Positions 1 to 64,000 of a stretch of 64,000 nt of DNA are shown in pieces. The position numbers and the translations under genes were made by a program. The DNA is from Stenotrophomonas maltophilia (GTDB lineage Bacteria > Pseudomonadota > Gammaproteobacteria > Xanthomonadales > Xanthomonadaceae): contig NZ_CP154630.1 of assembly GCF_039555535.1 (NCBI RefSeq), positions 1,439,001 to 1,503,000 on the forward strand, in the 5' to 3' direction. Every line of letters begins with the position of its first letter. Position 1 is the first letter of the stretch. Below the pieces are notes generated by a model, which was given only the letters and a program-made list of their open reading frames with translations, searched no databases and had not been told where the DNA came from.

Positions 1-1356
1 CTGGTTGCTGCTGCCGGTATGGCCCGGGCCATTGGCGTAGCTCAACGTGGTGTAGGGCTGGCCGGTGCCGTCCAGCGCGTAGTCCAGCTTGCCGGCACCA
101 TCTTCGCCGCCCTTGTCCTTCACCTTGCCCAGGATCGGATTGCCGCGTGCCGGGTAGCCGACGAAGTTCAGCGTGTGCGAGTGGTCGGCGGTGACGATGA
201 TCAGGGTGTCGTCGGCCGAGGTCAGCTCGTTGGCCACGCGCACCGCGTCGGACAGCGCCACGGTCTCGGTCAGGGCACGGTAGGCGTTGCCGCTGTGGTT
301 GGCGTGGTCGATGCGCGCGCCTTCGATCATCAGCACGTAGCCTTCCTGGTGCTTGGCCAGATTCTTGATGGCTGCCGCCGTCAGTTCGGCCAGGCTCGGC
401 TCACCGCCCGGATCCTGCGGGCGCTCGTACTCGTAGCGCATGTGGTCCGGTTCGAACAGGCCAAGGATGGCCGGCGCATCCGCGGCGGCGGCCAGCTGCT
501 TGCTGTTCCACACGTAGGCGCCCTGCGGGTGCGCCTGCTGCCATTCCTGCACCAGGCTGCGGCCATCCAGGCGCTGGCCGACCTTGTCGTCGTACTCCGG
601 GTCGCGCTCTTCCACCGTGGTGAACTCACCACGGCCGCCGCCGAGGGCGACCAGCGGGCCACGGCCATAGCGCGAGGTCGACAGCAGCTGCTGGGCGATG
701 TCCTTGCAGCCTGCGGCCTTGGCCGCGTCGGTCAGGTCGGTGTCGTTTTCCCAGTTGCGCTCGGGCGAGTGCGCATAGGTGGCGGCCGGGGTGGCATGGG
801 TCAGGCGCGCGGTGGATACCACGCCGGTAGCCAGGCCGGCGCTGTCGGCCAGCTGCAGCCAGGTCAGCAGGCCCTTGGACAGGCTGTCGGCACAGTCGGT
901 GCGGCTGCCGGCACTGACGCCGATCGCACCCATGTGGGTCTTCACGCCGGTGGTGATGGCGGTCATGGTGCCGGCCGAATCGGGGGTCTGCGAATCTGTG
1001 TTGTAGGTCTTGCTGAACGCCGTGGCCGGGAAGCGCTCCCAGGACAGCAGGTTCTCTTCGCCGGAGCCGCCCTTCTGCTGGCCTTCGTAGATGCGCGAGG
1101 CGGCCACGGTGGTCAGGCTCATGCCGTCACCGAGGAACAGGATGACGTTCCTGGCCTTGCCGGACATCGCGCCGTTGGCGGCGGCCTGGGCGGCGCCGCT
1201 GCGGTACCACCACTGCGGTGTCTCGCCGGCCGGGTGGGCGACGGGATCGACGGCGACCTTCAGGCCGGCCGGAGCGGACGCGGGTGCGGTGCTGGCGCAG
1301 GCGCCCAGCAGCAGGGTGGTGGCGCAGGCGGCCAACAGGGAGACGGAACGGCGCAT
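1..1356 (-). CDS. Alkaline phosphatase (PhoA-type), lipoprotein, C-terminus cut by window edge
   Basis: Hydrolyses phosphate monoesters outside the cytoplasm. Reading from the ATG at 1356, residues 1-20 form a lipoprotein signal with lipobox LGAC (Cys20), so the enzyme is probably anchored to a membrane facing the periplasm. Family marks follow in order: FLGDGM (about residues 74-79, metal-binding Asp), DSAGT at 126-130 with the nucleophile Ser127, a D-x-x-x-H stretch in IDHANHSGNA, and TADHSH near the visible end. About 452 residues are present; the family usually needs some 50-100 more, which lie before base 1. The gene is divergent from the transporter at 1510, with 153 bases between. I found no convincing PhoB box. 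The fold assignment is firm; the true substrate range is not known. Confidence 0.93.
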   Translation of the reverse strand, partial: MRRSVSLLAACATTLLLGACASTAPASAPAGLKVAVDPVAHPAGETPQWWYRSGAAQAAANGAMSGKARNVILFLGDGMSLTTVAASRIYEGQQKGGSGEENLLSWERFPATAFSKTYNTDSQTPDSAGTMTAITTGVKTHMGAIGVSAGSRTDCADSLSKGLLTWLQLADSAGLATGVVSTARLTHATPAATYAHSPERNWENDTDLTDAAKAAGCKDIAQQLLSTSRYGRGPLVALGGGRGEFTTVEERDPEYDDKVGQRLDGRSLVQEWQQAHPQGAYVWNSKQLAAAADAPAILGLFEPDHMRYEYERPQDPGGEPSLAELTAAAIKNLAKHQEGYVLMIEGARIDHANHSGNAYRALTETVALSDAVRVANELTSADDTLIIVTADHSHTLNFVGYPARGNPILGKVKDKGGEDGAGKLDYALDGTGQPYTTLSYANGPGHTGSSNQ

Positions 1357-1509
1357 GGACGCTGGGATCTCACAAACTGTAACGGGACGTTCATTATGCC
1401 CGCCCTCGCAAGGCACGCCGATGACACACTGATTTGCCGGCCGGGCGGTCGTTCCCCAGCCGTTGTTGGGCTATCGTGCCAGCATCCCTTCCTTCCCTCT
1501 GGATTGCCT

Positions 1510-2844
1510 ATGAAGCTGGTCTCTGCCTGGCTGCGGATTCCATTCTGGCAGCGCGTGGTCGGTGGCTTCGTGCTCGGCGCGCTGGCCGGCTGGGCGCTCG
1601 GCCCGGCCGCGGAAACGTGGTTCGGCCCGCTCGGCGAGCTGTACGTCACCCTGATCAAGATGATCGCGGTGCCGCTGGTGTTCTTCGCGGTCATCAATGC
1701 GATCTCGTCGCTGCACGGCCAGAAGTCGATCGCCGCGCTCAGTGGCCGCACCTTCCTGTGGTTCGTGATCACCGCCGCGCTGGCGGTGTGCGTTGGCCTG
1801 GCCGTAGGCACGGTGCTGCAGCCCGGCGCGGGTGGCCTGCAGTTGGCGATGGCCAGCAACTATGTGCCGCGCGAAGTGCCCAGCGTGGTACAGGTATTGC
1901 TGGACGTGGTGCCGGCCAATGTCTTCTATGCGCTGTCCGGCATCGGCACCAAGGTCAATGCCGCGGGTGAAACCGTGCTGGCCGCCGGCCGTGGCTCGAT
2001 CCTGCCGGTGATCTTCTTTGCTGGTCTGGTCGGTTTCGCCATCGTCAAGCTGGGCGAGAAGGTGACCGAGGCGCGCAAGCTGGTCGGCCAGATGAGCGAC
2101 ATCATGATCCAGGTGACCCGCTTCGTGCTGGAAGTCACCCCGATCGGTACCTTCGGGCTGATCGCCGGTCTGGTCGGCAGCTACGGGTTCGAGAAGCTGC
2201 TGCCGCTGGGTCATTTCGTGCTGGCCCTGTACGTGGCCTGTGCCCTGCACATCGTGGTGGTCTACAGCGCACTGCTGCTGGCGCATGGTCTGAATCCGCT
2301 GAAGTTCTTCCGCGGCGCGGCGCCGGGCATGCAGGTGGCCTTCGTCAGCTCGTCCAGCTTCGCCGCGATGCCGGTGGCGCTGCGTTCGATCACCCACAAC
2401 CTGGGCGTTAACAAGGACTACGGTTCGTTCGCGGTGCCGCTGGGCGCCAGCATCAAGATGGACGGCTGTGGTGCGATCTATCCGGCGCTGTGCGCGGTGT
2501 TCATCGCGCAGTACAGCGGTGTGCCGCTGACCCCGGAACAGTACGTGGTGGTGCTGATCGCCTCGGTGCTGGGCAGCTTCGGTACGGCCGGCGTGCCAGG
2601 TACCGCGGTGATCATGGCTACGGTGGTGCTGAGCGCGGCCAACCTGCCGCTGGAGACGATCGGCTACCTGTATGCCATCGACCGCATCCTGGACATGATG
2701 CGCACGATGACGAACGTGACGGGCCAGATGCTGGTGCCGGTGATCGTGGCCAAGGAGACCGGCCTGCTCGACCAGGCGGTGTATGACAACCCGTCCAGCA
2801 ACGTGGGCGTGGATGATCCCGACCCGACACCGCCACGCGGCTGA
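1510..2844 (+). CDS. Dicarboxylate/amino acid:cation symporter family (GltP/DctA) protein
   Basis: A 444-residue secondary transporter of the inner membrane with eight predicted membrane segments and two re-entrant hairpins, the DAACS fold. Visible family motifs are the serine-rich hairpin SSSSFAAMP, the segment-7 motif PLGASIKMDG, the hairpin-2 motif GTAGVPGTA and the segment-8 motif DMMRTMTNVTGQ. Family members import glutamate, aspartate, succinate or other small carboxylates with Na+ or H+. Here the usual NMDGT reads KMDGC and the Asp that ends the segment-8 motif (NVTGD) is Gln, so cation coupling is likely altered. The start ATG at 1510 gives an N-terminus that begins right before the first helix. 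The gene stands alone, with an intrinsic terminator behind it. The substrate cannot be told from sequence. Confidence 0.9.
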   Translation: MKLVSAWLRIPFWQRVVGGFVLGALAGWALGPAAETWFGPLGELYVTLIKMIAVPLVFFAVINAISSLHGQKSIAALSGRTFLWFVITAALAVCVGLAVGTVLQPGAGGLQLAMASNYVPREVPSVVQVLLDVVPANVFYALSGIGTKVNAAGETVLAAGRGSILPVIFFAGLVGFAIVKLGEKVTEARKLVGQMSDIMIQVTRFVLEVTPIGTFGLIAGLVGSYGFEKLLPLGHFVLALYVACALHIVVVYSALLLAHGLNPLKFFRGAAPGMQVAFVSSSSFAAMPVALRSITHNLGVNKDYGSFAVPLGASIKMDGCGAIYPALCAVFIAQYSGVPLTPEQYVVVLIASVLGSFGTAGVPGTAVIMATVVLSAANLPLETIGYLYAIDRILDMMRTMTNVTGQMLVPVIVAKETGLLDQAVYDNPSSNVGVDDPDPTPPRG

Positions 2845-2863
2845 GGTTGCGTGGTGGTGATGG

Positions 2864-2893
2864 AAGGCCCGCCCTGACCGGCGGGCCTTTTGT
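2864..2893 (+). terminator. Intrinsic terminator of the transporter gene
   Basis: A GC-rich stem, GGCCCGCC...GGCGGGCC, is followed directly by TTTTGTTTT, 20 bases after the stop codon. Confidence 0.8.
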
Positions 2894-2902
2894 TTTGTTC
2901 CG

Positions 2903-2994
2903 GTAGATCCACGCCACGAGGATGGTGGCGGTGCCGACCAAGGTCGGCACCCACCAGGGCAGATGGCGCTGTGCCGACCAAGGTCGGCACCTAC
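2903..2994. repeat. SMAG-type (GTAG-ended) REP pair
   Basis: Starts GTAGATCCACGCC and ends CTAC. It holds two identical 20-bp palindromes, GTGCCGACCAAGGTCGGCAC, at 2931-2950 and 2971-2990. This fits the GTAG-ended REP family described for S. maltophilia. It lies between two convergent genes. Confidence 0.75.
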
Positions 2995-3005
2995 CGGGGG
3001 CGCAA

Positions 3006-3034
3006 ACAAAAAAGCCGCTGCAGGGCAGCGGCTT
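3006..3034 (-). terminator. Intrinsic terminator of the first NlpC/P60 gene
   Basis: Read on the minus strand: AAGCCGCTGC-cct-GCAGCGGCTT followed by TTTTGTTT, just after the stop codon at 3067. Confidence 0.8.
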
Positions 3035-3066
3035 CTCGCATCAGGCGGCTCGGTGGCGCCAACCGG

Positions 3067-3840
3067 TCAGAGGTCGACCCGGCGGGCCTGCATGAACTTG
3101 TTGCCCCAGTAGCCACTGAGCAGGGTGTCCACGCGGACGTCCTTGCCGGAGCTCGGTGCGTGCAGGAAGCGGCCATCGCCCACATAGATGCCCACGTGGT
3201 CGACGCGGCCCTTGCGGCCGAAGAACACCAGGTCACCAGCGGCCAGCGCGGTGCGGTCGTTGATCAGTTCGGCGTTGTCGTCGTGCGCCATTTCGCGCGA
3301 GACGCGCGGCAGCTCGATACCCAGGGCCGAGCGGAACACGTAACCGACCAGGCCACTGCAGTCGAAGCCGCTGTCCGGGTTGCTGCCACCCCAACGGTAC
3401 GGGGTGCCCAGCAGCGTCATTGCACGGCGCAGCAGCGACTGCACCTTGCCGTTGTCGGCCGCGGTGCCGACAACGCTGCCATTGGCAGCGCTGCTGGTGT
3501 CGTAGTTGGCGAGGAGGCGGCTGAGGTCACCGGCCACCACGGCCGAGCGGTCCATCAGCGGAATGGTGTCGTTGGCGGCCAGGTGCGGCAGCAGGGCGGC
3601 CAGGGTAGCGCTGGCGGCGGCGTCGACGCGGCTGCGCTGCGGAGCGGCAGCCTCGGCCTTGGCGGCCGGTCGGGCGGTACTCTCGGCCACCGGGGCCGGG
3701 GTTGCATCGGAACGGTTCGGAGCAGTCTGCGACCAGGCCGGGAGGCTGGTCAGACACAGTGCCAGGCCAAGCAACAACGGGCGGGCACTGCGTGAAGATA
3801 CGGAAGTCTGGCCTTCGCTTTTCAGGTCGTCAGTCGTCAC
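3067..3840 (-). CDS. NlpC/P60 family peptidoglycan endopeptidase (C40), copy 1
   Basis: Cuts peptide cross-bridges of cell wall in the periplasm. The 257-residue product starts at GTG 3840 and has a Sec signal with a long basic lead, ending near PAWSQ (about residue 38). A low-complexity linker of about 100 residues comes next, then the C40 domain: GTPYRWGG, then GFDCSGLVGYV with catalytic Cys161, then RVDHVGIYVGDG with the catalytic His, and FLHAPSSGKDV with the third polar residue. All three catalytic positions are intact. The next gene upstream on the same strand (3972-4511) is a shorter paralogue, so this is a tandem duplication. The exact wall bond cut is unknown. Confidence 0.9.
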   Translation of the reverse strand: MTTDDLKSEGQTSVSSRSARPLLLGLALCLTSLPAWSQTAPNRSDATPAPVAESTARPAAKAEAAAPQRSRVDAAASATLAALLPHLAANDTIPLMDRSAVVAGDLSRLLANYDTSSAANGSVVGTAADNGKVQSLLRRAMTLLGTPYRWGGSNPDSGFDCSGLVGYVFRSALGIELPRVSREMAHDDNAELINDRTALAAGDLVFFGRKGRVDHVGIYVGDGRFLHAPSSGKDVRVDTLLSGYWGNKFMQARRVDL

Positions 3841-3971
3841 GCGTCGGTCACAGGAAAAAAACGATGGGGCATCATGCCCTGTAAAAGCGCGGATAAGTTA
3901 AAAATTCCGTTAGTAATCCGTTAGTTTCAAGGTGATGTGCGTCACAGTTTTGAACATATCGCCTGTTCATC

Positions 3972-4511
3972 TTAGCGAAGGACACGTTTCGCGCCTGTGT
4001 AGTGGTCCTTCCAGTAGGGACCGCTGAGCGAGTCCAGCCGCACGGTGCCACCGGTACTCGGCGCGTGCACGAAACGCCCTTCACCTACATAAATGCCAAC
4101 GTGGGTGACGCTGCCGCGGCTGCCGAAGAACACCAGATCGCCGGTGGCCAGGCGCTGCGGATCGATCTTCGGGCCCTGTACCGCCGCGAGATCGCGCGAA
4201 GTACGTGGCAGCTTCAGGTCCAGCATCTCGCGGTAGACATAGGCGACCAGGCCGCTGCAGTCGAAGCCCGAATCGGGGGTGTTGCCGCCATAGCGGTAGG
4301 GGGTGCCGACCAGGCTGATGGCGCGCATCAGCACCGAGTTGGCCGCCTCCGGGTTGTCCGGCACGGTCTTCGGCCAGTTCGCCGTAGGCGGGGGAGGTGC
4401 AGGTCGGGTGGCCTTGCCACCGCCGCAGGCGGTCATCAGCAGGGGCAGGGCCAGCAGCAGGGCCGGGGCGAGAAGCCGGCGGAGGCCGGACGAAACTGGC
4501 GTGATGTGCAT
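3972..4511 (-). CDS. NlpC/P60 family lipoprotein endopeptidase (C40), copy 2
   Basis: A 179-residue cell-wall endopeptidase. The N-terminus is a lipoprotein signal with lipobox MTAC, followed by a short Pro-rich linker. The C40 domain has GTPYRYGG, GFDCSGLVAYV (catalytic Cys85), SVTHVGIYVGEG and FVHAPSTGG. It resembles the gene 132 bases downstream very closely in the domain but not in the leader: this copy is lipid-anchored and has a short linker, while the other is cleaved by signal peptidase I and has a long linker. They probably act at different depths in the envelope. ATG at 4511 was chosen because it begins the signal peptide. Confidence 0.9.
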   Translation of the reverse strand: MHITPVSSGLRRLLAPALLLALPLLMTACGGGKATRPAPPPPTANWPKTVPDNPEAANSVLMRAISLVGTPYRYGGNTPDSGFDCSGLVAYVYREMLDLKLPRTSRDLAAVQGPKIDPQRLATGDLVFFGSRGSVTHVGIYVGEGRFVHAPSTGGTVRLDSLSGPYWKDHYTGAKRVLR

Positions 4512-4622
4512 GATCTCCGGATAATGCGCCACCTTGGATTGGCCGTCATGATGGCGGCGTCCCCGCCGGGCGACAACCCGCCCCAACCCGCCTGCCTCCG
4601 GCAGATCCAGACAGAGTTGCGC

Positions 4623-5105
4623 ATGAAGATCGAAAAAGACCGCGTTGTCCGCTTCCACTACACCGTTTCCGAAGTCGGCCAGGAGCCGATCGAATCGTCC
4701 AAGGACCGCGGCGAGCCGCTGGCGATCCTGATCGGCCACGGCAACATCATCCCGGGCCTGGAAAACGCCATGATGGACAAGGAAGCCGGCGCGACCTTCA
4801 GCGTCGATGTCAATGCTGCCGACGCCTACGGCGAGCGCCGTGAGGGCCTGTCCCAGCGCGTGCCGAAGAAGCACTTCGGCAACACCAGGCTGGCTCCGGG
4901 CCAGCAGGTCGTGCTGCAGACCAACTTCGGCCCGCGTGCGGTGACCGTGCAGAAGGTCGGCATGAGCGTCGTCGACGTTGACCTGAACCACCCGATGGCT
5001 GGCAAGGACCTGCACTTCGACGTGGAAATCGTCGATGTGCGCGAAGCCGGCCAGGAAGAGATCGATCACGGCCACGTCCACGGCGACGGTGGTCACCACC
5101 ACTGA
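4623..5105 (+). CDS. slyD: FKBP-type peptidyl-prolyl isomerase SlyD
   Basis: A 160-residue cytoplasmic proline isomerase and chaperone that also binds metal ions. The sequence has the split FKBP domain (VRFHYTVSEVGQEPIESS... GHGNIIPGLENAM) with the insert-in-flap domain (SVDVNAADAYGERREGL) and the metal-binding tail GHVHGDGGHHH. In E. coli SlyD delivers nickel to hydrogenase maturation; the tail here is much shorter and has no cysteines, so a general folding role is more likely. ATG at 4623 matches the usual N-terminus. Divergent from the lipoprotein endopeptidase gene, with 111 bases between. Confidence 0.95.
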   Translation: MKIEKDRVVRFHYTVSEVGQEPIESSKDRGEPLAILIGHGNIIPGLENAMMDKEAGATFSVDVNAADAYGERREGLSQRVPKKHFGNTRLAPGQQVVLQTNFGPRAVTVQKVGMSVVDVDLNHPMAGKDLHFDVEIVDVREAGQEEIDHGHVHGDGGHHH

Positions 5106-5127
5106 TCGCAGCGCGATCGTGATGTCA

Positions 5128-5156
5128 GCAACGGCCCGCTTCGGCGGGCCGTTGCG
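5128..5156 (+). terminator. Intrinsic terminator after slyD
   Basis: The stem AACGGCCCGC-ttc-GGCGGGCCGTT is followed by a short T-poor tail (GCGTTTC). It is a strong hairpin but a weak U tract. Confidence 0.6.
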
Positions 5157-5231
5157 TTTCTGGAACACGGCGCGCCCATCCACGGCGTGCGGGCCGACGG
5201 CATAATGACGGACCTGCCCGACGGATGCCCC

Positions 5232-6449
5232 GTGAACGCCGCTTCTCCTTCCCTGCAGCCGATGGCCTCCGGCGAACGCATCGCCGTGCTGGACGTGCTG
5301 CGCGGTGCCGCGCTGCTGGGCATCCTGCTGATGAACATCGAGGCCTTCAGCGGGCCGCTGGACCTGGCGTTCACCGGCATCGACGTGCACTGGCATGGCA
5401 TTGACTACTGGGCCGATGCCTTTGTCTATGTGTTCGTGCAGGGCAAGTTCTTCACGCTGTTCTCGCTGTTGTTCGGCGCCGGCTTTGCGGTGATGGCGCA
5501 ACGCGCCGAGCTGGCTGCGCGTGATTTCACCCCGTTCTACCTGCGTCGCAGTGCCGGTCTGCTGCTGATCGGCCTGTGCCATGCAGTGCTGGTCTGGTCG
5601 GGCGACATCCTGGTGCTGTACGCGCTGATCTCGCTGCCGCTGCTGGCCTGCCGGGAGGCGCCGCGCAGCTGGCTGCCGTGGATGGGCGCGACGGTCTACC
5701 TCGGCGGCGTGGCGATGATGCTGCTGGTCGGCGCGATGGTGTCGATGGCCTCTGCGGACGAGGTGCGGGAAATGCTCACCGAGGCGCAGCAGGGCATCGA
5801 TCTGCAGCGCCAGGTGTACGGGCACGGCAGCTGGATGCAGGCCACCGTCCAGCGGGTGAATGAGTTCGGCGCGTCGATGGGGGCGCTGCTGATCACCGGT
5901 CCGGAGGTGCTTGGCATGTTCCTGATCGGCAGCTGGTTTGCCGGCAGCGGCGCGTTGGCCACACCGGAGCGCTTCCCGCGGTTGTACGCGGTGTTGCGTT
6001 GGGTGGCGCTGCCCCTCGGCCTGCTGGTCACGCTGCTGGGTGTTGCCTGGAAACCGTATCTGGCGCCGGGCGCCTACGATCTGCCGGTGACGGCGGCGAT
6101 GGCGCTGGTGACGATCGGCGGCCTGCCGATGTGCCTGGGCTACCTGGCCTGGATCGTGCACTGGCGCGCGCGGCTGGGCTGGCTGGCGCCGGTCGGGCGC
6201 ATGGCGTTGACCCATTACCTCGGCCAGTCCCTGCTGTGCACCTGGTTGTTCTATCACTACGGCCTGGGCGCGTTCGAAATGATGCCACGCAGCGTGCAGC
6301 TGCTGTTCGCGCTGCTGCTGTTCACCGTGCAGCTGGGCATCTCGCACGCTTGGCTGCGCCACTTCCGCTTTGGGCCGATGGAATGGCTGTGGCGCGCGAT
6401 GACCTACCGGCAGTGGCCGCCGATGCGGCGCGGAGCCGGGCAGGGCTGA
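5232..6449 (+). CDS. DUF418 family membrane protein
   Basis: About 405 residues with roughly eight to ten membrane helices. The opening RIAVLDVLRGAALLGILLMN is the hallmark of the DUF418/YeiB family, whose C-terminal half carries the DUF418 domain (here from about MALTHYLGQS to the end, including FGPMEWLWRAMTY). The family is distantly related to integral-membrane acyltransferases and its role is unknown; some members are tied to export or modification of cell-surface compounds. The start is uncertain: GTG 5232 is chosen because it gives a short lead before the conserved domain, but ATG 5205 and GTG 5187 are in frame. The next gene begins three bases after the stop, so the two are probably one transcript. 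Confidence 0.85.
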   Translation: MNAASPSLQPMASGERIAVLDVLRGAALLGILLMNIEAFSGPLDLAFTGIDVHWHGIDYWADAFVYVFVQGKFFTLFSLLFGAGFAVMAQRAELAARDFTPFYLRRSAGLLLIGLCHAVLVWSGDILVLYALISLPLLACREAPRSWLPWMGATVYLGGVAMMLLVGAMVSMASADEVREMLTEAQQGIDLQRQVYGHGSWMQATVQRVNEFGASMGALLITGPEVLGMFLIGSWFAGSGALATPERFPRLYAVLRWVALPLGLLVTLLGVAWKPYLAPGAYDLPVTAAMALVTIGGLPMCLGYLAWIVHWRARLGWLAPVGRMALTHYLGQSLLCTWLFYHYGLGAFEMMPRSVQLLFALLLFTVQLGISHAWLRHFRFGPMEWLWRAMTYRQWPPMRRGAGQG

Positions 6450-6452
6450 TCG

Positions 6453-7703
6453 ATGCTGGGCGCGCGCGAGGATGTGATCGTGGTGGGCGCCGGTGCCATC
6501 GGTCTGGCCGCCGCGCTCGCACTGCGTGCGCAGGGGCGGCAGGTGCGTGTGATCGATCGTGGCCGCATTGGTGCGGCAACCTCGCACGGCAACTGCGGCA
6601 CCGTTACTCCCAGCCATGCACCTCCACTGGCTGCGCCTGGCGTGCCACTGCGCGCATTGCGCTGGATGCTCGATCCGCGTGCGCCGCTGTATGTGCGCAC
6701 CCGCCTGGATCCGGTGCTGTGGCGCTGGTTGCTGCAGTTCGGTGCACGCTGCAACACGCGTGACTGGCTGCAATCCACGCGGGCACGGGGTGCATTGCTG
6801 AACGACTCGCGGCTGCGCCTGGCCGATTGGGTGCAGGCGCATGCACTGGAGTGCGAGTTCGATACGCGCGGGCTGGACTATGTGTTCGGCGATGCGCGCA
6901 ACTTCGACCACTACGCGGCCGAGTGCGAAGCACTGAACAGGCAGGGTATCGCCACGGCCTGCATCGACGGGGCCGGCTACGCACGTGCCAATCCGGCCTT
7001 CCACGACCGCCTGGCCGGCGCGATCCACTTTCCCGGTGATGCGCAGCTGCGGCCGGACCGCTACACCGCGGAGCTGGCACGTGTACTGCGCGCGCAGGGC
7101 GTGGTGATCGACGAGCAGAAGGACGTGCAGGGCTTCAGCGACGATGCACACGGGGTACGCGTGCAGGTCGGTGGGCAGGCCCTGCGGGCACGTGAGCTGG
7201 TGCTGGCCACCGGCCCGTGGTCGCGCGACTGGGCACGGCAACTGGATCTGCGCGTGCCGATCCAGCCCGGCAAAGGCTACTCGCTGACCTGGTCGCGACC
7301 GGCGCAGGTGCCACAGCGTCCGGTGGTGCTGAAAGACCATTCCGTGTTCGTGATCGCCTGGCGCGAAGCGCTGCGGCTGGGCGGCACCATGGAATTCGCC
7401 GGTGCCGATCCGCAGCTGCGCACGGCCCGCCTGCAGGCTTTGCAGCAGGCCGCCGACCACTACCTGCGCGCGCCACGCGGTGCGCAGCTGCAGGAGCAGT
7501 GGTGCGGGTGGCGCCCCATGAGCGTGGACGACGTGCCGTTGATCGGCCGCGCACCCGCGCATCCTCACGTCTGGCTTGCGGCGGGGCATGGCATGCTCGG
7601 CATCAGCATGAGCGCCGGCACCGGCCAGCTGATTGCCGATCTCGTCTGCGGCCGCACACCAGCGATCGATCCTGCCCCTTACCGACCCGAGCGATTCCGA
7701 TGA
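6453..7703 (+). CDS. FAD-dependent D-amino acid dehydrogenase-like oxidoreductase (DadA family)
   Basis: A 416-residue flavoprotein of the DAO fold. The N-terminal dinucleotide-binding loop is VIVVGAGAIGLAAAL (residues 8-22) with an acidic end of strand 2 (VIDRG). The C-terminal FAD motif is HVWLAAGHGMLGISMSAGTG, and the substrate region has WCGWRPMSVDDVPLIG. This arrangement is that of DadA-type dehydrogenases, which oxidise D-amino acids to oxoacids and pass electrons to the quinone pool. It lacks any membrane helix. It lies between a DUF418 gene and gorA and overlaps gorA by four bases, so the three are probably cotranscribed. Other DAO members such as glycine or hydroxyproline oxidases are possible. 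Confidence 0.85.
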   Translation: MLGAREDVIVVGAGAIGLAAALALRAQGRQVRVIDRGRIGAATSHGNCGTVTPSHAPPLAAPGVPLRALRWMLDPRAPLYVRTRLDPVLWRWLLQFGARCNTRDWLQSTRARGALLNDSRLRLADWVQAHALECEFDTRGLDYVFGDARNFDHYAAECEALNRQGIATACIDGAGYARANPAFHDRLAGAIHFPGDAQLRPDRYTAELARVLRAQGVVIDEQKDVQGFSDDAHGVRVQVGGQALRARELVLATGPWSRDWARQLDLRVPIQPGKGYSLTWSRPAQVPQRPVVLKDHSVFVIAWREALRLGGTMEFAGADPQLRTARLQALQQAADHYLRAPRGAQLQEQWCGWRPMSVDDVPLIGRAPAHPHVWLAAGHGMLGISMSAGTGQLIADLVCGRTPAIDPAPYRPERFR

Positions 7704-9058
7704 GCACTGCACCCTATGATTACGACCTGATCGTCCTTGGCGGTGGCTCCGCCGGCCTGGCCGGTGCGATCCGCGCGGCGCAGCATGGCAAGCGCGTGGC
7801 GATGCTGGAGCCCGGCGAGCTGGGCGGTACCTGTGTCAACGTTGGCTGCGTGCCGAAGAAGGCGATGTGGCTGGCGGCCGACCTGCACGAGCGCATCGGC
7901 CTGGCCAATGCGATGGGCTTCGATGTCGAGGCACGCCCGTCGTTGTCGTGGAAGGAGCTGGTGATCCATCGCCAGGCCTACATCAGCAACATCCACACCA
8001 GCTACCACAAGCGCCTGGATGAAACCGGCGTGGTGCGCATTCCGGCGCGCGGCCATCTGCTCGATGCGCATACCGTCGCCTGCAGCGATGGCGTGCGTTA
8101 CAGCGCCGAACACATCCTGATCGCCACCGGCGCGCACCCGCTGCGCCCGGATGTTCCCGGTGCCGAACTGGGCCTGGTTTCCGATGACTTCTTCGATCTG
8201 CGCGCGGCACCGGCCGAGGTCGCGATCATCGGCGGTGGCTACATTGCAGTGGAACTGGCCGGCCTGCTGCAGGCGCTGGGCAGCAGGGTGAGCCTGCTGG
8301 TGCGCGGAAAGCGCTTGCTGGAACGCTTCGATTACGAGCTGACCGACCAGCTGGCCGAGAACCTGAAACAGCAGGGCGTGCGCATCCATTTCGACTACCG
8401 CCTGCGCGAACTGCAGCGCGAGGGCGAACGCGTGCGTGCGTTCGGCCATGACGGCCCGCTCGACACCGTGTTTGATGCAGTGTTCTTCGCCACCGGCCGG
8501 CGCGGCAACAGTCGTGACCTGGGCCTGGAAGCGCTGGGCATCGGCATCGGCGAGCACCAGCAGGTGGAGGTGGACGAATGGCAGACCACCAGCGTGCCGA
8601 GCGTGCATGCGGTCGGCGACATCGCCGGCAAAGTCGGCCTGACCCCGGTGGCGGTGGCCGCATCGCGGCGCCTGATGGACCGCCTGTTCGGCGGCCGCCC
8701 GCAGTCGAAGATGGATTATGAGAACGTGGCCAGCGTGGTGTTCTCGCACCCGCCACTGGGCGCGGTGGGCATGAGCGAGGAAGAAGCACGCGCCCGTTTC
8801 GACCAGGTGAGCGTGTACCACAGCCGCTTCCGCCCGATGCTGCAGGCGCTTGCCAACGGTACCCAGCGCAGCCTGTTCAAGATGGTCTGCGTGGGCCCGG
8901 AAGAGCGGGTGGTAGGCATCCATCTGCTGGGTGAAGCGGCCGACGAGATCCTGCAGGGCTTCGCGGTGGCGGTGAAGATGGGCGCGACCAAGGCCCAGTT
9001 CGACGATACCGTGGCGATCCACCCGACCTCGGCCGAGGAAGTGGTGCTGATGCGCTGA
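7700..9058 (+). CDS. gor: Glutathione-disulfide reductase
   Basis: Reduces oxidised glutathione with NADPH in the cytoplasm. The 452-residue product has the FAD loop GGGSAGLAGA, the redox-active pair in GGTCVNVGCVPKK (Cys45 and Cys50), the NAD(P) loop IIGGGYIAVELAG, the second FAD motif VHAVGDIAG and the C-terminal base HPTSAEE (His441, Glu446). The second-domain region reads VRGKRLLERFD, with the Arg expected for NADPH rather than NADH. Length and spacing match bacterial glutathione reductases. ATG 7700 overlaps the stop of the upstream oxidoreductase (ATGA), which suggests translational coupling. Confidence 0.95.
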   Translation: MSTAPYDYDLIVLGGGSAGLAGAIRAAQHGKRVAMLEPGELGGTCVNVGCVPKKAMWLAADLHERIGLANAMGFDVEARPSLSWKELVIHRQAYISNIHTSYHKRLDETGVVRIPARGHLLDAHTVACSDGVRYSAEHILIATGAHPLRPDVPGAELGLVSDDFFDLRAAPAEVAIIGGGYIAVELAGLLQALGSRVSLLVRGKRLLERFDYELTDQLAENLKQQGVRIHFDYRLRELQREGERVRAFGHDGPLDTVFDAVFFATGRRGNSRDLGLEALGIGIGEHQQVEVDEWQTTSVPSVHAVGDIAGKVGLTPVAVAASRRLMDRLFGGRPQSKMDYENVASVVFSHPPLGAVGMSEEEARARFDQVSVYHSRFRPMLQALANGTQRSLFKMVCVGPEERVVGIHLLGEAADEILQGFAVAVKMGATKAQFDDTVAIHPTSAEEVVLMR

Positions 9059-9068
9059 GCCCGCAGTT

Positions 9069-9138
9069 GTAGAGCCGAGCCTATGCTCGGCTGCATTCCG
9101 TGCAGGCATGGTGCAGCCGAGCGCAGGCTCGGCTCTAC
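9069..9138. repeat. SMAG-type REP pair
   Basis: GTAGAGCCGAGC...GCTCGGCTCTAC: two inverted units, each a small palindrome on AGCCGAGC, ended by GTAG and CTAC. It lies 10 bases after gor and may form a stem-loop in its mRNA. Confidence 0.8.
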
Positions 9139-9217
9139 AGGGCACCGGGCGCCTCCATGCGACAATGACGGCCCCCACGCCTTTCCGGGCCGCCCTATGC
9201 GGCCCGCCGTCGTCCTG

Positions 9218-10138
9218 ATGTCCAGCCCCACTTCCCGTATCGCAACCGCTTCCCCCCGCATCGCGCTGAGTGGAATCGGCCTGGCCGCGATCGGTGCCAT
9301 CACCGCCTCCGGCAAGGCGATCATCGTCAAGCTCGGCCTGCGTCATGGCGTCGATGCCACCACGCTGCTCGCGCTGCGCATGCTGATGGCGCTGCCGCTG
9401 TTCGTACTGATGGCACTGTGGGCCGCGCGCCGGGCCACGCCGCTGTCCTGGGCCGACCGCGCCCGCGTGCTGTGGCTGGGCTTCACCGGCTACTACCTGT
9501 CCAGCCTTCTCGATTTCCAGGGCTTGCAGTACATCAGCGTGACCCTTGAACGGCTGATCCTTTACTTGAATCCTACCCTGGTGCTGCTGATCAATGTGCT
9601 GCTGGCGCGCCAGCGGCCCGGACGCTGGCAGATCGGTGCGTTGGTGCTGAGCTATCTGGGCGTGCTGCTGGCCTTCGGGCATGACCTGCAGCGCGAGGGC
9701 GGGCAGATCATCGTCGGCAGCCTGCTGGTGCTGGGCAGTGCGCTCAGCTACGCGCTGTACCTGTTCGGCAGTGGGCAGGTGGTCGCGCGCATCGGTGCGG
9801 TACGCCTGACCGCCTACGCCAGCTGCGTGGCCAGCGTGCTGGTGCTGCTGCACTTCGCGGTGACCCATCCACTGCCGCTGCTGTGGCAGGCGCCGGCGCC
9901 AGTGCAGTGGCTGTCGCTGGTCAATGCCACCGTGTGCACGGTGCTGCCGGTACTGGCGATCATGCTGGCGGTGCAGCGCGTGGGTTCGTCGCTGGCCGCG
10001 CAGGTCGGTATGCTGGGCCCTGTTTCCACCATCGTGATGAGCCTATGGCTGCTCGACGAACCGATGGGGCCGGCGCAGATCGCCGGCACCGTGCTGGTGC
10101 TGATCGGCGTACTGCTGGTGACCCGCCTGCGGCGCTGA
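9218..10138 (+). CDS. EamA/DMT family drug-metabolite transporter
   Basis: About 306 residues with ten predicted membrane helices formed by two EamA repeats (about residues 15-145 and 160-300). Signs are the glycine-rich first helix, LALRMLMALPLF in helix 2, LERLILYLNPTLVLLIN in the first repeat, and VSTIVMSLWLLDEPMGPAQIAGTVLVLIG in the second. Family members export amino acids, nucleotides or small metabolites through the inner membrane. The substrate is unknown. ATG 9218 gives a short cytoplasmic lead; ATG 9197 is also in frame. The following repair gene appears to start inside the 3' end. Confidence 0.85.
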   Translation: MSSPTSRIATASPRIALSGIGLAAIGAITASGKAIIVKLGLRHGVDATTLLALRMLMALPLFVLMALWAARRATPLSWADRARVLWLGFTGYYLSSLLDFQGLQYISVTLERLILYLNPTLVLLINVLLARQRPGRWQIGALVLSYLGVLLAFGHDLQREGGQIIVGSLLVLGSALSYALYLFGSGQVVARIGAVRLTAYASCVASVLVLLHFAVTHPLPLLWQAPAPVQWLSLVNATVCTVLPVLAIMLAVQRVGSSLAAQVGMLGPVSTIVMSLWLLDEPMGPAQIAGTVLVLIGVLLVTRLRR

Positions 10139-10473
10139 CGCCGGAGCAGGCGCGTGCGCGCATCCTGGCGGTGATCCGCGCGATCCCGGCGGGGCAGGTG
10201 ATGGGCTATGGCCAGGTGGCGATGCGTGCCGGCCTGCCGGGGCGTGCGCGCTTGACCGCACGCATCCTCGGCCAGAACGACGATCCCGACCTGCCCTGGC
10301 ATCGCGTGCTGCGTTCGGATGGGCGAATTGCCATGGAAGAAGGGTCGGCCGGCTGGCGCGAGCAGTCACAGCGGCTGCGCGCCGAGGGCGTGGTGGTGGA
10401 GAACGGCCGGGTGCGGATGCCGGCCACCGATCCAGCCGCGGCGCTGGATGCTGCCGTGTGGGGCCCGGGCTGA
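10045..10473 (+). CDS. Alkyltransferase-like (ATL) DNA-binding protein, MGMT family
   Basis: The coding signal from about 10140 matches the DNA-binding domain of O6-alkylguanine alkyltransferases: ILAVIRAIPAGQVMGYGQVA, then LTARILGQN, then LPWHRVLRSDGRI. The active-site motif PCHR is PWHR here, Trp replacing the acceptor Cys. That is the signature of ATL proteins, which do not remove alkyl groups but bind O6-alkylguanine and flag it for nucleotide excision repair. The start is a problem: no ATG, GTG or TTG lies just before the domain. ATG 10045 is the nearest standard in-frame start that keeps it whole and would overlap the transporter gene by 94 bases. CTG 10135 or GTG 10171 (which would trim the domain) are alternatives. 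Confidence 0.8.
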   Translation: MAARRTDGAGADRRHRAGADRRTAGDPPAALTPEQARARILAVIRAIPAGQVMGYGQVAMRAGLPGRARLTARILGQNDDPDLPWHRVLRSDGRIAMEEGSAGWREQSQRLRAEGVVVENGRVRMPATDPAAALDAAVWGPG

Positions 10474-10566
10474 GCACCGCTGGCGACTGAACAGGCCACG
10501 CCTGCGGGTCGCCAACAAGACACGGTGCTGCGGCTATGATGGAGGCCGTTCCATGCCGGTGCTCCC

Positions 10567-11241
10567 ATGTTCCCGCGACTGCCTACCGTCACCAAGGCCC
10601 TGCTGATCGCCAACGCGATCCTGTTCCTGCTGCAGCAGCCGTTCCTGCTCGGCATGCAGACCTTCGAGCCGTTCATGCTGCAACCGCTGCAGCAGGGCTT
10701 CGATGCGTTCTCGCCGGGCGGCAACTTCCAGCCGTGGCAGCTGCTGACCTATGGCTTCCTGCATGGCAGCTTCGGCCACCTGTTCTTCAACATGCTGGCA
10801 GTCTTCATGTTCGGCGCGCCGCTGGAGCAGACCTGGGGCGAGAAACGCTTCCTGCTGTACTACCTGGTCTGCGTGGCCGGTGCCGGTGTCTGCCAGTTGC
10901 TGGTGGGTACGTTGCTGGAGAATCCGGCCACGGTGCTGGGCGCTTCCGGCGGAGTGTTCGGCCTGTTGCTGGCCTACGGCATGCTGTTCCCGAACCAGCG
11001 GGTGATGCTGCTGTTCCCACCGATCCCGATGAAGGCGCGAACCTTCGTGATCCTGTTCGGCGTGGGTGAGCTGGTGCTGGGCATGACCGGCTGGCAGCCG
11101 GGCGTGGCCCACTTCGCGCATCTGGGCGGCATGCTGTTCGGCTGGCTGCTGATCCGCTACTGGCGAGGGCAATCGCCGTTCAACAAGCGCCGACCGCCCG
11201 GCCCGCCGAAGCGCCCGAACCATCTGCGCAGCGTCAAATGA
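10567..11241 (+). CDS. Rhomboid family intramembrane serine protease
   Basis: A 224-residue membrane protease that cuts transmembrane segments. The catalytic dyad is visible: Ser127 in GASGGVFG and His185 in HFAHLGGMLFG. The first loop carries the family motif W-Q-L-x-T-Y-x-F-L-H-G (PWQLLTYGFLHGSFGHLFFNM). Six helices are expected, followed by a basic Pro-rich tail (NKRRPPGPPKRPN). No extra cytoplasmic N-terminal domain is present. ATG 10567 gives the usual short N-terminus. Its last codons and stop lie within a perfect 31-base inverted repeat. Natural substrates are unknown. Confidence 0.92.
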   Translation: MFPRLPTVTKALLIANAILFLLQQPFLLGMQTFEPFMLQPLQQGFDAFSPGGNFQPWQLLTYGFLHGSFGHLFFNMLAVFMFGAPLEQTWGEKRFLLYYLVCVAGAGVCQLLVGTLLENPATVLGASGGVFGLLLAYGMLFPNQRVMLLFPPIPMKARTFVILFGVGELVLGMTGWQPGVAHFAHLGGMLFGWLLIRYWRGQSPFNKRRPPGPPKRPNHLRSVK

Positions 11242-11261
11242 TCCGAAGGATCATTTGACGC
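11231..11261. repeat. Perfect inverted repeat across the rhomboid stop codon
   Basis: Arms GCGTCAAATGATCC and GGATCATTTGACGC, 14 bases each, with loop GAA. It covers codons Ser-Val-Lys-stop of the rhomboid gene. There is no T run behind it, so it is not a standard intrinsic terminator, though it could protect the 3' end of the mRNA. Confidence 0.85.
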
Positions 11262-11262
11262 G

Positions 11263-11424
11263 GTAGGTGCCAACCTTGGTTGGCACGCCTTGTCCCACGC
11301 GGGTAGGTGCCAACCTTGGTTGGCAATCATCCCTGTTGTTTCGTACCAACCAAGGTTGGTACCCACCAACGGCAGGTCATGCATGCGGCGGGTACGCGCG
11401 CATCCACGCACGGCGTGGATCTAC
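11263..11424. repeat. Cluster of four SMAG-type REP units
   Basis: Two direct copies of GTAGGTGCCAACCTTGGTTG (from 11263 and 11303), an inverted relative with arms GTACCAACC/GGTTGGTAC (11343-11362), and a fourth unit reading ATCCACGCACGGCGTGGATC then CTAC (to 11424). The last CTAC contains the stop codon of the minus-strand gene that ends here. Confidence 0.8.
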
Positions 11425-13004
11425 AGATCCTGTAACACCACCTGCGCGGCATTGTGCCCGGGCGCACCCGTGACGCCACCACCGGGGTGGGTACCCGAAC
11501 CACACAGGTACAACCCGGGCAGGGCACCGCGATAGCCGGCCTGGCCAACCATCGGCCGTGCCGAGAACAACTGGTGGGCACTGAGCGCGCCGTGGAAGAT
11601 GTCGCCACCGACCAGGCCGAAGGTGCGCTCCAGATCAAGCGGCGACAACACCTGCCGACCGAGGATGCTGACAGCGAAACCCGGCGCATACCGTTCAACG
11701 GTAGCGATCATCAGATCGGCGACTGCTTCACGATGATCATCCCAGTGACGCCCGTCGGGCAGCACCGGCGCCACGTGCTGGCAGAACAGGCTGGCCACAT
11801 GCTGTCCGGGCGGCGCCAGCGAATCGTCCAGCGTGCTGGGAATCAGCATTTCCACGATCGGCTCGCGTGACCAGCCATCGCGGCGCGCATCCAGCCAGGC
11901 GCGGTCCATGTAGTCCAGGCTGGGCGCCATGATGATGCCGGCGCTGAGGTGATCGCCGGGGCCGGGCAGGGCGCGGAAGTCCGGCAGCCGCGACAGCGCG
12001 AGGCTCATCCGGAACGTCCCGGAGCCGCAGCGCCAGTGTGCCATCCGCTCGCGCGTCGCCGCCGGTACCTGCGCCGGTTCCAGCAACTGCTCGTACAGCA
12101 GCTTGGGGTTGACGTTGGCGACTACGGCGCGTGCGCGCAGGATTTCGCCGTTGGCCAGTTCCACTCCCACGACGCGGCCCTGTTCGGTCAGTACCCGTTG
12201 CACGCCGGCATCCACGCGCAGTTCGGCTCCGGCCTCGCGCGCCGCGCTGGCAATCGCCTGGCTGATCGCGCCCATGCCGCCGATTGCATGGCCCCAGGCA
12301 CCCTTCACGCCATTGCACTGGCCGAACACGTGGTGCAGCAGCACGTAGGCGCTTCCGGGCGTGTAGGGGCTGGCATAGTTGCCGACGATGCCATCGAAGC
12401 CGAACAGCGCCTTGATCGGCGCGCTCTCGAACCAGCGGTCCAGGTACTCAGCCGCTGAAAGCGTGAACAGGTCCAGCAGTTCCTGGCGCAGCGAAGCATC
12501 CAGCGTTGCCAGTTCGCGGCCGAGACGGCCCATCTGCCACAGCGCGGGCAGGGCACGCCAGCCGCCGGCCACGCCGACGTCCGGGGGGGCGCGCAGGGCC
12601 CACGCACGCAGCACGTCGGCGAAGATCTCCAGGCGTGCTTCATACGCTGGCAGCGCCTGCGCATCGCGTTCGGAGAATTTCGCGACCTCGGCCTGGGTGC
12701 GGCCGGGCGCCGACAACAGGTAGCGGCCGTCCGGCAATGGCAGGAAGTTGTTGACCGGGCGCGCGACAATGCGCAGCCCATGCGCCTGCAACTGCAGGTC
12801 GTCGATCACCTTCGGCTGCAGCAACGACACCGTGTACGACGCCACCGAGTTGCGGAAGCCGGGATGGAATTCCTCGGTGACCGCGGCGCCGCCGAGCACG
12901 CCACGCCGTTCGAGCACCAGCACCTGTTTGCCGGCGCGTGCCAGATAGGCTGCACAGACCAACCCGTTGTGGCCGCCGCCGACGATGAGTGCATCCCAGG
13001 TCAT
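11421..13004 (-). CDS. CrtI/PYROXD2-like FAD-dependent oxidoreductase
   Basis: A 527-residue flavoprotein of the phytoene desaturase superfamily. The FAD loop is ALIVGGGHNGLVCAAYLARAG with the following VLERRGVLGGAAVTEE, and the C-terminal FAD motif is LYLCGSGTHPGGGVTGAPG. No carotenoid genes lie nearby, and the N-terminal pattern G-G-G-H-N-G-L is that of the PYROXD2-like branch rather than true CrtI, so the substrate is unknown. ATG 13004 is fixed by a good ribosome site (AGAGGTG seven bases before). The stop codon TAG is formed by the GTAG end of a REP element. Confidence 0.88.
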   Translation of the reverse strand: MTWDALIVGGGHNGLVCAAYLARAGKQVLVLERRGVLGGAAVTEEFHPGFRNSVASYTVSLLQPKVIDDLQLQAHGLRIVARPVNNFLPLPDGRYLLSAPGRTQAEVAKFSERDAQALPAYEARLEIFADVLRAWALRAPPDVGVAGGWRALPALWQMGRLGRELATLDASLRQELLDLFTLSAAEYLDRWFESAPIKALFGFDGIVGNYASPYTPGSAYVLLHHVFGQCNGVKGAWGHAIGGMGAISQAIASAAREAGAELRVDAGVQRVLTEQGRVVGVELANGEILRARAVVANVNPKLLYEQLLEPAQVPAATRERMAHWRCGSGTFRMSLALSRLPDFRALPGPGDHLSAGIIMAPSLDYMDRAWLDARRDGWSREPIVEMLIPSTLDDSLAPPGQHVASLFCQHVAPVLPDGRHWDDHREAVADLMIATVERYAPGFAVSILGRQVLSPLDLERTFGLVGGDIFHGALSAHQLFSARPMVGQAGYRGALPGLYLCGSGTHPGGGVTGAPGHNAAQVVLQDL

Positions 13005-13081
13005 CAGCACCTCTGAAGAAAGCGGGCGGAGGGGATTGCGTTGCAATCAGCATCTGATCACAGACCCGTGCGGGAAGCGAT

Positions 13082-13576
13082 TTAATTCCCTCCGCCCCCT
13101 TTTTGGATCGCGGCTTCGATGGTGGCGATGTCGATCTTCTTCATCGGCATCATCGCGTTGAAGGCGCGCTTGGCCAGTGCCTTGTCCTTGCTGGTCACTG
13201 CTTCGATCAGCATGCGCGGGCTGATCTGCCAGGAGATGCCCCAACGGTCCTTGCACCAGCCGCATTGGCTCTCCTGGCCCCCGTTGCCGACGATCGCGTT
13301 CCACAGGCGGTCGGTCTCGGCCTGATCCTCGGTCTGGATCTGGAAGGAGAACGCTTCGCTGTGCTTGAACGCGCTGCCGCCGTTGAGGCCGACGCAGGGA
13401 ACGCCGCAGACAGTGAATTCGACGGTCAGAACGTTGCCTTCCTTGCCGTCGGGGTAGTCGCCCGGCGCGTGATGCACGGCGGTGACCGCGCTGTCGGGCA
13501 GGAGGCTGGCATAGAAGGTGGCGGCCTCGAGCGCGCCATTGTCGTACCAGACACAGATCGTGTTCTTGTGTGCCAT
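13082..13576 (-). CDS. VOC superfamily protein (PhnB/3-demethylubiquinone methyltransferase-like fold)
   Basis: A 164-residue protein with two glyoxalase-like beta-alpha-beta-beta-beta modules. It opens NTICVWYDNGALEAATFYAS and carries GLNGGSAFKHSEAFSFQI and CGWCKDRWGISWQISP, marks of the PhnB-like VOC branch, where WGxxWQ is the typical second-module motif. It then ends in a helix rich in Lys (AMMPMKKIDIATIEAAIQK), also typical. Members of this branch have no agreed reaction. It is a single gene, upstream of and on the same strand as the FAD oxidoreductase, with 77 bases between. Confidence 0.88.
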   Translation of the reverse strand: MAHKNTICVWYDNGALEAATFYASLLPDSAVTAVHHAPGDYPDGKEGNVLTVEFTVCGVPCVGLNGGSAFKHSEAFSFQIQTEDQAETDRLWNAIVGNGGQESQCGWCKDRWGISWQISPRMLIEAVTSKDKALAKRAFNAMMPMKKIDIATIEAAIQKGGGGN

Positions 13577-13707
13577 GTCGGGGCTCTACGTTGGACGAAG
13601 CCACAGCGATAGCACGGCCGCTGTTAACCCGGGATCTGTATCACGGCCAACGGAGACAGGGTGGGGGAGCCGGCCGAAAGCGGCTGCAAGTCTCTGATTG
13701 TTAAATA

Positions 13708-13730
13708 AAACATGAATGAGCTTCATGTTT
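13708..13730. promoter_or_regulatory. Inverted repeat in the AT-rich leader of the Oar-like receptor gene
   Basis: AAACATGAA-N5-TTCATGTTT, a perfect 9-bp dyad in an AT-rich leader of about 200 bases that stands out from the GC-rich surroundings. The dyad form suggests a repressor or activator site. The 317-base gap 13577-13893 holds this, a duplicated 10-mer GTTCAGCTGC at 13770 and 13815, and no gene I can support. Confidence 0.45.
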
Positions 13731-13893
13731 GTGTCGAAATTTTTCCTTTAATTTCAATTGGTTGTTTTTGTTCAGCTGCCATTGCAAATTAAGAATTGAT
13801 GAAATTAATATTTGGTTCAGCTGCAAGGAACTGTCGCTTCCATGCAGCAATTCTGCAATCGCAGCCTGATCTTCATCGAATCAAGGAAACTCC

Positions 13894-16800
13894 ATGACCA
13901 GCAGCAAGCACGTCGCAAGGCTGAAGCGCACCGCCTTGGCGGTCGTCCTGACTTCTTTCATTGGCGCCGCCGCCGCTCAGAGCACGACCGGTTCGTTGTA
14001 CGGCAGCGCGCCCGCCGGTACGACCATCGTGGTTCAGAGCGACACGGGCCTGAAGCGCTCGGCGACCGTCGACAGCAATGGCCGCTACAACCTCGGCTCG
14101 CTGCCGGTGGGCAAGTACACCATCATCCAGCAGCGTGACGGCCAGACTGTCGAGCAGCGCGAGAATGTGCTGTTGAAGGTTGGCGTTGGCACCGAGGTGT
14201 CGTTTGCCGGTGGCGCCAGCGCCGCCACCACACTGGAGGCAGTGAACGTCGTTGCAGCGAATGTGCCGAAGATCGATGTCACCAACACAGTATCCAAGTC
14301 GGTCATCACATCCGAGCAGCTGGACGTGTTGCCTTTGGGGCGCAGTGCCGAAGCCATCGCACTGCTGGCGCCAGGTGTTGTCTCGGGCAGTGGCGCGTTC
14401 AGCAATGGCTCGCGTTCGGTGCTGTCCTTCGGCGGCTCCAGTGTCACTGAGAATGCCTACTATCTGAACGGCTTTCTGGCCAACAATCCGCTCAGCAATC
14501 TGGGTGGTATCAGCCTGCCATACGGGTCGATCGACCAGCAGGAAACGTTCATGGGCGGTTACGGAGCGGGATACGGGCGCTCCACCGGCGGCGTGATCAA
14601 CCAGCTCGGCAAGCGCGGCACCAATGAATGGCATTTCGGCGTGCAGGCTACCTGGGCGCCGGATTCGCTGTCGGCTTCTGCGGCCACTGTCATCTATCCC
14701 AATCGCCAGCTGCCCAATGGATACAGCTACACCGATGACTCGTTGCCTGGCTCGCTCTATCGCTACCGCAAGGATGATGTCGCCACGCGTACCACCTACA
14801 GTGGCTACGCCAGTGGCCCGCTGATCGAGGATCGCCTGTTCATCCACCTGGCTGCGGAAAAGGACCGCACCGAAGGTGTGTCCACGAACAGCTCTGCAGC
14901 AACGCAGCAGGTGCGCAACCACTACACCATCGATGCGCCGAAGTTCTATGGAAAGATCGACTGGAACATCAACGATAGCAACACGCTGGAATACACCCGT
15001 GTGCAGAACACCGATCGCAACGGTGGCTACTACCGATCGTTCGATTACGAGGACCTGGCCGAAGGTGATCGCACCGGCACGTTCCCGAACACCACGAAGC
15101 TCAAGGACGACTTTGACATCTTCAAGTACACCGGCTACCTGAACGATGACCTGACCCTGAGTGCGGTATGGGGTCGTAGCAAGGAGAGCAATCTGGAGTC
15201 GAATCCGCTGGATACGGCCAACCCCTATCTCAGCAGCCCGGGCAATCAGGATCCGTCCATTACCGGTGGCCGCCCCATCCGCAATGACCAGTCGGCGCTC
15301 TATACCAAGTCGTCCGATGCGGGCAGCAAGACCCGAGGTCTGCGTGTAGACCTGCAGTACCGTATCGGCAACCACGAGCTGACTGGTGGCATCGACAACA
15401 TGTACTTCCAGGGGCATAACGAAGGCCAGGCGATGACCGGGCCGGGGTACGCCTGGATCTATGGCCGTGTCGATCCGGCCTCGTCGCCGAATCCGGGCTT
15501 TGACATCACCCCGCCGGGCGGCAATGGCTACTTCGTGCAGAAGTACATCTTCTCCACGACCACCAGCATGTCGGTCAAGCAGAAGGCCTACTATCTGGAG
15601 GACCGTTGGCAGGTCACGCCGAACTGGTTGGTGACCCTCGGCATCCGCAATGACAAGTTCACCAACTACAACAGCGCGGCCAAGCCTTACGTCGACAGCG
15701 GTGACCAGTGGGCGCCGCGTCTGGGCGCGAGCTGGGACGTGTTTGGCGATTCGTCGCTGAAGGTGTTCGCCAACCTGGGCCGTTACTACCTGGCGTTGCC
15801 CAACAGCGTTGCCATTCGTGGTGCGTCCGCCTCGACGTTCACCCGCGAGTACTTCACCTATAGCGGAATTGATGCCAACGGCAACCCGACCGGGTTGACC
15901 GCTCTGGGCCCGGGCCCGGTGTCAGCCAACAATGAATATGGCCAGACCCCTGATCCGTTGTCGATTGCGCCGACCGACCTGAAGTCGCAGTACCAGGACG
16001 AGCTGATCCTTGGCTTCGAGAAGACGCTGGGCGAGCGCTGGAGCTCCGGTGCCAAGTTCACCTATCGTCGCCTGCAGACGGCCATCGACGATACCTGTGA
16101 CTCCGATCGCATCCATGACAAGCTTGCCGCGATGGGCGTCGACGACAGCAATCTCGATGTCCCGGGCTGTGTGATCTTCAATCCGGGCAAGACCAATACC
16201 TTCATGATCCGGCACGCGGATGGTTCGGGTTACACGCCGGTGCAGATGAGCTCCGCCGACTGGGGTTACGGCAACAAGAAGGCCAAGCGTGACTACATCG
16301 CCGTCGATCTGTTCATCGAGCACCCGCTGAGCGACAAGTGGTACGGACGTCTGGATTACACCTGGTCGCGCAGCTTCGGCAATACCGAAGGCCAGGTGAA
16401 GTCGGATATCGGCCAGGATGACGTCTCCAAGACCCAGGACTGGGATGCCGCGGCACTGATGGAATACGCGGGCGGCTATCTGGCGAACGACCGTCGTCAC
16501 CAGCTGAAGGGCTATGGCGCCTATATGTTCAACGACGAGTGGTCGGCGTCGGCCACCCTGCGGATCATGTCGGGAGCGCCGAAGAGCTGCCTGGGCTACT
16601 ACGGCACCGATGAGAGTGATCCGCTGGGCTACGACGCTGCCTATCACTATTGCGGTGGCAAGCCGTCGCGCCCGGGTGACGCAGGCCGGCAGCCCTGGAC
16701 GACCCGCCTGGATCTGGGCGTGATGTATCGCCCTTCGTTTGCCGATCACAAGCTGGCTTTCAGCCTGGATGTTTTCAATGTGCTGAACCAGCGTCGTGCC

Positions 16801-16917
16801 GTGCAGTCTGACGCGGTCTATGAAGATGGCCCCTATACGGTGTCCAACACCTACGGCATGGGTACCTACTTCAGCGCACCTCGTTCGGTTCGTGTCAGTG
16901 CGTCCTACGACTTCTGA
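13894..16917 (+). CDS. Oar-like TonB-dependent receptor with carboxypeptidase-regulatory N-terminal domain
   Basis: A 1007-residue outer-membrane receptor. Order: signal peptide ending AAAAQ (about residue 29); a small beta-sandwich of CarboxypepD_reg type (SLYGSAPAGTTIVVQSDTG... GRYNLGSLPVGKYTI), about 30-105; a plug with VGRSAEAIALLAPGV-like text and NGFLANNPLS; and a long beta-barrel ending in the aromatic residue Phe (VRVSASYDF). Oar-type receptors are linked in other bacteria to adhesion, protein or peptide uptake and secretion. A set of peptidase genes follows on the other strand. ATG 13894 has AAGGAAACTCC in front. The AT-rich leader suggests specific regulation. Confidence 0.9.
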   Translation: MTSSKHVARLKRTALAVVLTSFIGAAAAQSTTGSLYGSAPAGTTIVVQSDTGLKRSATVDSNGRYNLGSLPVGKYTIIQQRDGQTVEQRENVLLKVGVGTEVSFAGGASAATTLEAVNVVAANVPKIDVTNTVSKSVITSEQLDVLPLGRSAEAIALLAPGVVSGSGAFSNGSRSVLSFGGSSVTENAYYLNGFLANNPLSNLGGISLPYGSIDQQETFMGGYGAGYGRSTGGVINQLGKRGTNEWHFGVQATWAPDSLSASAATVIYPNRQLPNGYSYTDDSLPGSLYRYRKDDVATRTTYSGYASGPLIEDRLFIHLAAEKDRTEGVSTNSSAATQQVRNHYTIDAPKFYGKIDWNINDSNTLEYTRVQNTDRNGGYYRSFDYEDLAEGDRTGTFPNTTKLKDDFDIFKYTGYLNDDLTLSAVWGRSKESNLESNPLDTANPYLSSPGNQDPSITGGRPIRNDQSALYTKSSDAGSKTRGLRVDLQYRIGNHELTGGIDNMYFQGHNEGQAMTGPGYAWIYGRVDPASSPNPGFDITPPGGNGYFVQKYIFSTTTSMSVKQKAYYLEDRWQVTPNWLVTLGIRNDKFTNYNSAAKPYVDSGDQWAPRLGASWDVFGDSSLKVFANLGRYYLALPNSVAIRGASASTFTREYFTYSGIDANGNPTGLTALGPGPVSANNEYGQTPDPLSIAPTDLKSQYQDELILGFEKTLGERWSSGAKFTYRRLQTAIDDTCDSDRIHDKLAAMGVDDSNLDVPGCVIFNPGKTNTFMIRHADGSGYTPVQMSSADWGYGNKKAKRDYIAVDLFIEHPLSDKWYGRLDYTWSRSFGNTEGQVKSDIGQDDVSKTQDWDAAALMEYAGGYLANDRRHQLKGYGAYMFNDEWSASATLRIMSGAPKSCLGYYGTDESDPLGYDAAYHYCGGKPSRPGDAGRQPWTTRLDLGVMYRPSFADHKLAFSLDVFNVLNQRRAVQSDAVYEDGPYTVSNTYGMGTYFSAPRSVRVSASYDF

Positions 16918-16951
16918 TCGCAGCACCTGATCGATCTCTCCAGAAAACGAC

Positions 16952-16984
16952 CTGGACCCCGGCCATGCCGGGGTTCCTTTTTTG
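16952..16984 (+). terminator. Intrinsic terminator of the Oar-like receptor gene
   Basis: GACCCCGGC-cat-GCCGGGGTT followed by CCTTTTTTGG. Confidence 0.85.
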
Positions 16985-16996
16985 GGTCGCCAGGCG

Positions 16997-17024
16997 AAAA
17001 AAAGGGCGCCCGAAGGCGCCCTCT
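16997..17024 (-). terminator. Intrinsic terminator of the first M13 peptidase gene
   Basis: Read on the minus strand: AGGGCGCC-ttcg-GGCGCCCT followed by TTTTTTTCG. It is back to back with the receptor's terminator. Confidence 0.85.
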
Positions 17025-17048
17025 GCATTACCCGTTGCAGCAGCTAGC

Positions 17049-19058
17049 TCAGCGCCAGACCTTGATCTGCTCGGCTTCGCTGCGCTGCATCGGCTGGCCG
17101 GCCTTGCAGCTGAAGGTGGCACCGAATGCCGGCAGGTTGGCCAGCGTGCCGTTGCTGCGCCACAGGCCCGGCGCACGGATGTCGGCGGTCAGGCGACGCA
17201 CGGCCTCGTTCGGCGACAGCTGCTGCGCCCACAACGCCGACCACGCGCGGAAGAAGCCCTGCTGCTGTGCCTGCTTGGCTTTCGGCTCCTGCGCGGTGTA
17301 CGCGGCCCAGGCCAGTTCCAGGCCGGCGATGTCGGCCAGGTTCTCTTCCTGGGTGAGCGTGCCGTTGACCTTGGCACCCTTCACGCCCGGGAAGTCGTAG
17401 GCGCTGTACTGCGCGGCCACGCGATTGCCGAGCAGGGTCCAAGCGGTCTTGTCTGCCGGAGTCCACCAGCTGCGCAGTTCGCCCTTGGCGTCGACCAGCG
17501 CGCCCTTGGCATCGATCGCGCGGGTCAGCTCATGGCCGACCAGGCCACCGAAGCTGCCGAACTTGTCGGCGGCGTCGGCCTTGGCGTTGAACACCGGGCC
17601 CTGCAGGATCGCAGCGGTGACGATCAGGCGGTTCTGCGCCAGATCATAGGCCAGCGACGGCTGCTGCGGCAGCACGTCCCAGCGACGGTCAGCGTTGCCC
17701 TTGCCGATGCGCTTCATTTCCTCGCGATGGCGCCAGGTCGAAGCAATCAGCATGTTGCCGCCGAAGGAACCACGGCCCATCGGCTGCACGCTGTAGTCCA
17801 GGTCGCGCAGCGGGGTGCCGATCTCGATCTTCAGCGCGGCCAGCTTGGCCTGCGCTTCGGTCTTGGCTTCGGCACTCATCCAGCTGCTGTTCTTGACCGC
17901 CTCGATCTGCACTTCGCGCACCTTGTCGACGATCCATGCGGCCTGGCGACGATCTTCTGCCGACAGGTAACGGGCGGCGTATTCGCGGCCGAGCATCGGG
18001 CCGGCGGCCACGTTGATCGCCTCCAGCACATCTTCCCAACGCTGCGGCGGCAGCGTTTCGCCACGCAGCACGCGGCCACGGAATTCAAACTCGGCGTCGC
18101 GGTAGGCCTTGGACAGATACGGCGCCATCGAGTCGCCCACGCGCCAGCGCAGGTAGGCCTTCCACTGGTCCGGCTTGAGCTTGGTGACCATGCCGTCGAG
18201 CTGCTTGAACAGGCCCGGGTCGGCCAGCGAGACCAGGTCGTCGTCCACGCCCTGGGCCTTCAGGAAGGCATCCAGCTGCAGGTTGCGGTAGCGGCTGTTG
18301 AGCTCCTTGGTGGAGATCGGTGCGTAGTTGTTGAACGGGTTGTTGATGCCGGCCAGCGACTGCGCGTTGCGCGCCAGTTCGGTTTCCAGCGCGATCACCG
18401 ATTGCGACTCGGCATCCAGCTTGGCGGCCGGAGTGCCGGTCAGTGCCAGGATCTGCTTGACGTAATTGCGGTAGCGGCCCATCAGCGCGACGGTGTCGGC
18501 GTCGGTGCGGGTATAGAACGCCGGGTCCGGCAGGCCCATGCCACCCTGCATGAAGTAGCCGATGTGGCGGTCCAGCGCCTTCAGGTCCACGTCCGGGCCG
18601 AAGTTGAAGGCCACCGGGATGCCGACCTGGTGCAGCGCGGCGATCGAGGCCGGCACGTCCTTGGCTTTCTTGATGGCGTTGATGCGGGTCAGCAGCGGGG
18701 CGATCGGATTGGAACCGTCGGCTTCCACGGCGGCTTCGTCCAGGCCGCTGGCCCAGAAGTCGCCCAGTAGTTTCTGCACGTTGCCCTGCGGCGCCTTCAT
18801 CGCTGCGTCGAGCAGTTCACGCTGCTGCTGACGGCTGCGGTCGACCAGCTGGCCGAGCGCGGTGGTGGCACCGGTCTGTGGCACCGGATTGGCCTTCAGC
18901 CAGCCTGCGTTGGTGGCGTCATAGAAGTCGCTGCACTGGGCACTGACAGCCGGGGCGCGGGCGGCCTTCTTCTTGGCGGCGGCGAACGCATCGTGGGTCG
19001 GGACCAGGGTCGCCAGGCTGATGCCCAGGGCGATGGCAAGCGGACGGAAATTGGGCAT
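17049..19058 (-). CDS. M13 (neprilysin/PepO) family protein with degenerate zinc motif, probably inactive
   Basis: A 669-residue exported protein of the M13 family. The signal peptide ends near AFAAA. The N-terminal M13 domain covers about residues 40-420 and the C-terminal catalytic domain follows. In active members the zinc motif is HExxH; here it is His509-Glu-Leu-Thr-Arg513, the second zinc ligand having become Arg (codon CGC). The third ligand region is EENLADIAG instead of ENxADxGG, keeping Glu and Asp, and the NAYY substrate motif is missing (LAYDLAQNRLIV). The rest is full length and well kept, with no frameshift, so the protein is probably made. The intact paralogue lies directly upstream (19281-21383). 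A binding or regulatory role is inferred. Confidence 0.88.
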   Translation of the reverse strand: MPNFRPLAIALGISLATLVPTHDAFAAAKKKAARAPAVSAQCSDFYDATNAGWLKANPVPQTGATTALGQLVDRSRQQQRELLDAAMKAPQGNVQKLLGDFWASGLDEAAVEADGSNPIAPLLTRINAIKKAKDVPASIAALHQVGIPVAFNFGPDVDLKALDRHIGYFMQGGMGLPDPAFYTRTDADTVALMGRYRNYVKQILALTGTPAAKLDAESQSVIALETELARNAQSLAGINNPFNNYAPISTKELNSRYRNLQLDAFLKAQGVDDDLVSLADPGLFKQLDGMVTKLKPDQWKAYLRWRVGDSMAPYLSKAYRDAEFEFRGRVLRGETLPPQRWEDVLEAINVAAGPMLGREYAARYLSAEDRRQAAWIVDKVREVQIEAVKNSSWMSAEAKTEAQAKLAALKIEIGTPLRDLDYSVQPMGRGSFGGNMLIASTWRHREEMKRIGKGNADRRWDVLPQQPSLAYDLAQNRLIVTAAILQGPVFNAKADAADKFGSFGGLVGHELTRAIDAKGALVDAKGELRSWWTPADKTAWTLLGNRVAAQYSAYDFPGVKGAKVNGTLTQEENLADIAGLELAWAAYTAQEPKAKQAQQQGFFRAWSALWAQQLSPNEAVRRLTADIRAPGLWRSNGTLANLPAFGATFSCKAGQPMQRSEAEQIKVWR

Positions 19059-19227
19059 GTGGAACGAATCCGTGATGGATTGAGGGCGCGCGCACTATAG
19101 CAAGCCGGGCATGGACGCGGCATGCACGCATCACGCTGCTTTCGCCGGCCAGGGTCGGCCGCTACCGGGGAGCGCCGAGATCAGTGGATCCACGCCATGC
19201 GTGGATGAAAAGCACCCCGGAAAAACA

Positions 19228-19254
19228 AAGGCCCGGGAATTCCCGGGCCTCTGC
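19228..19254 (-). terminator. Intrinsic terminator of the second M13 peptidase gene
   Basis: Read on the minus strand: AGGCCCGGGAA-TTCCCGGGCCT followed by TTGTTTTTCC. The rest of the 222-base gap 19059-19280 holds half REP units such as ATCCACGCCATGCGTGGAT. Confidence 0.75.
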
Positions 19255-19280
19255 AGGTCTGCAACAGCGTCAGCCGTGGC

Positions 19281-21383
19281 TTACCAGATCACCACCTGCT
19301 GGTCGCCGCTGCGGGCCATCGGCGAACCGGCCTTGCACTGGAAGGCGGCCGCGAAGGTCGGCAGGTTCGACGGCGCACCCATGGCGCGGAACTGCGCCGG
19401 GGCGTGCGGGTCGGTCGCCAGGCGGACCTTGGCGTTTTCCGGGGTGTACTTGGTGCGCCACACGGTGGCCCAGTTGAAGAAGAAGCGCTGGTCGCGGGTG
19501 AAGCCGTCCACCTTCGCGTCTTCCTTGCCTGCGCTGGCCTTCTGCAGTGCGTCGTAAGCGGTGGCCAGGCCGCCCAGGTCGGCGATGTTCTCGCCCAGGG
19601 TCAGGTGGCCGTTCACCGCCTGGCCGTCGACCTTGTACTGGTCGAACTGCTTGACCAGCTTGCCGGTCAGGCCTTCGAAGTTCTTCTTGTCAGCGGCGGT
19701 CCACCAGTCTTCCATGTTGCCGGTCGGCCCGAATCGTGCACCCTGGTCGTCGTAACCGTGGGTCATTTCGTGGCCGATCACCGCGCCGATGCCGCCGTAG
19801 TTCAGCGCGTCGTCGGCCTTCGGATCGAAGAACGGCGGCTGCAGGATGGCGGCCGGGAACACGATCTCGTTCTGCAGCGGGTTGTAGTAGGCGTTGACCG
19901 TCTGCGGGGTCATGCCCCACTCGGTCTTGTCCACCGGCTTGCCGATCTTGGACAGGTTGAACTTGTAGTTGAACTCGTTGGCCGCGCGCACGTTGCCCAG
20001 GAAGCTGTCGCGCTGGGTCTGCAGGCCCGACCAGTCACGCCACTTGTCCGGATAGCCGATCTTCGGGGTGAAGGTTTCCCACTTGGCGATGGCCTTGGCC
20101 TTGGTTTCATCGCTCATCCAGCTCAGGCCCTGGATGCGTTCCTTCAGCGAGGCAGCCAGGTTCTTCACCAGTTCTTCCATCTTCGCCTTGGCTTCCGGCG
20201 AGAAGGCCACCTTCACGTACAGCTGGCCGAAGGCTTCACCTGCGTCGTTCTCGATGGTGCCCAGCACGCGCTTCCAGCGCGGCTTCTGTTCCTTCTGGCC
20301 GTTGAGGGTCTTGCCGTAGAACTCGTAGTTCTCCTGCACGAAGGCGTCGGCCAGGTACGGCGAGGCGCTGTCCACGGTGTGGAAGCGCAGGTAGGCACGC
20401 CACACAGACGGATCGGTGTCGCCCAGCGCCTTGCTCACTTCCTCATGGAAGGCCGGCATGGCCAGCGAGAACTTCTCCGGTGCGGCCACGCCCTGCGACT
20501 TGAAGAACTCGGTCCAGCTGAAGTTCGGGGTCAGCTTGTCGGCGTCGGCCAGGGTGACCGGGTTGTAGTACAGCTCGACGTTGCGCGACAGTTCGACGCG
20601 CGACTTGGAGGCCTTGGCCAGGCGGGTCTCGAACCTGACCACTTCCTCGGCCTGCTTGGCAGCGTCGGCAGCGGCAACACCAGACAGCTCCAGCACCTTG
20701 GCGACGTGTGCCTGGTAGGCCTTCAGCTTGTCGGCGTTCTTGGCGTCGGTGTAGTAGGTGCTGTCCGGCAGGCCCAGGCCGCCCTGGCTGGCGTAGGCCA
20801 TGTTGACGGCCGAGTTCTTGAAGTCGGCTTCAGCGCCGAAGCCGAACAGGACGTTGTCACCCTTGGCGGCGCTGGTGCGCAGGTAGTTGGCAATGGCCGC
20901 CTTGTCCTGCAGCCCATCGATCGCGGTCAGGTCGGCCTTCAGCGGCTCGATGCCCTGGGCGTTGATCTTGGCCTCGTCCATGCCGGTGGCCCACAGGTCG
21001 CCGACGATCTTCTCGATGTGGTTCGGGGTCTTCACCTGTGCCACCTGCTCGGCCAGCTGGTGCTGCACGGCCACCGAGCGCTCGTCGAGGATGGTGAAGG
21101 CGCCCCAGCTGGTGCGGTCGCCCGGGATTTCATTGGCGGCCAGCCACTTGCTGTTGACGTAGTCGCCGAAGGCGCCGCAGGCGTCCTTGCTGGTATCGAG
21201 GTCGCTGGGCTGGAAGGCGTTGTAGGCCGGCAGCTTGCTCTCGTCCAGGGTGTAATTGGTGGCTTCGGCGGCAGCCGGCGTGGAGGCGGTGGCGTCCTTG
21301 GCCGGGGTTTCGTTCTTGCCGCAGCCAACCAGCGCGGCCGAAACGGCCAGGGTCAGCAGCACGATCTTGGGAGTACGGGTCAC
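19281..21383 (-). CDS. M13 family zinc metallopeptidase (PepO-like) lipoprotein
   Basis: A 700-residue oligopeptidase anchored by lipid. GTG 21383 is preceded by a strong ribosome site (GGAGG) and starts a lipoprotein signal with lipobox LVGC. All catalytic marks are intact: NAYYNPLQNEIVFPAAIL for substrate binding, HEMTH (His538, Glu539, His542), DDQGARF, ENIADLGG for the third ligand and Asp, and a terminal CKAGSPMARSGDQQVVIW. M13 enzymes cut peptides of up to about 40 residues; at the cell envelope such an enzyme would prepare peptides for uptake. It has an inactive-looking paralogue downstream, and TonB receptor and S9 peptidase genes nearby suggest shared peptide use. Confidence 0.94.
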   Translation of the reverse strand: MTRTPKIVLLTLAVSAALVGCGKNETPAKDATASTPAAAEATNYTLDESKLPAYNAFQPSDLDTSKDACGAFGDYVNSKWLAANEIPGDRTSWGAFTILDERSVAVQHQLAEQVAQVKTPNHIEKIVGDLWATGMDEAKINAQGIEPLKADLTAIDGLQDKAAIANYLRTSAAKGDNVLFGFGAEADFKNSAVNMAYASQGGLGLPDSTYYTDAKNADKLKAYQAHVAKVLELSGVAAADAAKQAEEVVRFETRLAKASKSRVELSRNVELYYNPVTLADADKLTPNFSWTEFFKSQGVAAPEKFSLAMPAFHEEVSKALGDTDPSVWRAYLRFHTVDSASPYLADAFVQENYEFYGKTLNGQKEQKPRWKRVLGTIENDAGEAFGQLYVKVAFSPEAKAKMEELVKNLAASLKERIQGLSWMSDETKAKAIAKWETFTPKIGYPDKWRDWSGLQTQRDSFLGNVRAANEFNYKFNLSKIGKPVDKTEWGMTPQTVNAYYNPLQNEIVFPAAILQPPFFDPKADDALNYGGIGAVIGHEMTHGYDDQGARFGPTGNMEDWWTAADKKNFEGLTGKLVKQFDQYKVDGQAVNGHLTLGENIADLGGLATAYDALQKASAGKEDAKVDGFTRDQRFFFNWATVWRTKYTPENAKVRLATDPHAPAQFRAMGAPSNLPTFAAAFQCKAGSPMARSGDQQVVIW

Positions 21384-21553
21384 TTTGATGGCCTCCAGGC
21401 CGAGTGAGTCAGGGAAGGGCCGCAGGGACGGCCGTGGGCCGAACGATACGCCGCCGGCCTGCCCTGCAAGGGTGTCGAAGGTCATGGCCGGGCGCAAGGG
21501 CCAGAACGAGCAAGGGCGCCCGGTGGGGCGCCCTTGCCTGGGTAACGCATCGA

Positions 21554-23581
21554 TTACAGGCCGCCGCCGCCGCAGCCCTTGCCCAGGTAGTCGTCGATCA
21601 ACCTGAGCTGGTCGCCCATGATCGCGCGGGTCCAGGCCGGCCCATGCGCATAGTCGGCGATGGCGTGGAACTCGACCGGCTGCCCCGAGCCCTTGGCCTT
21701 GTTCACGAACCACTCCGACTGCTCGATGGGAACCGTACGATCGCGGTCACCGTGGTAGACCATCAGCGGAATCTTCATCTCTCTCGCCTTGTCCAGCGGG
21801 TTCAGGCCCGCCACGGTCGGTGCCTGTGCCTGGCGGAAGAACGGATTGGTATAGAAGCGCGACCAGATCTTCTTGATGTCCGAGACGCCGGCACCGGCAA
21901 TGGCGCATTTGTACAGGCCGTTCGGGCGCACCGAGGCCGCAAACGCCGAGTAGCCGCCATAGGAGAAGCCGAACATGGCGATGTGGCCGGGGCGGGCGAT
22001 CTTCTGGTCGATCATCCACTGCGCGCCGTCGTCCTTGTCATCCTGCATCTTCTGGCCCCACTCGGCGTCACCGGCCATCCACAGCTTGCGGCCCCAGTCG
22101 GCCGAGCCGCGGAACTGCGGGCGCAGTACGGCCATGCAGCGCGATGCCATCAGCGGCACCCACATCGAGCCGTCGAAGTCCATGCCATCGCGGGCCCACG
22201 GACCGCCATGCGGGTGCACGACCGCCTTCCAGGGACCGGCACCACACAGTTCGGTGTTGGGCGTGGTCAGGAATGCCGGAATGTCCAGCCCGTCGCGGGC
22301 CTTGTAATAGACCAGTTTGGTGTCGCCCAGGGCTGCAGGCTGGATGTCCGGATAGGCCTTGGCCAGCAGGGTCAGCTTGCCGTTGCGCAGCAGGTGGTAC
22401 TCGGGCGGGTTGGACGGGCCCGACGTGGCCACCAGCACGGTGGACAGGTCGGGGGTGTAGTCCACCACCTGGTAGCTGCGGCCAGTGTCGTAATTGGTGG
22501 TGAAGCGCTGGCCATTGGCGGTGTCGACCATTTCCAGCGGTTGCTGCTGGATGCCCAGGGCCTGGCGAAGGCCCTGGTCCAGCGCCTTCATCCGCGGCGA
22601 CGTCCACTGCAGGTCGTCACCGCGCGGGCCCGCATAGCGGATGCCGAGGATCTCGCCGAACGGAATCGCGCCGTTGCGATAGCGGTTGATCGACATCGAG
22701 CTGGCGTTGAACAGCTTGTGTTCGTACAGCACTTCCTTCTGCTTGCGTGCGGCGATGTCGTACTCGTACACGATCGCCTTGTCACGGCCGACGTTGCTCA
22801 GCACGAAGGCGATGTTCGGGTCATCGGCAAAGCCGATCACCTGGTTGACGTCGCGGTTCTTCACATAGGAGCGGAAGTGCTCTTCCCACGCACCGCTGCC
22901 GGTGTTGCGGAACTCGGTAGCGACGTAGGCGCCGGTTCCGTCCACGTCCTGGCGCAGGCGTGCACGCAGTTCGCTGTCCAGGTCGGTGACATAGCCGGCC
23001 ACACGCTCTTCGGTCTTCTGCACGCGCTGTGAGGTGAAGCTGCGCAGGTCGACCTTGTAGACATCGCCGGAGCTGCCGCCGCTGCCGTTGATCACCAGGA
23101 TGTGGTCCGGATCATTGGGGAGCGTGTCCAGCACCGTCGGGTTGGACAGCGCCTGCTCGAGTTCCTCGCTGCGGCTGCTGGCACGCGGCGGCGTAATGGG
23201 CTCCTTCCACTGCTTGCCCTCGATGTCGGTGATGAAGAACTTGCTGACGAAGGTCTTGGTGACACGGTCGGCGCGCAGGTCGAAAGGCTGCCATAGCACC
23301 ACGGCGAGCTGCCCATTCTTGATGAACGATACGCTCTGGAACTTCATCCGGTTGGCACCGATCACCGTGGGCGCCTTGTCCAGCGCATCGGTGCGCCAGA
23401 CCACGATCACGCGTTCTTCGCCGTTGGCGCGCAGGCCGGCGATGTGCTGCCCATCCGGAGACAGTGACAGGCTGGAGATGGCAGGGAAGGCCGCCAGCTG
23501 TTCAATGGTGGGGGCGACAGGCTTGGCATGCAGCCAGGGGGAAATGCTGGCCAGGGCTGCCAGCAACAGGGTTCGCTTCAT
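21554..23581 (-). CDS. S9 family serine peptidase (prolyl oligopeptidase type)
   Basis: A 675-residue exported peptidase. The signal peptide ends near LHAKP. A beta-propeller of about residues 30-400 (SLSPDGQHIAGLRANGEE and similar blades) is followed by an alpha/beta hydrolase domain. The nucleophile is Ser540 in FGFSYGGYSAF, the acid is in VYHGDRDRTVP, and the His is in DYAHGPAW. The layout is that of acylaminoacyl peptidase or dipeptidyl peptidase IV-like enzymes. The C-terminus is odd, ending GKGCGGGGL. It probably trims peptides in the periplasm, beside the M13 enzyme. A weak hairpin without a T run lies at 21511-21535 after the stop. Confidence 0.92.
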   Translation of the reverse strand: MKRTLLLAALASISPWLHAKPVAPTIEQLAAFPAISSLSLSPDGQHIAGLRANGEERVIVVWRTDALDKAPTVIGANRMKFQSVSFIKNGQLAVVLWQPFDLRADRVTKTFVSKFFITDIEGKQWKEPITPPRASSRSEELEQALSNPTVLDTLPNDPDHILVINGSGGSSGDVYKVDLRSFTSQRVQKTEERVAGYVTDLDSELRARLRQDVDGTGAYVATEFRNTGSGAWEEHFRSYVKNRDVNQVIGFADDPNIAFVLSNVGRDKAIVYEYDIAARKQKEVLYEHKLFNASSMSINRYRNGAIPFGEILGIRYAGPRGDDLQWTSPRMKALDQGLRQALGIQQQPLEMVDTANGQRFTTNYDTGRSYQVVDYTPDLSTVLVATSGPSNPPEYHLLRNGKLTLLAKAYPDIQPAALGDTKLVYYKARDGLDIPAFLTTPNTELCGAGPWKAVVHPHGGPWARDGMDFDGSMWVPLMASRCMAVLRPQFRGSADWGRKLWMAGDAEWGQKMQDDKDDGAQWMIDQKIARPGHIAMFGFSYGGYSAFAASVRPNGLYKCAIAGAGVSDIKKIWSRFYTNPFFRQAQAPTVAGLNPLDKAREMKIPLMVYHGDRDRTVPIEQSEWFVNKAKGSGQPVEFHAIADYAHGPAWTRAIMGDQLRLIDDYLGKGCGGGGL

Positions 23582-23634
23582 TGCTTGCCTCGATCTCAGG
23601 GCGATCCCGGCGCAAGGCCGGGGCCGGAAACGAA

Positions 23635-23658
23635 ACCGCCGCCCCGAAGGGCGGCGGT
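23635..23658 (-). terminator. Probable terminator of the second TonB receptor gene
   Basis: ACCGCCGCCC-cgaa-GGGCGGCGGT; on the minus strand the stem is followed by TTCGTTTCC. Strong stem, weak U tract. Confidence 0.55.
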
Positions 23659-23672
23659 GGGTAACGACTGGA

Positions 23673-26645
23673 TCAGAATGACCGTGTGATGTTCACGAAG
23701 TACGTACGGCCGAAGTAATCGAAGCCGCTGTACAGGGGCGCGTTGCCAACCGTGCTCAGCACGCCCTGCGAAATGGTAGGCGGCTTCTTGTTGGCGAGGT
23801 TGCGCACGCCACCGGTGACCGACCACTTGTCCGCTTCATACTGCAGCGAGGCTGCCTGGATGAAGTAGTTCGGGGTGTACATTTTGTACTGGCTGGTGGC
23901 CGGATCGAACAGGCCCGGGTTGCGCTCCTCGTAGTAGGCGTAACTGTCCATCTTGTCGATCCAGTCCAGACCGTAACGGACTCGCCAGTTCTTCCACTTG
24001 TAGTTCAGGTCCAGGGTGGCGGTATTTTCCGGCGAGCCGATCATGCCGGCCGAGTCGACCTTCGGATCGTCCGAGAACAGCTGGCTGGTCTGCTCGAAGT
24101 AGTGCGTGCCCTGCAGGGTGGCACGGAACTCGCCCGGGCCGATGTCACGCACATAGCGCAGGGTGAAGTCCAGGCCGCGGACCTTGTTGGTGGAGACGTT
24201 GATGAAGCCGTTGGTGACCGTCAGCTGGTTGGTCTGCGGGTTGCGCTGGATCAGGCGGCACAGGCCGTTGCCCGCAGTGAAGTCCGCGGTGGAGCTGCCG
24301 TAGCAGTTGCGCAGGATGGCGGCGCCGCCTGCGTCCTGCACACCGTTCTCGACCTTGATGTCGAAGTAGTCCAGGGCCAGCGACAGATCGCCGAAGGCCG
24401 GGCCAAATTCCGGCTGCAGGACCACGCCGAAGGTTTTGGCGGTGGAGGTTTCAGCCTTCAGGTTGTTTTCCGCGCCGCCCTGGGTGTAGACGGTGATGCC
24501 CTGCAGCTGGGTGAACTCCGGATCCAGGCCCAGCGACGCGCAGTTCTGGTAGCGCATCGATTCCGGGCGGGCCTCAATGTAGTTGTCGCAGGGGTCGGAC
24601 GACTGCGGCAGGAAGCCGGTGGTGGCGCCCAGGAACTGTTCGAACAGGGCGGGTGCGCGGTACGAGGTGCCGTAGGATGCGCGGAACGACAGCCACTTCA
24701 CCGGGGTCCACAGGGTGCCGATCTTGTAGGTCTCGTCGGAACCATAGGACTTGTAGTCGGTATAGCGGCCGGACAGGTTGACCGACAGCTCCTCAGCGCC
24801 GGTGACGCCGGACAGCAGCGGCAGTTCCAATTCGCCGTAGGCTTCGAACACCGAGTCGCTGCCGCGGGTCGGCGAGGAAGCGGTCAGGTTGTACAGGTCC
24901 TGGTCAATGGAGTACTGCGACGGGCTGTCGTCGATGCGGGCCTTGCGGTACTCCACACCGAACGCGCCACCGGCCGAACCATAAGGCATGTCGAACAGCG
25001 GGCCGTTGACGTTGAAGTTGACCGTGGTTTCCTTGTACAGCGTGTTGCCGGTGACCGGGACGAACACCCAGTCCTTCCAGTCCTGCGGCAGACGGCCGCC
25101 GATCGTGTTGTTGTTCACCGGGGGGGCGGCGACGCAGCCGTTGGAGGCATCACGGCAGACGAAGCCACCGGCGCCGTTGGAGACCACATCCAGGCTCTGC
25201 GCCAGGCGGCTGGTCAGGAAGCTCTGGAAGGTGTAGTCCGCATCGCTGCGCGAATGCATGATGTTGAAGTCGTAATTCCATTCCGAGCTCAGGTGACCGC
25301 GAAGGCCAGCGTTGAAGCGCAGGAAGTCGACCTTCTGCTTACTCTGGTCGTTGCCGAAACCAATGAAGGCACGTACGCCCATCGGCACGCCATTGGTCTG
25401 GTCGGTGGCCGGGCCCGCAACGCTGTCGCGGAGGTTGGCCGGGATAAGCGGATTGCCCACTGCATAGTCCAGGGTCAGCTGGCGATAGCCGGTCTGGGTC
25501 GACTTGCGGTGGTTGCCGAGGAACTCGTAGTACAGCTCAGCGTCGCCCAGCGCGTTCAGGTCGAAGCCGCCCTGGAAGTAGGCGGTGTGGGTCTTGACCG
25601 GGGAGATCAGCGACTGATTGAGCATCTGCGGGTCGAAGGTGTCGCGGTTCAGCGCACCCACGCCTTCGTAGCCGACCAGGCCGGTGGTGACCGACGAATT
25701 CGGGCGCCAGCGGTTGAAGCGGGTGCCGCTGCCTCCCGGCGCGGCGACGCCGGTACGGGTGTTGGTGCCAAGCGTGTTGATGGTCACGCCGCCGCCGTCG
25801 AGGGTGTAGCACTTGGACTTGCCGGTCAGCGGATCGATGAAGTCGCCGCTGCCCCAGTAGTCGCCGGCCTCGATGTCGCGATACTTGTCGGTGGCGCAGC
25901 GGGTCCAGTCGCGGTCGCCGAGGTTAAGTGCGTTGCGCACCGTGTACTCGTACGAACCGGAGAAGTGCGAGCGCTCGCCGGTGCTGCCGAAGGTCAGCGC
26001 ATAGCGACGCTCATCGCCGCCACCGCCGTCGGTCGCGTTGTGCTGACCTTCGAAGGTGACACCGTCGACCTTCTTCTTGGTGATGATGTTGATCACGCCC
26101 GCGACCGCGTCGGAGCCGTAGATCGAGGACGCGCCGTCCTTCAGGATTTCGACGCGGTCGACGATCGAGTTCGGCAGCACGTTCAGGTCGGTCGAGCCGA
26201 CCGAGCCGCGCGAGCCGGCCGGCGAAACGCGGCGGCCGTTGAGCAGGATCAGGGTACGGGTCGGGCCGAGGCCACGCAGGCCCAGGGTGTTGGCGCCGGG
26301 GCCGCCGTCGGTGACGTAGCCACCGTAGGCGTTGTTGATCTGCGATGCACCTGCGGTCACCGCGGTGCTCTGCAGTGCGGCGGTGGTCGAGTTGAAGCCG
26401 GCCAGCGTGGTTTCCTCACGGGTCACGACCTGGACCGGGGACACCGAGTTGAACACGTCGCGGCTGATGCGCGAGCCGGTGACGGTCACCGTGTCCAGAT
26501 TGGTTGCCTTCGACTTGGCCGCTTCCTCGGCCGTCTGCGTCGAACCCGCGTCCTGGGCGAATGCCGGAGCGGCTGCGATGAGCAGCACGGCAGAAGCGAG
26601 GGCAAAGCTCAGCGGATGCCTGCCGAGCGACTTGCGATTGATCAT
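23673..26645 (-). CDS. TonB-dependent receptor
   Basis: A 990-residue outer-membrane receptor. The signal peptide ends AFAQD, then NLDTVTVTGSRISRDV serves as the TonB-box region. The plug has LRGLGPTRTLILLNGRR and the conserved VDRVEILKDGASSIYGSDA with AGVINIITKKK. The barrel ends in Phe (FVNITRSF). This plug pattern is that of the large receptor class common in Xanthomonadaceae and other polymer-using bacteria, where members import oligosaccharides or peptides as well as iron carriers. ATG 26645 follows AAGGGGATTTCAG, a good ribosome site; an upstream in-frame ATG at 26666 is less likely. Neighbouring peptidases hint at peptide uptake, but the ligand is unknown. Confidence 0.92.
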   Translation of the reverse strand: MINRKSLGRHPLSFALASAVLLIAAAPAFAQDAGSTQTAEEAAKSKATNLDTVTVTGSRISRDVFNSVSPVQVVTREETTLAGFNSTTAALQSTAVTAGASQINNAYGGYVTDGGPGANTLGLRGLGPTRTLILLNGRRVSPAGSRGSVGSTDLNVLPNSIVDRVEILKDGASSIYGSDAVAGVINIITKKKVDGVTFEGQHNATDGGGGDERRYALTFGSTGERSHFSGSYEYTVRNALNLGDRDWTRCATDKYRDIEAGDYWGSGDFIDPLTGKSKCYTLDGGGVTINTLGTNTRTGVAAPGGSGTRFNRWRPNSSVTTGLVGYEGVGALNRDTFDPQMLNQSLISPVKTHTAYFQGGFDLNALGDAELYYEFLGNHRKSTQTGYRQLTLDYAVGNPLIPANLRDSVAGPATDQTNGVPMGVRAFIGFGNDQSKQKVDFLRFNAGLRGHLSSEWNYDFNIMHSRSDADYTFQSFLTSRLAQSLDVVSNGAGGFVCRDASNGCVAAPPVNNNTIGGRLPQDWKDWVFVPVTGNTLYKETTVNFNVNGPLFDMPYGSAGGAFGVEYRKARIDDSPSQYSIDQDLYNLTASSPTRGSDSVFEAYGELELPLLSGVTGAEELSVNLSGRYTDYKSYGSDETYKIGTLWTPVKWLSFRASYGTSYRAPALFEQFLGATTGFLPQSSDPCDNYIEARPESMRYQNCASLGLDPEFTQLQGITVYTQGGAENNLKAETSTAKTFGVVLQPEFGPAFGDLSLALDYFDIKVENGVQDAGGAAILRNCYGSSTADFTAGNGLCRLIQRNPQTNQLTVTNGFINVSTNKVRGLDFTLRYVRDIGPGEFRATLQGTHYFEQTSQLFSDDPKVDSAGMIGSPENTATLDLNYKWKNWRVRYGLDWIDKMDSYAYYEERNPGLFDPATSQYKMYTPNYFIQAASLQYEADKWSVTGGVRNLANKKPPTISQGVLSTVGNAPLYSGFDYFGRTYFVNITRSF

Positions 26646-27028
26646 CTGAAATCCCCTTGAATCCAATGATTGCGTCGTACACCGGGGACATTGCCTCGCG
26701 GGCGTCTCCGTGTGCCCCTTGCCCGGTGTTGGCAGTGGTTATGCCCCCGGTTGCACCGGCTTCACGGGCCGGTAACTCGAGATTAACACGGCATTAACTG
26801 ATGCTGTCAAACGTTCATAAGGGAGTCATCAAGCTGTGGTCTGGAGCCTCCTCGCTCTCCGTGTAGTTCGATCCAAATTCATACAACTTATTGATTTTAT
26901 TTATTTTACTCGAGAGGCGCGAAACATGTCTGGATGCTGAATGATTCCTGCAGGCCCGACGCGGCCGCAAAAAAAGGCCCCGCCGAAGCGGGGCCTGGTC
27001 CAGATACAACGTCCGGAAAACGACGGGA
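26646..27028. promoter_or_regulatory. Intergenic region upstream of a TonB receptor
   Basis: 383 bases without a gene. It holds the terminator of the upstream receptor gene at 26968-26996 and a strongly AT-rich stretch at about 26870-26915 (TATTGATTTTATTTATTTTA) that is likely to lie in the promoter area of the receptor gene starting at 26645. I cannot fix the -35 and -10 boxes or a named operator. Confidence 0.4.
26968..26996 (-). terminator. Intrinsic terminator of the third TonB receptor gene
   Basis: Read on the minus strand: AGGCCCCGC-ttc-GGCGGGGCCT followed by TTTTTTGCG. Confidence 0.85.
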
Positions 27029-29836
27029 TCAGAAGTTGTACTTGACCTGGGCCGAAATCTGGCGGCCGTAGACGCTGTAGAAGCCGTCATTGAACGGGGT
27101 CGATTCGTTGCCCGGGTAGTTGTAGCGCTGGCCTTCCGGCAGCTTGTTGAACACGTTGTTGACCATCAGCGACAGGACCAGATCGTCCTGTGCCTGGTAG
27201 TTCATGCTCAGGTTGTACGTGGTGTACGAACCCCACTTGCCGGCCTTGGCGCCGGAAGAGTGGACATAGCCGTAGCTGCGGCCGGTGTAGGCCAGGTAGT
27301 TCGGGGTGCTGCCGACGTAGTTGGCGTACACGGTGGTGGTGAACTTGGCGATGTTCCAGGCCACCGACAGATCGCCACGGACCTTGGCGAAGTTGTCGTA
27401 GTACCACATGTTGTACGGATCGCTCAGCAGGTCGAGCTTGGCGGCGCCCGGCATCGGCTGCACTTCACGCTTCAGCATGTTCGTGTAGTTGCCGGAGAAC
27501 ATCAGCGAGCCGAAGCGACCGATATCCTGCTGGTACTTGGCAGCCACCGTCACCGCTTCCAGGTTCTGGCTGGCGACGTTGAGCTTCGGCGTGTACACGC
27601 GGGTCAGGTTGCCGCCGGCATCGCGCGACACCCAGTCGGTGACGTTCTGGCAGCTGGCCGAGGTATTGTTCGGCAGGCCGTTGTGGCACTGGTACTCGGC
27701 CAGCAGCAGCTGGTCGGTGCTAAGGGTCTTGACCTCGTTCTTGATCTTCCAGTTGTAGTAGTCGGCCGACAGCGAGAAGTTACTCACCGGGGCCCACACC
27801 ACGCCTGCGCTCCACACGTCGGCGGTGATCGGCTTCAGGTCCGGGTTGCCGGACTTTTCGCTGTACACCGAGGTGTTCTTGTAGAACGCGCACTTCTCGT
27901 CGCGCAGGCCGTAGCCCAGCTGGCTGCAACGGTAGTAGTCGTTCTGGCCGGACGAGTACGAGCCGCTCATGCCCTGGAAGGCATCGGACAGGGTCGGTGC
28001 ACGGAAGGCGGTGCCGTACTTGCCGCGCAGCAGCAGGCTCTCGATCGGGCGGAATTCCAGACCGATGCTGTAGGTGGCCTTGTCGACGGTCTTGTCTGCG
28101 ATCTTGAACGCGTCATAGCGGCCAGAGGCGCTGACGGTCAGCTTCTCGAGCAGCGGCATGCGCAGTTCGCTGGTGACCGCGTAGTTGCTGCGGTGGCCGG
28201 CGCCGGCGACGGCGGTGGTGCCCCACACGTTGCCGTCGACGAAGGCCTGGTCCGGCGAGTAGTCCCAACCTTCGCTGCCACCTTCCAGGACGACGGCAAG
28301 GCCGGCGTCACCGCCCGGCAGGCTGAACAGCGAGCCGTTGGTCACCTGCACGCGACCCAGGTTCTGCCAGGTCTTGCTGCGGTGGGTACCGTAGCCGGTG
28401 AAGCTGGCGAACTGGTCCGGGGTGATCGGCGAGTAGAAGGCAGCGTAGTTCGGGTTGTAGATGCCGAACGTGGCGGTCGGGTCCTTCGGATCGGTGTAGG
28501 TGCCCAGGCGCGGGCCCAGCACGGTCTGGCCGAAGAAGTCCTCGATCTTGTCCTTCCAGCGCACGAAGCGGTTCTGGTCCAGGCGGTACTCGCCACGGGT
28601 GAAGCTGGCGCTGTAATCCCAGTCGCCGACCATGCCCTTGCCGCCCAGGGTGACCTGGTAGGCGCGGCTCTCGTCGGAGTTCAGGATGTTGTTGTAGTCG
28701 CCCGCGCCGATCTCCTCCGGCGCGAAGGCGCGCTGCAGGTTCACGACCTTGCCGGCGCCCTGGTCGTAGAAGCCACCCATGACTGACTTGGTGCCCCACC
28801 ACAGGGCGCTGGAGCCGGAGGTGAACTCGGTCTTTTCCTTGCTGTACAACACGTCGGCGAACAGCTGGAAGTTGTCGTTCACGTCGAAGGTCATCGACGA
28901 GTAGAACTGGCCGCTGTTCTTGCCGTTCTTCAGGGTCTTGTAGCCAGCGCTGTATACCGAACCGCAGGACTCGCCCGAAGCGCGCTGGCCAACGACGGTG
29001 GTGCCGTCGTACAGGCCTGCCACGTTGGCGCAGCGGCTCGGGTCCATCATCAGCAGCTTGTTGTCTGCGTTGGTGATGACTGCGAAGTCGTTCGACGGCA
29101 CCTGTGCGGTATAGCCAACCGGGTTGTTCTGCTTGGTGATGTCACGCTGGTAGCCCCAGATCGGGCTGCCGTTTTCGATCTGCACGTTGACCAGCGCATG
29201 GAAGCGATCGTCGAACGCGTTGAAGCCCTTGGCTGCGCTGAAGCGGATGTTGCTGCCGCCGCCTTCGGTGTAGGTGCCGCCACGGACGGTCATCGTGCCG
29301 CCGTCCATGCGCTCCTTCAGGATGATATTGACCACACCGGCGATCGCATCCGAACCGTACAGCGAGGACTGGCCGCCCGGCAGCACTTCGATGCGCTCGA
29401 CGATGTCGATCGGAATGCCGCTGATGTTGTTGAAGGTGTCGCTACCGTTGTACAGCGCCGGATACGAGAGCATCGGGCGGCCGTTGATCAGATACTTGGT
29501 GTAGCCCGGGTTCAGGCCGAACATGCCGGCCGCTTCGGCGCCCTGGGTGAACGAACCCGAGGTCTGGCCGCCCTGCAGGCCGCCAGTGGTCAGCGACGAC
29601 TGCTGCAGTACTTCAGCAACGCTGCTGAAGCCACGGGTCTGGATGTCTTCGGCGGTGATGGACATCACCGGGGTCTGGGTTTCAACCTGGGTCTGCGGGA
29701 TCAGCGAACCGGTGACGGTGATCTTGTCCAGGTTGGTCGCCTTGTCCTGGGCCATTGCCGGGGCGGCGGCCATCAGGGCGGAAATCAGGGCGACGGCGAG
29801 CGTGTTGCGACGTGCGGTGTTGCTTACGTATTTCAT
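27029..29836 (-). CDS. TonB-dependent receptor
   Basis: A 935-residue outer-membrane receptor. The signal peptide ends APAMAQ, then NLDKITVTGSLIPQTQVET in the TonB-box region. The plug contains YLINGRPMLSYPALYNG and VERIEVLPGGQSSLYGSDA with AGVVNIILKER. The barrel ends in Phe (ISAQVKYNF). It is a paralogue of the receptor encoded downstream but differs in its plug loops, so the ligand probably differs too. ATG 29836 starts the signal peptide. An upstream in-frame ATG at 29917 would give a lead without signal-peptide character. It is divergent from mrp, with 212 bases between, in which promoters for both must lie. Confidence 0.92.
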   Translation of the reverse strand: MKYVSNTARRNTLAVALISALMAAAPAMAQDKATNLDKITVTGSLIPQTQVETQTPVMSITAEDIQTRGFSSVAEVLQQSSLTTGGLQGGQTSGSFTQGAEAAGMFGLNPGYTKYLINGRPMLSYPALYNGSDTFNNISGIPIDIVERIEVLPGGQSSLYGSDAIAGVVNIILKERMDGGTMTVRGGTYTEGGGSNIRFSAAKGFNAFDDRFHALVNVQIENGSPIWGYQRDITKQNNPVGYTAQVPSNDFAVITNADNKLLMMDPSRCANVAGLYDGTTVVGQRASGESCGSVYSAGYKTLKNGKNSGQFYSSMTFDVNDNFQLFADVLYSKEKTEFTSGSSALWWGTKSVMGGFYDQGAGKVVNLQRAFAPEEIGAGDYNNILNSDESRAYQVTLGGKGMVGDWDYSASFTRGEYRLDQNRFVRWKDKIEDFFGQTVLGPRLGTYTDPKDPTATFGIYNPNYAAFYSPITPDQFASFTGYGTHRSKTWQNLGRVQVTNGSLFSLPGGDAGLAVVLEGGSEGWDYSPDQAFVDGNVWGTTAVAGAGHRSNYAVTSELRMPLLEKLTVSASGRYDAFKIADKTVDKATYSIGLEFRPIESLLLRGKYGTAFRAPTLSDAFQGMSGSYSSGQNDYYRCSQLGYGLRDEKCAFYKNTSVYSEKSGNPDLKPITADVWSAGVVWAPVSNFSLSADYYNWKIKNEVKTLSTDQLLLAEYQCHNGLPNNTSASCQNVTDWVSRDAGGNLTRVYTPKLNVASQNLEAVTVAAKYQQDIGRFGSLMFSGNYTNMLKREVQPMPGAAKLDLLSDPYNMWYYDNFAKVRGDLSVAWNIAKFTTTVYANYVGSTPNYLAYTGRSYGYVHSSGAKAGKWGSYTTYNLSMNYQAQDDLVLSLMVNNVFNKLPEGQRYNYPGNESTPFNDGFYSVYGRQISAQVKYNF

Positions 29837-30048
29837 GTAGTTCCAATAGAGAGCAAAAACAAAAACGGCACTGCGCATGCGCCATCGTGCGCGCTGGGAA
29901 CCAGCTTCGCAGCCCAAAACAGTGCTTCAGGAACGTAACATGAACTTAACAATCTGTGCACGAATCTGTAGCAATCCTGAATTTCAGTCAGGCTACGTCC
30001 AGCTTGTATGATGTTGGGTTATTCCCCCTGATACAGCTGGTGCCCGTT

Positions 30049-30903
30049 GTGAACAGTTCCCCCCGCCGCCCCCATGCCAGCCAGGTCCAGAAGGGACTGA
30101 CGCCACATGCCCGCATCCGCAATGTCATCGCGGTCGGCTCCGGCAAGGGCGGCGTGGGCAAGTCGACCACCGCGGTCAATCTGGCCGTCGCGCTGCAGCA
30201 GCTGGGCGCACGTGTTGGCGTGCTGGACGCGGACATCTACGGCCCCAGCGTGCCCGCCATGCTGGGCTTGTCCGGGCGGCCGGAAAGCCCCGACAACAAG
30301 AGCATCGAACCGCTTCGCGCGTTCGGCGTGGACACCATGTCGATCGGCTACCTGATCGAAGAGGACACGCCGATGATCTGGCGCGGTCCGATGGCCACCT
30401 CGGCAATGACCCAGCTGTTCAACGACACGCTGTGGGATGACCTGGATTTTCTGCTGATCGACCTGCCGCCGGGCACCGGCGACATCCAGCTGACCCTGAC
30501 CCAGAAGATTCCGCTGGCCGGTGCAGTGATCGTCACCACGCCGCAGGACATCGCCACGCTGGACGCAAAGAAGGCGTTGAAGATGTTCGAGAAGGTCGAG
30601 GTGCCGGTACTGGGCATCGTCGAGAACATGGCGGTGCATACCTGCAGCAACTGCGGGCATGTCGAGCACCTGTTCGGTGAAGGCGGCGGTGAGCGCATGG
30701 CGGCCCAGTACGGCGTACCGCTGCTGGGTTCGTTGCCGCTGCAGATCGGCATCCGCGAGCAGGGCGATAGTGGTACCCCGATCACCGTGGCGCAGCCCGA
30801 TTCGGTACCGGCCCAGGCGTACCGCCATGCCGCACAGCGCCTGATCGAGGAAGTGGGCAAGCGCCCGCGGGCCTCGATCCCGATCCTGTCGTCGCTGCTG
30901 TAA
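30049..30903 (+). CDS. apbC: Mrp/ApbC family iron-sulfur cluster carrier ATPase
   Basis: A 284-residue cytoplasmic P-loop ATPase that carries and hands on Fe-S clusters. The deviant Walker A is GSGKGGVGKST (residues 30-40), followed by VLDADIYGPSVPAMLG, the Walker B-type LIDLPPGTGD and the cluster-binding CxxC at Cys199 and Cys202 (CSNCGH). The DUF59/MIP18 domain often found at the N-terminus of Mrp is absent: translation from GTG 30049 leaves only about 25 residues before the ATPase core. The next gene, dcd, starts 78 bases on and has its own -10 candidate. Confidence 0.93.
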   Translation: MNSSPRRPHASQVQKGLTPHARIRNVIAVGSGKGGVGKSTTAVNLAVALQQLGARVGVLDADIYGPSVPAMLGLSGRPESPDNKSIEPLRAFGVDTMSIGYLIEEDTPMIWRGPMATSAMTQLFNDTLWDDLDFLLIDLPPGTGDIQLTLTQKIPLAGAVIVTTPQDIATLDAKKALKMFEKVEVPVLGIVENMAVHTCSNCGHVEHLFGEGGGERMAAQYGVPLLGSLPLQIGIREQGDSGTPITVAQPDSVPAQAYRHAAQRLIEEVGKRPRASIPILSSLL

Positions 30904-30943
30904 GCACCTCGGCGGGGGCCGCCGGCGACGCCCGGCCCCCTGC

Positions 30944-30949
30944 TAGAAT
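30944..30949 (+). promoter_or_regulatory. Candidate -10 element for dcd
   Basis: TAGAAT, 33 bases before the dcd start codon, one mismatch from TATAAT. No clear -35 match. Confidence 0.35.
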
Positions 30950-30981
30950 CCTCGCGCCCCCTCGTACCCCCAGGACAAAGC

Positions 30982-31554
30982 ATGAGCATCAAGAGTGACC
31001 GTTGGATCCGCCGCATGTCCGAGCAGCACGGCATGATCGAGCCGTTCGAGGCAGGGCAGGTCAAGCAGGCCAACGGCGAGCGCATCGTCAGCTACGGCAC
31101 CTCCAGCTACGGCTACGACGTGCGCTGCTCGCGTGAGTTCAAGGTGTTCACCAACATCAACTCGACCATCGTCGATCCCAAGCATTTCGACTCGGGAAGC
31201 TTCGTCGACATCACTGCCGACGAGTGCATCATCCCGCCCAACAGCTTCGCGCTGGCGCGCACCGTGGAGTACTTCCGCATCCCCCGCGACACCCTGGTGG
31301 TGTGCCTGGGCAAGAGCACCTACGCGCGTTGCGGCATCATCGTCAACGTGACGCCGCTGGAACCGGAATGGGAAGGCCACGTCACCCTGGAGTTCAGCAA
31401 CACCACGCCGCTGCCGGCGCGCATCTATGCCAATGAGGGCGTCGCGCAGATGCTGTTCTTCCAGGCCGCGGCCGATGACATCTGCGAGACCTCGTACCGC
31501 GATCGTGGCGGCAAGTACCAGGGCCAGACCGGTGTGACCCTGCCGCGGACCTGA
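30982..31554 (+). CDS. dcd: dCTP deaminase
   Basis: Converts dCTP to dUTP, the main route to thymidylate in gammaproteobacteria. The 190-residue product carries the trimeric dUTPase-like fold with [44 protein letters not shown] (read in two parts; the Ser-x-x-Ala-Arg and catalytic Glu region) and the C-terminal [11 protein letters not shown] lid that closes over the nucleotide. Length matches the E. coli enzyme. A clean intrinsic terminator follows. Confidence 0.97.
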
Positions 31555-31576
31555 TCGCCCGCGTCATCGCACGACG

Positions 31577-31604
31577 AAAACGCCGGGCATGCCCGGCGTT
31601 TTCG
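31577..31604 (+). terminator. Intrinsic terminator of dcd
   Basis: AACGCCGGGC-at-GCCCGGCGTT followed by TTCGTTT. Confidence 0.85.
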
Positions 31605-31607
31605 TTT

Positions 31608-31639
31608 GTAGCGCGCGCCCGGGCATGGCCGGGCGCTAC
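31608..31639. repeat. SMAG-type REP unit
   Basis: GTAGCGCGCGCCCGGGCATG...GGGCGCTAC: a single unit ended by GTAG and CTAC, between the dcd terminator and the stop codon of a minus-strand small gene, two bases away. Confidence 0.75.
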
Positions 31640-31640
31640 C

Positions 31641-31808
31641 TTACTTCCCGCGCCCGAACAGCATCGCGATGCCGACACCCACCAGCGCCACCGGCCACCA
31701 GGTCAGCAGCAGCTTGGACAGGTTCAGGTGCGTCCAGCCGAGATTGCTGGCGAGCATGAACAGGCCGATCAGGATCAGCAGGATGGCGGCAACGAGGTTG
31801 AATCGCAT
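31641..31808 (-). CDS. Small two-helix membrane protein (LiaF/DUF5668-like)
   Basis: A 55-residue protein starting at ATG 31808, 15 bases after the stop of the HIT gene. It reads MRFNLVAAILLILIGLFMLA for helix 1, a short turn (SNLGWTHLNLSKL), then LTWWPVALVGVGIAMLF for helix 2, ending GRGK. The pattern of a helix with L-I-G, an N-L-G turn and W-W-P-x-x-L-x-G-x-G is that of the LiaI/LiaF-like transmembrane domain, found alone or joined to stress-sensing proteins. The role here is unknown. It is the last gene of a three-gene minus-strand operon. Confidence 0.75.
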   Translation of the reverse strand: MRFNLVAAILLILIGLFMLASNLGWTHLNLSKLLLTWWPVALVGVGIAMLFGRGK

Positions 31809-31823
31809 CGGGTCGGCGAAGGC

Positions 31824-32246
31824 TCAGGAGTGGGCCGGATATCCTAGCCGTTCCTTCCAGTAGGCGACATGCTGGTCCAGCGTGCCTGGCTCGTAGCGGT
31901 GCGCGGGACCGCTGCCCCAGACCGGGCCCGGCCAGGCCGGATCTCCGTCATGGCGGCCGATCACGTGGAAGTGCAGCTGGCGCACGATGTTGCCCAGCGC
32001 GCCGATGTTGATCTTCTCCACCCCGTCGGAGCCCTTCAGGGCCTTGCAGGCGCGGTTGAGCTCGGTGCGCAGCTTGTCCTGCTGCTCGCCGTCCAGCTCG
32101 ATCCACTCGGTGACCCCGGCCAGGCGCGGTACCAGTACCAGCCACGGGAATCGTTCGTCGTTCATCAGCCGCACTTGCGACAACGGTCCTTCGGCCACCA
32201 GCACGCTATCGGTGGCCAGGCGTGAATCGAGTTCGAATTCGCTCAT
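31824..32246 (-). CDS. HIT-like domain protein
   Basis: A 140-residue protein of the histidine-triad superfamily, which binds and splits nucleotide phosphates or nucleotide conjugates. The motif region is RQLHFHVIGRHDGDPAWPGP: the triad H-x-H-x-H has Gln in the first place (Q-L-H-F-H-V-I), as is common in this bacterial branch. The N-terminus has ERFPWLVLVPRLAG, the typical strand pair, and the C-terminus has the conserved aromatic helix. Its start overlaps the stop of the dienelactone hydrolase gene by four bases. The substrate is unknown. Confidence 0.88.
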   Translation of the reverse strand: MSEFELDSRLATDSVLVAEGPLSQVRLMNDERFPWLVLVPRLAGVTEWIELDGEQQDKLRTELNRACKALKGSDGVEKINIGALGNIVRQLHFHVIGRHDGDPAWPGPVWGSGPAHRYEPGTLDQHVAYWKERLGYPAHS

Positions 32247-32920
32247 CCAAGATGCTCCGAGAAGAAGTCCAGGGTGCGTTGCAGCGCCAGGGCGGCGCTG
32301 TCTGGATCATACGCATGTCCGACCTCCCGGTTGAAGGCGTGGTCGGCCGGATAGACGAAGGTGGCCATCCGCGGCAGCTTTTCGCGGTGGGCCTGGACGG
32401 CCTCCGGCGGGATGCTCCTGTCCTGGGCGCCGAAGTGGAAGATCACCGGCGCCTTCGGCGTCTCATCGAGGAACTGGACGTTGCGCGCACCGTAGTAGCT
32501 GACAGAAGGCAGGCCCAGGCGCACTGCGGACAGCATCGCCACCGTACCGCCCCAGCAATAGCCGACGGTGCCGACCTTGCCGTAGGGGGCCAGGCGGGTG
32601 GCCGCCGCGCGGACCACTTCCAGCGCCCGTTCCATGCCCAGCGCGGCTACCCGTTCCAGCCCCTGCTTCACGCCGTCGGCGTCGTAGGGCAGGGCATCCG
32701 GATCGGCCTCGGGTCCATCGACCAGGTCGAAGAACGAAGGTGCCAGCACCGCATAGCCTTCGGCGGCGAAGCGCTCGGCCACGCTGCGGATATGCGGGTT
32801 GGCGCCGAAGATTTCCTGCACCACCACCAGCCCGCCGCGCGGGGTGCCCTCGGGGAGTGCCTGCCAGGCCCGTACCGCGCCGTGGTGCGTATCCAGGGTG
32901 ATCCACTCGGCCATCGTCAT
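32243..32920 (-). CDS. Dienelactone hydrolase family protein
   Basis: A 225-residue cytoplasmic alpha/beta hydrolase. The nucleophile motif is GYCWGG, with Cys as in true dienelactone hydrolases; the acid is in [11 protein letters not shown] and the His in [10 protein letters not shown]. The early strand carries [19 protein letters not shown], where E-I-F-G-x-N is the family mark with the catalytic-site Glu. In aromatic degradation these enzymes open dienelactone, but no such pathway genes are near, so a broader carboxymethyl-ester hydrolase role is likely. ATG 32920 and ATG 32914 are both possible starts. Confidence 0.92.
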
Positions 32921-33119
32921 CTACTCTCGTTGCAGGGGACAGGGCTGCATTGTCGGTGCTGCGCGGGTTAGCGCGGTGTCAGCGGCTGTGCGTGATCGGG
33001 CGGCTGGCCGTTCAGAGCGAGGCCGCCAACCCCGGTATACTGGCGCTCTTTCAGGCCCCGGCCCCCAGGAACCCCTGCCATGCCGGCAGGGGCCCAGGCC
33101 CCCAGAGTCCCGCGATTCC

Positions 33120-34481
33120 ATGTCCCAGCTGAACCCCAAAGTCGGCTTCGTCAGCCTTGGCTGCCCGAAGGCCCTTGTCGATTCCGAGCGCATCCTCACC
33201 CAGCTCCGCTCGGAAGGCTACGACATCGTCCCGTCCTACGATTCGGCCGATGTGGTGGTGGTCAACACCTGTGGTTTCATCGATTCGGCGGTGACCGAGT
33301 CGCTGGACGCGATCGGCGAGGCGATGAACCAGAACGGCAAGGTCATCGTCACCGGCTGCCTGGGCAAGCGCCCCGAGCAGATCCGCGAGGCGTACCCGAA
33401 CGTGCTGGCGGTGTCCGGTCCGCAGGACTACCAGAGCGTGATGGAGGCGGTGCACGAAGCGCTGCCGCCCAAGCACGATCCGTTCGTGGACCTGGTGCCC
33501 GACTACGGCATCAAGCTGACCCCGCGCCACTACGCCTACTTGAAGATTTCCGAAGGCTGCAACCACAAGTGCAGCTTCTGCATCATTCCGTCCATGCGCG
33601 GCAAGCTGGTCTCGCGCCCGGTCGATGAGGTGCTGCGTGAGGCCGAGCGCTTGGTGCGTGGCGGTGTGCGCGAGCTGCTGGTGGTGTCGCAGGACACCTC
33701 GGCCTACGGCGTGGACGTGAAGTACGCCGAGAAGATGTGGCGCAACAAGGCCTACCAGACCCGACTGAAGGCATTGTGCGAAGGCCTGTCCGAACTCGAT
33801 GCGTGGGTGCGCATGCATTACGTCTACCCGTACCCGCACGTGGACGAGGTGGTGCCGCTGATGGCCGAGAACCGCATCCTGCCGTACCTGGACATTCCGT
33901 TCCAGCACGCCAGCCCACGCATCCTGCGCCTGATGAAGCGCCCCGGCGCGGTCGAGAAGACCCTGGAGCGCGTGCAGAACTGGCGCCGCATCGCGCCGGA
34001 CATCACCGTGCGTTCGACCTTCATCGTCGGCTTCCCGGGCGAGACCGAGGCCGAGTTCGAAGAACTGCTGTCGTTCCTGGACGAAGCACAGCTGGATCGC
34101 GTAGGTGCGTTCGCCTACTCGCCGGTCGAGGGCGCGACCGCCAACGACCTGCCCGATGCCGTGCCGGAAGAAGTGAAGCAGGAACGCCTGGCCCGCTTCA
34201 TGGAGAAACAGGCGCAGATTTCCGCCGCGCGCCTGGAAGCCAGGATCGGTACCGTGCAGCAGTGCCTGGTTGATGCCATCGAAGGTGACATCGCGGTTGC
34301 CCGTTCCAGGGCCGATGCGCCTGAGATCGACGGTCTGGTGCACATCCAGAACGCCGATCAGGTGCCGCTGCGCGTGGGCGAGTTCGTCGACGTGGAGATC
34401 ACCGAGAGCGACGAGCACGACCTGTACGGCGATGCGCTGGCGGCTGCGGGCCGCCCGGCGTTCGACCTCAAGGTGCTGTGA
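33120..34481 (+). CDS. rimO: Ribosomal protein S12 methylthiotransferase RimO
   Basis: Adds a methylthio group to an Asp of ribosomal protein S12. The 453-residue product has the N-terminal MTTase domain with three Cys ([27 protein letters not shown]), the radical-SAM motif CNHKCSFC (Cys147, Cys151, Cys154) and a C-terminal TRAM domain ([18 protein letters not shown]). All six cluster cysteines are present. The TRAM end and SLGCPKN-like opening (here SLGCPKA) mark RimO rather than MiaB. The following gene starts at the GTGA overlap. A -10 candidate GTATACT lies about 80 bases upstream. Confidence 0.96.
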
Positions 34482-35317
34482 CCGCAACGACGACCGCCGC
34501 TGGCGACGGCGGCGGTTCCCGGCGCTTCGTGCCGCCGCCGCGTGCGGCGGTCGATCTGCAGGTGTTTGAACATCCGCTGTTTGCCGGCTTGCAGGACTTC
34601 CGTGATCTGCTGGACGGTGCGGCATGGCCGTCCATTGCTGCGCTTGATGCGCGGCTCGCGTTGCCCGGCAAGCGCCTGGTGGAACAGGATGCCGCGCTGC
34701 TGGCCGACGGCCTGCATTACGAAGCGCGCATCGCGCAGGGGCATATCGCCACCCGTGCCGGCAACTGGCATGACCTGTTCAATGCGCTGGTGTGGGCCTC
34801 CCATCCGCAGCTGAAGCGTGCATTGAACGCGCAGCAATGCCGGCATATCGATGCCATGCCGCCCGGCCAGCGCAATCGCGCACAGGCGGCGCTGACCCAG
34901 TTTGATGAAACCGGCGTCATCGTGCGCGTGCGCGATGAGGCGGTGCTGCGCGCGTGGGACCGGCATGACTGGCCTGCATTGTTCGAGCCGTCATGCTGGC
35001 AGAGCGGTGACATCGCCATCGCTGTGGTGTTCGGGCATGCGCTGATGGAGCAGGCACTGCTGCCGGGGCGATTGCTGGTCGGCAAGTGCGTGGTGGTGCA
35101 GGGCGATGTCGATGCCGCCTGTGTTGACGCGGTGACCGCGGCCATTGCCGAGGGCAGGGCAGTGACTGATCCGCTGCAGCTGCGGCCCCTGCCATTGGCC
35201 GGTACTCCCGGCTGGCACGCCGTGCAGGATTGCGCCTTCTATCGCAATGCCGACTATTTTCGCCCGCTGCGAGCAGGACGCGCGTACCCGCCACCGTTGC
35301 TGCGGTTGCCGTTGTAG
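34478..35317 (+). CDS. DUF3025 domain-containing protein
   Basis: A 279-residue protein of unknown function. The family mark is [19 protein letters not shown] near residue 95, followed by conserved LNAQQ and the D-E-x-G-V segment. It has no signal peptide or membrane helix. The GTG start overlaps the rimO stop (GTGA), so it is translated together with rimO. Its stop codon TAG is the last three bases of the GTAG that opens a REP element, so the last residues before it (RLPL) may not be the ancestral end. Confidence 0.82.
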
Positions 35318-35343
35318 AGCCGTCGAACATGGCTCGACGCTAC
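35314..35343. repeat. SMAG-type REP unit giving stop codons to two convergent genes
   Basis: GTAGAGCCGTCGAACATGGC then TCGACGCTAC, 30 bases, arms AGCCGTCGA/GCTCGACG imperfect. TAG at 35315-35317 ends the plus-strand DUF3025 gene; CTA at 35340-35342 is the TAG stop of greB on the minus strand. Confidence 0.8.
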
Positions 35344-35846
35344 ACAGGCGGGTATTCCACGCTGATCACCGCGAAGGTGAACTGGCCGCCGGGCAGCTCC
35401 ACTGAAAACTCGTCATCCAGCCGCTTCTTCAGCAGCGCACGCGCCAGCGGCGAATCGATGCTGATCCAGCCCAGGCCCGCATCGGTCTCATCCGGCCCGA
35501 CAATGCGGTAGCGGCTGGTGTCGCCGCTGTCCACGTTCTCCAGCTCCACCCACGCACCGAAGAACACCGCCTGCGGATCGGTTGGCGTGGTATCGACCAC
35601 GCGCAGCGATTCCAGCCGCTTGGTCAGGTAGCGCACGCGGCGGTCGATCTCGCCCAACTGCTTCTTGCGGTAGGTGTATTCGGCGTTCTCGGAACGATCG
35701 CCTTCCGCGGCCGCGGCGGACAACGCCTTGACCACCTCCGGCCGTCGTACCCGCCAGAGTTCATCCAGCTCGGCCTTCAGGCGCGCATGGCCGGAGGCGG
35801 TGATCAGGGCGGTGCTTTTTTCTGCGGGCGGACGCCAACGGGACAT
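35340..35846 (-). CDS. greB: Transcription elongation factor GreB
   Basis: A 168-residue protein that enters the secondary channel of RNA polymerase and makes it cut backtracked RNA. The N-terminal coiled coil carries the acidic tip [20 protein letters not shown], and the C-terminal FKBP-like domain ends [22 protein letters not shown]. The tip motif [13 protein letters not shown] and the longer basic N-terminus ([10 protein letters not shown]) mark GreB rather than GreA. ATG 35846 was chosen over a longer frame that would run through a repeat. Its TAG stop comes from a REP end. Confidence 0.95.
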
Positions 35847-35880
35847 GCGGTACGCTTTCTTTTCAGGGGAACGAAGGGGG

Positions 35881-35947
35881 CAGAGCCCTTCCATCCGGAA
35901 GGGAGCCGACCCCGGGGTCAGATCCCTTTCCCACGGAAAGGGCTCTG
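35881..35947. repeat. Compound inverted repeat (three-hairpin element)
   Basis: Outer arms CAGAGCCCTTCC and GGAAAGGGCTCTG enclose CCTTCC-atcc-GGAAGG, the palindrome GACCCCGGGGTC and CCTTTCC-cac-GGAAAGG. The element does not have GTAG ends and belongs to a different repeat family from SMAG. Confidence 0.75.
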
Positions 35948-35963
35948 ACTCCACGAAGCGATC

Positions 35964-37469
35964 TCAGCGCTTGCCGCCGAAAATGCCACCCAGGATGCCG
36001 CGCACGATCTGGTTGCCCAGCTTGGTGCCGACGGTACGCGTGGTCTGCTTGGCCATGGTCTCGATCATGCCCTGGCGGCGCTTGGTGCCGAAGATCGCAT
36101 CCTTGATGGACTGGCCGAAGCCTCCCTCCTGCGCCTCGTCCTGCTCACGGCTGCGGGCGGCAGGTGCCTCGGCCTTCTCGGCCGCCTTCTGCGCACGCTG
36201 GGCCAGAAGTTCGGCGGCGGACTCGCGGTTGATCGCGGTGTCGTAGCGGCTGCCGACCGGGCTGCCGGCGCGCACCTGCGCGCGCTCGGCCTCGGTGATC
36301 GGTCCCATCCGGCAGCGTGGCGGCGCGATCATCGTCTGCTGCACCGGCATCGGCACGCCCTTGTCCTGCAGCGTGGACACCAGCGCCTCGCCGGTGCCGA
36401 GCTGGCTGAGCACCTTGGCGACGTCCAGCTTCGGGTTTGGTACGAACGTCTCGGCAGCGGTCTTTACCGCCTTCTGGTCGCGCGGGGTGAAGGCACGCAG
36501 CGCGTGCTGCACGCGGTTGCCCAGCTGGCCGAGGATGTTGCCCGGCACGTCATCGGGGAACTGCGAGCAGAAGTACACGCCAACGCCCTTGGAGCGGATC
36601 AGCCGAACCACCTGCTCGATGCGCTGCACCAGCGACGCGGGCGCGTCGTCGAACAACAGGTGCGCTTCGTCGAAGATGAAGACCAGCTTCGGCTTGTCCA
36701 GGTCGCCCACTTCCGGCAGCTGCTCGAACAGTTCCGACAGCAGCCACAGCAGGAAGGTCGAATACAGCTTGGGCTTGAGCACCAGCTGGTCGGCGGCAAG
36801 GATGCCGATCATGCCGCGGCCGTCATGATTGACCCGCATGATGTCGGCCAGTTCCAGTGCCGGTTCGCCGAAGAAATTCTCGCCGCCGTCCTGTGCCAGG
36901 CGCAGCACCGAGCGCTGGATCGCGGCGATCGACTGCGCGCTGACCAGGCCGTACTCGGTGGAGATGTCCTTGCGCTCCTCGGCCACCAGGCCGAGCAGGG
37001 CACGCAGATCGTCCATGTCCAGCAGCAGCAGGCCACGGTCGTCGGCCAGCTTGAACACGATGTCGAGCACCCCGGCCTGGGTGTCGTTCAATTCGAGGAT
37101 GCGCGACAGCAGGGTCGGGCCCATCTCGCTGACCGTGGTGCGCACCGGGTGGCCGAGCTTGCCGTACAGATCCCAGAAGATGGTCGGGCTGGCGGCCGGC
37201 GCATAATCCACCACGCCGATCTCGGCGGCGCGCTGCAGCAGGTTCTCGGCGCCGGTGCCGGGCACGGCCAGGCCGGACACATCGCCCTTCACATCGGCCA
37301 GGAACACCGGAACGCCCAACCGCGAGAAGCCCTCGGCCAGGGTCATCAGGGTCACCGTCTTGCCGGTACCGGTGGCGCCGGCCACCAGGCCGTGGCGGTT
37401 GCCGAGTTTCGGCAGCAGGGTGACGGCAACATCGTCGGTAATGCCTTTGCCGAGCAGAATCGGATCCAT
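35964..37469 (-). CDS. HerA-like/DUF853 (YjgR-type) ATPase
   Basis: A 501-residue P-loop ATPase of the HerA/FtsK group. Walker A is GATGTGKT (residues 31-38), Walker B is KLVFIFDEAHLLF, and the sensor region has GVYFCSQFPDDVP. The C-terminal part (from about 400) is rich in Ala, Glu and Arg and ends in a Gly-rich basic helix (GNQIVRGILGGIFGGKR). It matches E. coli YjgR, whose role is unknown; relatives act on DNA ends or in conjugation, but no nuclease partner such as NurA is present. ATG 37469 starts MDPILLGKG, the usual N-terminus. Confidence 0.9.
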   Translation of the reverse strand: MDPILLGKGITDDVAVTLLPKLGNRHGLVAGATGTGKTVTLMTLAEGFSRLGVPVFLADVKGDVSGLAVPGTGAENLLQRAAEIGVVDYAPAASPTIFWDLYGKLGHPVRTTVSEMGPTLLSRILELNDTQAGVLDIVFKLADDRGLLLLDMDDLRALLGLVAEERKDISTEYGLVSAQSIAAIQRSVLRLAQDGGENFFGEPALELADIMRVNHDGRGMIGILAADQLVLKPKLYSTFLLWLLSELFEQLPEVGDLDKPKLVFIFDEAHLLFDDAPASLVQRIEQVVRLIRSKGVGVYFCSQFPDDVPGNILGQLGNRVQHALRAFTPRDQKAVKTAAETFVPNPKLDVAKVLSQLGTGEALVSTLQDKGVPMPVQQTMIAPPRCRMGPITEAERAQVRAGSPVGSRYDTAINRESAAELLAQRAQKAAEKAEAPAARSREQDEAQEGGFGQSIKDAIFGTKRRQGMIETMAKQTTRTVGTKLGNQIVRGILGGIFGGKR

Positions 37470-37591
37470 GGTCCAGCCCTTGTGGTGAATAGCCCAATGT
37501 TAACCGCCGGCGGTGACGGGCCGAAGGTCGGCTTGCCCGGACCTTGGCGGCGCCGCTACTCTGCCTGCCTGTTTCGCACACAGTGCCATCA

Positions 37592-39196
37592 ATGCCCGTT
37601 CCTGTCCTGATTTCCCGTGGTTGGCCGCTGCTGGCCCTGGCCGGCCTGGTTTCCCTGGCGCCCGACGCCCATGCGCAGCGGGTTTCGGCCCGGGACAAGG
37701 TGAAGGTGGATGCGCTGCAGCAGCGCATGACCGCCGCCGAGAAGCGCTACAGCGACGCCCTGTTGCTGGTCGCCAATTCCGACCCGAAGGGCAGCAACGA
37801 GGCCGATGCCGCGCTGGAAGACATGGAAGACGTCCTCAACGACTGCGTGAAGCAGAAGGGCTGCCAGATGGGCACCCTGCTGGCCAGCTACAAGCGCCTG
37901 CTCAAGCACGACGCCGATGCGGCGGGCAGCGATGAGGTGACCGACGAGAGTGGTGACCGCCTGGAAGCCGACCCCGACCATATCGGCCCGCTCACCGCCG
38001 ATGTGCCCGAGGCCGCCCGCGCCGCCGCGCTGCTCAACGACAAGCGGCACGCCTTCGACACCATGGTCGAGTACAACCCGGCCGTGCAGGCCGGCATCCG
38101 CCGCTGGCTGACCGACATGCGCCCGGCGTTGCTGACCAGCTACGAGAACTACCAGAACCTGCGCGCGGTGATGTGGCCGGAGTGGGAAAAGCGCGGCCTG
38201 CCCGAGGCGCTGCTGTTCGGCATCATGGCCAAGGAATCCAACGGCCGCGTGCATGCCTCCTCGCGCGCGGGCGCCGCCGGCCTGATGCAGTTCATGCCGG
38301 CCACCGGCCGCCGCTTCGGCCTCGGCCCGGACGGCACCGGCTTCGATACGCGCTTCGATGCACGCAGCGCCGCCGAGGCCAGCGCCAGCTATCTCAACGA
38401 ACGCCTGCGCGAACTGAACAACAACGTGGAAATGTCGGTGGCCGCCTACAACGGTGGCGAAGGCCGCGCCGCGCGCGTGTTCAAGCAGAGCGGCGGGCAG
38501 AGCTTCTGGACCGACAGCGTCTACAACCAGTTCCCCGGCGAGACCAAGGACTACGTGCCGATGGTGATCGCCGCGGCGTGGATCTTCCTGCACCCGCAGC
38601 AGTACGGCGTCGAATTCCCGAAGATCAGTGCGCAGCCGGCCACGCTGCGCCTGGCCAAGTCCACCACCATCTATGAACTGACCATCTGCCTGGGCAGCCA
38701 CGGCACCCGCGATGGCTACATGCGCGCGCTGCGCAACCTCAACCCGCGCTATGAAGCCGACGGCTGGATTCCGGCCGGCACGTTGATCAACGCCACCACC
38801 CGCATCGCCGGCCTGTACCAGCGCAACTGCGTCAGCGGCCCGCGTGCGGACCTGGCCCGCACCCTGATCACCGCCGATCTGAACGCAGCCATCGTCCGCC
38901 CGACCGCCGCCAGCTACACCGGCAGCGTGGCCGTGGGTGGCGTGGTGCCGGTGGCGGACGCTGCTGCATCCACCAGCGTGCCGACCACGCCGGTCGCTCC
39001 GGTGGCGGCCCCGCGCCCGGCGGCGCGGCCGAAGCCGGTGCGCAGCCACAAGGTGGGCAAGGGCGAGACCCTGGGTGCCATTGCGGCGAAGTTCCAGTGC
39101 GACGTGCCGACCCTGGCCCGCGCCAATGGCCTGAAAGCCCCGGCCTACAGCCTGCGCCACGGCCAGACGCTGAAGCTGCAGGGCTGCGACAAGTAA
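37592..39196 (+). CDS. MltD-like lytic transglycosylase with C-terminal LysM
   Basis: A 534-residue periplasmic enzyme that cuts glycan strands of peptidoglycan. The signal peptide ends DAHAQ. An N-terminal region with charged helices (about 30-180) precedes the SLT domain: the catalytic Glu215 lies in MAKESNGRVHASSRAGAAGL, with MQFMPATGRRFGL and SVAAYNGGEGR as the other family marks. A Pro/Ala linker leads to one LysM repeat at about 485-530 (KVGKGETLGAIAAKF) that binds the glycan. The layout is that of membrane-bound transglycosylase D, but I see no lipobox, and only one LysM. Confidence 0.92.
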   Translation: MPVPVLISRGWPLLALAGLVSLAPDAHAQRVSARDKVKVDALQQRMTAAEKRYSDALLLVANSDPKGSNEADAALEDMEDVLNDCVKQKGCQMGTLLASYKRLLKHDADAAGSDEVTDESGDRLEADPDHIGPLTADVPEAARAAALLNDKRHAFDTMVEYNPAVQAGIRRWLTDMRPALLTSYENYQNLRAVMWPEWEKRGLPEALLFGIMAKESNGRVHASSRAGAAGLMQFMPATGRRFGLGPDGTGFDTRFDARSAAEASASYLNERLRELNNNVEMSVAAYNGGEGRAARVFKQSGGQSFWTDSVYNQFPGETKDYVPMVIAAAWIFLHPQQYGVEFPKISAQPATLRLAKSTTIYELTICLGSHGTRDGYMRALRNLNPRYEADGWIPAGTLINATTRIAGLYQRNCVSGPRADLARTLITADLNAAIVRPTAASYTGSVAVGGVVPVADAAASTSVPTTPVAPVAAPRPAARPKPVRSHKVGKGETLGAIAAKFQCDVPTLARANGLKAPAYSLRHGQTLKLQGCDK

Positions 39197-39220
39197 TCCC
39201 CCACGACCCCTGGAATCCGC

Positions 39221-39568
39221 ATGGACCTCGAAGACACCCGCAACCTGTTCGCCAACCTCCGCGAAAACACCGACTGGGACATCACCGGCCCGTTGCTGTG
39301 GGGGTATTTCTTCGTCCATTCCACCGCTGAGCCACTGCGGGCGCTGGCTGACCATCTGCAGGCGCAGGGCTACACCTTCGTGGAACTGTTCGAGCAGGAG
39401 CCGGAAGAGGGCGACGCGCCGTTCCACGTGCTGCATGTGGAGCGCGTGGAGATTCACGACGAAGCCTCGCTGGACCGTCGCAACCAGGAGTTCGCCGCGC
39501 TGGCCGCGGAGAAGGGCGTGGAAGACTACGACGGCATGGACGTCGGCCCGGCCCCGGCCCTGCAGTAA
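39221..39568 (+). CDS. RNase E inhibitor RraB family protein
   Basis: A 115-residue acidic protein. It opens MDLEDTRNLFANLRENTDWD and has GPLLWGYFFVHST, LFEQEPEEGDAPFHVLHVERV and, near the end, NQEFAALAAEKGVEDYDGMDVG. The last segment, Y-D-G-M-D-V, is the family's best mark. RraB binds RNase E and changes which RNAs it cuts. It starts 24 bases after the transglycosylase stop and a REP pair follows it. Confidence 0.85.
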   Translation: MDLEDTRNLFANLRENTDWDITGPLLWGYFFVHSTAEPLRALADHLQAQGYTFVELFEQEPEEGDAPFHVLHVERVEIHDEASLDRRNQEFAALAAEKGVEDYDGMDVGPAPALQ

Positions 39569-39581
39569 CGCGTTTCTGGCT

Positions 39582-39707
39582 GTAGAGCCGAGCCCATGCT
39601 CGGCTGTTTTTGCCGGCAGCCGAGCATGGGCTCGGCTCTACAGACCCGGTAGTGCCGGCCGCTGGCCGTCATTCCGTTGAATCCATCCACGCATGGCGTG
39701 GATCTAC
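39582..39707. repeat. SMAG-type REP cluster
   Basis: A pair GTAGAGCCGAGCCCATGCTC...GAGCATGGGCTCGGCTCTAC at 39582-39641, a half unit GTAGTGCCGGCCGCTGGCC from about 39650, and ATCCACGCATGGCGTGGATC-TAC at 39685-39707. It sits between convergent rraB and psd. Confidence 0.8.
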
Positions 39708-39709
39708 GG

Positions 39710-40552
39710 TCAGCGCAGCTTCGCCAGCGCCTGGCCCAGCTGCACCGGGCTTTCGGCGCCCAGCTGCGGGGCGAACTCAGCCACGCCCGGCGGCAGCAGC
39801 ACGATCACGGTCGAGCCATAGTTGAAGCGCGCCATCTCGGCGAAGCGCTCCAGCACGATGCCCTGGCCACGGTAATCCTTGCGGGTGATGCGGTCACCGT
39901 AGGCCGGGATCTCCTCGCCGCTCCACACCGTTTCCACGCCGGACACCAGCAGCGCACCGACCATCACGCTGACCATCGGGCCGAAGCTGGTGTCGAAGTG
40001 GCAGACCAGGCGCTCGTTGCGGGCAAACAGGCGCGGCACGCCGTTCACCGCGGCCGGGCCGACGCTGAACAGGCGGCCCGGCACGTGCACGGTCTCGCGC
40101 AGGGTGCCGGTCCACGGCATGTGCACGCGGTGGTAGTCGCGCGGCGACAGGTACACGGTGGCGTACAGGCCATCGTTGTACGGCTTGGCGTCCTCGTCGC
40201 TGCCCAGCAGCTCGGCGGCGGTGAACGACTGCCCCTTGGCCTGGAAGATGCGGCCGGCCTCGATCTTCCCCAGCTGGCTGATGCGGCCGTCGGCCGGCAT
40301 CACCAGGCTGCGCGGATCGGCGTCGGCCACGCGCGCGCCCGGCTTCAGCGCACGGGTGAAGAACTGGTTGAAGGTGGCGTAGCTGCGCGGGTCCGGGTTG
40401 GCCGCTTCGTCCAGGTTGACGTTGAACTTGCGGGTGACCGTGTCGATCAGCCAGCGCGATACGCGCGGATCGTCCGAGTACGCCAGCGAACGCGCCATCG
40501 AAGACAGCAGGCGGTGGGGCAGGGCGTACGTCAGGGCGGTGGTGAGGCTCAT
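39710..40552 (-). CDS. psd: Phosphatidylserine decarboxylase proenzyme
   Basis: Makes phosphatidylethanolamine at the inner membrane. The 280-residue proenzyme cuts itself before a Ser that becomes a pyruvoyl group: the motif is [11 protein letters not shown] with Ser247, where E. coli has LGST, so Tyr replaces Leu at the first place. Other marks are [19 protein letters not shown] text ([14 protein letters not shown]), [20 protein letters not shown] and the active-site His in [10 protein letters not shown]. Its start overlaps the stop of the SCO gene by four bases. Confidence 0.96.
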
Positions 40553-41199
40553 GGGGCGGTTTTCTCGGTCAGCTTCTGCAGGTCGCGGGCAATGGCCGGC
40601 GCATTGAACGGGGGGCGCACCAGGCCGGCAAGGCGGCCCTGCGGATCGAGCACGGCCAGGCTGGCCGAATGCTCGACGGTGTAGTCCTCGGGGTTTTCGT
40701 CGAAGTGCTTGCCCGGCACCTTCTGGAACACGAAGCCCAGCGAGGTGGCGAAGCGTTCCAGCGAGGGCACATCGGCGGTGGCGGCCAGGGTGTCCTTGTG
40801 GAAGCCGTGCACGTACTCGCCCAGCCGCGTGGCGCTGTCGCGGTCGGGGTCGACCGAGATGAACAGCACCCGCGGGCGCAGCGTGTCAGGCAGCGCTTCC
40901 CACTGGTTCTGCGCGCCGGCCAGTTCGGCCAGGGTGGTCGGGCACACGTCCGGGCAGAAGGTGAAGCCCAGGAACACCAGGGTCCAGTGGCCCTTCAGTT
41001 CGCCCGGGATCAGGCGGGTGCCGTCGGACTGGGCCAGATTGAAGTCGGGCAGTTCACGCGGCTGCGGGTACAGCGTGACCGCTTCGGTGGCCGGGGCGTT
41101 GGCCGGCGGCTTCGGCGCAAACACCTGCTGGGCGGCCAGCAGGCCCAGGCCCGCCGCCAGGGCGATCAGCAGGATGATGCCGGCGTTGCGATTGAACAT
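40549..41199 (-). CDS. SCO family copper-binding protein
   Basis: A 216-residue thioredoxin-fold protein that helps copper reach cytochrome c oxidase. One N-terminal helix (residues 6-24) anchors it in the inner membrane with the domain outside. Metal ligands are intact: Cys pair in [10 protein letters not shown] and the distant His in [25 protein letters not shown] is the conserved strand. No oxidase genes are near; it is coupled to psd by a four-base overlap. Confidence 0.94.
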
Positions 41200-41287
41200 G
41201 GGTGCCCCCGCGCGAAGTGGGCTCCATCATACCGGCTGCGGCCCGATCGTTTCCGCCGCAACGGATGCCGCCGCGGGCGCCAGCCCC

Positions 41288-41293
41288 TATAAT
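41288..41293 (+). promoter_or_regulatory. Candidate -10 element for prmB-aroC
   Basis: A perfect TATAAT 28 bases before the prmB start codon, in a GC-rich setting. The -35 position has ATGCCG (41265-41270), a partial match with a 17-base spacer. Confidence 0.5.
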
Positions 41294-41321
41294 CGGGGGC
41301 CACTTTGCCCGCAGTACCGCC

Positions 41322-42251
41322 ATGACCGCTGAAACGGCCGCCGAACTCCACACGATCATCGATCTGATCCGCTACGGCACCAGCCGTTTCAACGAAGCCG
41401 GGCTGACCTTCGGCCACAGCTACGACAATGCGCTGGACGAGGCCACCCAGCTGGTGCTGCACAGCCTGCACCTGCCGCACGACCTCGGCCCGGCGTACGG
41501 CCAGGCGCGCCTGCTGCAGGCCGAGAAGCTGCGCGTGCTGGAACTGTTCCAGCGCCGCATCGACGAACGCATCCCGGCCGCCTACCTGACCGGCGAGGCC
41601 TGGTTCGCCGGCCTGAGTTTCAAGAGCGACAAGCGCGCCCTGGTGCCGCGCTCGCCGATCGCTGAACTGATCGAATGTGGTTTCGAGCCGTGGCTGGCCG
41701 GCCGCGATGTCAGCCGTGCGCTGGACCTGTGCACCGGTTCGGGCTGCATCGCCATCGCCATGGGCCACTACTACCCGAACTGGGAAGTGGATGGCGTCGA
41801 CCTCAGTGACGACGCACTGTCGCTGGCTGAAGAGAACAAGGAACGCCTGCAGGCGCACAATGTCACCCTGCTCAAGTCGGATCTGTTCAACGGCCTGACC
41901 GGCCGCCATTACGACCTGATCGTCACCAATCCGCCGTACGTCACCAACGACGAGACCGATGCCCTGCCGCAGGAATACTCCTACGAGCCGGAAATGGGCC
42001 TGCGTGCCGGCGACGACGGCCTGGACCTGGTGCTGAAGATCCTGCGCGACGCCCCGCTGCACCTGAGCGAGGACGGCCTGCTGATCTGCGAAGTGGGTGA
42101 ATCCGAGCAGCACCTGATCAAGCTGCTGCCGGAAGTCGATTTCGCCTGGATCGAGTTCAAGGTCGGCCAGATGGGCATCTTCGCGGTCGAGTGCCGCGAG
42201 CTGATCGCCCACAGCGCGCGCATCACCGAACTGGCGGCGCAGCGCCCGTGA
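41322..42251 (+). CDS. prmB: Ribosomal protein L3 glutamine methyltransferase PrmB
   Basis: Methylates a Gln of ribosomal protein L3 using SAM. The 309-residue product has an N-terminal helical domain (about 1-100), the SAM loop [12 protein letters not shown], the acidic strand end [11 protein letters not shown] and the substrate motif IVTNPPYV (Asn203). [12 protein letters not shown] is the linker mark of the PrmB/PrmC group. PrmB next to aroC is a common gammaproteobacterial pairing, and the two overlap here by four bases. PrmC would be similar, but it usually lies next to prfA. Confidence 0.95.
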
Positions 42252-43351
42252 GCTCCAATTCGTTCGGCAAGCTGTTCACCGTCACCACGTTCGGCGAGTC
42301 GCACGGGCCGGCCATCGGCTGCGTGATCGATGGCTGCCCTCCGGGGCTGGCGCTGGACGCGGCCGAATTCGCCCACGACCTGCAGCGTCGCGCTACCGGC
42401 AAGAGCCGGCACACCTCTGCGCGGCGAGAGGCCGATGAGGTCGAGATCCTCTCCGGCGTATACGAGGGCCTGACCACCGGCACCCCGATCGCGCTGCTGA
42501 TCCGTAACACCGACCAGCGCAGCAAGGACTACGCCAACATCGGCCAGCAGTTCCGGCCGGGTCATGCCGACTACAGCTACTGGCACAAGTACGGCATCCG
42601 TGACCCGCGCGGTGGCGGCCGTTCCTCGGCGCGCGAGACCACCATGCGCGTTGCCGCCGGCGTGGTCGCCAAGAAGTGGCTGGCCGAGCGCTTCGGCGTG
42701 ACCGTGCGTGGCTACCTGTCACAACTGGGCGACGTCACCCCGGTCGGTTTCGACTGGTCGGCGGTGGAAGACAATCCGTTCTTCTGGCCGCACGCCGAGC
42801 AGGTGCCCGAGCTGGAGGCGTACATGGATGCGCTGCGCAAGTCCGGTGATTCGGTCGGGGCGCGCGTGGACGTGGTCGCCGACAACGTGCCGCCGGGCTG
42901 GGGCGAGCCGATCTACGGCAAGCTCGATGGTGAACTGGCCGCTGCCCTGATGAGCATCAACGCGGTGAAGGGCGTGGAGATCGGCGATGGTTTTCTCAGT
43001 GCCGCGCAGAAGGGCACCGAGCACCGCGACCTGCTGACGCCGCAGGGCTTCGCCAGCAACCATGCCGGCGGCATCCTCGGTGGCATCTCCACCGGCCAGC
43101 CGGTAGTTGCGTCGATTGCCCTGAAGCCGACTTCCAGCCTGCGCCTGCCGGGCCCGTCGCTGGACACGGCCGGCAACGTGGTCGAGGTGGTCACCACTGG
43201 TCGCCACGATCCCTGTGTCGGCATCCGCGCCACCCCGATCGCCGAGGCGATGGTGGCGCTGGTGCTGATGGACCAGGCGCTGCGCCATCGTGCGCAGTGC
43301 GGCGATGTCGGCACGATCACCCCGCGCATTCCCGGGCAGATCGATGGCTGA
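42248..43351 (+). CDS. aroC: Chorismate synthase
   Basis: Last step of the shikimate pathway: EPSP to chorismate with reduced FMN. The 367-residue product shows the three family signatures: [18 protein letters not shown], the [21 protein letters not shown] region (read in parts) and [17 protein letters not shown] near the end. GTG 42248 overlaps the prmB stop. The downstream oxidoreductase starts eight bases before the aroC stop, so the three are likely one transcript. Confidence 0.97.
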
Positions 43352-44381
43352 CACGCGGCCGACCGTGTGGGTGAGCCAGCCGCTGATCGACGCGGCCATC
43401 GCGCCGTTGCGCGATCGCGTACAGCTGCGCAGCACCGACTCCGTCACCGCCTGGACGCCCGCGCAGATCGCCGAACAGCTGGCCCGCGCCGACGGCGCGA
43501 TCATCACCCTCAACGAGCGCATCGGTGCGGCCCAGGTGGCCGGCGCCGCGCAGCTGCAGGTGATCGCCAATGTCGGCGTCGGCTACAACAATCTGGATGT
43601 CGACGCGCTCACTGCGGCCGGCATCCTCGCCAGCAACACGCCGGACGTCCTGACCGAGACCACTGCCGATCTCGGCTTCGCGTTGCTGATGGCCACTGCG
43701 CGCCGGATCACCGAGTCCGAGCGCTGGCTGCGCGAAGGCCAGTGGCAGCAGTGGTCGTTCCAGACCATGCTGGGCGCGGATGTCCATGGCAGCACGCTGG
43801 GCATCCTCGGCATGGGCCGCATCGGCCAGGGCATCGCACGCCGCGGTGCACACGGGTTCAGCATGAAGGTGCTGTACCACAACCGTTCGCGGTTGCCGGC
43901 CGATACCGAGGCGGCGCTTGGCGCGACCTACGTGGACCTGGACACGCTGCTGGCGCAGTCCGACCACCTGGTCACGGTACTGCCCTACACGCCGGCCTCG
44001 CATCACATCATCGATGCGGCGGCACTGGCGAAGATGAAGCCGTCAGCCACCCTGGTGAACATCGCCCGCGGCGGCATCGTCGACGAACTGGCGCTGGCTG
44101 ACGCACTGGCCCACGGCCGGCTGGCCGCTGCCGGCCTGGATGTCTACGAGGGCGAGCCGACGGTGCGTCCGGAGCTGCTGGCGCTGCGCAATGTGGTGCT
44201 GACCCCGCATATCGGCAGTGCCTCGCTGGCCACGCGCACGGCGATGGTACAGCTGGCCGTCGATAATCTGGTTGCCGGGCTCGGCCTGGATGGCGCACCC
44301 TCGTGCATGCCGAGCGCGATCAACGCTGACGCGGCCATGGCTGCGCGTGTGACCTTGGGCAAAAAAACCGGGAAACGATAG
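43344..44381 (+). CDS. D-isomer specific 2-hydroxyacid dehydrogenase (glyoxylate/hydroxypyruvate reductase type)
   Basis: A 345-residue NAD(P)-dependent oxidoreductase. The cofactor loop is [17 protein letters not shown]; the catalytic residues are Arg in [10 protein letters not shown], Glu in DVYEGEP and His in LTPHIGSAS. After the loop comes LYHNRS, with Arg two places on, which often goes with NADPH use as in GhrB. The C-terminal extension of about 25 residues ([19 protein letters not shown]) is basic and variable. Likely substrates are glyoxylate, hydroxypyruvate or 2-ketogluconate. ATG 43344 overlaps aroC. Confidence 0.9.
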
Positions 44382-44474
44382 GGAACCTCCGCGCGCCCCG
44401 CCTGAGGAGGTTCCCCGAACCCAGCTGTCGTGCGTGTTTCTTCCCCATTCCCGTTTTCGTGAGAGTTTTCCCCC

Positions 44475-45503
<1,029 letters not shown>

Positions 45504-45508
45504 TGGAG

Positions 45509-45532
45509 AGGCCGGGCAATGCCCGGCCTTTT
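45509..45532 (+). terminator. Intrinsic terminator of asd
   Basis: AGGCCGGGC-aa-TGCCCGGCCT followed by TTTC. Confidence 0.75.
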
Positions 45533-45535
45533 CTG

Positions 45536-45617
45536 CAGGGCCGGGCCCACGCTCGGCTCAGGCCATGCAGCCGGGCATGGGCTCGGCTCTACATGGGTGC
45601 GGACCCCGGTCCGCACG
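45536..45617. repeat. SMAG-like REP remnants before fimV
   Basis: GCCGAGC/GCTCGGCTCTAC units as in other REPs of the window, partly degraded at the left end, and then a separate palindrome GTGCGGACC-cc-GGTCCGCAC at 45597-45616 directly in front of the fimV -10 candidate (TATAGT, 45621-45626). Confidence 0.6.
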
Positions 45618-45633
45618 CTTTATAGTGTCGCCC

Positions 45634-47676
45634 ATGAATAAACGGGCCAGGGGCGCAAAGCGCCCGCTCCTCTATCTTTCCACCGCGCTGCTGGCCCTGG
45701 CCAGCAGTTCGGCACTCGCATTGGGCCTGGGGGACATCCGTGTCCTGTCCAAGCCGGGGCAACCGTTGCTGGCCGAAATCCCGGTGGTGTCGGCTGACCC
45801 GTCCGAGCTGGAGAACCTGCGCGTCGCACTGGCCTCGCCGGTTACCTTCGAGCGCGTCGGCCTGCAGCGGCCGACCGGGCTGGTCAGCGAGCTGCAGTTC
45901 GAGCTGACCCGCAATGCGCAGGGCAGGGCGGTGGTGCGGGTGACCTCGCAGGCGCCGGTCGAGACCCCGTCGCTGAGCTTCCTGATCGAAGCCGACTGGG
46001 GCCAGGGCCGTCTGGTGCGCGAGTACTCGGCACTGGTCGATGCACCGTCCAGCGCGCTGGCCGTCACCGAGCCCGAGATCGTGGCGCCGGCCGGTACCCT
46101 GTCCAACACCATCGCGCGCGAGCTGGCACCCGCGCCTGCTGCAACGGTGCCCGATGTGCCACCGCGGGCGCCTGCTGCGGCACCTGCAGCCACGCCGGCT
46201 CGGCCGCGTGCGGAACCCGCACCGGTTGCGGCAGCGCCGGCCGACGGCAGCATCACCGTGCAGCGCGGTCAGACCCTGTCGCAGATCGCCAGCGCGGTGG
46301 CGCGTGGCAACCAGGTCAGCCGCGACCGCGCGATGATCGCCCTGCTGCGCGCCAATCCCGAAGCCTTCATCCGTGGCAACGTCAATCTGCTCAAGCAGGG
46401 CGCGGTGCTGCGCATGCCGGGCAGCGATGCGCTTGCTGCTATCGATGCAGCCGAAGCCGCCGCGCTGGTGCGCGAGCACGCCGCGCAATGGCAGCAGGCG
46501 CGTACCGTGCCGCAACCGGCGGGTGCAGTGGCACCGGCCGCAAGGGCGGCAACCGCGAATGCTTCTTCCCCGGCTGCCGCCAACGGGGCACGACTTGAGA
46601 TCGCTCCGGCGCTGGCGTCCGACGCCGCGCACGCGGGCACAACCACCGGCACCGCTGCCGGCAGCGAGGGTGACATGCTGGGCAACGAACAACTGCGCCA
46701 GGCGCGTGAGGACATCGCCACCCGCGATGCCGAGATCGGTGAACTGAAGCAGCGCGTGGCCGATCTGGAGAAGCTGAAGGAGCAGCAGCAGTCGTTGATC
46801 GCGATGAAGGACAACGACCTGGCTGCCGCGCAGCAGCGTCTGGCACAGGCGCCGGGTTCCCGTGATGCAGTGACGCCGTGGTACTGGCTGGGCCTGCCGG
46901 TGCTGCTGCTGGCAGCAGGCGCAGCCTGGTTGCTGCGCCGTCGCAAGCCTTCGCCGCTGCCCCCGCTGCGCGAAGAGGGTGACGCCGCCGGGCTGGCCGC
47001 TGCGGTTCCTGCGGGTGCGGCGCTGGACACGCTGGCCGAACAGTCTTCATGGTCGTCGGCGGTGGCCGATGGCGGCCGCCAGGAACCGGCGATGCCAGCC
47101 TGGGCGAGCGAGCCCGAGGGCCATGCCGAAGCAGCGGTCGATCCGATCGCCGACCACGCGGTGCAGGCCGACTGGAAGGCTGACATGCTGCGCGACGAAG
47201 ACGTGGTCGTACTGCCCGAGGCGGTGACCGATCTGCCGCGCTGGGACGAGCCCGCGACCGCACGCGAAGATGTTGTCGAGGCGCCGGTACAGGATGAGCC
47301 GGCCGCACCAGGGACGCCATCTGAAGTGGCGGTGCCGGACTACGCGCTGCATGCCGAACAGCAGCCGCAGTTCCGCGGCGTGTTCGATCTGCCGGCCGAA
47401 GCGCATCAGAACGCGTTCCCGGTTGATGCCAGGCACCATGACGGAATCGACGGTATCGGCACGTCGCATCCCGAGGAGACTGCGGCGAGCGCGGCTGCGG
47501 ACAACGGCGATGCCGGCTGGCTGCCGCGTGCCGGCCAGGAGCGCCTCGAGCTTGCCATCGCATACCTGGACCTGGGCGACGCGCAGACCGCGCGTACCCT
47601 GCTGCTGGAGGTCGCCGAAGGCGGCGATCCGCACAGCCAGGCCCAGGCCCGCGAACTGCTGGCCCGCCTGCCGTGA
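45634..47676 (+). CDS. fimV: FimV-like pilus assembly/polar hub protein
   Basis: A 680-residue inner-membrane protein needed in relatives for type IV pilus assembly and twitching and for placing proteins at the pole. Order: signal (to about SSALALG); FimV N-terminal domain with LGDIRVLSKPGQPLLAEIPV (residues 30-50) and the SFLIEADWGQGRLVREYS strand region; a LysM repeat (ITVQRGQTLSQIASAV) at about 207-265; coiled coil (REDIATRDAEIGELKQRVADL); one membrane helix (WYWLGLPVLLLAAGAAWLL); a cytoplasmic acidic part; and the short FimV C-terminal domain (ERLELAIAYLDLGDAQTART). Position before truA matches P. aeruginosa. Confidence 0.93.
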   Translation: MNKRARGAKRPLLYLSTALLALASSSALALGLGDIRVLSKPGQPLLAEIPVVSADPSELENLRVALASPVTFERVGLQRPTGLVSELQFELTRNAQGRAVVRVTSQAPVETPSLSFLIEADWGQGRLVREYSALVDAPSSALAVTEPEIVAPAGTLSNTIARELAPAPAATVPDVPPRAPAAAPAATPARPRAEPAPVAAAPADGSITVQRGQTLSQIASAVARGNQVSRDRAMIALLRANPEAFIRGNVNLLKQGAVLRMPGSDALAAIDAAEAAALVREHAAQWQQARTVPQPAGAVAPAARAATANASSPAAANGARLEIAPALASDAAHAGTTTGTAAGSEGDMLGNEQLRQAREDIATRDAEIGELKQRVADLEKLKEQQQSLIAMKDNDLAAAQQRLAQAPGSRDAVTPWYWLGLPVLLLAAGAAWLLRRRKPSPLPPLREEGDAAGLAAAVPAGAALDTLAEQSSWSSAVADGGRQEPAMPAWASEPEGHAEAAVDPIADHAVQADWKADMLRDEDVVVLPEAVTDLPRWDEPATAREDVVEAPVQDEPAAPGTPSEVAVPDYALHAEQQPQFRGVFDLPAEAHQNAFPVDARHHDGIDGIGTSHPEETAASAAADNGDAGWLPRAGQERLELAIAYLDLGDAQTARTLLLEVAEGGDPHSQAQARELLARLP

Positions 47677-47702
47677 CCGAACCTGCCGACAAGGACCCTG
47701 CC

Positions 47703-48065
47703 ATGAGCCGCGAGCGCCGCATCGACTACGTTGAATTCGCCTCCAGCGACCCGGCCGCCAGCCGTGCCTTCTTCGAGAAGGTGTTCGGCTGGTCGTTCGT
47801 CGACTATGGCAGCGACTACACCGCGTTCGACGATGGCCGCCTGCAAGGGGGCTTCTTCCGCGGCCAGCCCCAGCGGGCCAGCGACAGTGGCGCACCGCTG
47901 CTGGTGCTGTATGCCGACCAGCTGGTGCCGGTCGAAGCGGCGGTGCGCAACGCTGGCGGTGAGATCGTGCGGCCGGTGTTTTCCTTTCCCGGCGGCAGCC
48001 GCTTCCAGTTCGTCGAGCCCGGTGGCAACGAACTGGCGGTCTGGTCCGAACGCGATCCGGCCTGA
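47703..48065 (+). CDS. VOC family (glyoxalase-like) protein
   Basis: A 120-residue single-module VOC protein: DYVEFASSDPAASRAFFEKV and FGWSFVDYG at the start, GGFFRGQ in the middle, and FQFVEPGGNELAVWSER at the end with the metal-site Glu positions typical of the superfamily. The function is unknown; such small proteins bind small molecules as dimers. ATG 47703 has AAGGA seven bases ahead; GTG 47673 in the same frame overlaps fimV and is less likely. It lies between fimV and truA. Confidence 0.88.
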   Translation: MSRERRIDYVEFASSDPAASRAFFEKVFGWSFVDYGSDYTAFDDGRLQGGFFRGQPQRASDSGAPLLVLYADQLVPVEAAVRNAGGEIVRPVFSFPGGSRFQFVEPGGNELAVWSERDPA

Positions 48066-48097
48066 GCGCCGCCCCATACGCAATATCGAGGTAGCAC

Positions 48098-48868
48098 ATG
48101 CGTTACGCGCTTGGCGTCGAGTACGACGGCAGCGATTTCAGGGGCTGGCAGAACCTGGGCGAGGGCGGTCCCAGCGTGCAGGCCAGCCTTGAGCAGGCCC
48201 TGTCGTCGGTGGCCGATGCGCCGCTGCAGGTGGTCTGCGCCGGCCGCACCGATGCCGGCGTGCATGGCCAGTGCCAGGTCGTGCATTTCGATACCGACGT
48301 GGTGCGCGATCCGCGCGCCTGGATGCTGGGCACCACCACCCGCCTGCCGCGCTCGATCGCGGTGCGCTGGTGCGTGCCGGTGGCCGATGACTTCCACGCC
48401 CGCTTCTCGGCACGCGCACGCCGCTACCGCTACCGCCTGCTCAACCGCGAGGTGCGGCCAGCGCTGGACCGGCAGACCCTCAGCTGGGAGCGCCGGGCGC
48501 TGGACGAGACCCTGATGCACGCCGCCGGCCAGGCCCTGATCGGCGAGAACGACTTCAGCGCATTCCGCTCCGTGCAATGCCAGGCGCTGCATGCGCGGCG
48601 TGAGCTGCAGTCGCTGCAGGTCAGCCGCCAGGGCGAGGTGATTGAAGTGGCCGTGCAGGGCAATGCATTCCTTCATCACATGGTCCGCAATATCGTCGGA
48701 TCGTTGATCCTGGTGGGCAGCGGCGAAAAACCGGTGGACTGGATCGCCGAACTGCTGGCCGGGCGCGATCGCACCGTAGCCGGTCCCACCGCACCGCCGC
48801 AGGGCCTGGTGTTCCTTGGGCCCCTGTACCCCGACAACTGGCATCTGCCCGCCGAGGTCACGCTATGA
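48098..48868 (+). CDS. truA: tRNA pseudouridine(38-40) synthase TruA
   Basis: Makes pseudouridine at positions 38-40 of the anticodon arm. The 256-residue product has [10 protein letters not shown] at the N-terminus, the catalytic Asp52 in [19 protein letters not shown], and the second-half marks [11 protein letters not shown] and [18 protein letters not shown] 48098 is preceded by GAGGTAGCAC, a good ribosome site. It overlaps trpF by four bases. Confidence 0.97.
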
Positions 48869-49521
48869 GCCGCTCCTACTACCGCACGCGCATCAAGTTC
48901 TGTGGCATGACCCGTGCAGGCGATGTCCGCCTGGCCGGTGAGCTGGGCGTGGACGCAGTGGGTTTCATCTTTGCCCGCGAGAGCAGCCGCCGGGTTGCTC
49001 CTGCCGAAGCACGCGCGATGCGCCAGGCGATCGCGCCGATGGTCGATGTGGTGGCCCTGTTCCGCAACAACAGCAAGGAAGAGGTGCGCGAGGTGCTGCG
49101 CACGGTGCGGCCGACCCTGCTGCAGTTCCATGGCGAGGAAGACGAGAGCTTCTGCCGCAGCTTCAACATGCCCTACCTGAAGGCGATTGCCATGGGGGGC
49201 CGGGAAGAGGTCAATGCGCGCACGTTGCAGCTGCGTTACCCCAGCGCGGCGGGGTTCCTGTTCGACAGCCACGCCCCTGGTGGCGGTGGCGGTACCGGCG
49301 TGGCCTTCGATTGGGGCCGTATCCCGACCGGCCTGCATCGGCCGTTCCTGCTGGCCGGTGGCCTGAACCCGGAAAACGTCTACGATGCCGTGCTGGCTAC
49401 CCTGCCGTGGGGCGTGGACGTGTCCAGCGGCATCGAACTGGAGCCGGGCATCAAGGACGGCTACAAGATGCGTACCTTCGTCGAGGAAGTGCGCCGCGCG
49501 GACTGCACGGTCCTGGAGTGA
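48865..49521 (+). CDS. trpF: Phosphoribosylanthranilate isomerase
   Basis: Third step of tryptophan synthesis, an Amadori rearrangement. The 218-residue TIM barrel has [12 protein letters not shown] with the catalytic Cys, [17 protein letters not shown], and the phosphate-binding [15 protein letters not shown] with [15 protein letters not shown] at the end (catalytic Asp in strand 6, [10 protein letters not shown]). Coupled to truA by a four-base overlap, as in pseudomonads, where accD follows directly; here trpBA and accD are more than 11 kb away. Confidence 0.96.
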
Positions 49522-49556
49522 TTTGCGTCACCATTTGCCGTGATCTGGACCTGGAT

Positions 49557-49586
49557 TTGAGCCTGCACGTATTCTTCACATAGGAT
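49557..49586 (+). promoter_or_regulatory. Candidate sigma-70 promoter of the OB-fold/flotillin/ATPase/TelA cluster
   Basis: TTGAGC (49557-49562), an 18-base spacer, then TAGGAT (49581-49586). It lies 36 bases after trpF and about 100 bases before the OB-fold gene. Two mismatches in each box at most. No clear terminator separates it from trpF. Confidence 0.4.
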
Positions 49587-49689
49587 GGACCCAAGCGCGC
49601 CAGCCATGAGGGCCGGCGCGGGGATCCACGGGGCGCGCTCTGCGCGTTCCGAACGGGCGATCGCCGCCCACAGCCCAGGAAGGCAAGCG

Positions 49690-50361
49690 ATGCAGGAGTT
49701 CCTCAGCGTTGTGTTCGGTTTTCCGACCCTGCCGTACAGCATCGTGCTGGCGGTATCGCTGATCTATTGGGGGCTTGCCGCATTTGGCCTGGTCGACGAT
49801 GGCTTCGGCGATCTTGGCGCCGATGGCGCCCTGGACGGCGGCAACGATCTCAGCGGCCTGTCGGCCCTGCTGCAGCGCTTCGGCCTGGGTGGAGTGCCGG
49901 TCATGGTCGTGGTCACGCTGCTGGGCTTCTTCGGCTGGGCGCTGACCTATTTCATCCATCTTTTCGTGCTGCTGCCGTTGCCGGACCTGCTGCGCTGGAC
50001 GATCGGCGCGGTCGTGGCCGTGCTGGCTCCCCTGCCTGCGGTGCCGGTCACCGCGCTTCTGCTGCACCCCATCCGTCGGTTCCTGCTGCGCCTGCGGCCG
50101 GTGGCCCAGGCCTCGTTGCTGGGGCGCATCGGTGTGGTCGCCTCGCCGAAAGTGGATGCGCGCAGCGGCCACGCCACCTTCGATGACGGTGGCGCCGGGC
50201 TGGTGCTGCAGGTGCGCAGCGACATTGAACTGCAGCGTGGCGAGCGCATCGTGCTGGTCGAGCACGTGGCCGCACAACACCATTACCGGGTGGTCCGCGC
50301 CGATGCGGTCGCCCTCGACTTCCAGGACAACCTGCTTCCGGGCAACAAGGAGAATCACTGA
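49690..50361 (+). CDS. OB-fold membrane protein (YqiJ/NfeD-like), flotillin partner
   Basis: A 223-residue inner-membrane protein. The first helix is about residues 15-32 (YSIVLAVSLIYWGLAAFGL), then an acidic loop (DDGFGDLGADGALDGGND), then helices at about 60-90 and 95-120, and a C-terminal OB-fold domain from about residue 145 (GRIGVVASPKVDARSGHATF ... GERIVLVEHVAAQHHYRVV). This is the layout of YqiJ proteins, whose OB domain works with the flotillin YqiK encoded next to it. ATG 49690 is preceded by AGGAAGGCA. The stop overlaps the flotillin start by one base (TGATG), which implies coupled translation. Confidence 0.87.
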   Translation: MQEFLSVVFGFPTLPYSIVLAVSLIYWGLAAFGLVDDGFGDLGADGALDGGNDLSGLSALLQRFGLGGVPVMVVVTLLGFFGWALTYFIHLFVLLPLPDLLRWTIGAVVAVLAPLPAVPVTALLLHPIRRFLLRLRPVAQASLLGRIGVVASPKVDARSGHATFDDGGAGLVLQVRSDIELQRGERIVLVEHVAAQHHYRVVRADAVALDFQDNLLPGNKENH

Positions 50362-52379
50362 TGACGTTGGCAACCATGGCCCCCTTCCTGATCGGCGTCG
50401 CCGTCCTGCTGGTCGGGCTGCTCGGCCTGGCCGGCCTGTTCAAGGCCTTCTACCGCAAGGTCGACCAGGGCGTGGCCCTGATCGTCAACGACATGAGCTC
50501 CACGCCCAAGGTGCACTTCACCGGTGCGCTGATCATCCCGGTGCTGTACCGCGCCGAGCTGATGCGGATCAGCCTGATCACCCTGCAGATCGACCGCCGC
50601 GGCAAGGAAGGCCTGATCTGCCGCGACAACATGCGTGCCGATATCGCCGTGGCCTTCTACCTGCGGGTCAATGAAACCCAGGCCGACGTGCTGCGCGTGG
50701 CCAAGGCCATCGGCGCCGATCGTGCCTCGGACAAGCACGCCGTCGACGAGCTGTTCAACGCCAAGTTCTCCGAAGCGCTGAAGACGGTGGGCAAGAAGTT
50801 CGACTTCACCGAGCTGTTCGAGAAGCGCCAGGAGTTCCGCGACGAGATCATCGCGGTCATCGGCAACGATCTGAACGGCTATGTGCTGGAGGACGTGGCG
50901 ATCGACTATCTGGAACAGACTCCGAAATCGCTGCTGGACCAGTTCAACATCCTCGACGCGCAGGGCATCCGCAAGATCACCGAGCTGACCGCCGCGCAGA
51001 ACGTGGTGACCAACGAGCTGGAGCAGAACGAGAAGCTCGCCATCACCAAGAAGAACGTGGAAGCGCGTGAGGCGCTGCTGGCGCTGGAACGCCAGCAGGC
51101 CGAAGCGGAAGCCCGTCAGAAGCGCGAGATCGAGACCATCCGCGCGCGCGAGGAAGCCGAGACCGCCAAGGTGCAGGAAGAACAGCGCCAGCTGTCCGAG
51201 AACGCCCGCATCGAAGCGCAGCAGCTGATCGAGATCCGCGACCAGAACCGCCTGCGCGAAGTGGAAGTGGCCGAGCAGAACCGCCAGCGTGCGGTGGCCA
51301 TCGAAGCCGAGCGCGTCGAGCGCGCACGCCAGCTGGAGCAGGTCACTACCGACCGTGAAGTGCAGCTGCAGGGCGTGGAACGTGACAAGGTGGTCGAGCA
51401 GGGCAAGATGGACGTGGCCAACATCACCCGCGAACGCATCTCCATCGACAAGACGGTGGCCCAGGAAGAAGAGCGCATCAAGGAAGTGCGCGAGGTCTCC
51501 GAGGCGGACCGTCAGAAGCAGGTGCTGATCCTGGAAGCCGAGGCCAAGGCGCAGGAATCGCTGGTGCGCGAAGTGAAGGAAGCACAGGCGCGCGAAACCG
51601 CGTCGAAGCACCGTGCCGTTGAACTGACCACGCTGGCCCAGGCCGAGCACGAAGCGGCCGGCAAGCAGGCTGAAGCCAAGCGCCTGCTGGCCGACGCGCT
51701 GCGGGCCGAACAGGCGGCGCCGGGCCTGGCCGAGGCGCAGGTACGCGAAGCGTCCGCGCTGGCCATCGAGAAGGTCGGTATTGCCGAGGCCCGCGTGATC
51801 GAGGCCAAGGCCGAAGCCAGCCTGAAGCAGGGCAGCAACGAGGCCCGGGTGCTGGCCGAGACACTGCAGGCGCAGGCCCAGGGCGAAGAAAAGATGGGCC
51901 TGGCGCGTGCCACCGCCACCGAATCGCTGGGCAACGCCGAAGCCGGCGTGGTGCAGAAGAAGCTGCTGGCCGAGGCCGAGGGCCTGGTGCGCAAGTTCGA
52001 GGCGATCGCTTCGCTGAGCGACCAGGCGCGCGGCCACGAAGAGTTCCGCATGATGCTGGACAACAGCCTGAAGCAGGCGCTGGCCTCGATCGAAGCCGGC
52101 AAGGAAGTCTCGCGCGAGAACGCCAGCGTCATCGCCAGCGCGCTGCGTAATGCCGACATCGACCTGGTCGGTGGCGACGGCGGCATGTTCGAGAACCTGG
52201 TCAAGGCGGTGTCGCTGGGCAAGTCGATCGAGGGTTTTGCTGGCAAGAGCCCGATCGTGCAGGAACTGATGCAGCGCTACCTGGGCGTGGCCGTGGCCGA
52301 GCCGGCACCGCGCCAGATCGCCGAGGACGCCGAAGCGGTGCCCACCGTGTCGGCCACCGTGGTCGACAGCGCCCGTTGA
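50361..52379 (+). CDS. Flotillin family protein (YqiK-like)
   Basis: A 672-residue membrane-scaffold protein. One N-terminal helix (residues 5-27, APFLIGVAVLLVGLLGLAGL) anchors it; the band-7/SPFH domain follows (about 30-220: VDQGVALIVNDMSSTPKVHF, VLYRAELMRISLITLQID); then a long coiled coil of about 350 residues rich in Glu, Ala, Arg and Gln (QEEQRQLSENARIEAQQ and similar); then a C-terminal flotillin tail with GGMFENLVKAVSLGKSIEGF. Flotillins form large rings on the membrane and gather other proteins. It is the second gene of the five-gene cluster. Confidence 0.92.
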   Translation: MTLATMAPFLIGVAVLLVGLLGLAGLFKAFYRKVDQGVALIVNDMSSTPKVHFTGALIIPVLYRAELMRISLITLQIDRRGKEGLICRDNMRADIAVAFYLRVNETQADVLRVAKAIGADRASDKHAVDELFNAKFSEALKTVGKKFDFTELFEKRQEFRDEIIAVIGNDLNGYVLEDVAIDYLEQTPKSLLDQFNILDAQGIRKITELTAAQNVVTNELEQNEKLAITKKNVEAREALLALERQQAEAEARQKREIETIRAREEAETAKVQEEQRQLSENARIEAQQLIEIRDQNRLREVEVAEQNRQRAVAIEAERVERARQLEQVTTDREVQLQGVERDKVVEQGKMDVANITRERISIDKTVAQEEERIKEVREVSEADRQKQVLILEAEAKAQESLVREVKEAQARETASKHRAVELTTLAQAEHEAAGKQAEAKRLLADALRAEQAAPGLAEAQVREASALAIEKVGIAEARVIEAKAEASLKQGSNEARVLAETLQAQAQGEEKMGLARATATESLGNAEAGVVQKKLLAEAEGLVRKFEAIASLSDQARGHEEFRMMLDNSLKQALASIEAGKEVSRENASVIASALRNADIDLVGGDGGMFENLVKAVSLGKSIEGFAGKSPIVQELMQRYLGVAVAEPAPRQIAEDAEAVPTVSATVVDSAR

Positions 52380-52463
52380 TGCATCGGGCGATGGCCACGC
52401 CGCCATCGCCCGCCCGCGCCGGCCGCAGATGCGGCCGTTCGCCCGTGAGCCGGAAGCCTGCTG

Positions 52464-55400
52464 ATGCCTGAAACCCATCCGTCCGCCGAAACCACCGCAG
52501 CGGAGGCCGGCGGCAACACCGTCGACCAGGCCGTCGCCCAGGGCGGTGCCTATGAAGTCCTGCGCCGCCGCCTGGCCGAGCAGGGCCAGCGCCTGCAGGC
52601 CCTGGCCGAAGTGCTCAACCGCCAGCGCCTGGCCGAGTTCGGCGACAGCCGGCTGGAAGTGGTCGGGCGTTTCCGCATCCGCAGCGAGAACAACTGCGTC
52701 GGCCGCGACATCGTGCAGGTGGGCCCGGACCGCCTGCTGTTCGGCTACAACGTCTTCATCGGTCTGAAAACCCAGACCCGCATCGAGGATGTGTTCGGCC
52801 TGTACCGGCTGGTGCAGGGCAGTGACGGCTACGACGTCGCTGCGCTGGAGCTGAAGGGCAGCTTCCTCGACCAGCCCGGCTTCGTGCACGACTTCAATGA
52901 GCTGTACGCCTACTACAAGCACGCGCGCCTGCTGCAGCTGATCGTGGTCGGCGACAAACTGCTGGCCTCGTTCCAGATCGGCGAGCGCAGCAGCGACGTA
53001 CGCGTGTTCCGCTGGGCGCTGTCGCGCGAAGGCGAGCTGACCTACCTCGACGCGCGCGGCGAACGCGATATCGCGCTACCGCCACCGTTCGATTTTGAAT
53101 GGACCCGGGCCACGCGTGACCTGGCGGTCAGCGGCCGCCATTCGCACCTGAACATCCTCGACACCCTGTTCGTGGAAACCACCGGCGGTGACCTCACCAT
53201 CAAGGTGGAGAACAACACCGAGACCGGGCAGGGCATCTACAGCGAACCGGTAGAGGACAGCACGCAGTCGCTGGACGATGCCCAGTTCGAGTTCGCCCGC
53301 GTCGGTTCGCTGCTGCTGTTGAAGGTGCTGCCCTATCGCGAAACCGTCTGGCGCGGGCTGATCTACAACACGATCACCGGCGACATCGTGCGCAACGATG
53401 CGATCGTGCAGGCCTGCGTGCAGCTGCCCGAAGACCACGGCGTGATCTTCCCGGGCGGCTATTACCTGCAGGGCGGCGAGCACAAGGCGTTCGACGCCTC
53501 GATGGCCGGCATGCAGTTCAAGCGCAGCATCCGCTCGCCCAACGGCGAGGACGTGCTGTACATCTTCTACGAACGCGAGGGCGGTCGCTCGGCGCTGTTC
53601 GTGTACAACACCATCCAGCGCGTGCTGCAGAACCCCGTGTTCGGCCACGGCTATGCCTTCCTGCAGGATGGACGCATGGTGTTGTTCCATGCCGAGGGCG
53701 CCGAACCGACCCGCATCCATCCGATGCAGGTGTGGCAGACGCCGTTCAGCAGCGACGAATTCGCTGCCAGCCGACCGCCCGGCAATACCTTCATGGGCCG
53801 CATCGGCAATGCCGAACTGGTGCGCGGCATCTCCAACCTGTTCAACCTGGCGCGCGAGATCGACGGCCAGCACGTGTCGGTGCAGCGCTACCAGCGCCTG
53901 GTCGCCGATACCCGCCGCCTGTTCGACACCCACCACTGGCTGGGCGACGATGCCTGCGATGGTGCCGAGGCGCTGCTGCGGCAGATCAGCGCCACCGGCG
54001 AATCGGTGCTGGACGAATACGAGAAGGTGCAGTCGATCCGCCAGCAGTCGGCGCAGGCGATGGTTGACGCCGAGGCCAGGCACAAGGCCCTGCTGGGCCG
54101 CCTGCAGCCGCAGAACTGGAACGAGGTGCAGGCCTTCGTCGAGGCGCTGAACGAAATCACCGCGCTGCGCGGGCGGCTGCTGACCATCCGCGAGCTGCGC
54201 TATATCGATACCACGCGCATCGAGGCCATGGCTGCCGAACTGGTGCAGGCCCAGGACCGCGTCGGTGCGGCAACCGGTGAATTCCTGGCCGGCGATGTCG
54301 CACTGGCACCACTGGGCAGCCGCCTGCAGGCGCTGGACGAAGCCGCCCAGCAGGCCAGCAGCGCGCGCCAGCTGGACGAGCAGCTGGACGGCATGCGCGC
54401 CATGGCCGCCGACCTGGACATGCTGTCCGAACTGATGGCCGGGCTGAAGGTGGACGATGCCACCGCGCGCACCCGCGTGGTCGAATCCATTTCCGCGCTG
54501 TACGGGCGGCTGAACCAGGCGCGCACCCGCGCCGAACAGCGCCGCCGTACCCTCGGTTCGGCCGAGGCCGTGGCGCAGTTCGCTGCCCAGTTCGCGTTGT
54601 TCTCGCAGTCCATCACCAGCGCGCTGGCGATGGCCAACGATCCGGAAAGGGCCGACGAACAGCTGTCACGCCTGCTGGTGCAGCTGGAAGAACTGGAAAG
54701 CCAGTTCGGCGAGCATGAGCAGTTCCTCGGCGACATCCTCAGCAAGCGCGAAGAACTGGTCGAGGCCTTCGAAACGCACAAGCAGGCGCTGCTGGACGAC
54801 CGCCAGCGCAAGGCGCGTTCGGTACTGGATGCTGCCAACCGCATCCTCGATGGACTGGCCAAGCGCACCGAGCGTTTCGCCACCGCCGATGAACTCAATG
54901 CGTTCTTCGCCGGCGATCCGTTGATCCTCAAGCTGCGCGAGCTGGCCGAGCGGCTGCGCACGCTGCGCGACAACGTCAAGGCCGATGACATCGAGGCGCG
55001 CCTGAAGGGCGTGCGCGACCAGGCCGTGCGCCAGCTGCGCGACCGCAGCGACCTGTACGAAGCCGGTGGCAACGTGGTCCGGCTTGGCCCGCGCCACCGC
55101 TTCAGCGTCAACACCCAGGCCCTGGACCTGACCCTGTTGCCGCGCGGCGACACGCTGGCCATCCACCTGACCGGCACTGACTTCCTGGAAACCCTGCACG
55201 ACCCGGAACTGGAGGCACTCAAGCCGTTCTGGCCGGTGACGTTGGATTCGGAATCCGATGCGATCTACCGCGGCGAATACCTGGCCGGCAGTCTGCTGCT
55301 GGCCGCACAGCAAGGCCACGATGGGCTGGACCTGGCCCAGCTGCAGCACGATGTCGCCACACCCGAAGCACTGGATCAGCGCGTTCGTGCCTTCGCTGCG

Positions 55401-57851
55401 CCGCGCTATCGCGAAGGCTACGAGCGCGGCATCCACGACCACGACGCCGCGCTGATCCTGCGCGCGCTGCTGCCCTTGCAGCGGTCTGCCGGCACGCTGC
55501 GTCACGCCCCGCAGGTGCGTGCGCTGGCCCTGCTGTTCTGGGCGGCGCAGCAGCGCGAAGAAGCGGTACTGCAATGGCCCAGCCGCCAGGCCGGAGCGGA
55601 AACCATCGCTCGCCTGTTCGGCTCCGACGAAGGGCGTGACGCCCTGCGCGCGGAAATGGCTGCTGCGCTGAGTGCGTTCTCGCAGTCGCAGTCATTGCCC
55701 TTCGACGAAGAAGCCGCCGATGCGGCGGCCGCCTATCTGGGCGAAGAACTGGTCAACGGCGAACCCGTGTTCAGCACCAGCAAGCATGCCCAGGCCCTGC
55801 TGGAGGCCCTGGCCCATCAGCTGGACCAGGCCGGGCAGCGCGAAGCACTGGAGCGCGCCCTGCAGCGTACGCAGGATCCGCTGGCCGCGCGCTGGGCACT
55901 GGCCGGGCAATGGCTGCGCGCGCTGGCCGGCCTGCCTGCACAGGCCGCGCATGCCGGTTATGCGGACGAGGCCGCTGCACTGCTGTTGGTGCAGCGCCAG
56001 CTGCGCACGCGGGCCAGCGATGCGCCGCTGCGCGTGGACGTACCGGGCCTGCTTGGCGAACACCCGCGCATCCACAACGGCTCGCTGTCGTTGTCGCTGG
56101 ATGACTTCCTGGCGCGCCTGCAGCATCATCTCAAGCGCTTTGTGCCGGATTTCCACGCCTACCAGACCGTGCGCCAGGGCATCATCAACCGCGAGCGGCA
56201 GACTCTGCGCCTGTCCGAATTCAAGGCGCGGCCGCTGTCTTCGTTCGTCCGCAACAAGCTGATCAACGACGTCTACCTGGGCGTGATCGGCGACAACCTG
56301 GCCAAGCAGATGGGCACGGTCGGCGAGAACAAGCGCAGCGACCTGATGGGCCTGCTGATGATGATCTCGCCCCCGGGTTACGGCAAAACCACGCTGATGG
56401 AATACGTGGCGCACCGGCTGGGCCTGGTCTTCATGAAGATCAACGGCCCGGCGCTGGGTCACGAGGTGCGTTCGCTGGACCCGGCACAGGCGCCCGATGC
56501 CACCTCGCGGCAGGAACTGGAAAAGCTCAACCTGGCGCTGGAGATGGGCAACAACACCATGCTGTATGTCGACGACATCCAGCACACCCATCCCGAGTTC
56601 CTGCAGAAGTTCATTTCGCTGTGCGACGGCACGCGCCGCATCGAAGGCGTGTGGCGTGGCCGCACCCGCACCTACGACATGCGTGGCAAGAAGTTCTGCG
56701 TGGTCATGGCCGGCAACCCGTACACCGAGTCCGGTGAGGTGTTCAAGATTCCGGACATGCTGGCCAACCGCGCCGACATCTACAACCTCGGCGATGTGCT
56801 GGGAGGCATGGAAGCGGCGTTCACCCTCAGCTACATCGAGAACAGCCTGACCTCCAACCCGGTACTGGCGCCGCTGGCCACGCGTGACATGGCCGACCTG
56901 TACGTGCTGGTCGATCGCGCGATGGGCAAGGACGTATCCACCAATGGCCTCAGCCACGCCTACAGCAGTGCCGAGATCAACGAGATCACCGCCACCCTGC
57001 AGCGCATGCTGCGCGTTCGCGACGTGGTCTACCGGGTCAACCAGCAGTACATCGCCAGTGCCGCGCAGGACGATCGTTACCGTACCGAGCCGCCGTTCCG
57101 GCTGCAGGGCAGCTACCGCAACATGAACAAGCTGGCGGAGAAGATCTCGCCGGTGATGAACGAGGATGAGCTGCAGCAGCTGATCTCCGACCACTACCTG
57201 GGCGAGGCGCAGCTGCTGACCACCGGCGCCGAGGAGAACCTGCTGAAGCTGGCCGAACTGCGCGGCGTGCTGGATGAGGTGCAGTCGCAGCGCTGGGCCC
57301 AGATCAAGCGCGATTTCCTGCGCAACAAGGCCATGGGCGCCGACGACAGCGATGTCGGTGGACGCGTGGTCGCGCAGTTGGCGGACATCGCCAGCGCGTT
57401 GCAGTTGCCGCCGCCCGCGCCGGAAGCGATCGCCGTTGCGGACCCGGCGCCGTGGCCGGCGCTGCTGGAGGCCCTGCATCGCCTTTCAGAGGCGCGTCCC
57501 GCCGCTGCGCCGCCGCCGGTCGCGGCAGCCCCCAGCGTGCCGGCCACGGCCCTGGCCGAAGACCTCCAGGCGGGCCTGGCGCCACTGGTGGAGCTGCTGG
57601 CGGCATCGCAGGCGCAGCAGGTGCAGGTGTCGCAGACCCTGGCCGCGTTCGCCGGCTGGGCGCGACAGCAGGTCGAGCGGGGCACGCCGAGCGCTGTGGT
57701 GGCGCAGCGCGCGCGCGTGCGCCGCGCCGCGACGCCGGAGGAGCGGGCGCTGGATGAGGCGCTGATGCGCCACTTCTACGGCGAGTCATTGCCACCGGAA
57801 GACGGCGATGGCATGCCGGCATCCACGCCGCAGCCGCCGCCGCTGCCGTGA
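52464..57851 (+). CDS. Giant AAA+ protein, 'DNA repair ATPase' (DUF3686-type)
   Basis: 1795 residues. About 1-430 is a beta-rich repeat-like region opening FRIRSENNCVGRDIVQVGP, the DUF3686 mark; about 500-900 is mostly coiled coil; a mixed region follows; the AAA+ module is at about 1290-1560. Its Walker A is SPPGYGKT (1302-1309) and Walker B is MLYVDDIQ (from 1366), with the sensor-1 strand in CVVMAGNPYTESGE and a conserved ANRADIYNLGDVLGG. The last 130 residues are Ala/Pro-rich with a short helix. No helicase or nuclease motif is visible, so the database name 'DNA repair' is not supported by the sequence itself. No signal or membrane helix: cytoplasmic. It overlaps the next gene by four bases. 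Confidence 0.88.
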   Translation: MPETHPSAETTAAEAGGNTVDQAVAQGGAYEVLRRRLAEQGQRLQALAEVLNRQRLAEFGDSRLEVVGRFRIRSENNCVGRDIVQVGPDRLLFGYNVFIGLKTQTRIEDVFGLYRLVQGSDGYDVAALELKGSFLDQPGFVHDFNELYAYYKHARLLQLIVVGDKLLASFQIGERSSDVRVFRWALSREGELTYLDARGERDIALPPPFDFEWTRATRDLAVSGRHSHLNILDTLFVETTGGDLTIKVENNTETGQGIYSEPVEDSTQSLDDAQFEFARVGSLLLLKVLPYRETVWRGLIYNTITGDIVRNDAIVQACVQLPEDHGVIFPGGYYLQGGEHKAFDASMAGMQFKRSIRSPNGEDVLYIFYEREGGRSALFVYNTIQRVLQNPVFGHGYAFLQDGRMVLFHAEGAEPTRIHPMQVWQTPFSSDEFAASRPPGNTFMGRIGNAELVRGISNLFNLAREIDGQHVSVQRYQRLVADTRRLFDTHHWLGDDACDGAEALLRQISATGESVLDEYEKVQSIRQQSAQAMVDAEARHKALLGRLQPQNWNEVQAFVEALNEITALRGRLLTIRELRYIDTTRIEAMAAELVQAQDRVGAATGEFLAGDVALAPLGSRLQALDEAAQQASSARQLDEQLDGMRAMAADLDMLSELMAGLKVDDATARTRVVESISALYGRLNQARTRAEQRRRTLGSAEAVAQFAAQFALFSQSITSALAMANDPERADEQLSRLLVQLEELESQFGEHEQFLGDILSKREELVEAFETHKQALLDDRQRKARSVLDAANRILDGLAKRTERFATADELNAFFAGDPLILKLRELAERLRTLRDNVKADDIEARLKGVRDQAVRQLRDRSDLYEAGGNVVRLGPRHRFSVNTQALDLTLLPRGDTLAIHLTGTDFLETLHDPELEALKPFWPVTLDSESDAIYRGEYLAGSLLLAAQQGHDGLDLAQLQHDVATPEALDQRVRAFAAPRYREGYERGIHDHDAALILRALLPLQRSAGTLRHAPQVRALALLFWAAQQREEAVLQWPSRQAGAETIARLFGSDEGRDALRAEMAAALSAFSQSQSLPFDEEAADAAAAYLGEELVNGEPVFSTSKHAQALLEALAHQLDQAGQREALERALQRTQDPLAARWALAGQWLRALAGLPAQAAHAGYADEAAALLLVQRQLRTRASDAPLRVDVPGLLGEHPRIHNGSLSLSLDDFLARLQHHLKRFVPDFHAYQTVRQGIINRERQTLRLSEFKARPLSSFVRNKLINDVYLGVIGDNLAKQMGTVGENKRSDLMGLLMMISPPGYGKTTLMEYVAHRLGLVFMKINGPALGHEVRSLDPAQAPDATSRQELEKLNLALEMGNNTMLYVDDIQHTHPEFLQKFISLCDGTRRIEGVWRGRTRTYDMRGKKFCVVMAGNPYTESGEVFKIPDMLANRADIYNLGDVLGGMEAAFTLSYIENSLTSNPVLAPLATRDMADLYVLVDRAMGKDVSTNGLSHAYSSAEINEITATLQRMLRVRDVVYRVNQQYIASAAQDDRYRTEPPFRLQGSYRNMNKLAEKISPVMNEDELQQLISDHYLGEAQLLTTGAEENLLKLAELRGVLDEVQSQRWAQIKRDFLRNKAMGADDSDVGGRVVAQLADIASALQLPPPAPEAIAVADPAPWPALLEALHRLSEARPAAAPPPVAAAPSVPATALAEDLQAGLAPLVELLAASQAQQVQVSQTLAAFAGWARQQVERGTPSAVVAQRARVRRAATPEERALDEALMRHFYGESLPPEDGDGMPASTPQPPPLP

Positions 57852-58555
57852 CCACGCGCGTGCCACTGCCGCCACCGATGCTGCCGGATACGGTCGATGT
57901 CGCTGCGCTGGCCGACTATGGTGCGCCGTTGCTGCAGGCGCTGGCGCGGCGCGAAACGCCGTTGCCACCGGATGCGGGCGAGCGCCTGGTGGCTGCGCTT
58001 GCGCGCATCGCGCTGGCCTTGCAGGCCGGCAACCCGACGCAGATCCGGCAGCAGGAAGGCTGGTGGGGGCGACTGCTGGGGCGCGATGTCGCTCGCGAAG
58101 CAGAAGGGCACGCGCTGCAGTCTCAGCTGGGCGTACTGGCCCTGCAGGCGCGTGAGCAGGCTCAGCACCTGCAGCAGCACATGCAGCTGCGGGCCATGGC
58201 GATCGTTGAGCATTCCGCCGCAGCCGCGGCGCTGGACGGCTGGGCCGAACTGGCTGCGTCGCGGCTGACGACGCTGGATAGCGCCGGTCAGGCCGCGCTG
58301 TCGCATCGGCTGGACCATCTTCGCCGGCTGGCCTCGCTGCACCGCCTGGAAGCCGGCCAATCGCAGCTGCTGCAGGACCAGGACAACATGCTGCTGCAAC
58401 GCTTCGCGCGCATCCATGACGTGCTGCTGCCGGCCTGGCGGCAGGCTGTACTGGCGAGCCAGGCCGCTGCGGGCGCTGCGTTGGCTGGCAAGGCTGCCAC
58501 GTTGCACGCACAGATCGATGACGAGGTGGCCGCGGCTCAGGCTAGACTGCCTTGA
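57848..58555 (+). CDS. Unrecognised helical protein between the AAA+ and TelA genes
   Basis: A 235-residue protein that I do not recognise. It starts at GTG 57848 overlapping the AAA+ stop. After a Pro-rich lead (PLPPPMLPD) it is almost all helix, rich in Ala, Leu, Gln and Arg. A distinctive patch is QEGWWGRLLGRDVAREAEG at about residues 69-87, and the rest reads as coiled coil (LQAREQAQHLQQHMQLRAM). No signal, membrane helix or Cys. The aromatic W-W-G-R-L-L-G-R patch followed by helices suggests an adaptor that pairs with TelA or the AAA+ protein, but this is inference from position only. Confidence 0.75.
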   Translation: MTTRVPLPPPMLPDTVDVAALADYGAPLLQALARRETPLPPDAGERLVAALARIALALQAGNPTQIRQQEGWWGRLLGRDVAREAEGHALQSQLGVLALQAREQAQHLQQHMQLRAMAIVEHSAAAAALDGWAELAASRLTTLDSAGQAALSHRLDHLRRLASLHRLEAGQSQLLQDQDNMLLQRFARIHDVLLPAWRQAVLASQAAAGAALAGKAATLHAQIDDEVAAAQARLP

Positions 58556-58599
58556 GCCGGCCGCCGCTGCCGCTTACCCAACTGCAAGGAGACTGCCCG

Positions 58600-59709
58600 A
58601 TGACCCAGGACAGCCAGACCCCCGGTGCCCTCGTACCCGGCACGACCACCGCCACTGCGCTCGATGAAGGTGCGCTGCAGGCGCTGGGACTGGTACGCGA
58701 GGATCTGCCGCGCATCGCCGAGATCCGTCTGGAACTGGACGATCTGCGCCCGGGCAACCTGCAGGTGTTCGGCCGCGAGGCGGCCACGCGCACCGCCGCG
58801 TTCTCCAGCCAGCTGCTGGACCAGGTCCGCAATCGTGACCTGGATGCCAGTGGCGAGAAGCTGGGCGAGGTGGTGCGCATCGCGCGCAGCCTGAAGCTGG
58901 ACGGCTTCGCCCAGCGTTCGAAGGTGCCGGTGATAGGTGGTCTGATCGACCGCATACGCGCCTCCAAGGGCGAGCTGGTGCAGAAGTTCAGCGACACCAA
59001 CGCGCAGATCGAACAGCTGCTGGCCGACGTCGGCGTGCAGCAGGCGTTGATGGGCAAGCGTGTGGGGGAGTTCGACCGCATGCACGATATCGTCCGCGAA
59101 GAACGTCGTGCGCTCGGCCTGTATGCGGCAGCGGGCAAGCAGCGGCTGGCCGAACTGCAGGCCGAACAGCTGGCCGGGCAGGGCAGTGAGGACCCCCAGC
59201 AGCGCATCCGCCAGGGCGAGATCGACAATGCGATCCGGTTGATCGAGAAGCGCGTGTCCGACCTGCTGCTGATGCAGCACGCCGCCGACCAGTCGCTGCC
59301 GATGATCCGCCTGATCCAGGCCAACGCGCTGCAGCTGATCGAGAAGTTCAACACCGTCCGCGACATCACCATTCCGTCGTGGAAGCGCCAGTTCGCCATC
59401 CAGCTCTCGCTGGGCGAACAGAAGGCTGCGGTCGAACTGTCCACGGCCATCGATGACGCCACCAACGAATTGATGCGTCGCAATGCCGACCTGCTTCGCC
59501 AGGCCTCGGTGGATACCGCGCGCAGCAACCAGCGCGGCGTGATCGACGTGGCCACGCTGCGCCATGTGCACGACCAGCTGATCGCCACGGTGGAAGAAGT
59601 GCGCAGCATCCACCGCGAAGGGATGCAGCAGCGGCAGCAGGCCGAAGTCGAGCTGTCGCGCCTGCGCGAAGACCTGCAGCAGCGCCTGGCCACACCGACC
59701 GCCAGCTGA
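58600..59709 (+). CDS. TelA/KlaA family 'toxic anion resistance' protein
   Basis: A 369-residue cytoplasmic helical protein. Family marks are VPVIGGLIDRIRASKGELVQ, with the V-P-x-I-G-x-L-x-D segment, LMGKRVGEFDRMHD, and in the second half RLIQANALQLIEKFNTV with IPSWKRQFAIQLSLGEQKAA, the most conserved TelA stretch. TelA was named for tellurite resistance on a plasmid; chromosomal members are tied to envelope stress, and how they work is unknown. ATG 58600 has a strong ribosome site (AAGGAGA). It is the last gene of the cluster and ends in a perfect inverted repeat. Confidence 0.93.
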   Translation: MTQDSQTPGALVPGTTTATALDEGALQALGLVREDLPRIAEIRLELDDLRPGNLQVFGREAATRTAAFSSQLLDQVRNRDLDASGEKLGEVVRIARSLKLDGFAQRSKVPVIGGLIDRIRASKGELVQKFSDTNAQIEQLLADVGVQQALMGKRVGEFDRMHDIVREERRALGLYAAAGKQRLAELQAEQLAGQGSEDPQQRIRQGEIDNAIRLIEKRVSDLLLMQHAADQSLPMIRLIQANALQLIEKFNTVRDITIPSWKRQFAIQLSLGEQKAAVELSTAIDDATNELMRRNADLLRQASVDTARSNQRGVIDVATLRHVHDQLIATVEEVRSIHREGMQQRQQAEVELSRLREDLQQRLATPTAS

Positions 59710-59779
59710 AAAAAGGGGACGGAGGGAATTAAGTCGTTTGTGCCACTTGCGACTTAATTCCCTCCGTCCCCTTTTTTTT
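59709..59779. terminator. Bidirectional terminator made of a perfect 28-bp inverted repeat
   Basis: Left arm from 59709 (AAAAAAGGGGACGGAGGG...), right arm ending in CCCTCCGTCCCCTTTTTT, with a 13-base loop. Both strands give a strong stem followed by a T run, so it can end TelA and the convergent LysR gene. It looks like a mobile repeat rather than an ordinary terminator because the arms are perfect over 28 bases. Confidence 0.8.
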
Positions 59780-59780
59780 G

Positions 59781-60668
59781 TCAGCGGAGTTGCTGGCCCA
59801 GCCAGTCGGCGAGCGCATCCACGCGCGCATCAGGTGGTCCGTCCGGTCGCGCCAGCACCCAGAAACCACCGGTGGCGGCAAACCCCCACGGCGCGAACAG
59901 TCGCCCGGCGGCCAGATCCTCGGCCACCAGTGGCTCGGGTGCGATCGCCGGGCCCAGCCCGGCCACCGCTGCCTCCAGCAGGTAGTACAGATGCTCGAAG
60001 GCCGTCCCCAGCTGCAGCTTCGCGGGGTCCAGAGCGTGCGCCTGCGCCCACGCCGGCCACGCCTGCGGCCGCGAGCTGGTGTGCAGCAGCGTCTCCTGAA
60101 GCAGCGCTGCGGGCGGTACATGCCGCAGGCGCTGCGCGGCCGGATGCGAGGGGGCCACCACCACGCCGACCCGTTCCGGGGCCAGCTCACGCACCTGCCA
60201 GCCGCGCGGCCACGGCCCCTGCGCCAGCAGCAATACCGCATCCAGTGCCGCCTGTGCCTCGGTGAAGCTGCCATCCAGCGCTGACCACTGCAGGCGCACG
60301 CCGGGCAGGGCGGCCTGCAGCGCAGGCAGGCGCGGGATCATCCAGCGCGCCAGCACGCTGCCGCTGCAGCCCAGTACCAGCGCCGGGGCCGCCGCAGGCC
60401 GCCGCAGTTCGCGCACGCAGTCTTCGATGCCGCCGAAGGCCTCGCTGCACGCTGCCTGCAGCCGCGTGCCCGCAGCGGTCAGGCGCAGGCCGCGACCGGC
60501 ACGCTGGAACAGCGCCAGGCCGAGATGGTCTTCCAGCAGCTTCAGCTGCCGACTGACCGCACCATGGGTGACGTGCAGGTCCTGCGCGGCGCGACCAACG
60601 CCGCCGAGACGGGCCGTGGCCTCGAACGCGCGCAGTGCATTGAGTGGAGGCAGCAGGGAATGGATCAT
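59781..60668 (-). CDS. LysR family transcriptional regulator divergent from trpB (TrpI/GcvA-like)
   Basis: A 295-residue regulator. Residues 1-65 form the winged helix-turn-helix (LPPLNALRAFEATARLGGVG ... AVSRQLKLLEDHLG), and the rest is the effector domain (LVLGCSGSVLARWMIPRLP onward). The opening with LNALRAFEA is that of the GcvA/AmpR/TrpI branch. In Pseudomonas TrpI is divergent from trpBA and activates it with indoleglycerol phosphate; the same arrangement here, with 96 bases between the start codons, supports that role, but this is inference. Effector domain residues are not decisive. Confidence 0.88.
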   Translation of the reverse strand: MIHSLLPPLNALRAFEATARLGGVGRAAQDLHVTHGAVSRQLKLLEDHLGLALFQRAGRGLRLTAAGTRLQAACSEAFGGIEDCVRELRRPAAAPALVLGCSGSVLARWMIPRLPALQAALPGVRLQWSALDGSFTEAQAALDAVLLLAQGPWPRGWQVRELAPERVGVVVAPSHPAAQRLRHVPPAALLQETLLHTSSRPQAWPAWAQAHALDPAKLQLGTAFEHLYYLLEAAVAGLGPAIAPEPLVAEDLAAGRLFAPWGFAATGGFWVLARPDGPPDARVDALADWLGQQLR

Positions 60669-60683
60669 GTGAGATTTCCTGAC

Positions 60684-60703
60684 GATATGCGCCAGATAAT
60701 ATC
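60684..60703. promoter_or_regulatory. Candidate LysR-type operator between lysR and trpB
   Basis: GATAT-N10-ATATC, an interrupted dyad close to the T-N11-A pattern bound by LysR-type regulators. It is in the 96-base divergent gap; a -10-like TAGAGT for trpB follows about 28 bases later. Confidence 0.4.
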
Positions 60704-60764
60704 CATTTTCCGGTCACGACCCGTGCGCTAGAGTATCCACCTGTCTGAACCACCGGTCGTATCC

Positions 60765-61982
60765 ATGTCTGCCTCCCCCATTGCCGACTATCACGCTTTC
60801 CCGGATGCCCAGGGCCACTTCGGCCGCTACGGCGGCAGTTTCGTTGCCGAAACCCTGGTCGGCCCGCTGCAGGAACTGGCCCAGGCCTATGACCAGGCGC
60901 GCCAGGATCCCGCATTCCAGCTGGCCTACGACCGCGACCTGGCCCATTACGTGGGCCGGCCAAGCCCGATCTATCACGCCCAGCGCCTGAGCGATCACGT
61001 CGGCGGCGCGCAGATCCTGCTCAAGCGCGAGGACCTGAACCACACCGGCGCGCACAAGATCAACAACACCATCGGCCAGGCCCTGCTGGCGGCGCGGATG
61101 GGCAAGAAGCGCATCATTGCCGAGACCGGCGCCGGCCAGCATGGCGTGGCCAGCGCCACGGTCGCAGCGCGGCTGGGCCTGGAATGCGTGGTGTACATGG
61201 GCGCCACCGACATCGAGCGGCAGAAGATCAACGTCTACCGCATGAAGCTGCTGGGCGCGACGGTGGTGCCGGTCACCTCCGGCTCGGCCACCCTGAAGGA
61301 CGCGCTCAACGAAGCCATGCGCGACTGGGTGACCAACGTGCAGGACACGTTCTACATCATCGGCACCGTGGCCGGCCCGGATCCGTATCCGCGCATGGTG
61401 CGTGACTTCAATGCCATCGTCGGTCGTGAAGCGCGCGAGCAGATGCTGGCCGAGTACGGCCGCCTGCCGGATGCGATCACCGCCTGCGTGGGCGGCGGCA
61501 GCAACGCGATCGGCCTGTTCCATGCCTTCCTCAACGACCGCCAGGTCGAGATCGTCGGCGCTGAAGCGGCAGGTGATGGCATCAGCACCGGCCGTCACGC
61601 CGCCTCGATCGCTGCCGGTCGCCCGGGCGTGCTGCACGGCAACCGCACCTATGTGCTGTGCGATGACGACGGCCAGATCATCGAGACCCATTCGGTGTCG
61701 GCAGGCCTGGACTATCCGGGCGTCGGCCCGGAGCACGCGTTCCTGGCCGATACCGGTCGCGCACGCTATCTCGGCATCACTGACGAGGAAGCGCTGCAGG
61801 CATTCCATCTGCTGGCCCACACCGAAGGCATCCTGCCGGCGCTGGAGTCCAGCCACGCGCTGGCGCAGGCGATCAAGCTGGCGCGTGAGCGTCCGCACGA
61901 CCAGATCGTTCTCTGCAATCTGTCCGGCCGTGGTGACAAGGACGTGCATACGATTGCCGCGCGCGAAGGGCTGGTACTGTGA
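60765..61982 (+). CDS. trpB: Tryptophan synthase beta chain
   Basis: Joins indole and serine to tryptophan with PLP. The 405-residue product opens with [20 protein letters not shown], has the PLP Lys98 in [22 protein letters not shown] as the conserved loop, GGGSNAIG for the phosphate, and LSGRGDKD near the end. The pattern is the main (TrpB1) type. Its stop overlaps the start of a lipoprotein gene by four bases, which separates it from trpA. Confidence 0.97.
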
Positions 61983-62659
61983 GCGCGCTGCTGCGGAACA
62001 GCGGCGTGCTTCTGCTGGCACTGGGCCTGGCCGCGTGCCAGCCGCCGGAACCACCAGTGCTTGCGCCAGCTGCCAAGGCCACCGCGCAGCCCGCACAGCG
62101 GCCGGCCGCCAATGATGACCTGGATCCGATGGCGCGTACGCCCATTGTCGATGCCCCCTCCGAAGAAGGGACCAGCGGCGATGACGCGCCCGCGGTGGTT
62201 TCGGTGGCGCTGGATCATGCCGGTGACGTGCTGGTTGGCCAGCACATGAGTGACCTGAAGGCACAGGGTCCCTGGAAGGCGCAGGGTGCGAGGGAATTCT
62301 TCGAAGGCGACTGCGAGTACTACGACGGCAAGGGGCTGCCGCCGGGCGTGTCGATGATGACCGACGACGACCGCGTGGTCCGTTTTGATCTGAAGCCGGG
62401 TGATGAGGCGGAACTGCCGGTTGAACAGCCGGGGCCGTTCGGACTGCGCATCGGCATGACCCGTGCCCAGGCCATGGCCCAGTTCCCGAAACCGCCGGTG
62501 TCCAGCCCGCATGCCTACGACGGTGACCAGGGCGAGTACCTCACCTGGCAGGACCCGGGTTCGGACCTGGGCATCCGCCTGGAACTGTTTGAAGGGAAGG
62601 TTACCCGGATGTACTGGGGGACCAGCGATGCGATTGAACTGATTGAAGGATGTGCCTGA
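61979..62659 (+). CDS. Uncharacterised lipoprotein between trpB and trpA
   Basis: A 226-residue lipoprotein. The signal has lipobox LAAC (about residues 17-20), followed by a Pro/Ala/Asp-rich linker to about residue 75. Then come two segments that look like repeats of one module: [20 protein letters not shown] and, after [32 protein letters not shown]. The G-L-R-I-G-M-T-x-x-x-A pattern is shared with small envelope lipoproteins of BamE-like or inhibitor fold, but I cannot name it. GTG 61979 overlaps trpB. The stop is one base before trpA's start codon. Its function has no obvious tie to tryptophan. Confidence 0.8.
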
Positions 62660-62660
62660 G

Positions 62661-63470
62661 ATGCCTGTATCCCGACTCGATGCCTGTTTCCAGCGACTGC
62701 GCGAGCAGCAGCGCAAGGCGCTGATTCCCTTCATCACTGCCGGTGATCCTTCGCTGGAGGGCACCGTGCCGGTGATGCACGCGCTGGTCGATGCCGGTGC
62801 CGACGTGATTGAACTGGGCGTGCCGTTCTCCGACCCGATGGCCGACGGCCCGACCATCCAGCGCAGCTCCGAGCGTGCGCTGGCACGCGGGGCGGGCAGC
62901 CGCTACGTGCTGCAGGCCGTGGCGCAGTTCCGCGAGCGTGACGCGCAGACGCCGGTGGTGCTGATGGGCTACCTGAACCCGGTGGAGATCCACGGCTACG
63001 CGGCCTTCGCCAAGGCGGCCGTGGAGGCCGGTGTGGATGGTGTGCTGCTGGTCGACCTGCCACCGGAAGAAGCCGGTGAAGCGCAGCAGGCCTTTGATGC
63101 AGCGGGCCTGGCACTGGTGCTGCTGGCCTCGCCGACCACCAGCGAAGCGCGGGCCGACAAGCTGTTGGCACTGGCCCGTGGCTACCTCTACTACGTCAGC
63201 TTTGCCGGTGTCACCGGCGCGTCCGAGCGGCTGGACAGTGATGCTGCCAGCGCCCGCCTGCAGGCCCTGCGTGCGCGCGCGTCGGTGCCGGTGGTGGCTG
63301 GCTTCGGCATCAAGGATGCAGCCAGTGCGGCGGCGATGGCGCGCCAGGCCGATGGCGTGGTGGTCGGCAGCGCTCTGGTGGCGGTGCTGGCCGAAGCGGA
63401 TTCGGCCGAAGACGCAGCCCTGCGCGCTCGGACCTTCCTGGCCCCGTTGCGCCAGGCGCTGGACGCGTAA
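62661..63470 (+). CDS. trpA: Tryptophan synthase alpha chain
   Basis: Splits indoleglycerol phosphate to indole, which passes to TrpB. The 269-residue barrel has LIPFITAGDPSLEGTVPVM, catalytic Glu in VIELGVPFSDPMADGPTIQ, the catalytic Asp in GVLLVDLPPEEAG, the loop YYVSFAGVTGA and the phosphate-binding GFGIKDAAS. ATG 62661 has GAAGGA ten bases before. It is one base from the stop of the lipoprotein gene. Confidence 0.96.
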   Translation: MPVSRLDACFQRLREQQRKALIPFITAGDPSLEGTVPVMHALVDAGADVIELGVPFSDPMADGPTIQRSSERALARGAGSRYVLQAVAQFRERDAQTPVVLMGYLNPVEIHGYAAFAKAAVEAGVDGVLLVDLPPEEAGEAQQAFDAAGLALVLLASPTTSEARADKLLALARGYLYYVSFAGVTGASERLDSDAASARLQALRARASVPVVAGFGIKDAASAAAMARQADGVVVGSALVAVLAEADSAEDAALRARTFLAPLRQALDA

Positions 63471-63472
63471 TG

Positions 63473-63537
63473 GTAGCGCCGGGCCATGCCCGGCGGTGCG
63501 GCAGGCGGGACATCCGCCGGGCATGGCCCGGTGCTAC
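63473..63537. repeat. SMAG-type REP pair between trpA and accD
   Basis: GTAGCGCCGGGCCATGCCCG...GCCGGGCATGGCCCGGTGCTAC-type arrangement ended by GTAG and CTAC, two bases after the trpA stop. Confidence 0.8.
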
Positions 63538-63677
63538 CCAGCACCTAAACGTACGTCCCAGCATGGTTTTTTCCAGCACCCCCATGCCCGGCAAGGGGGT
63601 GCACGGGCAGGGAAAGCGGAGCTAGACTGTCCGCCTTTGCGGCCCCCGGGCCGCCCTGAACGGAAGTGTCCTCCCGC

Positions 63678-64000
63678 ATGAGTTGGCTCAGCAAGTTGAT
63701 GCCGTCCGGCATCCGCACCGACAACACCCCCAGCAAGAAGCGCAGTGTCCCCGAGGGCCTGTGGGAAAAGTGCAGCAACTGCGGCAGCGCGTTGTACCGT
63801 CCGGAACTGGAAGAAAACCTGGAGGTCTGCCCGAAGTGCGGCCATCACATGGCGATCCGCGCGCGCGCGCGCCTGGCCGCCCTGTTCGACGCCGACAGCA
63901 CCACCGAGATCGGTGCGCGCCTGGGGCCGACTGACCTGCTCAAGTTCAAGGACCAGAAGAAGTACAGCGAGCGCATCAAGATCGCGCAGAAGAACACGGG
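63678..64000 (+). CDS. accD: Acetyl-CoA carboxylase carboxyltransferase beta subunit, cut by window edge
   Basis: Half of the carboxyltransferase that makes malonyl-CoA. The first 107 residues are visible. The N-terminal zinc ribbon has four Cys: WEKCSNCG (Cys32 and Cys35) and VCPKCGHH (Cys51 and Cys54), followed by the start of the carboxylase fold (HMAIRARARLAALFD). ATG 63678 fits the usual N-terminus with WLSKLMP. A weak -10 (TAGACT, 63623-63628) lies upstream, so it may have its own promoter. Confidence 0.96.
   Translation, partial: MSWLSKLMPSGIRTDNTPSKKRSVPEGLWEKCSNCGSALYRPELEENLEVCPKCGHHMAIRARARLAALFDADSTTEIGARLGPTDLLKFKDQKKYSERIKIAQKNT

Follow-up and report, generated by a model that had tools for sequence, protein, structure and literature searches.

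An operon that combines CesT/Tir, PspA, flotillin, AAA+ and YqiJ genes has been described together with shorter forms that lack PspA, and its AAA+ protein carries a beta-propeller at the N terminus (PMC11237479, Ravi 2024); the strings 'tela' and 'tellur' are absent from the main text of that paper. In Pseudomonas aeruginosa, bacABCDEF is a six-gene transcript by RT-PCR whose first genes encode DUF2170/YjfI and PspA (PMC10948618), and the SPFH protein YdjI is reported to be required for PspA localisation (PMC8581546). Disruption of lmo1967 (TelA) in Listeria raises nisin sensitivity 4-fold (PMC12791056, citing Collins 2010), a protein whose mechanism this 2026 paper gives as not known, and KlaA, KlaB and KlaC (FiwB) of RP4 jointly inhibit the transfer of IncW plasmids (PMC5696584).

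The block studied here lies in a window of 64,000 nucleotides (the whole stretch of Stenotrophomonas maltophilia DNA that was analysed) and consists of five compact same-strand genes (Table 1), as a preliminary description of this DNA had it. It is bordered by a gene that we take to be trpF on one side and, on the other, by what are presumably a LysR-type regulator gene and a trpB-like gene. The interval between trpF and LysR-trpB is a variable insertion site, and the two flanks adjoin directly in 5 of the 11 own-genus genomes that lack the block. Overlaps of 1, 4 and 4 bases had also been proposed: genes 1 and 2 do share 1 base and genes 3 and 4 share 4 bases (84 bases separate genes 2 and 3), but at the gene 4/5 junction the ATG at 58600, with AAGGAG upstream, leaves a gap of 44 bases, and an overlap is possible only from a TTG start at 58552. 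The strong terminator noted behind the block corresponds to a hairpin with almost no mismatch (-63.1 kcal/mol, z -11.2), the motif of which recurs in the window at 13078-13099. The promoter candidate proposed in front found no such counterpart, with 0 sites in a sigma-70 scan of 47.5-62.5 kb and no sigma-54 enrichment over random stretches of the same loci, though a promoter may be present all the same.

Table 1. Features of the block and its flanks, in window coordinates.
Feature	Position	Strand	Evidence
Gene 1, YqiJ-like membrane protein, 223 aa	49690..50361	+	PF21001 E 0.0027 (below cut-off), homology
Gene 2, flotillin-like (SPFH) protein, 672 aa	50361..52379	+	homology to annotated SPFH/flotillin proteins
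Gene 3, giant DUF3686/DUF7902/AAA+ ATPase, 1795 aa	52464..57851	+	PF12458, AAA_5
Gene 4, KlaA-like, a short paralogue within the TelA family, 235 aa from a GTG start	57848..58555	+	hhalign/blastp vs KlaA
Gene 5, TelA, KlaB type, 369 aa counted from ATG	58600..59709	+	PF05816, KlaB identity
Long hairpin, candidate bidirectional terminator	59710..59779	.	between block and convergent LysR gene
trpF-like gene (presumed), left flank, left edge of insertion site	48865..49521	+	
LysR-type regulator gene (presumed), right flank	59781..60668	-	
trpB-like gene (presumed), beyond LysR	60765-61982		

Hydropathy places hydrophobic stretches at residues ~7-35, 57-89 and 91-125 of the gene 1 product, whose only Pfam match is YqiJ_N (Table 1); it is 33-37% identical to the product of the gene preceding the flotillin-like gene in loci L001-L004 and matches an in-house YqiJ-like HMM, itself seeded with gene 1 and two relatives, at E 3e-72. 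Gene 2 encodes a single N-terminal hydrophobic stretch (residues 9-27), and its assignment as a flotillin stands on 51% identity to an annotated 'SPFH domain-containing' protein on pQBR103 and 47% identity to a protein annotated 'flotillin family protein', but not on profiles, as no Pfam family matches at E 0.1 and NCBIfam FloT matches at E 0.0011, far below its cut-off. Gene 3 is the 1795-residue AAA+ protein that had been announced (PF12458 E 5.6e-192; AAA_5 E 2.4e-7), with an intact P-loop and motifs starting at residues 1305 (GYGKT), 1368 (YVDDIQ), 1416 (AGNPYT) and 1435 (NRAD); GYGKT, YxDDIQ, GNPYT and NRAD are invariant across 8 aligned AAA+ sequences, including that of the window. A phage search with gene 3 gave no match.

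Among 148 classified loci, the flotillin-like gene is present in 142 and the YqiJ-like gene in 139, the remaining 6 and 9 being cut just upstream by a contig end; loci L008-L015 and L096-L125 lie outside this set and L199-L212 were read apart. Two true exceptions occur among ten of the AAA+ loci read separately (L199-L208), one without flotillin-like and YqiJ-like genes (L204) and one without the YqiJ-like gene only (L202). These counts support a core module of YqiJ-like protein, flotillin-like protein and DUF3686 AAA+, which occur together widely in Pseudomonadota and, beyond them, in Deinococcota, Bacteroidota and Actinomycetota. The neighbourhood is thus conserved in other genera, the lack of which the preliminary description had named as evidence against its proposal. 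The joint function had also been thought undescribed, but the core is already in print as a PspA-associated operon (PMC11237479), and this part is therefore not new. Presence of the block is patchy (2 of 13 own-genus and 57 of 247 family genomes; apart from the window's own, 56 family genomes are positive, of which 53 were fetched and G339, G371 and G421 left out), and some relatives carry a PLD-like gene in it.

What is new concerns genes 4 and 5. Gene 4, previously called an unrecognised helical protein, is recognisable as KlaA, with an hhalign probability of 98.8 (E 1.2e-16) against 6 plasmid KlaA sequences and a blastp E of 1.7e-10 against RP4-type KlaA; it also matches PHROG 5890 (E 7.5e-5). 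It has no match to Pfam PF05816, a first hhalign comparison with TelA was weak (probability 7.9), and 0 of ten relatives passed the TelA cut-off in a Pfam scan (2 matched below it), so that the assignment runs through plasmid KlaA, of which the RP4 type itself scores above the PF05816 cut-off. Gene 5 is a TelA homologue, as first described (PF05816 E 1.7e-70, 238.2 bits vs a curated cut-off of 30), and is 44-49% identical to KlaB/TelA of mostly IncP plasmids among the 30 matches listed of 794 plasmid records. The plasmid genes belong to the klaABC (FiwB) operon, which we take to be kilA/telA in other naming, and klaA precedes klaB in all 6 plasmid regions fetched (11 of 12 records opened; H3 left out). 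Judged by sequence, genes 4 and 5 are therefore homologues of KlaA and KlaB and form a klaA-klaB-like pair in a flotillin/AAA+ operon. No KlaC follows the pair, the gene beyond the hairpin being LysR on the opposite strand, and RP4-type KlaC had no match in the window's genome in a search run without a positive control. Foldseek and VIA-align comparisons of the TelA and gene 4 folds yielded nothing significant or outstanding and no clear match to PspA/ESCRT-III; ClyA/AhlB (for TelA) and VIPP1, CHMP1B and CdvA (for gene 4) appeared with Z values close to those of the unrelated helical proteins listed beside them.

TelA and the small protein had been proposed as cytoplasmic partners, but the pair is no general partner of the operon: TelA adjoins the operon in 30 of the 148 classified loci, 29 of them from Xanthomonadaceae, and in the separately read L199. 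All 29 Xanthomonadaceae loci also carry the KlaA-like gene and belong to a single AAA+ clade (support 100), which otherwise takes in only one Deinococcus row on a long branch. This tree holds 85 loci, 80 of them different, and thus at least 5 near-duplicates; L031 and L160 are near-duplicates among the TelA-bearing loci. TelA passes the cut-off in 27 of 247 family genomes, beside the AAA+ gene in 23 and elsewhere in 4 (G345, G418, G383 and G335), where it belongs to a different subfamily; a 28th match (G441) was below cut-off in a genome without DUF3686 and was left out. The KlaB-type TelA adjoins the flotillin/AAA+ block in 23 of the 23 family genomes that have this type. Most simply, the klaA-klaB-like pair would have been gained once in Xanthomonadaceae. 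Two Vibrionaceae (one in the 148 loci, the other L199) have a TelA of a second type beside this operon, and a single clade for the Vibrionaceae and Xanthomonadaceae operon TelA is rejected (p-AU 2e-48). In Paracoccus, a further TelA is encoded close to an SPFH gene.

PspA and YjfI had no match in the window between 40001 and 64000, nor did PF04012 (PspA) in the window's genome, and comparison with relatives supports the loss of YjfI, PspA and the PLD-like gene on the window's branch. The 11 own-genus genomes without the block also lack PspA, so that its absence is a genus trait and no proof of compensation. Strict mutual exclusion is ruled out by the 21 of 148 loci that hold both PspA and TelA; as 20 of the 22 family loci with TelA that were fetched still encode PspA, TelA may have been added to PspA without replacing it. 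Five Xanthomonad loci (one cut by a contig end) have neither, and the core may thus work without either. PspA is 50.6-70.2% identical to its Pseudomonas homologue in 26 TelA-less family loci vs 29.5-38.4%, in some over part of the length, in 20 TelA-bearing ones. In pairs with 65-70% AAA+ identity (24 of the 26 TelA-less loci; two were dropped for a short AAA+ frame), PspA identity is 37.8% among TelA-bearing vs 58.1% among TelA-less loci and that of YqiJ 50.8% vs 44.8%, the drop being 20 points for PspA, 12 for YjfI, 10 for flotillin and none for YqiJ; in close pairs (85-90% AAA+ identity) the excess divergence of PspA is smaller (76.6 vs 79.1%). Flotillin and YjfI of the TelA clade have diverged too (from about 79 to 61% and from 61 to 50%). 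These comparisons support PspA as the most diverged of the partners, and its divergence in this clade is a single evolutionary event. A loss of the PspA N-terminal helix in TelA-bearing loci was considered, several PspA Pfam matches starting at profile position 24-28, and rejected, the segment being kept in the 15 PspA of this kind that were aligned. From the alignments, the change reads as general divergence, with one subclade also missing the C-terminal part.

Altogether, we favour a reading in which the known PspA-flotillin-AAA+ membrane-maintenance operon occurs here in a variant form, with a klaA-klaB-like pair in place of YjfI and PspA. Its history rests on sequence comparison; the biochemistry, a flotillin-docked helical assembly of TelA remodelled by the AAA+ protein, is what we infer. 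Genes 1 and 2 would provide a membrane platform on which the long-helix KlaA and TelA could collect upon inner-membrane damage, in a PspA-like manner; the AAA+ protein would spend ATP to pull on or recycle this assembly, like Vps4 on ESCRT-III, and the membrane barrier would be held under envelope-active agents, tellurite tolerance being one side of this. Such an envelope role fits the links of the operon to PspA (PMC11237479) and of an SPFH protein to the localisation of PspA (PMC8581546). It is possible, if somewhat doubtful, that KlaA and KlaB (TelA) are functional stand-ins for PspA, helical proteins that gather on the flotillin platform where the inner membrane is damaged and are recycled by the DUF3686 AAA+ much as Vps4 recycles ESCRT-III, and that TelA took the place of PspA, or came to stand beside it, on two or more occasions. 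If so, a single membrane-guarding activity would show itself as tellurite 'resistance' on plasmids, as inhibition of IncW fertility and as nisin tolerance in Listeria. TelA/KlaB proteins are widespread, and a place like that of PspA in a flotillin/AAA+ membrane module would give them a specific, testable role. The locus is also a case of genes of plasmid type that have become part of a chromosomal operon, and living relatives still show how the older effector diverged and was lost.

Were the pair instead an added tellurite or metalloid resistance that shares the transcript, the divergence of PspA would be coincidental or owed to another change. The annotation of plasmid KlaB as tellurium resistance suits this account, as do the parallel divergence of flotillin and YjfI and the persistence of YjfI-PspA beside TelA in the 20 of 22 loci, but the part of the plasmid system encoded by klaC neither follows the pair nor was matched in the genome (again with no positive control), the drops at 65-70% AAA+ identity are uneven among the partners, and both the second TelA type at the Vibrionaceae operon and the Paracoccus TelA near an SPFH gene count against it. 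We consider added resistance unlikely.

The pair could also use the flotillin/AAA+ platform against conjugation at the membrane, which would make the block an anti-plasmid or anti-phage system. FiwB inhibition of IncW transfer (PMC5696584), the patchy presence and the variable insertion site point this way; against it, PADLOC found no member gene of known anti-phage systems but weak, partial matches (LmuB E 0.0012, taken as coiled-coil similarity; mad8 E 0.066), the unmatched KlaC counts here as well, and the literature connects the core with PspA and with membrane stress (PMC11237479). Such a defence role seems improbable. A repair operon built on gene 3 is hardly credible: the database name 'DNA repair ATPase' and a short RuvB-like P-loop similarity suggest it, but the latter is confined to ~45 residues around Walker A (E 0.0009-0.03) and the partners of gene 3 are membrane or TelA-family proteins.

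Compared with known systems, the window shares with the published operon (PMC11237479) the flotillin-like, YqiJ-like and giant DUF3686 AAA+ genes in one same-strand block, and some of its relatives share the PLD-like gene; unlike that operon, it has KlaA and KlaB/TelA where YjfI (CesT/Tir) and PspA are missing, and without this dyad it is classed as a variant, outside the PspA-bearing group. The bacABCDEF order (PMC10948618), in which bacC-F would be YqiJ, flotillin, AAA+ and PLD, agrees with the six-gene order of several other Pseudomonas loci sampled; it is of the PspA type, and the sampled Pseudomonas loci lack TelA, unlike the window. With plasmid klaABC the window shares a KlaA-like gene immediately in front of that for a KlaB with the identity given above, but here the pair is chromosomal, is not followed by klaC and adjoins a flotillin/AAA+ block. 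Finally, the PspA-YdjI(SPFH)-YdjG/H set of Bacillus subtilis has YdjG/H as membrane partners, with no DUF3686 AAA+ or TelA named in the account consulted, and resembles the window in tying an SPFH protein to a PspA-family effector (PMC8581546).

Judged by their sequences, genes 4 and 5 of the block are a klaA-klaB-like pair, a reading that draws on the alignment of gene 4 to KlaA, the identity of gene 5 to KlaB, and the order and homology of KlaA and KlaB on plasmids. Gene 5 is indeed the TelA homologue that had been claimed (E 1.7e-70), 44-49% identical to KlaB/TelA among the 30 matches listed of 794 plasmid records. Gene 4, which the preliminary description had left as unrecognised and whose sole match in the initial search was a TelA PHROG (E 7.5e-5), proved to be a KlaA homologue when compared with plasmid KlaA (hhalign probability 98.8, E 1.2e-16; blastp E 1.7e-10). 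In 6/6 fetched plasmid regions, 5 of them typed IncP, a KlaA of 256-267 residues precedes KlaB; an excerpt of PMC5696584 describes the two profiles as homologous, and RP4-type KlaA scores above the PF05816 cut-off. Across 13,390 reading frames, a TelA model built without gene 4 sequences placed six gene-4-like frames, two of which are identical in sequence, right behind the 33 TelA frames; the majority of gene-4-like frames was not reached. A Lysobacter locus (L160) carries a second KlaA-like frame upstream of YjfI, which scores far above its own post-AAA+ copy with the window-type gene 4 model. A Stenotrophomonas 'toxic anion resistance protein' of 357 aa (P0189) contains PF05816 and aligns with 61% of the length of gene 4; it is possibly a fused or frameshifted klaA-klaB.

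Gene 3 matches the DUF3686/DUF7902/AAA+ profile, and its motifs GYGKT, YxDDIQ, GNPYT and NRAD are unchanged across 8 aligned sequences, the window's included. Its relatives in public records are often labelled 'DNA repair ATPase', for which the sequence support is a short P-loop similarity only; at one locus (L180, genome G007) one TGA breaks the DUF3686 gene. Gene 1 is YqiJ-like (PF21001, E 0.0027, under the cut-off). For gene 2 a Pfam search at E 0.1 gave no family, but its identity reaches 51% with a protein annotated as SPFH and 47% with one annotated as flotillin family. The five genes share one strand, as had been described, and the proposed overlaps hold for genes 1/2 (1 base) and 3/4 (4 bases) but not for genes 4/5, where a 4-base overlap needs a TTG start and an ATG with AAGGAG upstream is better; genes 2 and 3 are separated by 84 bases. 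The promoter candidate ahead of the block found no support, a scan of 47.5-62.5 kb of the window returning 0 sigma-70-like sites. The strong terminator behind it was recovered as a hairpin 3' of gene 5 (-63.1 kcal/mol, z -11.2). Its position between convergent genes and the recurrence of a 22-base motif 46 kb off (2 mismatches, 0 expected) suggest that this hairpin is a shared, repeated genomic element.

Coordinates of the block and of associated features
Feature	Position	Strand	Remark
Five-gene block	49690-59709	+	window
Gene 5 start (ATG)	58600	+	window
Hairpin	59710-59779		window; between block and LysR
Second copy of hairpin motif	13078-13099		window
Second KlaA-like frame, Lysobacter	L160:3428-4255		same as L031:4524-5351

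The neighbourhoods of DUF3686 AAA+ genes were classified at 148 loci: 7 on plasmids (L001-L007), 80 on genome contigs (L016-L095, the best 80 of 541), 60 in sampled genomes (L126-L185) and the window. The expected company of flotillin-like and YqiJ-like genes was found at 142/148 and 139/148 loci, and at every locus without one or the other the fetched stretch breaks off some 400 bases away at most. PspA is the common extra gene of the operon: 77 loci have PspA only, 21 PspA and TelA, 9 TelA only and 41, some cut off, neither. TelA is present at 29 Xanthomonad loci, each of them with a KlaA-like gene, and at 1/77 other named loci, a Vibrio. Ten further loci were read apart: TelA is present in Photobacterium (L199), so that both Vibrionaceae loci seen carry it; L200-L202 have neither TelA nor PspA, L202 also lacking a YqiJ-like gene; L203-L208 all lack TelA, four having PspA. 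Within L203-L208, L204 (genome G713) departs from the conserved core: about 9 kb of DNA upstream of its AAA+ gene contains neither a flotillin-like nor a YqiJ-like gene.

A FastTree phylogeny of AAA+ proteins (85 rows) places the TelA-bearing Xanthomonad loci in a single clade (support 100), together with a long-branched Deinococcus row without TelA. That row is L003, a Deinococcus actinosclerus plasmid with no TelA or PspA; its flotillin-like protein shares 71% identity with that of the window, and a transfer is possible. The clade contains groups with PspA and TelA, some with a PLD-like gene and some without; the window sits in another of its groups, whose 8 loci have TelA only (support 99). 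PspA is kept in 20/22 fetched TelA-bearing family loci, where it is 29.5-38.4% identical to the Pseudomonas homologue (partly over incomplete length), against 50.6-70.2% in 26 TelA-less loci. Among pairs with 65-70% AAA+ identity, the PspA proteins are 37.8% identical where TelA is present (125 pairs) vs 58.1% where it is absent (94 pairs), the divergence being one event and the pairs not independent tests. In the same bin, YjfI (54.7 vs 66.7) and flotillin (70.6 vs 80.3) are also lower with TelA, and YqiJ is higher (50.8 vs 44.8). The PspA gap narrows in closer pairs, to 66.5 vs 76.1 at 80-85% and 76.6 vs 79.1 at 85-90% AAA+ identity. Several partners thus evolve faster in the TelA clade, PspA standing out mainly at depth.

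DUF3686 occurs in 2/13 own-genus, 57/247 family (taken as Xanthomonadaceae from named relatives), 10/369 class and 8/249 phylum genomes, and in 0/14 controls. TelA exceeds the cut-off in 27/247 family genomes, all among the 57 with DUF3686 (hypergeometric 1.7e-20, assuming independent genomes, which they are not); 23 have it beside the AAA+ gene and 4 have another TelA subfamily. The latter (L209-L212) is missed by the operon TelA model, and at L210 and L211 its neighbour is presumably a solute-binding/VWA-like protein. In the window, L026, L030, L038, L056 and L163 the block lies between what we take to be trpF and LysR-trpB. This site is variable among the 11 block-less own-genus genomes: trpF directly adjoins LysR in 5 (L191, L192, L193, L195, L198), is spaced by ~0.5 kb in L222 and 2.8-3.0 kb in L223-L225, and was not found within about 14 kb in L226 and L227; no block genes were found in the six longer stretches L222-L227. 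A search for PF04012, the PspA family, gave no match in the three TelA-only genomes (G000, which holds the window, G440 and G368). Absence of PspA does not by itself show compensation, since the 11 block-less genomes lack it too.

The Vibrionaceae operon TelA is ~30% identical to the window's and clusters with YaaN-like proteins on a branch that is not starred (91/81). A single clade of Xanthomonad and Vibrionaceae operon TelAs was rejected (lnL 84.4 lower, p-AU 2.2e-48; long branches are involved). On the Paracoccus ferrooxidans plasmid pFER4 (L220), TelA, DUF2927, SPFH and zinc-ribbon genes stand in tandem, with no DUF3686 AAA+ annotated in the 9 kb shown. Given the separate Vibrionaceae type and this Paracoccus row, the TelA-SPFH association seems to have arisen repeatedly.

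Altogether, the sequence history of the pair in the operon is well supported, and we lean towards a klaA-klaB-like pair having taken over the PspA place in a flotillin/AAA+ membrane-maintenance operon, a reading placed slightly lower since the excess divergence of PspA gets smaller as the pairs get closer. Mechanistically, the flotillin could provide a platform on which TelA would assemble and the AAA+ protein remodel. Excerpts of earlier work describe an SPFH protein required for PspA localisation (PMC8581546), a P. aeruginosa six-gene transcript beginning with the YjfI and PspA genes (PMC10948618), and bacteriocin-induced genes including TelA and psp genes, with a nisin-sensitive TelA mutant cited (both PMC12791056). 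In the openly licensed literature searched, DUF3686 is not mentioned, no paper among the matches listed has PspA, TelA and flotillin together, and no description of a TelA variant of the operon was found.

The PspA/flotillin/AAA+/YqiJ operon is already on record, along with shortened versions of it, in the excerpt of PMC11237479, whose main text contains neither 'tela' nor 'tellur'. For abbreviated operons it suggests that PspA might lie elsewhere in the genome, whereas no PspA was found anywhere in G000, G440, G368 or the block-less own-genus genomes. RP4-type KlaC gave no match in G000, in a search without positive control. Compared with plasmid klaABC, a convergent gene, presumably LysR, comes next in the window rather than klaC, but KlaA likewise stands ahead of KlaB. 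The operon core is already known; what is new here is a klaA-klaB pair where PspA would otherwise stand.
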